Assembly: GCA_903862855.1 (NCBI GenBank) | Contig: CAIOZW010000362.1 | Span: 1-43,362 of the forward strand | Length of the DNA: 43,362 bases | DNA from: an uncultured Acidobacteriota bacterium | GTDB lineage: Bacteria; Acidobacteriota; Blastocatellia; RBC074 | Reading direction: 5' to 3' | Shown: piece by piece, positions 1 to 43,362 of the stretch | How the letters are laid out: each line of letters opens with the position of its first letter | Numbering within the stretch: the first letter of the stretch is position 1 | Translations under genes and position numbers: made by a program | The notes under the pieces: generated by a model | Databases searched by the model: none | What the model was told of the DNA's origin: nothing | Seen by the model: the letters and a program-made list of their open reading frames with translations, nothing else

Positions 1-23
1 CCTCTCGAGCCGGTTCGCCCCGG

Positions 24-1985
24 TCAATCCTCATCGTCACGCAGCTTCTCGATGACCGTGAAGTCCTCGAGCGTCGTGACATCTCCAACGACGTTTCCAC
101 TCGCGGCAATCTCCCGGAGCAGCCGGCGCATGATCTTCCCCGACCGGGTCTTGGGCAGTACATCGGTGAACCGAATGTCGTCGGGTTTGGCAATTGGCCC
201 GATCTCCTTCGCCACGTGATCTCGCAACTCCCGCCGCAGCTCGTCCGAGCCTTCACGCCCCCCCTCGAGCGAGACAAAGGCGACGATCGCCGATCCCTTC
301 AGATCATCCGGACGCCCGACGACTGCCGCCTCGGCAACCACCGGGTGGGAGACGAGGGCACTCTCAACCTCGGCCGTCCCCAACCGGTGTCCGGCAACAT
401 TTAGAACATCATCGACCCGGCCCATGATCCAGAAGTAACCATTCTCATCCCGCCGTGCCCCATCTCCGGCAAAATAGACCCCGGGAATATCACTCCAATA
501 CTGGGTACGGAAGCGTTCGTCATCTCCCCAGATCGTCCGCAGCATACCCGGCCAGGGCTTTCTGATCACCAGATAGCCTCCCTCGTTGACTCCAACCGGA
601 TGGCCTTCACGGTCGACGACATCGATGAAGATTCCCGGCAGGGGCAGGGTCGCCGTGCCCGGAACTGTCGGGGTCGCTCCCGGAAGCGGCGAGATCATCA
701 TTCCACCCGTCTCAGTCTGCCACCACGTATCGACAATCGGGCAGCGCCCCTTCCCTATCACATTGTGATACCAGATCCAGGCCTCGGGATTGATCGGCTC
801 GCCCACCGTTCCGAGCAGCCGCAGTGACGAGAGGTCATGGTTCAGAACGTGATGCTCACCCCACTTGATGAATGAACGAATCGCTGTCGGTGCTGTATAG
901 AAGATATTGACCCGGTGGCGCTCGATGATGTCCCAGAACCGATCCGGCCCCGGATGGTTGGGGGCTCCCTCGTACATCAGTGATGTCGCGCCATTGGCGA
1001 GTGGACCATAGACCACATAGCTATGCCCGGTCACCCATCCAATGTCAGCAGTGCACCAGTAGACATCCTCATCGCGGATATCAAAGACCCATTGATGGGT
1101 CAGCGAGGCCTGGGTGAGATAACCGCCCGTCGTATGCAGGATACCCTTGGGCTTGCCGGTGGTGCCGGAAGTGTAAAGAATGAAGAGCGGATGTTCGCTG
1201 TCAAGCTCCTCGGCCGGGCAGTTGGCATCGACCGTCTGCATCAGCTCGTGCCACCAGTGGTCACGCCCTGGCTCCATCTGGACATCCGAGCCGGTTCGCT
1301 TGACGACGATGCAGGTCCGGACACTCGGAGTCTGCCTGACCGCCTCATCGACCGCCGACTTGAGCGCGACGATGCCGCCACGCCGATAGCCTCCATCTGC
1401 CGTCACTACTGCACTGCAGCCGGCATCATTGATCCGGTCGCGCAGTGCATCTGCCGAAAATCCTCCAAAGACGATCGAATGTGCCGCACCGATCCGCGCG
1501 CAGGCGAGCATGGCGATTGCCAGCTCCGGGATGAGTGGCATGTAGAGCGCAACCCGGTCTCCCTTGCTCACTCCCGTCCTCTTCAGCACATTGGCAAAGC
1601 GGCAGACCTCGTCGTGAAGCTGCTGGTAGGTCAGTGTCCGGACCTCTCCCGGTTCGCCTTCCCAGATGATGGCCGCCTTGTTCCGCCGCCAGGTCGTGAG
1701 ATGTCGATCGAGGCAGTTGTAAGAGACATTGGTCGTCCCGCCAACAAACCACTTCGCAAACGGGAGGTCCCACTCCAGAACCTTGTCCCACTTCCGAAAC
1801 CAGTGGAGCCGCTCGGCCTGACGCCCCCACCAGCCTTCCATATCGGCCTCCGCCTCGGCACAGAGACGGCGGAACTCATCCATGCTCCGGATCTGGGCCT
1901 GGGCCTGGAACTCCGGCGGTGGCGGAAAGATCCTTGTTTCATTGAGGACCGACTTGATCGTTGATGGATCCTGATTGTTCGACAT
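24..1985 (-). CDS. acs: Acetyl-CoA synthetase (AMP-forming)
   Basis: This cytoplasmic enzyme activates acetate to acetyl-CoA through an acetyl-adenylate. The 653 residues match the usual Acs length of about 650. Visible features are the N-terminal Acs cap (from about residue 35), the adenylate-forming phosphate loop [11 protein letters not shown] at 271-281, the WWQTETGG core motif, and the C-terminal PKTRSGK motif. K617 in that motif is the lysine that is acetylated to silence Acs in other bacteria. The gene is last in a minus-strand operon, 46 bases after the ActP-like symporter gene, so uptake and activation of acetate are probably co-expressed. The ATG at 1985 has an AGGAG about 12 bases upstream. 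No terminator is visible in the 23 bases left before the window edge. Confidence 0.97.
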
Positions 1986-2031
1986 AATTGCTTCTACTCC
2001 TCAGAAAAGTTCGGGGGCACCCCCACTATTG

Positions 2032-3594
2032 TCAATGCATTTCGGCCTTCTCCGCACCAATGCCCGTATTGGCACGGACGTTGAGTTCCGTATACTTAGC
2101 CTCGGCCTGCGGCTCTCGCCCAAGCAGTGTCCCGATGATCGCTCCCAGAAATCCAAGTGGAATGCTGACGATTCCCGGATTCTCAAGTGGAAAGATCGCA
2201 TTGGACTTCATCATGCTCGGACTGAGGAGAATCAGTATCAACGACGAGAGAAGACCGGTCGCCAGACCAGCGACGGCTCCGCGGGTATTGAAACGTGGCC
2301 AGAAGAGCGAGAGGACGATGGCAGGCAGATTGGCGGAAGCGGCAACGGCAAAGGCCAGCGCGACGAGGAACGCTACATTGGCCGTAGGACCGAGCAGGAT
2401 TGCCAGACTTATCGAGACAGCCCCGACGACGAAGGCCGTCACCCGGGCGACCCGCACCTCCTCACCAGGCTTCATCTCCCGTCCGTGATGAAGCACATTG
2501 GTCCAGAAGTCATGGGCGAAGGAGGTCGAGGCGCTGATCGTCAATCCGGCAACCACGGCGAGGATGGTCGCAAAGGCGATCGCCGAGATGAAGGCAAAGA
2601 AGAGATCTCCACCAATCGAGCGGGCAAGCAGCGGGGCGCTCATGTTGGTTCCACCATTTGCCGCGATGAAGTCACGCCCAATGATCGTCGCGGCTCCAAA
2701 ACCGAGAAAGGTGGTCAGAATATAGAAGGTACCAATGATGATCATGGCCCAGACGACGCTGCCGCGCGCGGTCCGCGCATCTGGGACGGTGTAGAACCTC
2801 ACCAGAATATGCGGCAGTCCCGCCGTGCCGAAGATCAGCGCCATACCGAGCGAGATCAGATCGAGTGCTCCATAGGGTGGCTTGTAACGCAACCCCGGTG
2901 TCAGAAAGTTCTGTGTGATCAGATTTCCCGCCGCATCGTGATAGGTGACCAGGGTTACTGCCGCAAAGAAGCGTCCAAGACTGAACCCGAAATGCTTGAG
3001 GACCAGGATGCTGAGCAGCACGGTGCCGCTCAGGAGCAGAATCGCCTTGATGATCTGAACCCAGGTCGTCGCCAGCATGCCGCCGAAAACGACATAGACG
3101 ATCATAAGTATGCCGATCCCGATCACCGCCGAACGATAGGTCACCCCGGTATCCTTGAGCAGCAGCGAGACCAGTGCGCCCGCCCCGACCATCTGGGCAA
3201 TCATGTAGAATGTGCTGACGGTGAGCGTTGAGAGTGCTCCCATGGCGCGAACCGGACGCGGACTGAGCCGGTAGGCGAGGACGTCGGCCATCGTATACTT
3301 GCCAGCATTTCGAAGCGGCTCGGCAACCACGAGGAGGACTGTCAGGTATGCAACGAGCCAGCCCACCGAGTACATGAAGCCATCATATCCCTGAAAGGCG
3401 ATGATTCCGGCAATACCCAGAAATGAAGCGGCGCTCATGTAGTCACCGGCAACCGCGATCCCATTCTGCCAGGCGGTCAATGACCGGCCCGCAGCAAAAT
3501 AGGCGCTTGAACCTGCCGATCGGCGTGCGGCCCACCAGGTGACACCCAGCGTTACGGCCACAAATCCCAGAAACATTATCAATGATGCCGACAT
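2032..3594 (-). CDS. actP: ActP-like sodium:solute (acetate) symporter
   Basis: This is a 520-residue integral inner-membrane transporter of the sodium:solute symporter family, with about 13 hydrophobic segments starting at residue 3. Acetate or another short monocarboxylate is the likely substrate, because a DUF485 gene lies directly upstream and acs directly downstream, the grouping known from the E. coli acs-yjcH-actP operon. The family core is recognisable in the first 130 residues ([19 protein letters not shown] and the following helices) and in the [15 protein letters not shown] stretch near 255. The gene starts 3 bases after the DUF485 stop, which implies translational coupling. Substrate is inferred from family and context; propionate, pyruvate or lactate are possible alternatives. 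Confidence 0.93.
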
Positions 3595-3597
3595 GGT

Positions 3598-4032
3598 CTA
3601 TCTTCCCCCCTTCGCCTGACGGATGATCTCCTGCGCCCGGGCATCAAACTTCCCCGCCGCACGTACGTATAGTCCGGCAATCGCCCAGGCAACAAAGAAC
3701 TGTGAAAGGGCAAAAATATAGGCCAGATTGATGACGCCAAAGACCCGGCGGCTCATAAACCCGGGAGCGTATCCGACAAGCACTGGAAGTGCAAAATAGT
3801 AGATGACAAAAAATATGACCGCCGGAACGATAAATCTCCTCTTTGCCGCCAGCAAACCCCGAAACTCGGCAGTCGCCGCCACGGCATCCCAATCGACAGG
3901 GTCGGCATCTTCGTCGGCTGTCATTTCGTGGGCCGGCTTTCCGGTGTCACGTCCCAATGGTGCAACATCGGTCGCCGCTCCCGACAACGGCGTCAGGTCA
4001 GCATCTCCCAGCTCAAGATGGTCTTTGGACAT
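3598..4032 (-). CDS. DUF485 family membrane protein (YjcH-like) upstream of ActP
   Basis: A 144-residue protein with two membrane helices (about 67-89 and 98-122), the usual DUF485 arrangement. Members of this family are routinely encoded directly before ActP-type symporters; their exact role is unsettled. An acidic hydrophilic N-terminal extension of about 60 residues precedes the first helix, longer than in YjcH (about 100 residues in total). I chose the ATG at 4032 because the frame remains open far upstream to 4863 but that part is low-complexity and overlaps the divergent gene at 4402. The actP gene follows after 3 bases. It is the first gene of the acetate operon, with a 369-base divergent spacer upstream. 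Confidence 0.85.
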   Translation of the reverse strand: MSKDHLELGDADLTPLSGAATDVAPLGRDTGKPAHEMTADEDADPVDWDAVAATAEFRGLLAAKRRFIVPAVIFFVIYYFALPVLVGYAPGFMSRRVFGVINLAYIFALSQFFVAWAIAGLYVRAAGKFDARAQEIIRQAKGGR

Positions 4033-4155
4033 CCCGGTCTTCCTCTTCTTTATTGAAAACGTTTTACTGCGCGGATTCGCTTCTCGATTCGACAAGGTGC
4101 GATGAGCCGGAATAGTAGCAGGTGAGAAGCGGAATTGTCCATATTTCAAACCGGA

Positions 4156-4185
4156 GAAGCCCGGTGAAGCCAGGTGAAGCCCGGT
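4156..4185. repeat. Three tandem 10-bp units (gaagcccggt)
   Basis: Units lie at 4156-4165, 4166-4175 and 4176-4185. The middle one differs by one base, and a partial GAGGC follows. The 10-base period places equivalent bases on the same face of the helix, as in some regulator-binding arrays. It could equally be a slippage product. Confidence 0.7.
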
Positions 4186-4390
4186 GAGGCATGATTGGAA
4201 GTCGGGCACGTTCTGCCCCGCCTCTATCAGCGTCTCGGCCGCGGTCAGAATGGATACTGTGGACATCACGACTCCCCTGGGGCAAAATTGGCCTGTTGAG
4301 GATTGACCTGATGCCTCTGCCTTGCCAAAGTAAAACTTGAGGTAAACCCTGCTCTGACTGGTAGGCACTAACTGGTGGGCTGTAATTGTA

Positions 4391-4396
4391 GAGGTG
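4391..4396 (+). promoter_or_regulatory. Shine-Dalgarno deciding the start at 4402
   Basis: GAGGTG lies 5 bases before the ATG at 4402. It favours that start over an in-frame upstream start at 4375, whose extra residues (MGCNCRGET) have no family support. Confidence 0.7.
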
Positions 4397-4401
4397 AAAC
4401 T

Positions 4402-5481
4402 ATGGGGAGTTCGGAAACAGATCGTGACACCGCGGCAGTCCGTGCCGGTGAGGAACTTGGCTGGGTTCACCTTGAATCGACGTTGCGCAACCTGCTGCCT
4501 CTGCCGCCAGAGCAGATGATTGTCGAGCAGTTTCCGGGTGGCCACTCGAATCTCACCTATTGTCTGCGCTTCGGGCAGCTCGAGCTGGTGCTCCGTCGGC
4601 CTCCTTTCGGGCCAGTCGCACCGACGGCCCACGACATGCCGCGTGAATACCGTCTTCTCAAGGCAATTCATCCGCACTTTGACCTCGCCCCTCGTCCCCT
4701 GCTCCTGGTCGAAGAGACGGGGATCATCGGGGCACCATTCTATCTGATGGAACGGCGACGCGGTCTGGTCATTCGCCACGAGATCCCCCCGGCAATTGCG
4801 GGGCAGCCAGCACTCTACCGGCGAATCAGCGAAAGCCTCGTCGAGGCCCTCGTCAGGCTTCACGCCATCGAGATCGAAAAGTCCGGCCTGATCGAACTTG
4901 GACGGCCAGCCGGTTTTGTCAGACGCCAGGTCGAGGGCTGGACCCGCCGCTGGGAGAGAGCGCGGACCTCTGAGGTCCTGGAGATGGAGACCCTTTCGAC
5001 CTGGCTGTTGGCAACCATCCCCCCCGATCCATCATCGCCAACTCTCATCCACAACGACTATAAACTCGACAACGTCATGCTCGATCCAGACGATCCGACC
5101 CGAATCCTCGCCATTCTCGACTGGGAGATGGCGACGGTCGGAGACCCGCTGATCGATCTCGGTCTTCTCCTCTGCTACTGGCCTGAACCGGGGGATTTCG
5201 AGATCACCGGCAGCGCACTGGCTCGGGTGACTGCCAGCCCAGGCTGGATGACCCGTGCGGAGATCGTCGAACATTATGCTGCCTGCAGTGGGCGGCAGGT
5301 GCAGGATATCAGGTGGTACCATATCTTTGCCATCTTCAAACTGGCAGTAGTCATCCAGCAGATCTATCACCGTTATCAATCCGGCCAGACCTCTGATTCG
5401 CGGTTCGCGGGTTTCGAGCTTCAGGTGATGGCTCTGGCCCGTCTGGCAACGCGGCTGACTGGAGAGGGAGAACCTGCCTGA
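4402..5481 (+). CDS. APH-fold phosphotransferase family protein (ACAD10/11 N-domain type)
   Basis: A 359-residue soluble protein of the aminoglycoside phosphotransferase/choline kinase superfamily. The nucleotide-binding N-lobe starts near residue 25 and includes [12 protein letters not shown]. The catalytic loop HNDYKLDN is at 217-224, and the metal-binding segment [10 protein letters not shown] starts at D240. Both active-site aspartates are present, so the fold looks catalytically competent. This sub-branch resembles the kinase-like domain fused to acyl-CoA dehydrogenase in ACAD10/11, where 4-hydroxyacyl-CoA phosphorylation has been described, rather than true drug-resistance enzymes. No acyl-CoA dehydrogenase gene is nearby, so the substrate is unknown. 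The gene at 5505 follows after 23 bases and is probably co-transcribed. Confidence 0.85.
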
Positions 5482-5504
5482 ACCGTTCACCATCTGGTAG
5501 CCAT

Positions 5505-5951
5505 ATGAGTGATATGGATCGAACGACCCGGCTCCTGCTGGCAATTACCGGCAAATTTGCGGTCGAGATCCTGCTGCTCGCCGCGGTCGCCAGCTATGCG
5601 GCGTGGACCAACTTTCATCCGCTCGTCCGCGGATCGATCGATCTTGCCGGCCCCGAACGCGTCGCCGGCTGGGCATTCGACCCGGCGGCCCCCCTCGAGA
5701 CGATCGAGGTCGAACTTTTCATCGATGGTCGATTCTTTGCCTCCCAGCGAGCAGATCGGCCACGCCCCGATCTGCTCGAGGCCGGGGCCTCTCCGGATCC
5801 AGACCGCGGCTTCAGTTTTCCAATTCCGGCAGATGCGCACGGCGTCGGCACTCACACGGTCGAGGTCTTTGCGTTGCGACCGGCTCTGAACGGCAACCGA
5901 ACCCTCATTCCTCTCTCAAGAGAGGCAAAGAGTTTTGTAGTTCAACCCTAA
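5505..5951 (+). CDS. Membrane-anchored protein with GWAFDP beta-sandwich domain
   Basis: A 148-residue protein with one N-terminal hydrophobic segment (about 10-34), likely a signal anchor. The rest (about 40-146) looks extracytoplasmic. It contains GSIDLAGPERVAGWAFDP followed by alternating strands (ETIEVELFIDGRFF). This pattern is shared with small Ig-like domains found at the ends of secreted glycosidases and surface proteins, where 'GWA(F/L)D' is the recurring core. I do not recognise a specific family name with certainty and assign no function. Base composition matches its neighbours. It probably forms a transcription unit with the APH-fold gene 23 bases upstream. Confidence is high that this is a real gene and moderate for the domain. 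Confidence 0.75.
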   Translation: MSDMDRTTRLLLAITGKFAVEILLLAAVASYAAWTNFHPLVRGSIDLAGPERVAGWAFDPAAPLETIEVELFIDGRFFASQRADRPRPDLLEAGASPDPDRGFSFPIPADAHGVGTHTVEVFALRPALNGNRTLIPLSREAKSFVVQP

Positions 5952-6053
5952 TTCTGCCCGGTGCGTCTTGATGCAGTATCGACGCAGTAGTACCATGTCG
6001 TTTTGCCCTTGCCGGTTCCTGCTTGCCCCTTCCAAGGTTGCCGGTCCAAGGTT

Positions 6054-6127
6054 GGCTGCTGGTTCGACAACGCTGGCTGCTGGTTCGACAACGCTGGCTG
6101 CTGGTTCGACAACGCTGGCTGCTGGTT
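6054..6127. repeat. 21-bp tandem repeat, three full units plus a partial
   Basis: Perfect units lie at 6054-6074, 6075-6095 and 6096-6116 (GGCTGCTGGTTCGACAACGCT), with an 11-base partial at 6117-6127. They sit in the 247-base gap before the kinase gene, about 70 bases from its start. The length is a multiple of three, so both strands stay open across it (7-residue periods), but no credible start, RBS or family supports a gene. Confidence 0.9.
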
Positions 6128-6198
6128 GGACTTGGTCACAAGTTCACGACTGAATTGAGACTGCAATGTAGATTACTGCTGATTTACCGAGGTTGATA

Positions 6199-8730
6199 AT
6201 GGCTCCGCTCGCTCCCGGCACGACAATTTCACATTACGAGATCATCGAACAGCTTGGTCAGGGCGGGCAGGCAACAGCCTACAAGGCACGCGATATGCGG
6301 CTGAGCAGGCTGGTCGTCCTGAAGACACTGCTGCCTGAACAGGCGGCATCAGAGAACGCCCGGCGCCGCTTTGAGCGTGAAGCCCGGCTGGCCTCGGCAC
6401 TCGACCATCCAAACATCTGCACCATCTTCGACATCGGCGAGAGCAACGGTCTCTACTTCATCGTCATGCCCTTCATCGAAGGACGAACGCTGAAAGAGGT
6501 GATCAACAAGCAGCCTCTCGAAATGCGAAGCGTTCTCTCGATTGCCATCCAGGTGGCCGATGCCATCGCCTCGGCCCACGGACGCGGCATCATTCACCGC
6601 GATATCAAACCAACCAACATCATTGTCGGCAATGATGGTCAGATCAAGGTGCTCGATTTTGGGCTGGCGAAGATGCTCGAGAATGAGACGGAAGGTGCCG
6701 CCAATCTCGACAAGTCGATGACGGAGATTGGGGTTCCGTACGGCACCCTTGGTTACGGGTCTCCAGAGCAGGCAACGGGCGAGCGGGTTGATCACCGCAC
6801 CGACATCTTCAGCCTCGGCGTGGTCATCTACGAGATGGTAACCGGCCAGCCCCCATTTACAGGGCGAAACCGCATCGAGATCCTCCACGCGGTGGTCAAT
6901 GATCGGCCCTACCCGATCAGCGACCTGGTAGTCAATCCGCCACTGGAGCTGCAGAACATCGTTCATCACGCCATGTCGAAGCGGCCCAAGGATCGCTACT
7001 CGACCATGGTGGCCATGCGTGAGGAGCTGAAATCGCTCATGCGACTGGTGACTGGAGAGGCGGGTGTCCCGACCGAGGCGATGGGCAATCCGGTTGTTCC
7101 ACAGCATGCGCGGACCACCTGGCGCATTTCAAGCACAATTGGCCGGATGCTTGGTGGAGGAGTCTTTGGAATGTTCCGCAGCGGCGCGGGAGAGAAAGAC
7201 CGCGAGATGATGGAGAGGCTGAGTGATTCGCCATCGCGACCATACAGCGCACCGCCGGAGGCTGGTCAGAGCAGCAATCCGTCGAACCGTCCAAGCTCGT
7301 GGCCGGTCTCCTGGGGAACTGAGACCAAGCGAACGATCGCCGTGCTGCCATTCCAGAATCTCTCCGGTAATGTCGAAGACAATTTCTATGAGTTCTCGCT
7401 TGCCGATGGACTGATCGCCGAACTGGCCGGTCTGCGTTCCCTGATCGTCCGGCCATCACAATATATCGCCCAGTATACTGGGCAGAAGATCGATCCACAG
7501 CAGATCGGCATCGACCTGGCAGTCAACACGGTCCTCACCGGAAGTTTCATCAAGAGCGGCGAGAGGTTTCGCGTCACGACCCAGTTGATCGATATCACGA
7601 CCGGAAAGATGCTGGGAAGCGAGAAGATCGACCTCGATTCACGCGATCTGATCACGATTCAGGACACGCTGGCCGAGCGGGTCATCTCCGGACTCAAGCT
7701 GCAACTGACGAAAGAGGAACAGAAAAAGATCGAGAAACCGCTCACTTCAAGCAATGAGGCCTATGAGTTCTACCTGCGTGGGCGTGATCTCCTCTTCCAG
7801 TACATCTCGCATACCTTCGATGATCACGATCTCGATGATGCGATCAAGATGTTTCTCGAAGCGATCAGGATCGATCCAGAATTTGCCCGCGCCCATTATA
7901 CCCTTGGGCGTTGTTACATCCATCACGGACAGGGATATGGGGGAACCGAGTATTTCCAGAAGGCAGAGACTGCCTTGCAGCGGGCGATCCAACTCGATCC
8001 GGACATGCCTGGCGCCCACCTGCAGATGGTCTACGTCTATCTCCACCGTGGAGAGAAGGACAAGGCGCTCGCCACGCTTGCCGAGGTGCGGCGCAAGGCG
8101 CCCAATGATCCGACCGTCTTCATTGTGGCCGGAATGCTCTACCGGCTCAATGGACTCTATGACCGGGCGCTGAAACAGTACGATCGACTTGTCGAGCTGA
8201 GCCCGCGGGACATCGTCATTGCCGGCTACAACCGTGGGCGGATCCTGACCTATCGTCACGAATATGACGAGGCGCTGGCGGCCTTTGCCGAGGCCCGGGC
8301 AGTTGAACCCGATCATCCACTGATCAAGACATTCCTCGCCGTGACCTACTTTACGATGGGCCGCATCGACGACTGCCAGAAGCTGGTCGATGAAGTCACC
8401 GCGCTCCATCCGCATTTCGAGCCGATTCATATTCTGCGTGGGTGGTGTCACAGTGCACGCGGAGAGCACGATGAAGCGCTCGAGGTCATCACCGAACAGG
8501 TCCGCGAGACAGCTGAGGCCGACCATGACATCTCTGTCTGGATGGCCTCACTCTACGCAATGGAGATGCAGCGTGACGAGGCAATCAGGTGGGTAAGGCG
8601 TGCCATCAGTCTGGGGAACGAGAACTATCCGATGTTTGCCGACAACAATCGGCTCGACAATCTGCGGGGAGATCTTCGCTTCGTCGAAATGATGAATGAA
8701 CTGGAGAGGAAGTGGGAGGAGAGGAGGTGA
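6199..8730 (+). CDS. Serine/threonine protein kinase with TolB-like and TPR regions
   Basis: An 843-residue cytoplasmic signalling protein. The Hanks-type kinase domain spans about 13-280: glycine loop GQGGQA near 20, ATP-anchoring K42, catalytic HRDIKPTN at 133-140, DFG at 153-155 and SPE at 188-190, so it should be active. A Ser/Pro-rich linker (about 285-370) leads to a TolB/FlgO N-like domain ([12 protein letters not shown] onward). At least six TPR-like repeats fill roughly 500-830. No membrane helix is visible, unlike many PknB relatives. The ATG at 6199 is chosen because GAGG sits 6 bases upstream; an in-frame TTG at 6193 is less likely. Its stop is embedded in the Shine-Dalgarno of mgtE, which indicates translational coupling. 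This architecture is common in Acidobacteriota. Confidence 0.92.
8722..8730 (+). promoter_or_regulatory. Shine-Dalgarno of mgtE overlapping the kinase stop
   Basis: AGGAGGTGA includes the kinase TGA and lies 4-5 bases before the GTG at 8735. This strong site selects the GTG over an in-frame ATG at 8696 and couples translation of the two genes. Confidence 0.75.
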
Positions 8731-8734
8731 GTCC

Positions 8735-10089
<1,355 letters not shown>

Positions 10090-10093
<4 letters not shown>

Positions 10094-11289
10094 TCTTTAA
10101 CGAGACACACTCCCTGACCACCACGACCAAAAGAACGAGAAAGATTCTCCTCGCGCTGATGATCCTGCTGACGGCGCAACTGTCAGCGACCGATGAGAGT
10201 GCGGCGGCCTTACAGGGATATCAGGAGCCGATCCCGCTCGGTCTCCCGGCCGAGACCTGGATCTACTGGGTACCGGTCAATAACCCGCTCACTCCTGAAA
10301 AGATTGCTCTCGGCCGCCGGCTCTTCTTTGATCAACGACTCTCGGCAGATGGGACGATCTCTTGTGCCAGTTGTCATAAACCGGAGCTGGGGTTTGCTGA
10401 TGGCCGTCCCGTTGCCGAGGGGATTGGTGGGCAGCGCGGAACGCGCAATTCAATGAGCCTGCTGAACGTCATCTACAACACCGCCCAGTTCTGGGATGGC
10501 CGGGCCGACACGCTTGAAGAACAGGCTCTGCAGCCACTCACCAACCCGGTTGAGATGGGCAATCGTTCACTCGAGGAGGTGCTGGGACGCTTGCGGACAG
10601 ATCGAGACTATCGCGATCTGTTTCAGCGCGCCTTCGGCCGTGAAATCGACGCGGTTGGGATGGCCGCGGCGATTGCCAGCTTCGAGCGGACACTTCTCTC
10701 CGGCAACTCGGCATTCGACCGCTTCCAGGCAGGTGATGAGAGTGCGCTCAGCGCGGAAGCGCGGCGGGGAATGGCAATCTTTCGCGGACGCGGTCGCTGC
10801 TCACGCTGCCATACGATCACCGAGCATCAGCCATTCTTTACCAACTTTGCCTACCAGAACACTGGCGTCGCGGCTGGCCATCCGGGGTTTGAACAGATTG
10901 CCCGAAACGCGGCGGCAACCATCGAGAGCGGAGCCCCGCTCGCGAGCCTTGCCCGGCTTGCCCTCCAGTCTGGGGGTGAAGAGATTGGGCGCGCGCTCAA
11001 GTCATCACTGCTCTTTGAGATTGGCTCTTACCGGACACCTGGCCTGCGCAACGTAGCGATAACCGCCCCTTACTTTCATGACGGCAGTGCCAGTACGCTG
11101 GCTGAAGTTGTCCGATTTTATAACGGTGGTGGAAGAGCCAACCTTAATCTCGAAGAAGAGCTGCATCCGCTTGGATTGAATGAACGCGAGCAGCGTGATC
11201 TCATTACGTTTCTGGAGTCACTGACGGGAGTGAACATAAAGCTGCCAGGAATGGAGAGCCGACCAGCGGTAGAGTCAGGCAGTCGTTAA
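10090..11289 (+). CDS. Di-heme cytochrome c peroxidase / MauG family protein
   Basis: A 399-residue exported protein. A basic N-terminus and hydrophobic stretch (about 18-32) form a Sec signal peptide. Two c-type heme sites are present, CASCH at 92-96 and CSRCH at 237-241, in the spacing typical of bacterial CCP/MauG. Further family features are LGRRLFFD near 74-81, [12 protein letters not shown] near 119-130, and YRTPGLRNV toward the C-terminus. The likely role is periplasmic H2O2 reduction, or MauG-like protein oxidation. The ATG overlaps the mgtE stop by four bases, so it is third in a coupled trio with the kinase and MgtE. No sixth-ligand assignment is attempted. The last 15 or so residues lie outside the conserved domain. 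Confidence 0.92.
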
Positions 11290-11305
11290 TTCTCCAGTTG
11301 TTCTC

Positions 11306-12970
11306 TCAGCCTCTCCTTCGAACGGCGCTGATCAGTCGTTCCATCTCTTCAAGGCGAAGCAACCTCGCGCCCGCAATAAAGACAGCAATACCGACCAGAA
11401 TCGATCCAAGCACATTGGTCAGCCGACCGGAGAAGGTGCCAAGGGGAATCCAATTCGCGAGGCTACGACTGACCTGCCAGCAGGTTCCCGCCATGACCAG
11501 CGAGGCCAGAGTGACCCGCAGCAGAGTTGAAGAAAGCGCCCGGCCTTCGATTCCACCTAATCTCTGCCTCATGAAGAATAGAAGTAGCAGAAAATTGACG
11601 ATTGCCACCACCGATATCGAGAGAGCAAGTCCGCGGTGACCGATTCCGAGATATGTCACGGTCCAGTTGGCGACCAGATAGTTGATGGCGATTGAGACAA
11701 GACTGACGAGCATTGGGATCCGGGTCTCCTTCAAAGCGTAGAAGGAGGGCGCCAGAACCCGCACGGCCGAATAGGCGGTCAGACCGACCGCATTGAAGCA
11801 GAGCGCCATCGCCGTCTGGCGTGTATCCTCGGCATCGAACTGGCCACGCTCGAAGATCAGTGCAATGATCGGCTGGCTGAGAACGATCAATCCAGCCGCC
11901 GAGGGGATGGTCAGCAGAAAAGTCAGGCGCAGTGAGGAGGCGATGGTCTTTCGAAACTCGGCAAGATTTTCAAGGGCAATGGCCCGTGAAGCAACTGGCA
12001 GTGTTGCCGTTGAGATGGCCACCCCAAAGATGCCAATCGGCAGATAGATCAGACGGAAGGCATAAGACAGCCAGGAGACGGGACCTTCGCCAAGTCCAGA
12101 GGCAAATTTTGTATTGACAAAGACGTTGATCTGAAGGGCTGCGGTTCCGATGATTGCCGGGGCCATGAGCTTCATCACCTGGCGGACTCCCTCATCCCGC
12201 AGGTCGATGATCGGTTCCCAGCGATAACCAACCGCACGAAGACTCGGCACCTGGATCAGCCATTGCAGGATACCGCCAAAGAGAGTCCCGATCGCCATGC
12301 CGGTAATCGCCGCGGCCGCACCATCGGGATCGAGTGGGCCTCCATTGATGACCCGGGCCACATAGTCCGGGGCGAGGAGCCAGGCGCAGAAGAGACCTCC
12401 GATTATCGATCCGACATTGAACAGAGTCGAGGCAGAAGCCGGCACCGCATAACGATCGCGGGTATTGAGGATGCCCATGGCCACGGCAGCCAGCGAGACC
12501 ATGAGCAGGAAGGGGAACATGATTCGCGTCATACTCACGGCGAGATCGTAGGTCCGCCCAGCAGTAAAAGGATCGCTTGGCGAGGCAGCCGGATCGATCA
12601 GCAGGTTGACGACCTGTGGCGCAAAGATGATTCCGAGCAGGACGATCAGGGTGAGGATGATGATCAGGAGGTTGTTGACCAGGCTTGCCAGTCGCCACGC
12701 AGCCCGCTCTCCCTCACGGGTAATCGTCCGGGAGAAGGTCGTCACAAAGGCGGAGGAGAGAGCACCCTCGGCAAAGAGATCGCGGAGCAGATTTGGGACA
12801 CGAAAGGCGATGATGAAGGCGTCCATTGCAAAGCCGGCCCCGAAAAAGGTGGCGAAGACCTGTTCACGCACCAGCCCGAGGAGACGGCTCCCCATCACCG
12901 CGATCCCGACGACACCGGCCGATCGGGTAACACGCCGCTGCGCCTGCTCCAGTGATGGAGGATTGGCCAT
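11306..12970 (-). CDS. murJ: Lipid II flippase MurJ (MviN family)
   Basis: A 554-residue polytopic inner-membrane protein of the MATE/MOP superfamily that flips lipid II for peptidoglycan synthesis. The family start is clear: SRLLGLVREQVFATFFGAG near 30-50, then DAFIIAFRVPNLLRDLFAEGALSSAFV, which carries the conserved arginine-rich central cavity residues. About 13-14 helices follow. I prefer the ATG at 12970 (AGGAG about 10 bases upstream) over a GTG at 12979 that lies too close to the SD. It begins 5 bases after the argF stop, so the two are probably co-transcribed. It converges on the peroxidase gene with a 16-base gap. Confidence 0.94.
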   Translation of the reverse strand: MANPPSLEQAQRRVTRSAGVVGIAVMGSRLLGLVREQVFATFFGAGFAMDAFIIAFRVPNLLRDLFAEGALSSAFVTTFSRTITREGERAAWRLASLVNNLLIIILTLIVLLGIIFAPQVVNLLIDPAASPSDPFTAGRTYDLAVSMTRIMFPFLLMVSLAAVAMGILNTRDRYAVPASASTLFNVGSIIGGLFCAWLLAPDYVARVINGGPLDPDGAAAAITGMAIGTLFGGILQWLIQVPSLRAVGYRWEPIIDLRDEGVRQVMKLMAPAIIGTAALQINVFVNTKFASGLGEGPVSWLSYAFRLIYLPIGIFGVAISTATLPVASRAIALENLAEFRKTIASSLRLTFLLTIPSAAGLIVLSQPIIALIFERGQFDAEDTRQTAMALCFNAVGLTAYSAVRVLAPSFYALKETRIPMLVSLVSIAINYLVANWTVTYLGIGHRGLALSISVVAIVNFLLLLFFMRQRLGGIEGRALSSTLLRVTLASLVMAGTCWQVSRSLANWIPLGTFSGRLTNVLGSILVGIAVFIAGARLLRLEEMERLISAVRRRG

Positions 12971-12975
12971 CTTGT

Positions 12976-13911
12976 TCACTTCTCCTGATTGGCACGAACC
13001 AGCAGAAGCATGATCGCTTTCTGGGTATGGAGCCTGTTCTCGGCCTGGTCATAGACGATCGCACAACTGCTGTCGATCACCTGCGCGTCGACCTCATCCC
13101 CGCGATGAGCAGGCAGACAATGCATGAAATAGGCTCCACGCGCGGCTGCGGCCATCAGCTTGCGGGTCACCCGGTATGAAGAGAAGATCTCACGCCGTCG
13201 TTCAGTCTCAGCCTCAAATCCCATCGAGGCCCAGACATCGGTATAGACCGCCTGCACTCCGTCTACTGCTTCGAATGGGTCATTGACAACTTCGATCTTC
13301 GCGCCAGTTCGGCGAGCCTCACGCCGCGCCAGCTTGACCACCTCTGCCGCCGGCTCGTAACCCTTTGGCGTCCCGACACGGATATGTGCGCCAAGCTTGG
13401 CGGCTCCAAAGATCAGTGAATGGCAGGTGTTATTGCCATCACCGACATACGCAAGACTGAAACCCTTCAGATCGGGTCCAACCTTCTCCGTCAGAGTGAA
13501 GTAGTCGGTCAACCCCTGGCAGGGATGCGAAAATTCGGAGAGCCCATTGATCACCGGAACCGCAGAGTGGGCCGCCAGCTCAATTACGGTTTCGTGGCTG
13601 TAGGTGCGGGCGACGATCACATCGACCCACCGTTCGAGGTTGAGGGCCATGTCCTTGACCGACTCTCGTTCGCCAAGTCGTACGCCCTGGTGATCGAGAT
13701 AGACACACGAAGCACCCATCTGTGTCGCGCCGAGATCGAAGGTCACTCGCGTCCGCAGGCTTGGCTTCTCGAAGATCAAGGCCACGCTGCAGCCAGAGAG
13801 GGCGTTGCCAAAAGCACGTGGATCACTCTTCAGCTCACCCGCCGTCTGAAAGATCTTTGCGACCTCCCTGCTCGTCAAGTCATGTATGGTAATCAAATCC
13901 TTAAGGGCCAC
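12976..13911 (-). CDS. argF: Ornithine carbamoyltransferase
   Basis: A 311-residue cytoplasmic enzyme that makes citrulline from ornithine and carbamoyl phosphate in arginine biosynthesis. The carbamoyl-phosphate motif SLRTR is at 51-55 (STRTR in many homologues, so the second residue is Leu here). HPCQ is at 129-132, and the ornithine-side HCLP, with the conserved cysteine, is at 264-267. The start is a GTG at 13911, with GGAGGT about 11 bases upstream. No other arginine gene lies in the window. The neighbours are murJ (5 bases downstream) and a small DMT-type membrane protein gene 58 bases upstream. An N-acetylornithine-using paralogue is conceivable, but the motifs fit ordinary OTC. Confidence 0.93.
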   Translation of the reverse strand: MALKDLITIHDLTSREVAKIFQTAGELKSDPRAFGNALSGCSVALIFEKPSLRTRVTFDLGATQMGASCVYLDHQGVRLGERESVKDMALNLERWVDVIVARTYSHETVIELAAHSAVPVINGLSEFSHPCQGLTDYFTLTEKVGPDLKGFSLAYVGDGNNTCHSLIFGAAKLGAHIRVGTPKGYEPAAEVVKLARREARRTGAKIEVVNDPFEAVDGVQAVYTDVWASMGFEAETERRREIFSSYRVTRKLMAAAARGAYFMHCLPAHRGDEVDAQVIDSSCAIVYDQAENRLHTQKAIMLLLVRANQEK

Positions 13912-13969
13912 TTGGTTCTCTCACCTCCCGATCGCTCTGTTCAGAAACAAGGCGCGAATTATACGTGGA

Positions 13970-14422
13970 CTACTTTCGCTGCACAAACCAAATTCCAAGC
14001 AGCAGAAAGAGGATACCAAAGATGCGCGAAGGAGTAACAAGCCGTGTTGGAAGACCGAACAGTCCATAATGGTCCAGGATCAGCGCCCCGGCCATCTGCC
14101 CGACAATGATGGCAACACTGAAGAATGCGGCACCCATCTTTGGCACGACCAGAACTCCCGAGATGACCATGATCACACCGATGAATCCACCGCACCAGGC
14201 CCACCACGGAGCAGCCACCGCGCCACGCCAGGTGCCTGGCTGAAGGCGAAGCCACCCGAGGAGTGAGGTAATCGTGATGAGGGCGAGAAGTCCAACCATG
14301 AAGTTGATCATCGCACTATAGAACGGGCTCACGACGTAGGTCCGCATCTTCGCGTTTATTGCTGCCTGGGCGGGGATGAGCATCCCGGCCAGAAGTGTAA
14401 ATGCCAGCCAGCCAATCTTCAT
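13970..14422 (-). CDS. DMT-type membrane protein, DUF606/YdcZ family
   Basis: A 150-residue, very hydrophobic protein with five predicted helices, matching the DUF606 (YdcZ) half-size members of the drug/metabolite transporter superfamily. The family pattern is visible in GMLIPAQAAINAKMR near 13-27, in WWAWCGGFIGV near the middle, and in ILFLLLGIWFVQRK at the end. The substrate is unknown; small DMT proteins usually dimerise. The ATG at 14422 has AAGGAG 9 bases upstream; a TTG at 14431 is too close to it. The gene lies 58 bases before argF on the same strand and may be transcribed with it. Confidence 0.85.
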   Translation of the reverse strand: MKIGWLAFTLLAGMLIPAQAAINAKMRTYVVSPFYSAMINFMVGLLALITITSLLGWLRLQPGTWRGAVAAPWWAWCGGFIGVIMVISGVLVVPKMGAAFFSVAIIVGQMAGALILDHYGLFGLPTRLVTPSRIFGILFLLLGIWFVQRK

Positions 14423-14482
14423 CGGCCGCAACTCCTTCCCGGCTGCCAGGTCGAGTCACTGGCAGCTTCTCTTTCAAATAAT

Positions 14483-14526
14483 GATGGCCGGTCTCGGAGC
14501 AGAAACGCTCCGGGGGGCCGGCCATC
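14483..14526 (-). terminator. Hairpin between oxidoreductase and DMT genes
   Basis: GATGGCCGG pairs with CCGGCCATC and an inner GGAGC pairs with GCTCC, giving a two-part stem with an internal loop. On the minus strand it is followed by ATTATTT. It lies about 90 bases after the stop of the oxidoreductase gene and is probably its terminator. The T-tract is weak. Confidence 0.5.
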
Positions 14527-14615
14527 AACAACCTTCTGACTCAGAGAGGCCGGGGCGGAAGGGGATCATTGCTGAATCCTCCGGCTCGGCCTGTCCCAAA
14601 GCAGCCTCTGGCAAC

Positions 14616-15923
14616 CTAACCAAGCGACTCGAGGTTGAGCTTGAGGTTCCAGTTGTCGTTCGACTTGAGCATCCGATCCCAGGTGATCTCCCGGCCGGAA
14701 GTGACGGCCATGCGCCCGATGATCGAAGTGAGGGTCGTCTCGACTCCCTGCTCGACCTGATTCTCATACTTCCCGGACTTGATGCTGTCGACAAGCGCCT
14801 TCATCTTCGTGCCGACGGCGGCATGAAGATCGACCTTTCCGGCATCCATCCGGTCACCAGTCTTCTGCCCCTCCCGAACCTGATTGAGCGTGATCGTCGC
14901 CGGACCGCTCTGCATCGTCTCGGCAAATCCGTCAACGCCAAAGAACCGCTCACCCTGCTGACGATAGCCCTTGTTGCGGAACTGGTTCGAAGTGAAGCTG
15001 ACATGCACATCACCCGGATAGGTGTAGGTCAGCATGTAATGATCGTTGGTGAGCATCGACGCCGGGATACCATCAACCTGCTTGCGCAGCGCACGACCGG
15101 CCGATCCACTTGCCTTGATCGGATGCGACTTCATTGCCCAGTTGACGACATCGACGATATGGATGTTCTGCTCGACGATGATGTCTCCGGAGAGAGCCAT
15201 GTCGAAGACCCAGTTGCGGATGCGTGATTCAAGGTCGCTCATGCCGGGTTTGTTCTGACGACCCAGATCGTTGGTATAGTAGAAGCTCTGGCCAAGGACG
15301 ATCGCGCCGATCTCACCGGCGTGGATCCTGTTGATGGTGTTGCGGTATCCCTCGTCGTAACGCTTCTGGAAACCGACGTGGACACTCACCTTGCCATCCG
15401 CCTGCTTGCCGGCCTTGAGCACGCGCATGCAACCCGCCACATCGGTCGCCACCGGCTTTTCGAGATAGACGTGCTTTCCAGCCGCAACACTCGCTTCGAG
15501 ATGCTCCGGGTGGAAGTACGGGGGACTTGTCACCAGCACCAGATCGACATCCTTCGAAGCGACCAGCTTTTCAAAGCCGCGATGCCCCTTGAAAAGGTTC
15601 GATTCCGGAATTTTGCCGTAGCCCTTCGCCTCACACTTGCGATCAAAATTGGCCTGTGCCGCCTTGACCTTGTCCTCAAATACGTCGTGGAGCGCGGCGA
15701 TACGCACATCGGTGTTGTTCAGAAATTCACCGCCATCATAGGTGCCACGACCGCCAAGGCCGATGATACCAAGACCAAGAGCGGAGTTTGCCGCGTAGGT
15801 GAAGACTGTCGAGGCCGGGAGAATCGTCACTCCAGCGCCAATCGTCGCCGCCTTTTTGACAAAATTGCGACGTGGAAGAGACGAGCTCTCCACCGCTGTT
15901 CCATTCGAACTCTTTTCTTTCAT
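14616..15923 (-). CDS. Tat-exported Gfo/Idh/MocA family oxidoreductase
   Basis: A 435-residue NAD(P)-dependent sugar oxidoreductase-like protein. A twin-arginine signal (PRRNFVKKA, arginines at 18-19, then a hydrophobic stretch to about 45) suggests export with its cofactor bound. The Rossmann motif GLGGRG is at 55-60, and the family's EKP motif is at 155-157 with the expected catalytic-side lysine. The C-terminal alpha/beta domain (from about 165) includes MALSGDIIVEQNIHIVDVVNW. Tat-signalled Gfo/Idh proteins are typical of Acidobacteria, Planctomycetes and Verrucomicrobia and act on sugar derivatives; the substrate here is unknown. The ATG at 15923 follows a GGAGAG. The dipeptidase gene ends 83 bases upstream on the same strand. 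Confidence 0.88.
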   Translation of the reverse strand: MKEKSSNGTAVESSSLPRRNFVKKAATIGAGVTILPASTVFTYAANSALGLGIIGLGGRGTYDGGEFLNNTDVRIAALHDVFEDKVKAAQANFDRKCEAKGYGKIPESNLFKGHRGFEKLVASKDVDLVLVTSPPYFHPEHLEASVAAGKHVYLEKPVATDVAGCMRVLKAGKQADGKVSVHVGFQKRYDEGYRNTINRIHAGEIGAIVLGQSFYYTNDLGRQNKPGMSDLESRIRNWVFDMALSGDIIVEQNIHIVDVVNWAMKSHPIKASGSAGRALRKQVDGIPASMLTNDHYMLTYTYPGDVHVSFTSNQFRNKGYRQQGERFFGVDGFAETMQSGPATITLNQVREGQKTGDRMDAGKVDLHAAVGTKMKALVDSIKSGKYENQVEQGVETTLTSIIGRMAVTSGREITWDRMLKSNDNWNLKLNLESLG

Positions 15924-16005
15924 TGCTCTCTCCTTAAACAGTTATTTGGTATATGTCTGAATGTTACTTCAGCAAAATAGCAGCGAGTTTCCAGTCTGAT
16001 GATCC

Positions 16006-17268
16006 TTACTCGGCACCAGCCTTGGCGACTGGAGCGATACGCGCACGCGAAGGCTTGGTTCCGGCGGCCTTGAGTTGGAGGGCCACCTCCTCGTTACGGG
16101 CCATGACCCGCAGGAGGTTCTCACCCAGAACCTTGCGTACGTCGGCTTCAGAATAACCGCGACGAAGAAGTTCAAGGGTGATTACCGGAAGCTTCGAGAT
16201 ATCTTCCATGCCAGTTGGAAGAAGTCCGTCAACCCCGTCAAAATCTGATCCGATTCCAACGTGGTCGATACCGGCAACTTTGATTACGTGCTCGAAATGC
16301 TGCATAAGCATCTCAAGAGTTGCCGTCTGTGCCGCCTTGTTCGGTCGTGGCTGGCCTGGTCGGGCATAGTCTGTATTGATGAATCCGTTGTAGAAATTGA
16401 CCATGACCACTCCGCCATTCCTGGCCAGTGACCGCAGCATCTCATCGGAGAGATTGCGCGGCACATCGGTCAACGCTCTGGCCGACGAGTGAGAGGCGAT
16501 CACGGGCGAGCGAGTCACCTCGATCACGTCAAAGAATGTCTCATCGCTGACGTGGGAGATATCGACCATCATCCCAAGTCGATTCATCTCCCCCACTACC
16601 TCCCGGCCAAAATCACTGAGGCCATTATGGCGTTTTTCAGCAGCGATGGAAATACCGCCAGCTGCATCGGCCCAGTTATTGGTATTGGTGTGGGTCAGGG
16701 TCATATACCGGATGCCAAGTCGATGAAAGAGCCGCAGGGCCGCGAGGCTGTCCTCGATCGCGTGACCTCCCTCGATTCCCATGAGCGCGGCAATCTTTCC
16801 CGTCCGGTGAATCCGTCTGATATCGGCGACCGTATAGGCCATGGTCAGAGCAGCAGGGTGACGCCGGACCTGCTCATAGACGCCATCGATCATCTCCATT
16901 GCGCGTCGGGCTGACCCACCCTGGCGGGCATAAGCTGAGGAGACATAGATCGAAAAGAACTCGGCGCCGAGCCCACCCTCTTTCATGCGAGGGATATCGG
17001 TCTGGATTCGCCCAGAGTGATCGCGGGCTCCCATATCAAAATCCTCATCGACAATCGGAGATGTAATGTCGTTATGAGTATCGATAACGATTGCTGATCG
17101 ATGGAGCCGCCGGGCCCGCTCCCTGAGCAGGGCTTCGCGATCAGCGCGCGGTGACTTTTCGCCAGCATTCGTTGCAACTGACGGCGGACTGGAGGTCTGA
17201 CTGAACAGACCTCCAGTCAGACTGATGAGCAGGGCAATGATCAGCCCTGATTGAAATGCACGGGACAT
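16006..17268 (-). CDS. Exported membrane-dipeptidase-type peptidase (M19)
   Basis: A 420-residue secreted metallopeptidase of the M19 renal-dipeptidase family, which cleaves dipeptides and can accept D-residues. A signal peptide occupies about 1-24. Zinc ligands are visible in IDTHND (H65, D67), the bridging glutamate in MGIEGGH, then DISHVSD and ASHSSARAL, and finally GSDFDG near the C-terminus. All key residues appear present. The ATG at 17268 has AAGGATTATTT upstream. Codons 17-28 contain a 13-bp perfect inverted repeat, and a 22-base palindrome lies about 50 bases before the start; both are listed separately. The gene precedes the Tat oxidoreductase gene on the same strand. Confidence 0.92.
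   Translation of the reverse strand: MSRAFQSGLIIALLISLTGGLFSQTSSPPSVATNAGEKSPRADREALLRERARRLHRSAIVIDTHNDITSPIVDEDFDMGARDHSGRIQTDIPRMKEGGLGAEFFSIYVSSAYARQGGSARRAMEMIDGVYEQVRRHPAALTMAYTVADIRRIHRTGKIAALMGIEGGHAIEDSLAALRLFHRLGIRYMTLTHTNTNNWADAAGGISIAAEKRHNGLSDFGREVVGEMNRLGMMVDISHVSDETFFDVIEVTRSPVIASHSSARALTDVPRNLSDEMLRSLARNGGVVMVNFYNGFINTDYARPGQPRPNKAAQTATLEMLMQHFEHVIKVAGIDHVGIGSDFDGVDGLLPTGMEDISKLPVITLELLRRGYSEADVRKVLGENLLRVMARNEEVALQLKAAGTKPSRARIAPVAKAGAE
17187..17218 (-). other. Perfect 13-bp inverted repeat inside the dipeptidase 5' coding region
   Basis: The arms are 17187-17199 and 17206-17218 (GACTGGAGGTCTG and its exact complement) with a 6-base loop. In the mRNA it spans about codons 17-28, at the end of the signal-peptide region. 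It would form a very stable early hairpin. Confidence 0.85.
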
Positions 17269-17660
17269 AAATAATCCTTTCGGTCAGACTGTCCTCTCAG
17301 GCGAACAGCCCCCGAAGGTAATGGTCACGACCATTACCCTCGGCGCAGGAATCTAAAGGCTCGCCACCAGGTTGACCCGCGCGCACGGCGCGGCGCTGCC
17401 GGGTTCGATCTCTCTGACTTTTCCGGCTATTGTGGATTGTGATTCAAAATTCCGCAAGGCCAAGTCCCTCGTCCATTGGCGCCCCGCCGGGTCGATCTGG
17501 CAGACAAGCCTGACCATCTTGAAGACAGGCTGAAGAGAACGGTCTTCGTGGTACAATGTGCGCCTGTCGAAAGCCAGGCTGGCCCAAGTGAGTGGGTGAT
17601 TGGGTGTTTGGCACAGAGGCCGGGAGAGCAGCATATGAGACGGGAGAGGGAGGGCAGAAA
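17269..17660. other. Divergent spacer upstream of dipeptidase and SPOR-like genes
   Basis: About 390 bases between the minus-strand dipeptidase start and the plus-strand GTG at 17661. It contains the palindrome at 17312-17343. The frame of the plus-strand gene is open back to a GTG at 17592, but this part looks non-coding. No RNA gene or convincing promoter pair was found. Confidence 0.55.
17312..17343. promoter_or_regulatory. Long palindrome in the dipeptidase leader/promoter
   Basis: The core GGTAATGGTC-AC-GACCATTACC (17317-17338) is a perfect 10-bp inverted repeat. Beyond one mismatch it extends with CCGA/TCGG. It lies about 45-75 bases upstream of the dipeptidase ATG, fits an operator for a dimeric regulator, and has no T-tract, so a terminator is unlikely. 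Confidence 0.55.
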
Positions 17661-18302
17661 GTGTTCAAGGCTCTGAGAAACCTGACATTGGCGGACAAGC
17701 GTGCCCTGGCCGTCTTTTTCGCCATTGCCTTCATCTGTGCAATCTATTTCGCCTCTGGCATTCTGGTCAGCTATGTTTCACCACCAGCCGACTTCCTGGA
17801 AATTGCAGCAAATGGGAAAGGGACGATGGTCGAGATTTCGAACATCCCAAGTTATGACAGCGCGACCCAGATCGGCAGCAAGATCAGGGAGATTCGCCGG
17901 ATCGACTCGAATATCGAATACTCGCCGACGGGTTTCGGATATATCATTCGCGTCGGTCCCTTTACACGGCGGGAGATGGCCGAGCAACTGGCGAACGAAC
18001 TGAAGAGCGTCTTTAACAATCTGATCACGCTGCGTGAAGTCTGTCCGGTGGGACCCAACTGCCCACCGAGCGGGAGAGAGAGTACTGACGAGCGCCCGGG
18101 AGAGCGGCCCCCGCCCGTCACCGTCGGCCCAGTCGGCCCAGTCGGTTCTTCTGGATCGGCTGGTTCATTCAGTTCTGCGGCCGAAGACTCGCGGTCTGCC
18201 GCCCCAACCGATCCAACCATTATCAACAACCAGAATAGCCAGACTGGTCAGGCCGATCCGTCAAAGCCGGCTGGTCAAAAGTCAGGAGAGAAGAGACCTT
18301 GA
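17661..18302 (+). CDS. Membrane-anchored SPOR-like protein
   Basis: A 213-residue protein with a short cytoplasmic N-terminus, one membrane helix (about 15-36) and an extracytoplasmic region. Residues about 50-130 have the length and strand/helix rhythm of a SPOR (septal peptidoglycan-binding) domain: MVEISNI, a helix, then YIIRVGPFTRREMAEQLANELK. Two cysteines follow in CPVGPNC, then a Gly/Pro/Ser-rich, low-complexity tail. The GTG at 17661 is preferred because GAGGGAGGG lies 6 bases upstream and the helix is then placed normally. The stop overlaps the TTG of lnt (TTGA), so the two are coupled. SPOR assignment is by pattern only; a cell-envelope role agrees with the lnt partner. Confidence 0.7.
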   Translation: MFKALRNLTLADKRALAVFFAIAFICAIYFASGILVSYVSPPADFLEIAANGKGTMVEISNIPSYDSATQIGSKIREIRRIDSNIEYSPTGFGYIIRVGPFTRREMAEQLANELKSVFNNLITLREVCPVGPNCPPSGRESTDERPGERPPPVTVGPVGPVGSSGSAGSFSSAAEDSRSAAPTDPTIINNQNSQTGQADPSKPAGQKSGEKRP

Positions 18303-19984
18303 CGATTATTCCCGCATCCTTAACCCGACTTCTGGCCAGCCGAAGTATCGTCTTGCAGACGGCACTGGCGACACTTTCCGGGGTACTGCTTCTCCTCTCA
18401 TATCCGCCCTTCGGGTATGCGCACCTGATCTGGGTCGCCCTGCTGCCGTTGCTGGTGCTGATTGGGAGCGGAGTCACGCGGCGGAGGGCATTTCTGCTCG
18501 GTTGGCTGACAGGGGTGATCTGGATCTACTCGACAGATAGCTGGATTGCCCATTCCATGGTCTTCTATGGAGATCTGGCAACGGGACTGGCCTATGCGGT
18601 CTGCCTTCTCTTTGCCATGATTCTGGCCATCTTTCCAGGGCTCTTCGTGCTTGGCCAGGCTCAGTTAGTCCGTTCATTTGGCTGGGTTGCATTTGGAGCA
18701 ACCCCCTTTGTCTGGGTCGCCAGTGAATGGTTGCGACAGTTTCTGACCGGAGTAACCTGGAACTCCCTGGGGATTGCGCAGGTCGACAACTATCGAGTGG
18801 CACGTATTGCACAGCTGGGCGGGGTCTATCTGGTCACAGCAGAGATCGTCGCGGTCACGAGTGTTTTGATACTGCTGACGAGAATCCACCGTCGGGCAAC
18901 TGGCCGGGTTGCCGTCGCACTGGGGATGATGGCCTTCCTGCTCTATTTCGTACCCGGGTCGGCTAACCCGATCAAGGGGGCGGCGGGAGCCCTGGTCAGC
19001 ATCGTCGGGGTGCAGCCGAATCTTGCGCCCGAGACGGCCGATGATCCGGGAAGAGAGGCGGAAGCGCTTGAGCGAACGATCAATCAGACCCGTGAGGCAA
19101 TCGATCGAAGTCCGGAGAAGCGCGCTGATCTGGCAGTCTGGGCGGAGTCGCCACTCACCCTCTTCCTCGACCGCGACCCGGCATTACGGGCACGGTTCGA
19201 GACACTCGCCAGAGAGACCGGTACATACCTCGTTCTCAATACCGTCGCCCACGAGGGTCAGAGCTACTTCAACAGCATCAGCATCATTCCGCCATCTGGT
19301 TCATCTGGTGCGAATGGGGTGGCAGAGCTGAAGCGGTATGACAAGGTACGCCTCGTGCCCTTCGGCGAATACGTGCCATTCCGTTCCCTGCTTGGTCGCT
19401 TCGTACCGACCATTACCGGAGACTTTGCCGCAGGAGATGAAGCGGTCGTCAACCTGCTTCGACTTGAGACACGCCGCGCCGCACTCCTGACTACTGACAG
19501 CGGGTCTTTCGACCCCTCGATCGACCCGGCGATCGAACGGACGACCAATTTTATCAGGCTTGGAGGATTCATCTGCTACGAAGCAGCCTACCCGGACCAT
19601 GTCCGCCGCTTCGTCAAGGATGGGGCAACACTTCTTGTCAATGTCTCCAATGATGGCTGGTTTGGAAATACGGCTGGAGCTCGACAGCACCTCAATCACG
19701 TGCGGATGCGGGCAATCGAGAATGATCGCGACATCATCCGGGTCACCAACAGCGGCATCTCGGCCCTCATTTCCGCCGAGGGTGCGGTGATCGATCCACT
19801 GCCGCAGTTCATCGCCGGCAGTCAGTTCTGGCAAGCGCAGGCGAGGCGCAATATCACGACCTATGTAAGATATGGAGACTGGTTCGCCATCAGCGCACTC
19901 ATCCTGACCGTGCTCCTTCTCAGCGGAGCATTGGCAGGAATCGAGCGACGCTGGTCGGCTGAAGCGCCACCGTCAGCTCGCTGA
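18299..19984 (+). CDS. lnt: Apolipoprotein N-acyltransferase
   Basis: A 561-residue inner-membrane enzyme that adds the third acyl chain to lipoproteins. The N-terminal half has six or more helices (about 20-220). The periplasmic nitrilase-like domain (about 232-520) has the catalytic triad: E283 in WAESP, K349 in YDKVRLVPFGEYVPF and C426 in GFICYE. The downstream SNDGWFG motif is also present. A last helix lies near 530-550. About 25 residues (TTDSGSFDPSIDP region, 398-420) precede the catalytic Cys strand as an insertion compared with the E. coli enzyme. The start is a TTG overlapping the upstream stop, with AGGAGA 9 bases before it. It fits the Lol-type genes at 37-42 kb. Confidence 0.94.
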   Translation: MTIIPASLTRLLASRSIVLQTALATLSGVLLLLSYPPFGYAHLIWVALLPLLVLIGSGVTRRRAFLLGWLTGVIWIYSTDSWIAHSMVFYGDLATGLAYAVCLLFAMILAIFPGLFVLGQAQLVRSFGWVAFGATPFVWVASEWLRQFLTGVTWNSLGIAQVDNYRVARIAQLGGVYLVTAEIVAVTSVLILLTRIHRRATGRVAVALGMMAFLLYFVPGSANPIKGAAGALVSIVGVQPNLAPETADDPGREAEALERTINQTREAIDRSPEKRADLAVWAESPLTLFLDRDPALRARFETLARETGTYLVLNTVAHEGQSYFNSISIIPPSGSSGANGVAELKRYDKVRLVPFGEYVPFRSLLGRFVPTITGDFAAGDEAVVNLLRLETRRAALLTTDSGSFDPSIDPAIERTTNFIRLGGFICYEAAYPDHVRRFVKDGATLLVNVSNDGWFGNTAGARQHLNHVRMRAIENDRDIIRVTNSGISALISAEGAVIDPLPQFIAGSQFWQAQARRNITTYVRYGDWFAISALILTVLLLSGALAGIERRWSAEAPPSAR

Positions 19985-20046
19985 GTGACGGGGCGCTCCC
20001 TGTTTACCGGCAGTTACCAGCATAAACCCGGTCGGAATGCTCCAGG

Positions 20047-20391
20047 CTATCTGACCCGGCGATCGGTCTCGCGAATGGCGCTGCCAAAAGAACGGCCACC
20101 CCATCTGACACCATCCACGAAGCGGCCGACCGTGCCCACACGGGCCCCCTTTGTCGGCACTCCAAGCTGCGTGATGACCCAGACCTTTCCAGTCTCATCA
20201 CTCAACTCATAGGCCCCCTGCCCGAGAACGCCGAAGCTGTTGGTTACCGTGCCAGTGACAAGGATCTCCCGATCGCGATAACGCCCCGGGTCACTCTCCA
20301 ATCTGGCAATCGTTGTCCGCTCCGGACATGCGGTCAGAAGAATACTGGCCACGACAATCATCGAAAATCCAATCAATCTCGATCTTCTCAT
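20047..20391 (-). CDS. Small lipoprotein with OB-fold-like domain
   Basis: A 114-residue lipoprotein. The signal peptide ends in the lipobox LLTAC, with C22 as the lipidated residue. The mature part starts with RLESDPGRYRDREILVTGTVTNSFG and contains YELSDETGKVWVIT. This is the strand pattern of small OB-fold domains (tRNA_anti/BOF-like) in exported proteins, where they may bind ligands or nucleic acid; the function here is unknown. The ATG at 20391 has GGGAGAG a few bases upstream. A two-state hairpin sequence lies directly before the RBS (20407-20436). It converges with lnt across a 62-base gap and diverges from thiE. Confidence 0.75.
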   Translation of the reverse strand: MRRSRLIGFSMIVVASILLTACPERTTIARLESDPGRYRDREILVTGTVTNSFGVLGQGAYELSDETGKVWVITQLGVPTKGARVGTVGRFVDGVRWGGRSFGSAIRETDRRVR

Positions 20392-20406
20392 CGCTCTCCC
20401 CCTGAA

Positions 20407-20436
20407 GGCTGGTTATCTGTAACCAGATGACCAGCC
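20407..20436. promoter_or_regulatory. Two mutually exclusive 7-bp stems in the lipoprotein leader
   Basis: CTGGTTA/TAACCAG (20409-20415 with 20420-20426) and GGCTGGT/ACCAGCC (20407-20413 with 20430-20436) share their left arm, so only one can form. The element lies about 16 bases upstream of the lipoprotein ATG and about 90 bases upstream of thiE. It may be an operator or a leader structure. Confidence 0.45.
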
Positions 20437-20523
20437 GATAATTGGGCATCATTTGCGATGCACGATCATTGAACGGACATCTCTCCCTTTTCGCGCACGA
20501 ACAAATCATCGATAATTACAATT

Positions 20524-21180
20524 ATGATCGAACTGACGAAGTTATATGCAATTACCGACCGCAGTCTGTCAAACCTGACCAATGTCGAGATTGCCCGCCT
20601 GATGCTTGAGGGTGGGGCAAGGCTGATACAGCTGCGGGACAAGGAGTCGACGGCGAAGGATCTCTTCGATGCGGCGCGTCAGATTCTGGTCATGACGCGG
20701 GCCGCCGGTGGTCGATTGATCATCAACGATCGGGTCGATGTCGCCCTGACAGTCGAGGCGGATGGAGTCCACCTGGGGCAGGAGGATCTGGCAGTAGAGG
20801 AAGCGCGGGAGATTCTCGGGCCGGAGAAGATCATCGGCATCTCTACCCATAACCGCAGCCAGTTCGAGGCGGCCCTGCAAACCTCGGCCGATTACATCGC
20901 CGTCGGGCCCATCTTTACGACAACCAGCAAAGAGAATCCCGATCCGGTGGTTGGTCTGGAGCTGTTGCGTGAGGTACGTGGATTGACCGATCGGCCGATT
21001 GTCGCCATCGGAGGCATCGATCTGGAGCGGGCACCCGGAGTAATCGCCGCGGGCGCCGACAGCGTCGCGGTAATCTCGGCGCTCTATCCCTGGCCGGATC
21101 AGCTCGACCTGATGTCCGTGCCGGATATTACCGGCAGCGTGCGCCGTTTTCTCGCACTTCTGGCCAAAGATTCGCAATGA
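20524..21180 (+). CDS. thiE: Thiamine-phosphate synthase
   Basis: A 218-residue TIM-barrel enzyme joining HMP-PP and THZ-P to thiamine phosphate. Family motifs are in order: LIQLRDKEST near 37-46, IINDRVDVAL near 65-74, GVHLGQEDL near 80-88, IGISTHN near 103-109, YIAVGPIFTT near 122-131, and VAIGGIDLE near 160. The length is standard. No other thiamine gene is adjacent, and I found no TPP riboswitch in the 132-base upstream gap. Its stop overlaps the glcD start (ATGA, 21177-21180), so translation is coupled to an FAD oxidase subunit. A TenI-type aminase is the main alternative, but the diphosphate-binding motifs favour ThiE. Confidence 0.9.
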   Translation: MIELTKLYAITDRSLSNLTNVEIARLMLEGGARLIQLRDKESTAKDLFDAARQILVMTRAAGGRLIINDRVDVALTVEADGVHLGQEDLAVEEAREILGPEKIIGISTHNRSQFEAALQTSADYIAVGPIFTTTSKENPDPVVGLELLREVRGLTDRPIVAIGGIDLERAPGVIAAGADSVAVISALYPWPDQLDLMSVPDITGSVRRFLALLAKDSQ

Positions 21181-22613
21181 ACAAGATCACCACCGACCTG
21201 CTCGACCGGCTCGCAGCCATTGTTGGCACGGAATATCTGACAACCGCACGGGAGCGACTGACGGCCTATTCCCAGGATGCGCTGAAACAGGTCTTCTGTG
21301 CCGAGGCAGTCGTCTCACCACGCACCGCAGAGGAGATTGCGGCCATCCTCAAGCTGGCCAATGATGCCCTGTTTCCGGTCACTGTCCGTGGGGGCGGCGT
21401 GGGTTACACCGGAGGTGCCGTTCCGATTCGCGGAGGGATCGTCCTCGCCACCGATCGGATGAACCAGATTATCGAGGTCAACCAGGCCGACCTTCTCGCA
21501 GTAGTCGAACCTGGTGTCACCAACTACCGCCTGCAGCAGGCCGTCGATGAAGTCGGCCTCTTCTATCCCCCCGATCCGGCAAGCTGGAAAGAGTCGTACA
21601 TTGGCGGAAACATCGCACTCAACGCTGGCGGCCCCCGCTGCGTCAAGTACGGTAACACCAAGCAGTTTGTTCTGGGGCTCGACTTTGTGACACCAACGGG
21701 AGAGATCATCCGTGCGGGAACCCGGACGCCGAAGAACGCGACCGGCTTCCATCTGGAGAGTCTGCTGATCGGAAGCGAAGGGATGCTTGGGGTGATCACC
21801 CGCGCAACTCTGCGGCTAGTCCCACGACCGGAAGCACGACGGACGGCGCTGGCCATCTTCGCCAATGCCCGTGATGCCTGCCGCTGCGTCGCCGACTTCT
21901 CATCGTCAGGTATCCTGCCAGTGGCTCTCGAGCTTCTCGACCGGACCTCGATCAATGCAATCGAGGATTTTCAACCAACTGGTCTGCCGCGCCATGCCGG
22001 AGCGCTGCTGATCATTGAGGTTGATGGGCTGCGTGAGACGGTCGAACGGGAAGCGGCAATTGTCAGGGAGATGTGCCGCAAGCATCAGGCGATCCAGCTT
22101 CGTGAGGCACAGGATGAGTCGGAGGCCGCCTCCATCTGGGAGGTTCGTCGCAAGATGTCGCCAGCCGTCGCGCGAACCGGAGTCATCAAGCTGAACCAGG
22201 ATGCGGTAATTCCGCGTTCACGTATCCCGGAGATGCTCGAGTTCCTCGAAGAATTGCACCGCGAAACGGGCCTTCTTCTGCCAACTTTTGGTCATGCCGG
22301 AGACGGCAATCTCCACATCAATGTCATGCTCCCGGATCGCGAGGAGCAGACCCGGCAGCTTGGGGTCGCGACAGTTCGCCGCATCTTTGTGCGGGCAGTC
22401 GAGCTGGGAGGGACACTCTCGGGCGAACACGGAATCGGTTATGCCAAGGCACCCTATCTGGAGCTGGCCCTCTCCCCCGCGACGATCGAGGTTATGAAAC
22501 AGATCAAGCTGACTCTCGACCCGCGTGGGATTCTCAACCCTGGCAAAGTCTTCGAGGCACCGGTACCGGCACACGAGGTCGGCTTCGTTCAGGCGGATCA
22601 ATCGTGCTGCTGA
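21177..22613 (+). CDS. glcD: FAD-linked 2-hydroxyacid oxidase, GlcD family
   Basis: A 478-residue flavoprotein of the VAO/GlcD family that oxidises glycolate, D-lactate or a related 2-hydroxyacid. The FAD-binding domain (about 40-220) has VRGGGVGYTGGAVPIRGG near 60-78 and an NIALNAGGPRCVKYGNT stretch. The C-terminal substrate domain carries HAGDGNLHINVM and SGEHGIGYAKAPYL near the end, as in GlcD. No GlcE or GlcF (FeS) partner follows, so it may act alone or with a distant partner. It overlaps thiE by four bases. It converges with the M50 protease gene with a 12-base gap. Confidence 0.9.
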   Translation: MNKITTDLLDRLAAIVGTEYLTTARERLTAYSQDALKQVFCAEAVVSPRTAEEIAAILKLANDALFPVTVRGGGVGYTGGAVPIRGGIVLATDRMNQIIEVNQADLLAVVEPGVTNYRLQQAVDEVGLFYPPDPASWKESYIGGNIALNAGGPRCVKYGNTKQFVLGLDFVTPTGEIIRAGTRTPKNATGFHLESLLIGSEGMLGVITRATLRLVPRPEARRTALAIFANARDACRCVADFSSSGILPVALELLDRTSINAIEDFQPTGLPRHAGALLIIEVDGLRETVEREAAIVREMCRKHQAIQLREAQDESEAASIWEVRRKMSPAVARTGVIKLNQDAVIPRSRIPEMLEFLEELHRETGLLLPTFGHAGDGNLHINVMLPDREEQTRQLGVATVRRIFVRAVELGGTLSGEHGIGYAKAPYLELALSPATIEVMKQIKLTLDPRGILNPGKVFEAPVPAHEVGFVQADQSCC

Positions 22614-22625
22614 TCGGAGTGTCGA

Positions 22626-23639
22626 TCAGAACCTGATCGGAACGGGCATAAAGCAGAGGATAAAGACCAGCAGACCGATCACCGCAACAACCTGTCGGCC
22701 ACGTCCAAGGGGCTCGTCCGGGTCGAGAACCGGAGGATGACCAACCCGAAGAAGGAAGGTCAGAATCAGCACCCAGATAGCCCAGTTCCAGTTCCCCTCC
22801 CTGATCGATACAATTGCAAGACCGATCACGGCAAGATAGGAGAGGCGGGCAATGAGGCGATTGCCACGGACTCCAAAAACGGCATAGGTGACATGACCGC
22901 CATCCAGTTGTCCAACCGGCAGAAGATTGAGTGCCGTCATCAGACATCCAACCCAGGCCGCCCACATGACCGGATTCAACTCAACCAGCTCCGGCAGATC
23001 AAAGACCCATTCAAAAAACTTGAATAATAACGGGCTCGCAAAATAGACCATCCCCTCGGTCGACTCGACCGGCGGGGCTGGAAGAGCAAAATAGTGGGCA
23101 ACAAACGCCGCTGGCAGGATAAAGAGAAAGCCAGCGAGCGGGCCGGCGATACCGATGTCAAAGAGTGCCCGCCGAGTCGGAATCGGCGACTTGATCCTGA
23201 TAAAGGCCCCAAAACTACCCACCGGCGGAAGCGGCACGGGAATGAAATACGGAGGAGTTGCCGCAACCCCGTACCAGCGACAGGCAAGGTAATGGCCCAT
23301 TTCATGAGCTGTCAGAATGGCGATGATCGAGAAAGAGTAGATCAAGCCCTGTCCAATCATTCTGAGCAGTGAATCACCATCACGAAAGAACCAAAGAATC
23401 CCGACAGCCGTCGTCGTCAAGATTGTCAGAACAAAAAGGAGCAGGTGGAGCAGCTTGCGCCGCCACGGGAGTGGCTCATCAAATTGGGCCATCGAATATG
23501 CCGACGGTGGAGGGAGCTGGGGCCACTCCGGCAATGGCTGGACTTCGTTAAACAAGGGGATCTGGTTATCGTCAGACCCCTGATCGGCCGTTCTTGCCGC
23601 CTGGTCATCCTGCGGCACGTTTGTGGAGTGCTGGTCCAT
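22626..23639 (-). CDS. Membrane-embedded site-2-type zinc metalloprotease (M50)
   Basis: A 337-residue integral-membrane peptidase. The first 60 residues are hydrophilic, acidic and proline-rich. Helices follow from about 65. The zinc motif HEMGH is at 112-116, and the second metal-ligand motif lies in NLLPVGQLDGGH near 240-250. The architecture resembles the short S2P/plant EGY-like branch without a PDZ domain. Such proteases cut membrane-bound regulators or remnant signal peptides; the substrate here is unknown. The ATG at 23639 is the first good start and begins the expected family N-terminus. Confidence 0.88.
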   Translation of the reverse strand: MDQHSTNVPQDDQAARTADQGSDDNQIPLFNEVQPLPEWPQLPPPSAYSMAQFDEPLPWRRKLLHLLLFVLTILTTTAVGILWFFRDGDSLLRMIGQGLIYSFSIIAILTAHEMGHYLACRWYGVAATPPYFIPVPLPPVGSFGAFIRIKSPIPTRRALFDIGIAGPLAGFLFILPAAFVAHYFALPAPPVESTEGMVYFASPLLFKFFEWVFDLPELVELNPVMWAAWVGCLMTALNLLPVGQLDGGHVTYAVFGVRGNRLIARLSYLAVIGLAIVSIREGNWNWAIWVLILTFLLRVGHPPVLDPDEPLGRGRQVVAVIGLLVFILCFMPVPIRF

Positions 23640-23715
23640 AGTATTCGTAATCTGTAGTTGCTGGAATCATGCCGGCGCTCAAATCGAAGCATGCGAGGAG
23701 ACTGGCGCCCGGAGA

Positions 23716-24012
23716 CTATTTCTTGAAGAGCTTGTCAAAAGCGGAGCGGACATCGTCCGGCTTGCTGCTTGGTCGAATGCTTCGCGTATCGAGCGGGACG
23801 TCGCGGTTTGGAGAAAAGTAGTCACAGAAGTTGGCGCGATCCTTCTCCTTGACGTAATCGGCCTGCGTCTCGCGACACTGGCGGCTCTTTCCCGGATCGA
23901 AGAAACGGCAGTTGCGGCAACAGTGAAGATCCTGATGGCAATGGGGACACTCATCGGTTCGAGCGATCTTGCCGATCAACCTGACTTCCCGTCCACAGTG
24001 GTTACAGATCAT
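23716..24012 (-). CDS. Cysteine-rich double zinc-ribbon protein
   Basis: A 98-residue soluble protein with nine cysteines. CNHC at 3-6 pairs with CPHC at 22-25 as one probable zinc ribbon. C32, C35, C46 and C63 (CRNC, QCRE, NFCDYF) can form a second. The C-terminal 30 residues are charged and probably flexible. Similar small proteins are widespread as uncharacterised genes in several phyla. The frame stays open upstream to 24309, but the part before the ATG at 24012 has no family character. No strong RBS is seen. It is divergent from the PD-(D/E)XK-like gene. Function is unknown; a zinc-dependent nucleic-acid or protein-binding adaptor is plausible. Confidence 0.72.
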   Translation of the reverse strand: MICNHCGREVRLIGKIARTDECPHCHQDLHCCRNCRFFDPGKSRQCRETQADYVKEKDRANFCDYFSPNRDVPLDTRSIRPSSKPDDVRSAFDKLFKK

Positions 24013-24335
24013 AGTCTTTTTGCTGACTGTCGATTGGAAAATGGTCCACCCGGTTCGAAACCTCTTTTCCCTGTCTGGAGGAATCGTTAAAATGGCAATC
24101 GCCAAGGTCCGGACATCTTTAGTGTCGTAATTACAGCGCGATGTTAGCACAGACGGCAAATCACCGACAAGGTGACCTGTCGCCACCCTCTCCGGACCAG
24201 GACATCTCAGCCAGAAGAGAATGCCATATCTTGCGAGACTTACCGGCACGGTCGATACCGAGTTTAGCCGTTCCTGCCACCCCTCCACTATGACCTTTTC
24301 CGTAATCACCGCGACGGTGTTGGAGGGAAATATCG
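24013..24335. other. Divergent spacer between zinc-ribbon and nuclease-like genes
   Basis: A 323-base spacer. A small hairpin (CACCG-CGA-CGGTG, 24307-24319) sits directly before the GGAGGG Shine-Dalgarno (24322-24327) of the plus-strand gene. A second short inverted repeat, TCACC/GGTGA, lies near 24157-24171. No supported gene or clear promoter hexamers were found. Confidence 0.5.
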
Positions 24336-25961
24336 ATGAAGTTCAAGATGATCAGGACCGCCGAGGAAGCGGCAATTGCGCATTACGAGCTGGAGCGATT
24401 CATGCTCGAAACCCCTTACGGTTCGCTGGGATCGGCAGAGGGAATCATCGCCCGGACTCCCCCGGCGGAGATCGAATGGTCGATCAGTTGGGGCAAGCTG
24501 ATACTGAGCTGGTGGGATGCGGAGCAATCTCAAAGTGTGCGCATCACCGGTTACACGATCGAGTCGACGCGTGCCATCCTGCTTGTCATCCAAGGACTCT
24601 CAGCAGAGGCCTGGCAACTGGTAATCGATCGACAGAGAGAGGGTCGAGGGGCCGCACTTGAAGTTGCACCAGAGGATCTGCGTTCGCGGCGGAAATGGTA
24701 CGCCGCACGGCTCGCGGCCGTGGTTCGCCATTCACTTCCCGGCGTGCGAATCCGTCACTGGTCGGCCGGCGCCAATTTGCGCCATCGTGTTCCCGGGTGC
24801 TTTGCCCGGCTCATCCTGACCAGACGGAGTGAGACCATCCTCGCCATCGGCGCCAGTCAAGCCGAGAAGGATACTCCGATCGACAACCTTATCGCCGCCG
24901 GGCTGATCTGGTTTTGCAGTTACAATGCCGATCGACATCCGCCGGGGCGGGCCACCAGACTCTGGTTCTTTGCCGCTGGTGAGCGGGCACTGACCCTCAG
25001 CGAGAGACTGCCGCTGCTCCGTGCCGGTGATGGCCGGGAACGCCTCGCCTGTTTTGAGTTCGATGAGCTGCGGGGGGAGATTACGGAGATCAGAGCGGTC
25101 AGTCAACTCGAGCTGCTCACCTCACCGCCGCGCGATCTGCTTTGGCCTGAGGTGACGGCAAGTCTCGACCCGGCAGTTCAGGAGTGGCACGGGCGGCTTG
25201 CCGGGCTCATCCCAGAGATGCCAACGCTGATCGAGCCACGCTATCGACCCGCGCGGCGATCGATCTGCTATGAGATCAATGGTCTTGAGTTCGCCCGCCT
25301 CCCCATCGATGACTGGCGTTCGGCCGAGTTTGGTATCCCGGGGGAGCCGGGACGTACCGGACGGAGACAGCGTCCGCTGACCGAGCGGAGCCTTCCAGAG
25401 CTGCGCCAGCTCGTCGAAGAGATCTGCCGACTTCGCCACGCAGCGACCCCGGACCAGCGACACCCCATCTTTCGGCTCCGAACCGAGGGCTGGCTCGAGT
25501 CATTGCTGCGCCGCAATATCCGGGCCATCGATCCCGAACTCGATCCGCGCCATGTCTATTCACAGATCCCTGCCTGGCACGCCGATCAACGTGGCGTGAT
25601 CGACCTCTTGACCATCAAGAACGAATACAGCTCCAGCCCGGAGAGAGGACGTCTGGTCGTTATCGAGATCAAGGCAACAGAAGACCTCACCCTTCCGCTC
25701 CAGGGGCTCGATTACTGGATGAGAATCGAACAGGCACGGGTACGGGGCGAGTTTGGGCGTCACGGTCTCTTTGCCGGGGCGGAGATCGCCGACCGTCCGC
25801 CATTGCTCTACCTTGTCGCACCGCGCCTCCGCTTCCACCGCAGCTTCCAGACGATCGCTCGCTGCATCGCGCCGGAGATCGATGCCTGGCGAATCGGACT
25901 CAACAGCAACTGGCGCGAAGGTGTTCGAGCCCATACCCTCGATTTGCTCCGCGATCTCTGA
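24336..25961 (+). CDS. Uncharacterised protein with C-terminal PD-(D/E)XK-like nuclease motifs
   Basis: A 541-residue soluble protein that I cannot place in a named family. The C-terminal third has the order expected for a PD-(D/E)XK fold: a helix with glutamates (EGWLESLLRRN near 388-398), then GVIDLL with D423, a strand VVIEIK with E444 and K446, and a helix starting PLQGLDYW with Q456. The spacing resembles NucS/DUF91-like nuclease domains. The first 300 residues contain many conserved-looking tryptophans (WSISWGK, LSWWDAE) and no recognised motif. GGAGGG sits 8 bases before the ATG. TruB follows after 46 bases. No toxin, phage or restriction gene is adjacent, so a housekeeping DNA/RNA role is as likely as defence. 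Confidence 0.7.
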   Translation: MKFKMIRTAEEAAIAHYELERFMLETPYGSLGSAEGIIARTPPAEIEWSISWGKLILSWWDAEQSQSVRITGYTIESTRAILLVIQGLSAEAWQLVIDRQREGRGAALEVAPEDLRSRRKWYAARLAAVVRHSLPGVRIRHWSAGANLRHRVPGCFARLILTRRSETILAIGASQAEKDTPIDNLIAAGLIWFCSYNADRHPPGRATRLWFFAAGERALTLSERLPLLRAGDGRERLACFEFDELRGEITEIRAVSQLELLTSPPRDLLWPEVTASLDPAVQEWHGRLAGLIPEMPTLIEPRYRPARRSICYEINGLEFARLPIDDWRSAEFGIPGEPGRTGRRQRPLTERSLPELRQLVEEICRLRHAATPDQRHPIFRLRTEGWLESLLRRNIRAIDPELDPRHVYSQIPAWHADQRGVIDLLTIKNEYSSSPERGRLVVIEIKATEDLTLPLQGLDYWMRIEQARVRGEFGRHGLFAGAEIADRPPLLYLVAPRLRFHRSFQTIARCIAPEIDAWRIGLNSNWREGVRAHTLDLLRDL

Positions 25962-26007
25962 GAGACTACACTGCCTGAAAATTTTATGAAGAGGCGGGAG
26001 TAGAATA

Positions 26008-26937
26008 ATGGCAGTTACGGAGATGGATGGGATCCTGATCATCGACAAGCCGGTCGAGTGGACCTCACATGATGTGGTCGCGAAGATGCGCGGAATCCTC
26101 CGAACCCGGAGGATCGGGCACACGGGGACGCTCGATCCGTTTGCTACTGGCGTTCTGGTTGTCTGCATCAACCGGGCGACCCGGCTGGTCCAGTTTCTGA
26201 CCGGCCACGACAAGGAGTATCTGGCCACGATCCGGCTGGGTTGGCGGACCGATACCGGTGATCTGACCGGGCAGGCCCAGGGTGAGCCGGTGGAGGCTCG
26301 AATGATCGACCCGCAGATGATCAACGTCGCCCTCGCAAGTTTCAGGGGAGAGCTCGAGCAGACGCCACCCATGTTCTCCGCGCGGAAGATCGCCGGCCGC
26401 AGACTCTACGAGCTGGCACGAGCCGGGAAGGTGGTCGAGCGCCCACCCATCAAAGTCCATATCTCCCAACTTGAGCTGATCTCGTGCACCCCCGCAAATG
26501 ACCACCCGATGGCACTCGATGTCGAGATCAGGGTTACCTGCTCGGCCGGGACCTACATCCGCACCCTCGCCGAGGATATCGGTCAGCATCTTGGGATTGG
26601 TGCCCACCTGATCGCGCTGCGCCGCATTCGTGCCGGCCGATGCCGTATCGAGCAGGCCATCACCCTCGATCAACTGACGCGGATCGTGCAGGACGGGCAG
26701 GTTCTCGCCCACCTCCAGCCAATGGCCGAAACCCTCGACCTGCCCATGATCACCCTCACCGATGCGGAGCTCATCTCCATCCGCCATGGCCGGGCCCATC
26801 CCTGCGCGGATCAGGGTGAGGCTCACCTGTCTCACCAGACGGTCAGCCTCTGCGACCAGCAGGGGCGGCTTCAGGCGGTCGCCTCCTACGACTCCGGCCG
26901 CGCCGCTTTTGCACCGCGAGTCGTGCTTGCTTCATGA
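26008..26937 (+). CDS. truB: tRNA pseudouridine(55) synthase
   Basis: A 309-residue cytoplasmic enzyme that makes pseudouridine 55 in the T-loop of tRNAs. The N-terminal core DGILIIDKPVEWTSHDVV and motif II GHTGTLDPFATGVL are present, with the catalytic aspartate at D43. CSAGTYIRTLAEDIG (motif III) lies near 178-192. The C-terminal TruB_C and PUA-like region completes a normal length. The usual neighbours rbfA, infB and rpsO are absent; instead it follows the nuclease-like gene by 46 bases. It converges on the formaldehyde dehydrogenase gene, and the terminator between them starts at its stop codon. Confidence 0.96.
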   Translation: MAVTEMDGILIIDKPVEWTSHDVVAKMRGILRTRRIGHTGTLDPFATGVLVVCINRATRLVQFLTGHDKEYLATIRLGWRTDTGDLTGQAQGEPVEARMIDPQMINVALASFRGELEQTPPMFSARKIAGRRLYELARAGKVVERPPIKVHISQLELISCTPANDHPMALDVEIRVTCSAGTYIRTLAEDIGQHLGIGAHLIALRRIRAGRCRIEQAITLDQLTRIVQDGQVLAHLQPMAETLDLPMITLTDAELISIRHGRAHPCADQGEAHLSHQTVSLCDQQGRLQAVASYDSGRAAFAPRVVLAS

Positions 26938-26968
26938 AAAAAGGGATGCCAGCCATAGCCAGCATCCC
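26936..26968 (-). terminator. Intrinsic terminator of the microcompartment operon
   Basis: On the minus strand GGGATGCTGGC-TATG-GCTGGCATCCC forms an 11-bp stem with two G-U pairs and a four-base loop. TTTTTT follows directly. It lies 27 bases after the formaldehyde dehydrogenase stop and marks the operon end. The T-tract overlaps the last bases of truB. Confidence 0.9.
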
Positions 26969-26994
26969 CCGAATGCTCAACCTTGCAGAGCAGT

Positions 26995-28206
26995 CTACTT
27001 GACCGAACCGTGCGGATCGATAACAAACTTCTTCGCGGCACCCTGATCAAAGTCCTTGTACCCTTTCGGCGCTTCATCCAGACTGATCATTGTCACATTG
27101 ACCGCTTTGGCCGGGTGGACACGATCGTGGAGAATCGCCCTCATCAACTGTCGATTGTAGCGAAGTACCGGGCACTGGCCGGTATGAAATGAACAGGACT
27201 TGGCCCAACCGAGACCGAAGCGAATCGAGAGCGCGCCAATCTTTGCCGCCGCATCGACTCCACCCGGGTCGCCGGTCACATAGAGACCGGGAATGCCGAT
27301 CGATCCACCAGCTCGTGCAATCTCCTGGAGCGAGTTGAGCACCGTCGCCGGCCGCTCCACCACCGCGTCAGCACCATGCCCGCGGGCCTCAAATCCGACA
27401 CAGTCGACCGCACTGTCGACCTCGGGTTCGCCAAGAATTTCGGCGATCGCTTCGCCAAGGCTTGAGACCTTGCTCACATCGATCGTCTCACATCCAAAGC
27501 TGCGTGCCTGGGCAAGCCGCTCCGGAATCATATCCCCGACGATGACTACCGCCGCCCCAAGCAGCTGCGCTCCCGCGGCCGCCGCCAATCCGACCGGCCC
27601 CGCACCAGCAATGTAGACCGTCGAACCTGGCCCGACTCCCGCCTGCACACAACCGTGAAATCCGGTCGGGAAGATATCGGAGAGGAGCGTCAGATCTCGG
27701 ATCTTCTCCATCGCCTTTTCGCGGTTCGGAAACTTGATCAGATTGAAATCGGCATAGGGAACCATGACGTACTCAGCCTGTCCGCCAACCCATCCACCCA
27801 TGTCGACATAACCATAGGCTGCCCCGGGTCGGGCCGGATTGACCGTCAGACAGATTCCCGTCTTGCCTTCCCGGCAATTACGACAACGTCCACAGGCGAT
27901 ATTGAATGGGACCGTGACCAGATCCCCAACCTCGAGCATCTCGACATCGTTTCCCTTCTCGATCACCTCGCCAGTAATCTCGTGGCCGAGAATCAGCCCC
28001 TGCGGCGCCGTCGTCCTTCCGCGAACCATATGCTGATCCGATCCGCAGATATTGGTGGTGAGGACCTTCAGAATTACTCCATGCGGTGCATCCTTCCCCC
28101 CGAATGGATCGGTCTCGCTCTTCGGCATCCGCAACTTTGGATAGTCGATGGACTTGATCTCTACCTTGCCAGGCTCGATGTATGCGACTCCACGATTTGT
28201 TGCCAC
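26995..28206 (-). CDS. fdhA: Glutathione-independent formaldehyde dehydrogenase / aldehyde dismutase type
   Basis: A 403-residue zinc alcohol dehydrogenase (MDR) of the branch that includes Pseudomonas putida formaldehyde dehydrogenase. That enzyme keeps NAD(H) tightly bound and can dismutate aldehydes. Catalytic zinc ligands are in CGSD (C54) and GHE (H75, E76). Structural zinc cysteines are C105, C108, C111 and C119. The NAD motif GAGPVG lies near 194-199. The branch-typical SDIFPTGFHGCVQAGV and RGHGADAVVERPA stretches are present. The start is a GTG at 28206 with AAGGAGAG upstream. It is last in the minus-strand EutN operon, 78 bases after the small Cys-tail gene. It has no terminal encapsulation-peptide extension. 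Formaldehyde is the likely but unproven substrate; other short aldehydes are possible. Confidence 0.88.
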   Translation of the reverse strand: MATNRGVAYIEPGKVEIKSIDYPKLRMPKSETDPFGGKDAPHGVILKVLTTNICGSDQHMVRGRTTAPQGLILGHEITGEVIEKGNDVEMLEVGDLVTVPFNIACGRCRNCREGKTGICLTVNPARPGAAYGYVDMGGWVGGQAEYVMVPYADFNLIKFPNREKAMEKIRDLTLLSDIFPTGFHGCVQAGVGPGSTVYIAGAGPVGLAAAAGAQLLGAAVVIVGDMIPERLAQARSFGCETIDVSKVSSLGEAIAEILGEPEVDSAVDCVGFEARGHGADAVVERPATVLNSLQEIARAGGSIGIPGLYVTGDPGGVDAAAKIGALSIRFGLGWAKSCSFHTGQCPVLRYNRQLMRAILHDRVHPAKAVNVTMISLDEAPKGYKDFDQGAAKKFVIDPHGSVK

Positions 28207-28284
28207 AGGGTCTCTCCTTTTTTATGGGTGGTTGTTAGAAAGTAGTAACAGCATCTCCAGGACTGACAGGATCTGTCACCCCGA

Positions 28285-28584
28285 TCAAAATCCAAAAGCA
28301 CGGCATTTGCCGCAGTCATCACAGGGACGATTCTCAAGCGGACAGGGTTGGCCAACGGCGGTCTCCCAGATAGCTGGCGGATTCCCCGTCTCCACCAACT
28401 GCCGCTGTGAAGGATGGGCTTCGTAGGCAGTTCCCGTCCAGGGTGAGTAGTACTCGCGTGGAGTACGCGGTGGCTCATTCACCGGCAGCGGTGACGGCGC
28501 AGTACCGGTGGTCGTGCTGCCAAGAGCATCGACCACGGCCTGGCGGACCATCTGCCGAATCAGATCGATCTTCTCACTGCTCAC
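28285..28584 (-). CDS. Small protein with encapsulation-peptide-like helix and four-cysteine tail
   Basis: A 99-residue protein of no family I recognise. Residues 3-22 (EKIDLIRQMVRQAVVDAL) form an amphipathic helix with hydrophobic residues at 6, 9, 12/13, 16/17 and 20/21, closely resembling the encapsulation peptides that dock enzymes to microcompartment shells. A Pro/Thr/Ser-rich linker (23-45) follows, then YYSPWTGTAYEAHPSQRQ. The tail contains C81, C88, C91 and C94 (CPLENRPCDDCGKC), fit for an iron-sulfur cluster or zinc. The GTG start overlaps the upstream EutN-type gene by 11 bases and has GGAGG before it. Position and helix suggest microcompartment cargo, adaptor or electron carrier; this is inference. 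Confidence 0.75.
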   Translation of the reverse strand: MSSEKIDLIRQMVRQAVVDALGSTTTGTAPSPLPVNEPPRTPREYYSPWTGTAYEAHPSQRQLVETGNPPAIWETAVGQPCPLENRPCDDCGKCRAFGF

Positions 28585-28861
28585 GCTGCTCCTCCACCTC
28601 TACCGTATCGACTATCCCGACAATCGCACTGTCGATCGCGGCCCCGATCTCTCCTGTCACCGCCGTCGAGGCCGACCAGCCATCCTGGATCACGAGCACC
28701 AGATCACCCTCACCGGAATCGACCGAATCAAGCGCCAGCATCGAGGCACCGCGAAGGCTGCCATCAGGATTGACCGGCTGAACCAGCATGATTCGTGTCT
28801 CATCGTAACGATGATTCTTCTGCGTCGCGACGACGTTGCCCAATACTCGCGCGAGGATCAT
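28574..28861 (-). CDS. EutN/CcmL-type microcompartment pentamer protein (second copy)
   Basis: A 95-residue shell vertex protein of the BMC-P (EutN/CcmL/PduN) family, which forms pentamers capping polyhedral microcompartments. The family layout is clear: ARVLGNVVATQKN at the N-terminus, LALDSVDSGEGDLVLVI in the middle, and DSAIVGIVDTVEV at the end. It has a short acidic C-terminal tail. Its ATG overlaps the stop of the preceding pentamer gene (ATGA, 28858-28861). It overlaps the small Cys-tail gene by 11 bases, so the three are strongly coupled. It is diverged from its neighbour, as expected for distinct vertex types rather than a recent duplication. Confidence 0.93.
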   Translation of the reverse strand: MILARVLGNVVATQKNHRYDETRIMLVQPVNPDGSLRGASMLALDSVDSGEGDLVLVIQDGWSASTAVTGEIGAAIDSAIVGIVDTVEVEEQREQ

Positions 28862-29163
28862 CGCGGATCTCCCTTCCGACCATCCCTGTCGAGGGTTTTG
28901 ACGTGATCCTCAGAATCGATGATCCCGACGATCGTGCAGTCGGTCGGCACTTCGCTTCCCGCGAATGGAAAACTGGCCTCTTTGCCACGACACCAGAAGA
29001 CCAGCTCGCCAACGCCTGCCCCGACCGAATCGATCGCGACCAGCGGGCGCCCCGTCGGCTGCAGCTGACCATCCAACGACTGGATCACCATCAACTTGCG
29101 GGCGAACAATCCGTCGTTCTTGACTGTCGAGACCACGTTTCCGATTACTCTTGCTATCTGCAT
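28858..29163 (-). CDS. EutN/CcmL-type microcompartment pentamer protein (first copy)
   Basis: A 101-residue BMC-P shell protein. Family features are MQIARVIGNVVSTVKN, then KLMVIQSLDG, VAIDSVGAGVGELVFWCRG and DCTIVGIIDSEDHV, with a charged C-terminal tail. It is the first gene of a four-gene minus-strand unit. GGAAGAGA precedes the ATG at 29163, and a plausible promoter lies about 55-80 bases upstream. No hexameric (Pfam BMC) shell gene is found anywhere in the window, so this operon would have to supplement a shell encoded elsewhere or build something unusual. Confidence 0.93.
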   Translation of the reverse strand: MQIARVIGNVVSTVKNDGLFARKLMVIQSLDGQLQPTGRPLVAIDSVGAGVGELVFWCRGKEASFPFAGSEVPTDCTIVGIIDSEDHVKTLDRDGRKGDPR

Positions 29164-29216
29164 AGAATCTCTTCCGCCGTGCCCGGCTCACTCCTGTTTA
29201 CATCCGGAACGGGCCG

Positions 29217-29245
29217 ATTTAACCTCAAATCTCTCTCTTAATCAA
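29217..29245 (-). promoter_or_regulatory. Candidate sigma-70 promoter of the microcompartment operon
   Basis: On the minus strand TTGATT (29240-29245) is separated by 17 bases from TTAAAT (29217-29222). Each hexamer matches consensus at four of six bases. The predicted transcript would begin near 29210, giving a leader of about 47 bases. Confidence 0.4.
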
Positions 29246-29265
29246 CAGACACGGAGGACTGCCAG

Positions 29266-29923
29266 TTGAACAACCTCTTTCGGGCGATCATCTTCGACTT
29301 TAACGGAGTGATCATCGACGACGAACCTCTTCATCAGGAGCTGCTTCGCCGGGTGATAATCGAAGAGAAGATGACCTTCGCCGATGGCGACTATGAGCAG
29401 TACTATCTCGGCCACAACGACCGGGCCTGCTTCCTGACCGCCCTGACCAGGCACAATCGTCCGGAAGCAGCGCAGATCGACCATATTAGCTCGCTGATCA
29501 TAAGGAAGACAGGCTATTACCACGAAGCCATCCGCTCGCGGAGTCTCCTCTTCCCCGGGCTTCCGGAGCTGATCATCCGGCTTGGCCAGCGCTATCCTCT
29601 GGCCATCGCCTCCGGCGCTCTGCGCGGCGAGATCGAGGCGGCCCTGGATGGCAGTGGAATCCTCGACCAGTTTGAGCTGATTGTTGCTGCCGAAGATGTC
29701 GAAAGGTCGAAACCCGATCCTGAAGGATTTCTCAAGGCCTGGCAAGGTCTTCGAAGAAGTATTCCCGACCTTGCCCCAGCCGAATGCCTGGTCATCGAGG
29801 ATTCGATTGCCGGCGTTACTGCCGCCAAGGCTGCCGGGATGGCCTGCCTCGCGGTAACAACCAGCTTTCCGGCTGCCAGATTGAGCCTTGCCGACTGGAT
29901 CTCTCCCGGCGTCGTCGAGTGGT

Positions 29924-29937
<14 letters not shown>
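29266..29937 (+). CDS. HAD family hydrolase, beta-phosphoglucomutase-like
   Basis: A 223-residue cytoplasmic phosphatase/phosphomutase of HAD subfamily IA. Motif I is DFNGVIIDDE (nucleophile aspartate near residue 11), motif II is ASGAL, motif III lysine is in RSKPDPEGF, and motif IV is VIEDSIAGVTAAKAAGM. The alpha-helical cap begins HQELLRR. The normal DxDG-type motif I reads DFNGV here, with Asn replacing the acid/base Asp. That change is typical of phosphatase or phosphonatase-like members and argues against true mutase activity. The start is a TTG at 29266 with GGAGG 8 bases upstream. It is divergent from the EutN operon, and its 3' end overlaps the SpoIIE-phosphatase gene by 14 bases on the other strand. 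Substrate unknown. Confidence 0.88.
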
Positions 29938-31747
<1,810 letters not shown>

Positions 31748-31812
31748 ATAATTTTCATTCGGGAATGTTTGTTTGCCGGACTTGCGCCAGGCGAACAGTC
31801 CGGCACCACAGG

Positions 31813-32295
31813 TCACTGCAGCGATTTGATAACCGCCAATATCTCGTCATCCGAAGGTCGAAAGAGGGGGAAGACAACCTTGCGATACCTGATGATCCCC
31901 TCACCATCGATTAATACCACTCCCCGCCGCACACCGGTAAAATTTTTCATCTGGTAGCTCCGCACAACCAGTCCTCCCTCATCGAAGAGGAGGGGAAATG
32001 GAAAATCGTGACTGGTGCTGAACTGCCGGTGTCGATCGAGACTGTCCGTGTTGATACCGACGATCTCGGCTCCAGTCTGCCGGTATTCACTCCAGCGATC
32101 ACGCACCGCGCAGAGCTGCCTGGTACACACGGGGGTGTCGTCTCCCGGATAGAAGATCAGTAGAACCGGCCGCCCCCGGAAGGAACTGAGCTGCCAGCGC
32201 CCGATTCGATCTCCCTCAACCATCGCCAAGTCGATCTCGGGCGCCACATCCCCGGGATCGGCACCTGTTGTTTTACGCTTATCATCCTCTTCCAT
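31813..32295 (-). CDS. Peroxiredoxin (BCP/AhpC-TSA type)
   Basis: A 160-residue thiol peroxidase. The peroxidatic centre is YPGDDTPVC with C57. C62 (CTRQLC), five residues later, is the likely resolving cysteine, as in atypical two-Cys BCP/PrxQ enzymes. The thioredoxin fold is complete: SSFRGRPVLLIFYP before the active site, FPFPLLFDEGG and GVVLIDGEGIIRYRK after it. There is no signal peptide. It lies 65 bases upstream of the SpoIIE-phosphatase gene on the same strand and may be co-transcribed. The family sequence PGDxTPxC is intact, so activity is expected. Confidence 0.9.
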   Translation of the reverse strand: MEEDDKRKTTGADPGDVAPEIDLAMVEGDRIGRWQLSSFRGRPVLLIFYPGDDTPVCTRQLCAVRDRWSEYRQTGAEIVGINTDSLDRHRQFSTSHDFPFPLLFDEGGLVVRSYQMKNFTGVRRGVVLIDGEGIIRYRKVVFPLFRPSDDEILAVIKSLQ

Positions 32296-32541
32296 CTTCG
32301 ATTTCCCTGGTGGCCGGAAGGCCGTGCTGGATCAATGCCGATTCTCGATCTCTGGCGGAATCTCATTGTCCTATACAATCACGAATTATGCCAGACGCAA
32401 CATGTTAAAGATTGATGATCTCCAGAAAGAGGCTGATGAAAGTCACACCGGGACGACGTCGCCTGCCGGGAACGGATTCAGGATAAGAAAAACCGATAAT
32501 GAGTGTCAGACAAAGGTGAGGTGGGGAAAGAGATGTGGAAG

Positions 32542-32614
<73 letters not shown>

Positions 32615-32773
32615 ACAAAATCGAACATGTTGTCGAATAACTTCTTGTTACTTCCTTCCTTCGAAGGCTTCGACATAGTATCCAAATGAGCCCTTCCCGT
32701 CAACCACCAATCAGTGCCGTGGCAATTTTTTGCCGATCGGATCGCGGCACTCGAAGGAGGAGATGGCCTTCAG

Positions 32774-33418
32774 CTATGAGACAAAATCGGTCACTGCCGC
32801 CATCAGCTCGACCGCCTGCTGATCGAAGAAGTGTCCGGCACCGGGGATGGTCACCAGCTGGAAGAGCCCTGATGACGGCAGTTGCTGAAGCATGTCGCGA
32901 AGAGGTTGAAGAGGAGCGATCTCATCCTCCTCACCGTGGAGAAAGAGGACCGGCTTGCGGCAGGAGTGGAGCAGGTCGAGGCTGCCCATTCTGGCGGGAA
33001 GACCGATCGCGATCAGTCGATCGACTCGCTGATCGAGGCTTCCAAGACGCAGACCGACGAGCGACCCGAAGGAGAAACCCGCCACCAATACCTCCTCTGG
33101 TTCACTCTGCCTTTCACGTCGATAATGTTCAAGCAGATAATCGAGCGCGACTCGGGCATCGTCAGTCTCACCGACGCCATGGTCATAGCCCCCCGAGCTT
33201 TGACCAACACCACGAAAATTGAAGCGGAGCGTCTCGTATCCGGCATCCTGGAGAGCCTTCGCCGTTCGGTAGACGACCTTGTTGTGCATTGTCCCGGCGT
33301 GGAGCGGATGCGGATGAAGGATAAGGGCGGCGCGCGTCGCGTCCGCATCCGGTTTATGGATCGCTTCGAGCCGACCGTGCGGCGCGGGGATATAGCAGTT
33401 CCCCTTGAGAAATTCCAT
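32774..33418 (-). CDS. Alpha/beta hydrolase
   Basis: A 214-residue cytoplasmic hydrolase. The nucleophile elbow GFSFGS places the serine at 116. The acid is probably in LHGEEDEI, and the catalytic histidine in GAGHFF near 197. LRFNFRGVGQSSGGYDHG contains the oxyanion-side motif. The early HPHPLHAGTMHNKVV is typical of the short alpha/beta hydrolase group related to YsgA/'COG2945' proteins. The substrate is unknown. The zinc dehydrogenase gene ends 69 bases upstream on the same strand, and the two may be co-transcribed. No terminator with a T-tract is obvious, though a short GGCAA/TTGCC hairpin lies at 32721-32734. Confidence 0.85.
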   Translation of the reverse strand: MEFLKGNCYIPAPHGRLEAIHKPDADATRAALILHPHPLHAGTMHNKVVYRTAKALQDAGYETLRFNFRGVGQSSGGYDHGVGETDDARVALDYLLEHYRRERQSEPEEVLVAGFSFGSLVGLRLGSLDQRVDRLIAIGLPARMGSLDLLHSCRKPVLFLHGEEDEIAPLQPLRDMLQQLPSSGLFQLVTIPGAGHFFDQQAVELMAAVTDFVS

Positions 33419-33486
33419 CGCGTCTCCTGACTCTGTCGAACCGTCGTCGACAGGAGAGTTCTCGCCAGTCCGTCCGGTGATGACAC

Positions 33487-34458
33487 TCAGTTAACCTGAT
33501 GATGGTTGAGAAGGATCTTGACGACTCCGTGGCGTCCCGCCTCGACCATCGCCGCCACCCCCTCATCGAGCGAATATTCGCTTGAGACGAGCGGAAGAGG
33601 ATCGACCTCTCCCGAGACCAGTAGTTCAAGCGCCCGGTCAAATCTCCCACATCGGGAACCGATCAGACTTATCTCGTCAACGACTATCCGCGAGAGATCA
33701 ATGGTCACCGCACCGTGAAATGTCGATTTGAGAACCAGCCTCCCCCCGGGCCTGGTCAAAGCAACGGCCATCTCGAAACCCTGCGGTGAACCCGTCGCCT
33801 CAACCACGAGGTCGAACCGCTCCGCCGGTGCAATATTAACCTGATCCTTCAGGACCGTTTTGATTGCCGCATCTTCAGCGAGTCGCAACTTCTCCGGATA
33901 CTTGCCGATCAGCACCAGATCGCAGCCTGTCGTTCCGAGGACTCTTGCGATCAGTTGTCCGAGCTTGCCATCACCAAGGACAGCAACCCGCATTCCCGCA
34001 CCGATCTTCACCTGATCGAGGATCTCACACGCCGCGGCAATCGGCTCGGTAAAGACTGCCGCCCGATCGGGAACCGTCTCCGGAACGACCAGCAGATTGG
34101 CCATCGGCAGGCGAAGATAGTCAGCAAAGGCCCCGTCGCGGCCGACGATTCCCAGAACCGTCCTCTCCAGACAGTGGCGTGGGTCACCAGACTGGCAGAG
34201 GCGGCATCTCCCGCAGCCGGCATTGATCTCCCCAACCACACGGCAACCAACGAGACCCGGCTCGGGGGCACTCTCGACTACGCCGACAAACTCATGCCCA
34301 ATCGTACCATTGAAGCCCGCATAACCACGGACAATCTCGAGGTCGGTATTACAGATGCCCGTCATGGTCACCCGTACCAGCGCCTCACCCTCCGCCGCCA
34401 TCGGCACCGGAAGCTCACTGAGCTGTAACTGTCCATTCAGAAATTGAAGTGCTCGCAT
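33487..34458 (-). CDS. Zinc-dependent alcohol dehydrogenase (MDR family)
   Basis: A 323-residue medium-chain dehydrogenase. Catalytic zinc ligands are in GICNTD and GHEFVG. The structural zinc loop has the four cysteines in CGRCRLCQSGDPRHC. The NAD motif is VLGDGKLGQL. The late segment (SRIVVDEISLIGSRCGRF) resembles threonine/sorbitol-dehydrogenase-like members annotated as 'alcohol dehydrogenase catalytic domain'. The ATG at 34458 starts the family core; an in-frame TTG-type start at 34494 adds 12 unlikely residues. No clear RBS is visible. It is separated by 194 bases from the divergent FKBP gene. The substrate is unknown, and it is only distantly related to the FdhA-type gene at 27 kb. Confidence 0.85.
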   Translation of the reverse strand: MRALQFLNGQLQLSELPVPMAAEGEALVRVTMTGICNTDLEIVRGYAGFNGTIGHEFVGVVESAPEPGLVGCRVVGEINAGCGRCRLCQSGDPRHCLERTVLGIVGRDGAFADYLRLPMANLLVVPETVPDRAAVFTEPIAAACEILDQVKIGAGMRVAVLGDGKLGQLIARVLGTTGCDLVLIGKYPEKLRLAEDAAIKTVLKDQVNIAPAERFDLVVEATGSPQGFEMAVALTRPGGRLVLKSTFHGAVTIDLSRIVVDEISLIGSRCGRFDRALELLVSGEVDPLPLVSSEYSLDEGVAAMVEAGRHGVVKILLNHHQVN

Positions 34459-34652
34459 ATTGGTATTCTTAGAATATTGATCGGCGCTTTTCAAGACGGC
34501 CGCCCCCCTTGAAAGTAACCGTCTGGAATTTTGGTCGCTGCTGTGTAATGCTGAACGAGCTGTTTCGTGTCATACACTTCAAGCCTGGCCGAAGATGGTC
34601 AGGACGCTGATGAGATTCAGATACGTCGATCAAGTTTTGAGGAGAACAACAG

Positions 34653-35084
34653 ATGTCGCAAGTCAGGAATGGTGATAACGTCAAGGTGCACTACACTGGA
34701 AAGTTCGATAATGGAGAGGTCTTCGACTCATCCGAGGGGAGCGATCCGCTCGGCTTCACGGTTGGAATCGGACAGGTCATCGCCGGATTCGATCAGGCTC
34801 TGGTGGGAATGAGAGTTGGTGAGTCCAAGAATGTAGTCATTCCGGCCGTTGATGCCTACGGCGAGAGAATACCCGAGCTCGTCCAGACCATCAGCCGCAA
34901 CGAATTCAACCTTGGCGATGTGACACCGGAGCTGGGCATGGCGATCGAGATGCAGACCCCGGAGGGAAGCATCCCTCTCGTCATCACCCAATTGGATGAG
35001 GCCATGGTGACCCTCGACGCCAACCATCCACTCGCCGGCGAGCAGCTCCACTTCGATCTGACCCTTGTCTCGATCGAGGCCTGA
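34653..35084 (+). CDS. FKBP-type peptidyl-prolyl isomerase, SlyD-like
   Basis: A 143-residue cytoplasmic proline isomerase/chaperone. The FKBP core is split as in SlyD: VKVHYTGKFDNGEVFDSS and IPLVITQLDEA flank an insert-in-flap domain (about 65-125). GFTVGIGQVIAGFDQALVGMRVGE forms the binding pocket. The histidine-rich metal-binding tail of E. coli SlyD is absent, so it resembles the shorter SlpA/archaeal type. GAGGAG precedes the ATG at a good distance. It ends before a bidirectional terminator shared with the GWxTD gene. Confidence 0.92.
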   Translation: MSQVRNGDNVKVHYTGKFDNGEVFDSSEGSDPLGFTVGIGQVIAGFDQALVGMRVGESKNVVIPAVDAYGERIPELVQTISRNEFNLGDVTPELGMAIEMQTPEGSIPLVITQLDEAMVTLDANHPLAGEQLHFDLTLVSIEA

Positions 35085-35113
35085 ACAATAGAAGATGAAT
35101 AGATGATAAATGG

Positions 35114-35142
35114 AAAAGGCCCGCTCCGCAGAGCAGGCCTTT
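35114..35142. terminator. Bidirectional intrinsic terminator
   Basis: An AAAGGCC.../...GGCCTTT hairpin with an inner GCTC/GAGC stem and a four-base loop, flanked by A- and T-runs on both sides. It lies 30 bases after the FKBP stop and 28 bases after the GWxTD gene stop on the other strand, so it can end both transcripts. Confidence 0.85.
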
Positions 35143-35169
35143 GATCCTCACCGTCAGTTACCGATTCAA

Positions 35170-36861
35170 CTACTTGACCTGGAATGTATCCTTGTCCGTG
35201 CTGATCGTCTGGCCGGCCACGTTGTCCTTGACTATCACCTGCAGATCGTAGATCCCGGGCTTGAAGGTCTTGAGCGGGATCAGCCTTGCCAGGGTGATCT
35301 GCTGGCTGTTGATGGAGCTGAGCCCATTCTTCCCATCCTCCTTGACGCGAAGAATCTCTTTGTCCTTCTGGGTGATCACGTACTCGATATCGATGCTCGG
35401 TCGAAGAGTCGCCTGATCGATGGCCACATTGTAGACCTGCATGTAGACCCCCAGCGGCAGATCCTGCTTGAACTCTCCAGTCGCATTCGGAATCACCTTC
35501 AGTGCACCAAGAACGAACTGACCTGTCGCCAGTCTTCCATTGAGCGGCTCGATGCGCGAAGCCAGAATCATGGTCGAGGTGGAGAGGCGTCCCTCCTCGT
35601 AGCGAGGGACAACAAAACCCTGCTTGATCACGCCGGTCTTACCACTGTTGACGTCGCGAACAACGAGATCGATCTTGTAGTTTCCAGGTGTGAGGACGAC
35701 ATTCTTCTGGTAGGCTGAACGCTGCTGCATGCCGACCTCGAGAGACTCCGGCGTGTAGCTCGAAGTCACGACATCCTCAAACTGGCCGGCCCGGCGCCCG
35801 GCGACGTTGGTGACCTTGGCGTAGATGTTGACGGCAGCCTGCGGAAGACCACCGACCTCCTTGTAGACCAGATCCTGATTCTCAAGCTGAACTGTAAACG
35901 AAGTCAGTACTGCCGTATCGGTGACCCGCAACAGATTGATATTCAGCCCGGCGGTCAGAACGTCGAAGCTCGCCTTGGGCAGTTCAGACTCGTTGGCAAG
36001 AGCGGCGAGGTCGTTGAACTTCACTTTCGGCGGCCGCTGCAGTGCCGCCATTCGCGCCAAACGCTCGAATGGCTGATCCTGCGCACGCAGACCAAACATC
36101 TGATTGTTCGGCCCCATTCCGTTTGGCCCAAACTGTCCGAAGGCGATTCGGTCTGCCTTCGATGAGAGACCAAGCTCTTCGGCCAGTGTCAGACCGGCGT
36201 TCGGAGTATAGAGCAGCGCGTCCTTCTCGTTGGCATTGCGTGCAATACGGTACTCTCCTGATCCGGTCGGATCGACAAATTCAATCTCGATATCCGAACC
36301 GACTCCTTCGATGTAGCGGTACCACCAGATCTCGAATGGGTAGGTCGCCGTCGTTCCGCCACCCTCCCAGACCGGACGATTGTAGCTTCCGCCGGAGGGG
36401 TGCGACTCGGTCTGATCAGGCTTGCCAAACATGATATAGATACGCCCACGATCGGTCTTCCATCCGGGGATACCGCTGGTGTAACGCTCATTCGCATAGG
36501 CGATACGCTGGTAGTACTCCTCACGGTACTCGTTGACATCTGTATCCGGATCGGGATCACGTCGCAACCAGAACTGCTCGATGAACTGCTCGCGCTCGTC
36601 ATCGGTCTTGAGGGTGTTGAATGTCTTCCGCTCTTCGTCGGTGATAATCCAGCGGACATCCTCGTCGACCCAGCGCTTGTAGACGCTCTTGACCGACTCG
36701 CTTCCCTGTTTCTTTCTCTTCTTCTGTGACTCTTTCTGGTCATCCTGGGCCAGTGTCGCCAGCGGAAGAAACGTTGAAGCAAGCAGTGCCATTGCCACTG
36801 TCAAGACAGTGAATCGCATCGCCGAAAGCGTGAAAATTCTCGATCCCATACGGCTTCCCAT
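35170..36861 (-). CDS. GWxTD-domain exported protein
   Basis: A 563-residue exported protein. Hydrophobic residues 16-38 ending LATLAQ form a signal peptide, followed by a Lys/Gln-rich stretch. The GWxTD domain covers about 55-230; its signature [17 protein letters not shown] starts at 133, preceded by [17 protein letters not shown]. The C-terminal 330 residues are beta-rich repeats (for example [16 protein letters not shown] and [13 protein letters not shown]), resembling stacked Ig-like modules. GWxTD proteins are frequent in Acidobacteria and Bacteroidetes and remain of unknown function. The ATG at 36861 is the first start; 36849 and 36819 are alternatives. The gene ends at the bidirectional terminator shared with the FKBP gene. 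Confidence 0.87.
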
Positions 36862-37192
36862 ATTAACCTACTCCATCTGCAACCGCCTGCCACCTTCACT
36901 GGAGAAAGATCTCGGACAATCTTCCAGTGGTCGCGGAGACGGCAAATGCTGCAAACATTATTACCTGTCGATCAGGATTACCTCTTGGTCAGGCCAAAAC
37001 TGCCGGATGGTCTGTTCAGATCCCCTGATCAGATTGGCCTTCAATGACCCGGAAATGTCGTCTCAGTGATGTCTCATTTCCCGACCTGACTGTTACGTCA
37101 ATACTTTTCGGACTTGCTGATCCTTTTTCCAATTCCGATCAGGTCAGTCCCGGGACCTGAAACAAGGGTCTTTCCGGTACGCACCGACAACC

Positions 37193-37226
37193 ACCCCGGG
37201 TCTGGTATCACCCCGGGTCTGGTATC
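37193..37226. repeat. 17-bp perfect tandem duplication
   Basis: ACCCCGGGTCTGGTATC occurs at 37193-37209 and again at 37210-37226. It lies in the large non-coding region. Confidence 0.9.
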
Positions 37227-37477
37227 GGCATGGACGGCCACAGCCCGCCGGGACCACCCCACATCGGGGATGGAACGATCCTGCCGATAGATCTTGTCCG
37301 GTCGATCAGGATCCCGTTCGAATATTTTGCCTGGAAAGATCCGACCTTGGTCCGCTACTATTTGGGCCATTGCAAAGTCTAAGCGAGTACTGCAAAGTGC
37401 GTCAAGCCGTCCCACCAGTTCCAGCAATTGGCAAGTTTGACAAGGGCGGAGGGGTCTGGTAGCGTTACTAGCTCATT

Positions 37478-37483
37478 TATAAT
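37478..37483 (+). promoter_or_regulatory. Possible -10 element (TATAAT) upstream of the Lol-like cluster
   Basis: A perfect TATAAT lies in the AT-rich stretch about 165 bases before the lipoprotein gene. No good -35 is seen at 16-18 bases; a TTGACA at 37437-37442 is 35 bases away, too far. It is listed as a weak candidate. Confidence 0.3.
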
Positions 37484-37510
37484 GTTGTTTTATAGTTATT
37501 TAGCCTGTAT

Positions 37511-37540
37511 TTTGGCATTTTTGCATTTGGCATTTTTGCA
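37511..37540. repeat. 15-bp perfect tandem duplication with degenerate third copy
   Basis: TTTGGCATTTTTGCA occurs at 37511-37525 and 37526-37540. TTTGG and GGCATTTTG fragments follow to about 37569. Confidence 0.85.
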
Positions 37541-37650
37541 TTTGGTCAATTTGGCACCCTGGCATTTTGCCTAACATTCTATTCACGTGCAGATCAGCAA
37601 AAGATCTGTGCATTGAGGGTCGTAACCCAATAAATATCTTGTCAAGTTTG

Positions 37651-38670
37651 ATGAAGAGTACACTAACGGTCAGATTAGGAGCAGGGTTGATTCTCCAGTC
37701 ACTGTTGATCCTCAATGCAGGATGCAGCGGCCTGGTCAAGGTATCAGACGCATCGATTCCCAGACTGTCAACACCGATTGCCAGTGCGACGTTTGACGAG
37801 CTCCTCGGTAGACTCAAGCCATTCTTCGAACTTGAATCAATGCGGGCCTCGAAAGTAAATCTTCGCTTTGACGATCTCGAATCGGCAGAACGATACCGCG
37901 AGGCCGAGGCCGCCATCGCGATGAGCCGACCCGACAAGATACGCCTCATCATCAACATACCGTATGTCAGCATGCGGATTGCCGAGATGGTCTCCGAGAA
38001 TGACCGTTTCAGGGTCGCCATCTATCTCTCCGAATATCGACGATTCCTGACTGGCACCAATAAATCCGACTACAGCACATGGCGGAACCGACTCGGTGAA
38101 CAGGGGCGCAGTGCCATCATCTCCGCCCGACCTTTTCACTTCACCGAGGCTCTCCTGATCAGGCCCTTTCAGCTCGAGAACGAACGTTACGCCTACTCGC
38201 TTGAAGAGGCTCTGGTCGAGGAGCCTGATCCAGATCCAAAGGCGCGCAAGGGATCCCGAATCCTGCGCAGCCACTATGTGATCACGGAGATCGAGCAGCG
38301 ACCGGCGAAGGAAGGGGCAGGCAGGGTAAGCCGGAAATTCTGGTTCGATCGGACGTCGGGATTGAGTTTTACACGCCAGCAGATCTTTGACGACCAGGGA
38401 TTGCTGCAGACGGAGGTCACCTACTCGAGCTACCGGCTGCTCGATCCAGCCAGCCAGACTCTCTGGCCAGGGATGATCCAGGTCAGCCGTCCCCACGACA
38501 GCTATCAGGCAAGACTTCTCTTCAATGAAGCTGGATTCCAGACCAATGTTCAGCTTCCACCCAACGCCTTCCTGCTGGAGAACAATGAGGGTCTGCCGGA
38601 GACCGATCTCGACAAACCTGCCAGCACGACGCCTCCTCCGGCGGTTGCACCGCGTGGGAAAGGCGACTGA
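37651..38670 (+). CDS. LolB/LolA-like outer-membrane lipoprotein
   Basis: A 339-residue lipoprotein. The signal peptide ends in the lipobox LNAGC, with C25 lipidated. The mature part has the half-barrel pattern of the LolA/LolB/DUF4292 group: [41 protein letters not shown], then [33 protein letters not shown] and [11 protein letters not shown], ending with PPNAFLLE. A Pro/Thr tail closes the protein. The ATG at 37651 puts the signal peptide correctly; the frame is open to 37567 but that part is AT-rich non-coding sequence. It is first in a plus-strand run with a Lol-type ABC permease and ATPase and a LolA-like carrier. A role in receiving lipoproteins at the outer membrane is inferred. Confidence 0.75.
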
Positions 38671-38727
38671 TGAGCGAGCGCGGTCTTCAGTTCCGGCCGT
38701 CGCTCTGGCCATGACGGACAATATTTT

Positions 38728-39825
38728 ATGGACAGCCTGATTCTATCCAACCTTCGTCAGCGCCCAACCCGAACCCTGATCAGTGTCAGCGGCGTTGCAC
38801 TCGGTGTGATTCTCGTCATTCTCAATACCGGACTTGTGCGTGGGATGCTCAACGACCGCATTCGCCGTGAGCAGGGGCTCGGCGCAGAGATTCAGTTTAC
38901 GCGCAAGGGATCGAGTGTCCTCTCTCCATCCTCGATCATGTCCCTCGACGTTCGATATGGTGACCGCCTGCGACAGGTCGAGGGAGTGCGGATGGTCAGC
39001 CCCGTCGGGCGTTACGTCCAGAGCGGGCAGTCTGGTCTGGGGTTTGAACAGGTCGATGGGATCGATTTTCCAAGTTATGCGGCGATCAGCGGGCTGAAGA
39101 TCGTCGAGGGGCGCGTCTTTGCCAGTGAGCGGGAGGTGATCATTGATGAGATCAAGGCCCGCCAGAGCAAGCTCGGAATCGGCAGCACCATCCAGGTCTT
39201 CGGCAAGTCACTCGATGTCGTCGGCATCTATGGTCCCGAATCCGGGGCTCGGATCAAAATGGATCTGACGCATCTCCAGAACTATCTCGTGGCCGAGAAC
39301 AAGTGTACATTCATCATGCTCAAGGTCGATGACCCGGGACGACAACAGGAGGTGCAGGAGCGCATCAACAGCGAACTGCCTGGAAACATTGTCATCCTGA
39401 CCCGCGATATCGCCACCGGCTTTGGCCGGGCAATCCCCGGAATTGACGGTTTCGTGAAGGCGGTGCTGGTCCTCTCGACGATCGTCAGCCTGCTGGTGAT
39501 TCTCCTCGCGATGTACACGACGATCACCGAACGGACCCGAGAAATCGGCATCCTCAAATCTCTCGGCGCATCGAAGGGATACATCATTGGAGTAATCGAG
39601 AAGGAGGCCCTGACGATCAGTATCATCGGGGTGGCCGCCGGGCTTGTCGTGGCCTTCGCCGCCGGCTGGGTGATCGAACGGATGACCAGTCTGCAGCTCG
39701 AGTTTCACTGGACATGGACACTCATGGCCACGGGCATTGGCCTGGTTGCAGGGGCACTCGGGGCCCTCTACCCCGCCATCCGCGCGGCCAGACAGGATGC
39801 GGTTAAGGCTATCTCCTATGAGTAA
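38728..39825 (+). CDS. ABC transporter permease, LolC/E-MacB (FtsX) type
   Basis: A 365-residue inner-membrane permease with the type VII ABC layout. Helix 1 lies near 16-37. A large periplasmic MacB_PCD-like domain covers about 40-240. Three more helices lie near 245-268, 290-318 and 328-352. The FtsX-domain signature [21 protein letters not shown] follows the second helix, and [17 protein letters not shown] ends the protein. It is shorter than E. coli LolC/LolE (about 400). Only one permease gene is present, so a homodimer (LolF-like use) is likely. It lies 57 bases after the LolB-like gene and 102 bases before the ATPase gene. Confidence 0.88.
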
Positions 39826-39927
39826 CGCTGCCTGCTGCGCCGATGTGCGCACCGGTAAATAAAGTCTACCGGTCAAGATCAAATCATATCCTGCAAGAGA
39901 CCGGGGCAGGACGATCGACACGAACTT

Positions 39928-40629
39928 ATGAGCCATATACTTCTGACTGAAAATCTGACCATGACCTACCGCATTGGCAAAGTCGATGTTCATGCCCTGC
40001 GGGGAGTCGATCTGGCCGTCGAACCTGGCGAGTTCGTGTCGATCATGGGACCTTCCGGGTGCGGGAAATCGACGCTGCTCCACATCCTTGGCGGTCTGCT
40101 CAGCCCATCGAGCGGTCGTGTCGTCATCGATGGCGAGGATCTGACCAGGATGAGCGATGCCTCTCGAACCGATGTCCGGCGACGCAAGATCGGGTTCGTC
40201 TTCCAGCGATTCAATCTCTTTCCGACCCTGACCGCAGAAGGAAACCTGAGGCTGGCCGAACACATTCATGGCCGTGGTCGTCCGACCATCGACAACCAGA
40301 CCCGCCGCGATGTCTTGAAGTTGCTCCGTCTCGAAAATAAAATGGCTCATCGGCCTCTCGAGATGTCGGGAGGCGAGCAGCAGCGGGTGGCCATTGCGCG
40401 GGCGGTCATCAATCGACCAGCAATCATCCTCGCCGATGAACCGACTGGCAACCTCGACTCAGAGAATTCTGACCTGGTTCTCAACATGCTCAAGGAGCTG
40501 AATCGTGAGCTGAACCAGACGATCGTCATGATCACCCACAATCCCGAGGCGGCGGCGGTCGGGCGGCGCATGATCGAGATGCGCGATGGGGCGATCATCC
40601 GTGACAGCCGACAGCCGGATCTCCGTTAA
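39928..40629 (+). CDS. lolD: ABC transporter ATPase, LolD/MacB type
   Basis: A 233-residue cytoplasmic ATPase. Walker [10 protein letters not shown] is at 41-49, the signature [14 protein letters not shown] near 148, and Walker [15 protein letters not shown] near 171. H-loop histidine is in MITHNPEAA. The sequence [31 protein letters not shown] is typical of the LolD/MacB/FtsE class. It pairs with the single permease encoded upstream. The small one-helix gene begins 3 bases after the stop. Lipoprotein release is suggested by the LolB- and LolA-like neighbours; antimicrobial-peptide export (MacB-like) is the main alternative. Confidence 0.9.
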
Positions 40630-40631
40630 AA

Positions 40632-41018
40632 ATGTTCAAATTGCCCGAAGGAATAAGACGCACCATCAACTGGTCATACGAGCGAGGATCGTGGCAGTAC
40701 GACCTCCTCTGCCTGCTGATCATTGCGGTGATCTTTCTCGTCCCAAGTCGTTATTTCGGCGACCGTGATCGTCCTGCCCCATCCGGAATCACTGCACCGC
40801 TGAACTCGGGTGTGGATGGAGTACCGATGACCGAAGTCAGCGTCGAACAGGTCAATGCCCTGCTTCGTCTGCGGGAGCGCTCCGATCTCATCGATTTTCC
40901 GGTCGAAGCACTTGGTTTATACCTTCAGGAACAATACAATCGACCGGTCAGGATTCTCCGCTACGAGCAGTCTGCCGGTTCCCAGCAGCAGCCTACCTAC
41001 CGGGTCTGGTTTGAGTAG
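40632..41018 (+). CDS. Unknown one-helix membrane protein next to LolD-type ATPase
   Basis: A 128-residue protein with a basic, aromatic N-terminus (RRTINWSYERGSWQYD), one membrane helix (about 24-41) and an extracytoplasmic part of about 85 residues. The mature domain contains EVSVEQVNALLRLRERSDLIDF and YLQEQYNRPVRILRYEQ, ending in YRVWFE. I recognise no family. It starts 3 bases after the ATPase stop, which implies coupling, and precedes the LolA-like gene by 190 bases. Its placement suggests an accessory of the exporter; nothing in the sequence proves it. Confidence 0.7.
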   Translation: MFKLPEGIRRTINWSYERGSWQYDLLCLLIIAVIFLVPSRYFGDRDRPAPSGITAPLNSGVDGVPMTEVSVEQVNALLRLRERSDLIDFPVEALGLYLQEQYNRPVRILRYEQSAGSQQQPTYRVWFE

Positions 41019-41038
41019 CGGACTGGACCACCGGTGAC

Positions 41039-41060
41039 CTGTTGGCGATCTGTTGGCGAT
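41039..41060. repeat. 11-bp direct repeat in the LolA leader
   Basis: CTGTTGGCGAT occurs at 41039-41049 and 41050-41060, with a partial third copy (CTGTTGAAT) after it. It directly precedes the hairpin at 41066-41094. Confidence 0.8.
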
Positions 41061-41065
41061 CTGTT

Positions 41066-41094
41066 GAATCGATAGACGTTGGCAACGTCGATTC
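41066..41094 (+). terminator. Hairpin between the one-helix gene and LolA
   Basis: GAATCGA pairs with TCGATTC and an inner CGTT pairs with AACG around loop GGC, with a four-base bulge. TTTC follows. It may attenuate read-through into lolA or be an mRNA-processing site. The weak T-tract makes a full terminator uncertain. Confidence 0.4.
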
Positions 41095-41208
41095 TTTCAG
41101 AAATCGCCCGGAATAGCGGCCGACTCTGGTGGAGTTGTCAATTTGCGGACAGGATCCGGTCCTCGAGCCGGAGTTGCTGATCCGTTGTCGGAGAAGGATT
41201 GAACATTC

Positions 41209-41913
41209 ATGAAGAACTTTCTGATCAGTATGATCGCCGCTGGCCTGGTCAGTGTCGTCCCGGTTGGGGCGACCACCGGTAGCCTGGCGCCGCAGCAACT
41301 GCTGACCGGCATTCTCAACAAGATGGAGAAGGCTCACCAGGAGCTCAAAAGCCTCCGGGCTGAACTGCTCCAGCAGAAGACCAATTCGCAGATCGGGATT
41401 ACCGATAATGAATATGGCTCCATGATCTACAAGCCCTCGACCGGGCGTGGCAAAGGTCGGCTGCGGATCGACTATACCCGGCCTACCAAGGACACGATCG
41501 CGCTGGTCGGTGACAATGTCATCTTCTACCAGCCACGCCTCAACCAGGTCTTCAAATCGAGTCTCGCCAAGGCTGCCAAGGGAAAGGCAGGTGGCCTTAC
41601 CCAATTGATCGGCCTTGACGGTTCGATCAAGTCCCTCGCCTCAAACTACAATATCGAGTTTCTCAAGGACGAGACGATCAATGGCCAGAAGACAACGCTG
41701 CTTCGCCTGACCCCGAAGACAGCAGGACAATTTTCGGCAATCGACATCTGGGTCAACCAGCAGAACTGGATTCCTGCCCAATGGAAACTTATCGAGCGTA
41801 ATGGCGACTACACGATCGTCTCGCTCAGGAATGTTCAATTGAACACCCCCATCTCCGATGGGGCGTTCAACGTGGCGATCCCCAGTGGCGTCAAGGTTGT
41901 CGACAAGATTTAA
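41209..41913 (+). CDS. lolA: LolA-like periplasmic lipoprotein carrier
   Basis: A 234-residue exported protein. A signal peptide (about 1-22) is followed by the LolA half-barrel: [55 protein letters not shown], then [58 protein letters not shown]. The last phrase matches the usual LolA ending. No lipobox cysteine is present, so it is soluble in the periplasm. GAGAAGGA precedes the ATG. It probably ferries lipoproteins released by the LolD-type complex encoded upstream. The radical SAM gene starts 16 bases after its stop. Confidence 0.85.
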
Positions 41914-41929
41914 GCAGACAAGTAAAGAC

Positions 41930-42937
41930 ATGAAAGATCTGACCAGCAGTAAATTGAGCCGCGTGGTGCGGGAAGCGAAACTTGTCACAAAGGGACTGCG
42001 CTCGACGAAACACCCGATTCTTGCCCACATCATCCCGATGCGGCGCTGCAATCTCGCGTGCGGGTATTGTAATGAGTATGACAAGGTATCTGATCCCGTG
42101 CCGCTCGAGACCGTCAAGAAGCGACTCGATCGCCTCGCCTCATTTGGAACGACCGCCATTACGATCAGCGGTGGAGAACCGCTTCTCCACCCGGGGATCT
42201 TCGAGATCATCTCCCATATCCGGGCCCACGGGATGATCGCCGGGCTGATCAGCAATGGCTACTACATGACCCGCGAAAATATCGCGAGGCTGAATCAGGC
42301 CGGGCTTGAATATCTCCAGATCAGTATCGACAACGTGACGCCCGACAAGGTCTCACAGAAGAGCCTCAAGGTTATCGACCGCTATCTCCGATACCTCTCC
42401 GAGGACGCACGGTTTCACATCAACATCAATTCGGTAATCGGCGGTGGCATCAAGAACCCCGAGGACGCGCTGGTTGTCGCCCATCGTGCGGTAGAGCTTG
42501 GTTTCGGGTCGACGCTCGGGATCATTCATGACCACAGTGGACAGCTCAAGCCTCTCAGTGGAACTGAAGAGGAGGTTTACAAGAAGCTGCGTCGGTATGG
42601 CAAGAAAAAGTTTGGATGGCTCAACAATTTCCAGGACGATCTCGCCTACGGGCGCCCTCACAACTGGCGCTGCCGGGCGGGAGCAAGGTATCTCTACATC
42701 TGTGAAGATGGGCTTGTCCATTACTGCTCGCAGCAGCGGGGCTATCCGGCAATTCCACTCGAAGAGTATACGCTCGAGCACATCGAACGCGAGTTCAACA
42801 ACGAGAAGCCCTGCGCCAAATACTGTACCATCGCCTGCGTTCAGCAGGTGGCCATGATGGACAACTGGCGTTCGCCCCAGCAGTCGACCGAAGAACCGGA
42901 AGCATTCTCCGGCACTCCGGAGAATGTCAACCCCTGA
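41930..42937 (+). CDS. Radical SAM protein with C-terminal cysteine cluster
   Basis: A 335-residue cytoplasmic enzyme. The radical SAM cluster motif CNLACGYC places ligands at C40, C44 and C47. [11 protein letters not shown] is the SAM-binding GGE motif, and [11 protein letters not shown] is a later barrel strand. The C-terminal part has about six cysteines ([19 protein letters not shown] and CAKYCTIAC), suggesting a SPASM/Twitch-like auxiliary FeS cluster. Such proteins modify peptides or small molecules, and HpnH-like members act on lipids. The reaction here is unknown. It lies 16 bases after the LolA-like gene and before a hairpin terminator, so it is probably the last gene of the Lol-like operon. 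Confidence 0.85.
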
Positions 42938-42978
42938 GGTCGTAGTCGGCTCAGATCGACGGAGACGAACCAGATATC

Positions 42979-43017
42979 GCCGGCGCGGGAGCCCATCGAG
43001 AGGCTCCTGGCGCCGGC
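42979..43017. terminator. Strong GC-rich hairpin after the radical SAM gene
   Basis: GCCGGCGC/GCGCCGGC with an inner GGAGCC/GGCTCC forms a stem of about 14 bp with an 8-base loop. TTACTGTTTCTG follows on the plus strand. It is between the convergent radical SAM and pyruvate kinase genes and could serve the plus-strand transcript. Confidence 0.7.
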
Positions 43018-43061
43018 TTACTGTTTCTGATGGTCCGGTCCGCATTCACCAGGTCGACAGA

Positions 43062-43362
43062 TCACCCATCCATCGACTTCATCTCACCAATCCGGTGAAG
43101 CTTCATCATGGAACTCAGGCTGGGTTGTTCGGGAAGGAGTCCGGCCATGGCCACAACTGTCTCACCGCGTTTCGCAAGCCCTTTCGAGACGATTGCCTCG
43201 TCAGCGCGGGCGAGCAGTGCAGAGGTGTGCCCGGAAAAGTCGAGCAGGCAGGGCTCGATTCCCCAGACTGCGGCAAGGGATCGGTAGGTTGTCTCGTGTG
43301 GAGTTACGGCAACGATGCGCTGGGACGGCCGCAAGGCAGCCAGGTGGCGGGCCATATTGCCG
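43062..43362 (-). CDS. pyk: Pyruvate kinase, C-terminal part (cut by window edge)
   Basis: The last about 99 residues of a pyruvate kinase. The frame runs off the window; the first complete codons read [21 protein letters not shown]. This is the family's C-terminal domain start, in which the SG(N/R)TAR-like sequence binds allosteric phosphate in regulated enzymes. It is followed by [10 protein letters not shown] and [13 protein letters not shown]. The enzyme makes pyruvate and ATP from phosphoenolpyruvate in glycolysis. An internal ATG at 43355 is not the true start. The C-terminus extends about 20 residues past the usual last strand ([19 protein letters not shown]), which includes the common MKLHRIG end motif. 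Confidence 0.85.

Follow-up and report, generated by a model that had tools for sequence, protein, structure and literature searches.

The window, a stretch of 43,362 nucleotides from an uncultured Acidobacteriota bacterium, carries on its minus strand a small gene directly behind two genes for BMC-P (EutN) shell proteins (Table 1). The minus strand of positions 28285-28584 is a single open frame of 99 codons plus stop, and the plus strand across the same interval is interrupted by stops. The two BMC-P genes (28574-28861 and 28858-29163) overlap by 4 nt, and the GTG start of the small gene lies 11 nt inside the BMC-P gene upstream of it, the small gene being the third in a tight BMC-P/BMC-P/small-protein unit. 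For most pairs of relatives with unsaturated synonymous change, the dN/dS of this gene is about 0.13-0.28, indicating that the protein is under purifying selection; the reading frame is real. The protein has no match in Pfam or NCBIfam, in agreement with the original prediction, which recognised no family, and its four cysteines are located at residues 81, 88, 91 and 94, as had been described there. Next to the BMC-P pair are genes for a HAD phosphatase (29266-29937), a GAF-SpoIIE phosphatase (29924-31816) and a peroxiredoxin (31813-32295), an arrangement that is conserved in two other genomes (G001 and G003), with the HAD and GAF-SpoIIE genes also kept in G007. Elsewhere in the window, positions 24336-25961 contain a 541-aa open reading frame without a Pfam match.

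Table 1 Features at the locus of the small gene, in window coordinates.
Feature	Position	Strand	Evidence
Small BMC-associated protein, 99 aa, GTG start	28285..28584, stop included	-	Open frame, purifying selection, phylum-wide homologues
GGAGG ribosome-binding-like site, 6 nt before the GTG start	28591..28595	-	Sequence
Encapsulation-peptide-like helix, residues 1-25	28510..28584	-	AlphaFold2 helix 3-25; helix-only HMM
Conserved HPSQ motif, residues 57-60, in an otherwise variable linker	28405..28416	-	H57 and S59 conserved in ≥90% of 28 sequences
C-terminal cysteine tail, residues 81-99 (CPLENRPCDDCGKCRAFGF)	28288..28344	-	C1, C2 and C4 in 87/87, C3 in 78/87
BMC-P (EutN) shell protein, 'GWSASTA' type, third of the ACI triplet	28574..28861	-	PF03319, E 1.6e-21; triplet order in relatives
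BMC-P (EutN) shell protein, 'CRGKEASFPF' type, second of the ACI triplet	28858..29163	-	PF03319, E 7.5e-29
FdhA, glutathione-independent formaldehyde dehydrogenase	26995-28206	same strand as small gene	TIGR02819, 737 bits

Many relatives share a common gene order consisting of a Rex repressor, a class II aldolase, BMC-H, three consecutive BMC-P genes and the small protein, with the Rex-type redox-sensing repressor adjoining the main locus. In the genome of the window, Rex, the class II aldolase, BMC-H, one BMC-P and a gamma carbonic anhydrase are located on another contig (C142), and a further contig (C237) encodes another BMC-H; the genome thus possesses the complete BMC-P triplet, two in the window and the third on C142, and at least one BMC-H. 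In gene order and cargo, these loci agree with the ACI microcompartment type as published, for which a class II aldolase with a C-terminal encapsulation peptide, a BMC-P triplet and BMC-H are described, together with a restriction to Acidobacteria (Sutter et al. 2021, PMC8217296). The genome has all of these elements in common with the ACI type, and differs in that its locus is divided between two or more contigs: the small gene and the second and third BMC-P genes of the triplet are in the window, apart from the main ACI locus. The main text of that work mentions 'several proteins of unknown function' for the ACI locus and contains no description of the small protein. At one locus (L017), the class II aldolase (PF00596) adjoins BMC-H and ends with LSLTKEELVELLLQSSQLLGSLRS, judged by eye to be a C-terminal encapsulation-peptide helix. 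The window's own genome yielded neither a PTAC gene nor a clear BMC-type aldehyde dehydrogenase bearing a targeting helix; of its 8 Aldedh matches, the two weakest were inspected and display no obvious targeting helix. The components expected of an ACI locus also include a hydroxyacid dehydrogenase (PF00389/02826) and a satellite aldehyde dehydrogenase of BMC type; at another locus (L208), a dehydrogenase-like frame follows the tail gene, as assessed by eye.

The small protein belongs to an undescribed family, so far found in Acidobacteriota only and nearly always encoded directly behind BMC-P genes. A single-sequence search of 58 related genomes recovered 8 clear relatives, all in the same family of organisms. 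Using a 50-position profile of the tail, the family was matched in 125 of 162 genomes of the class, with weaker matches spread across the phylum; the 20 weaker loci that were inspected all possess the same kind of C-terminal motif next to BMC-P genes. A scan of about 85,000 species with a DNA pattern for the tail yielded 84 loci, 83 of them readable in frame, and BMC-P is located immediately upstream on the same strand in all 78 that have upstream DNA (the other five end at the DNA edge and hence offer no upstream sequence to judge). Among 85 unique proteins collected by routes other than the scan, 81 have BMC-P upstream on the same strand, and two of the four exceptions are contig edges; in G116 and G119 the small gene is found about 28 and 16 kb, respectively, from BMC-P genes on the same contig. 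Within the class, BMC-P and the tail occur together in 123 genomes, BMC-P alone in 26, the tail alone in 2 and neither in 11 (Fisher p = 1.3e-6, indicative only as the genomes are related), the two tail-only genomes being 73% and 81% complete. In the 26 genomes with BMC-P and no detectable copy, the protein is either dispensable for some compartments or unrecognisable. The microcompartment association put forward in the original prediction is hence supported, as homologues adjoin EutN/BMC-P genes almost without exception in both profile search and scan, rather than occurring mainly elsewhere.

Outside Acidobacteriota, one pattern scan with one exact spacing, which is not exhaustive, gave no convincing case. 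Records titled as other groups, such as Acidimicrobiia, look like mislabelled metagenome-assembled genomes; in a record titled Cyanobacteria, probably likewise mislabelled (L259, JAIEMQ010000052.1), the family adjoins three BMC-P genes. A frame in G041 (L027) was discarded as a chance match, as it has no cysteine tail. We also note that genomes of genus g17 of the class (e.g. G021, G025 and G029) are near-complete and have neither EutN nor a copy of the tail family.

AlphaFold2 predicts a confident helix for residues 3-25 of the window protein (mean pLDDT of 90 for residues 1-10 and 93 for residues 11-20), followed by a low-confidence linker and a tail with short elements. The encapsulation-like character of this helix had initially been deduced from an amphipathic pattern, which does not stand out: the hydrophobic moment is not beyond chance when compared to shuffles (p = 0.16), and single-sequence amphipathicity was therefore dropped as evidence for targeting. 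The likeness itself is supported by a helix-only HMM derived from the N-terminal helix of the family and run on both ends of 1711 other open reading frames in the fetched loci. Ranks 1-13 are N-termini of RpiB, and 24 of the best 25 matches are RpiB or class II aldolase. RpiB loci are over-represented among the fetched loci, having been retrieved by an earlier search; with RpiB removed, 11 of the best 15 matches are class II aldolases (p = 6.5e-13), 8 of them via the C-terminus. The C-terminal helix of the class II aldolase is the published ACI encapsulation peptide (PMC8217296). As aldolases recur in the loci as BMC neighbours, the HMM reveals a resemblance to cargo helices and not targeting as such. 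Judged by sequence, the helix of the small protein resembles the encapsulation peptides found on other probable cargo proteins of these organisms. Relative to the layout sought in cargo, i.e. an amphipathic terminal helix of about 15-20 residues with a flexible linker, the protein displays the predicted helix, the low-confidence linker and the cargo-helix resemblance, with amphipathicity alone at chance level. Separately, a group of RpiB-like proteins (L091-L120, e.g. L094:1018-1791 and L098:1327-2121) combines an encapsulation-peptide-like N-terminus with an 'ITEADVR..' module corresponding to the C-terminal end of TIGR02536, and their genes are often found beside DeoC; these proteins are probably further microcompartment cargo in the class.

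The cysteine tail is located at the extreme C-terminus and follows the motif C-x(6-8)-C-x2-[C/S]-x(1-3)-C-x3-G-[F/H/Y]. The profile collected 87 unique sequences, all of which possess cysteines 1, 2 and 4; at the third position, 78 have Cys, 8 have Ser and one has Thr, and the proteins end with G-F, G-H or G-Y, in one case G-L. The gap between cysteines 1 and 2 comprises 7 or 8 residues in 86 of the 87 and 6 solely in the window copy. Of the CX6CX2CX2C tail first described, the four cysteines hence stand, whereas the CX6 spacing is peculiar to this copy and conservation is strict for three of the cysteines. Fer4-type and zinc-finger families gave no match for the family, a weak Fer4_2 hit (E 0.7) in 1 of 28 members falling short of a recognised Fe-S domain, and profile searches of solved structures returned nothing significant. 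Nevertheless, the cysteine pattern suggests that the tail probably binds metal, either as an Fe-S cluster or as zinc. A reminiscent small cysteine cluster (e.g. CTDCCTMGC) is found behind an N-terminal helix in DeoC (DERA) homologues (L096:2111-3031, L098:2142-3131 and L094:155-1015).

Eight members of the family are longer. In two, L084 (G033, 212 aa) and L028 (G015), a domain lies between helix and tail, and L207, L212, L213, L215, L208 and L179 possess shorter middles. TIGR02536, an ethanolamine utilization hypothetical protein, matches 4 of the 8 over the N-terminal helix and the middle domain; the best of these, L084, reaches 38.9 bits (E 7e-10), far short of the curated cut-off of 152.6 bits, and the window protein has no match. 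The C-terminal segment of TIGR02536 corresponds to the 'ITEADV' module of the RpiB-like proteins and not to the cysteine tail, and TIGR02536 matches in the class were rejected as family members since almost all of those inspected were this module. The predicted model of L084, with confidence mostly 80-90 over the middle domain, resembles the flavoproteins UbiX, PPC decarboxylase and DmrB (Foldseek probability 0.99-1.00, with low TM-scores of about 0.35-0.44 by query length), a likeness in predicted fold to a domain that is absent from the window protein. In the simplest reading, a helix-flavoprotein-tail protein was probably the source of the helix-plus-tail layout, having lost its middle in most lineages.

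Based on these analyses, we propose, with a probability of roughly 0.6, that the small protein serves the ACI-type microcompartment as an accessory cargo or adaptor, with a shell-docking helix and a C-terminal metal site. The protein would be made together with two vertex (BMC-P) proteins, and its N-terminal helix would dock it inside the shell, as encapsulation peptides do. The flexible linker would then hold out the C-terminal Cys4, sometimes Cys3, metal site. An Fe-S cluster at this site may serve to balance redox in the lumen; alternatively, the site may hold a structural zinc with which another cargo enzyme is gripped. The present layout would be what remains of the longer ancestor, and the presumed loss of its central FMN-type domain makes us lean slightly towards a redox role. 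Taken further, and as a speculation that we consider rather improbable, the family may represent phylum-specific encapsulated electron carriers, in which an Fe-S tail docked to the shell, and formerly linked to a flavin domain, would pass electrons within the lumen or via the BMC-P corners.

The small protein may instead serve as an assembly scaffold, a possible but less favoured explanation, in which the helix attaches to the shell, and linker and tail bind a cargo enzyme or BMC-P, thereby nucleating the compartment; the cysteines would then be structural (zinc or disulfide) and not redox-active. It would then work in the manner of the carboxysome adaptors CcmN and CsoS2, which have a terminal segment that binds the shell, a flexible linker and a distinct module for binding. 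The small protein shares this layout, and to our knowledge neither adaptor has this cysteine tail. Adaptor-like features are the helix, the variable disordered or coiled-coil linker and the conserved C-terminal motif, including the G-F/H/Y at the very end, in a gene that is coupled to BMC-P. However, the flavoprotein-like fold among the long relatives points to chemistry, and the absence of the small protein from 26 genomes with BMC-P also argues against a scaffold. It is unlikely that the protein is a vertex partner, in direct contact with BMC-P pentamers so as to modify or plug the corners, and not luminal cargo. The gene is tied to BMC-P and not to cargo enzymes, and stays with BMC-P even when these genes are split from the main locus, as in the window, but gene order alone is no proof of contact and the helix resembles those that target cargo.

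A partnership with FdhA, as its recruiter (a role suggested in the original prediction) or its electron partner, was rejected as very improbable: the gene is indeed next door, 78 nt downstream on the same strand, but it adjoins the small gene only in the window's genome (G000) and in the sole other genome of the genus examined (G001), and the other relatives inspected have unrelated genes at this position. Finally, the chance that the frame is spurious or decaying and without function is negligible, for while it is short, lacks a known family and shares merely 21-51% identity with 27 aligned relatives, such a reading is contradicted by the selection on it, by phylum-wide conservation and synteny and by the invariant cysteines of the tail.

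ACI compartments are present in one of the major groups of soil bacteria. A small, near-constant component tied to BMC-P provides a handle on both their assembly and their chemistry, and its size permits direct production and testing. If the tail is a zinc adaptor, the protein would represent a minimal natural cargo-docking tag, and if it carries an Fe-S cluster, an unusual encapsulated redox module. Should the electron-carrier reading be true, ACI compartments would rebalance redox cofactors without a classical alcohol dehydrogenase.
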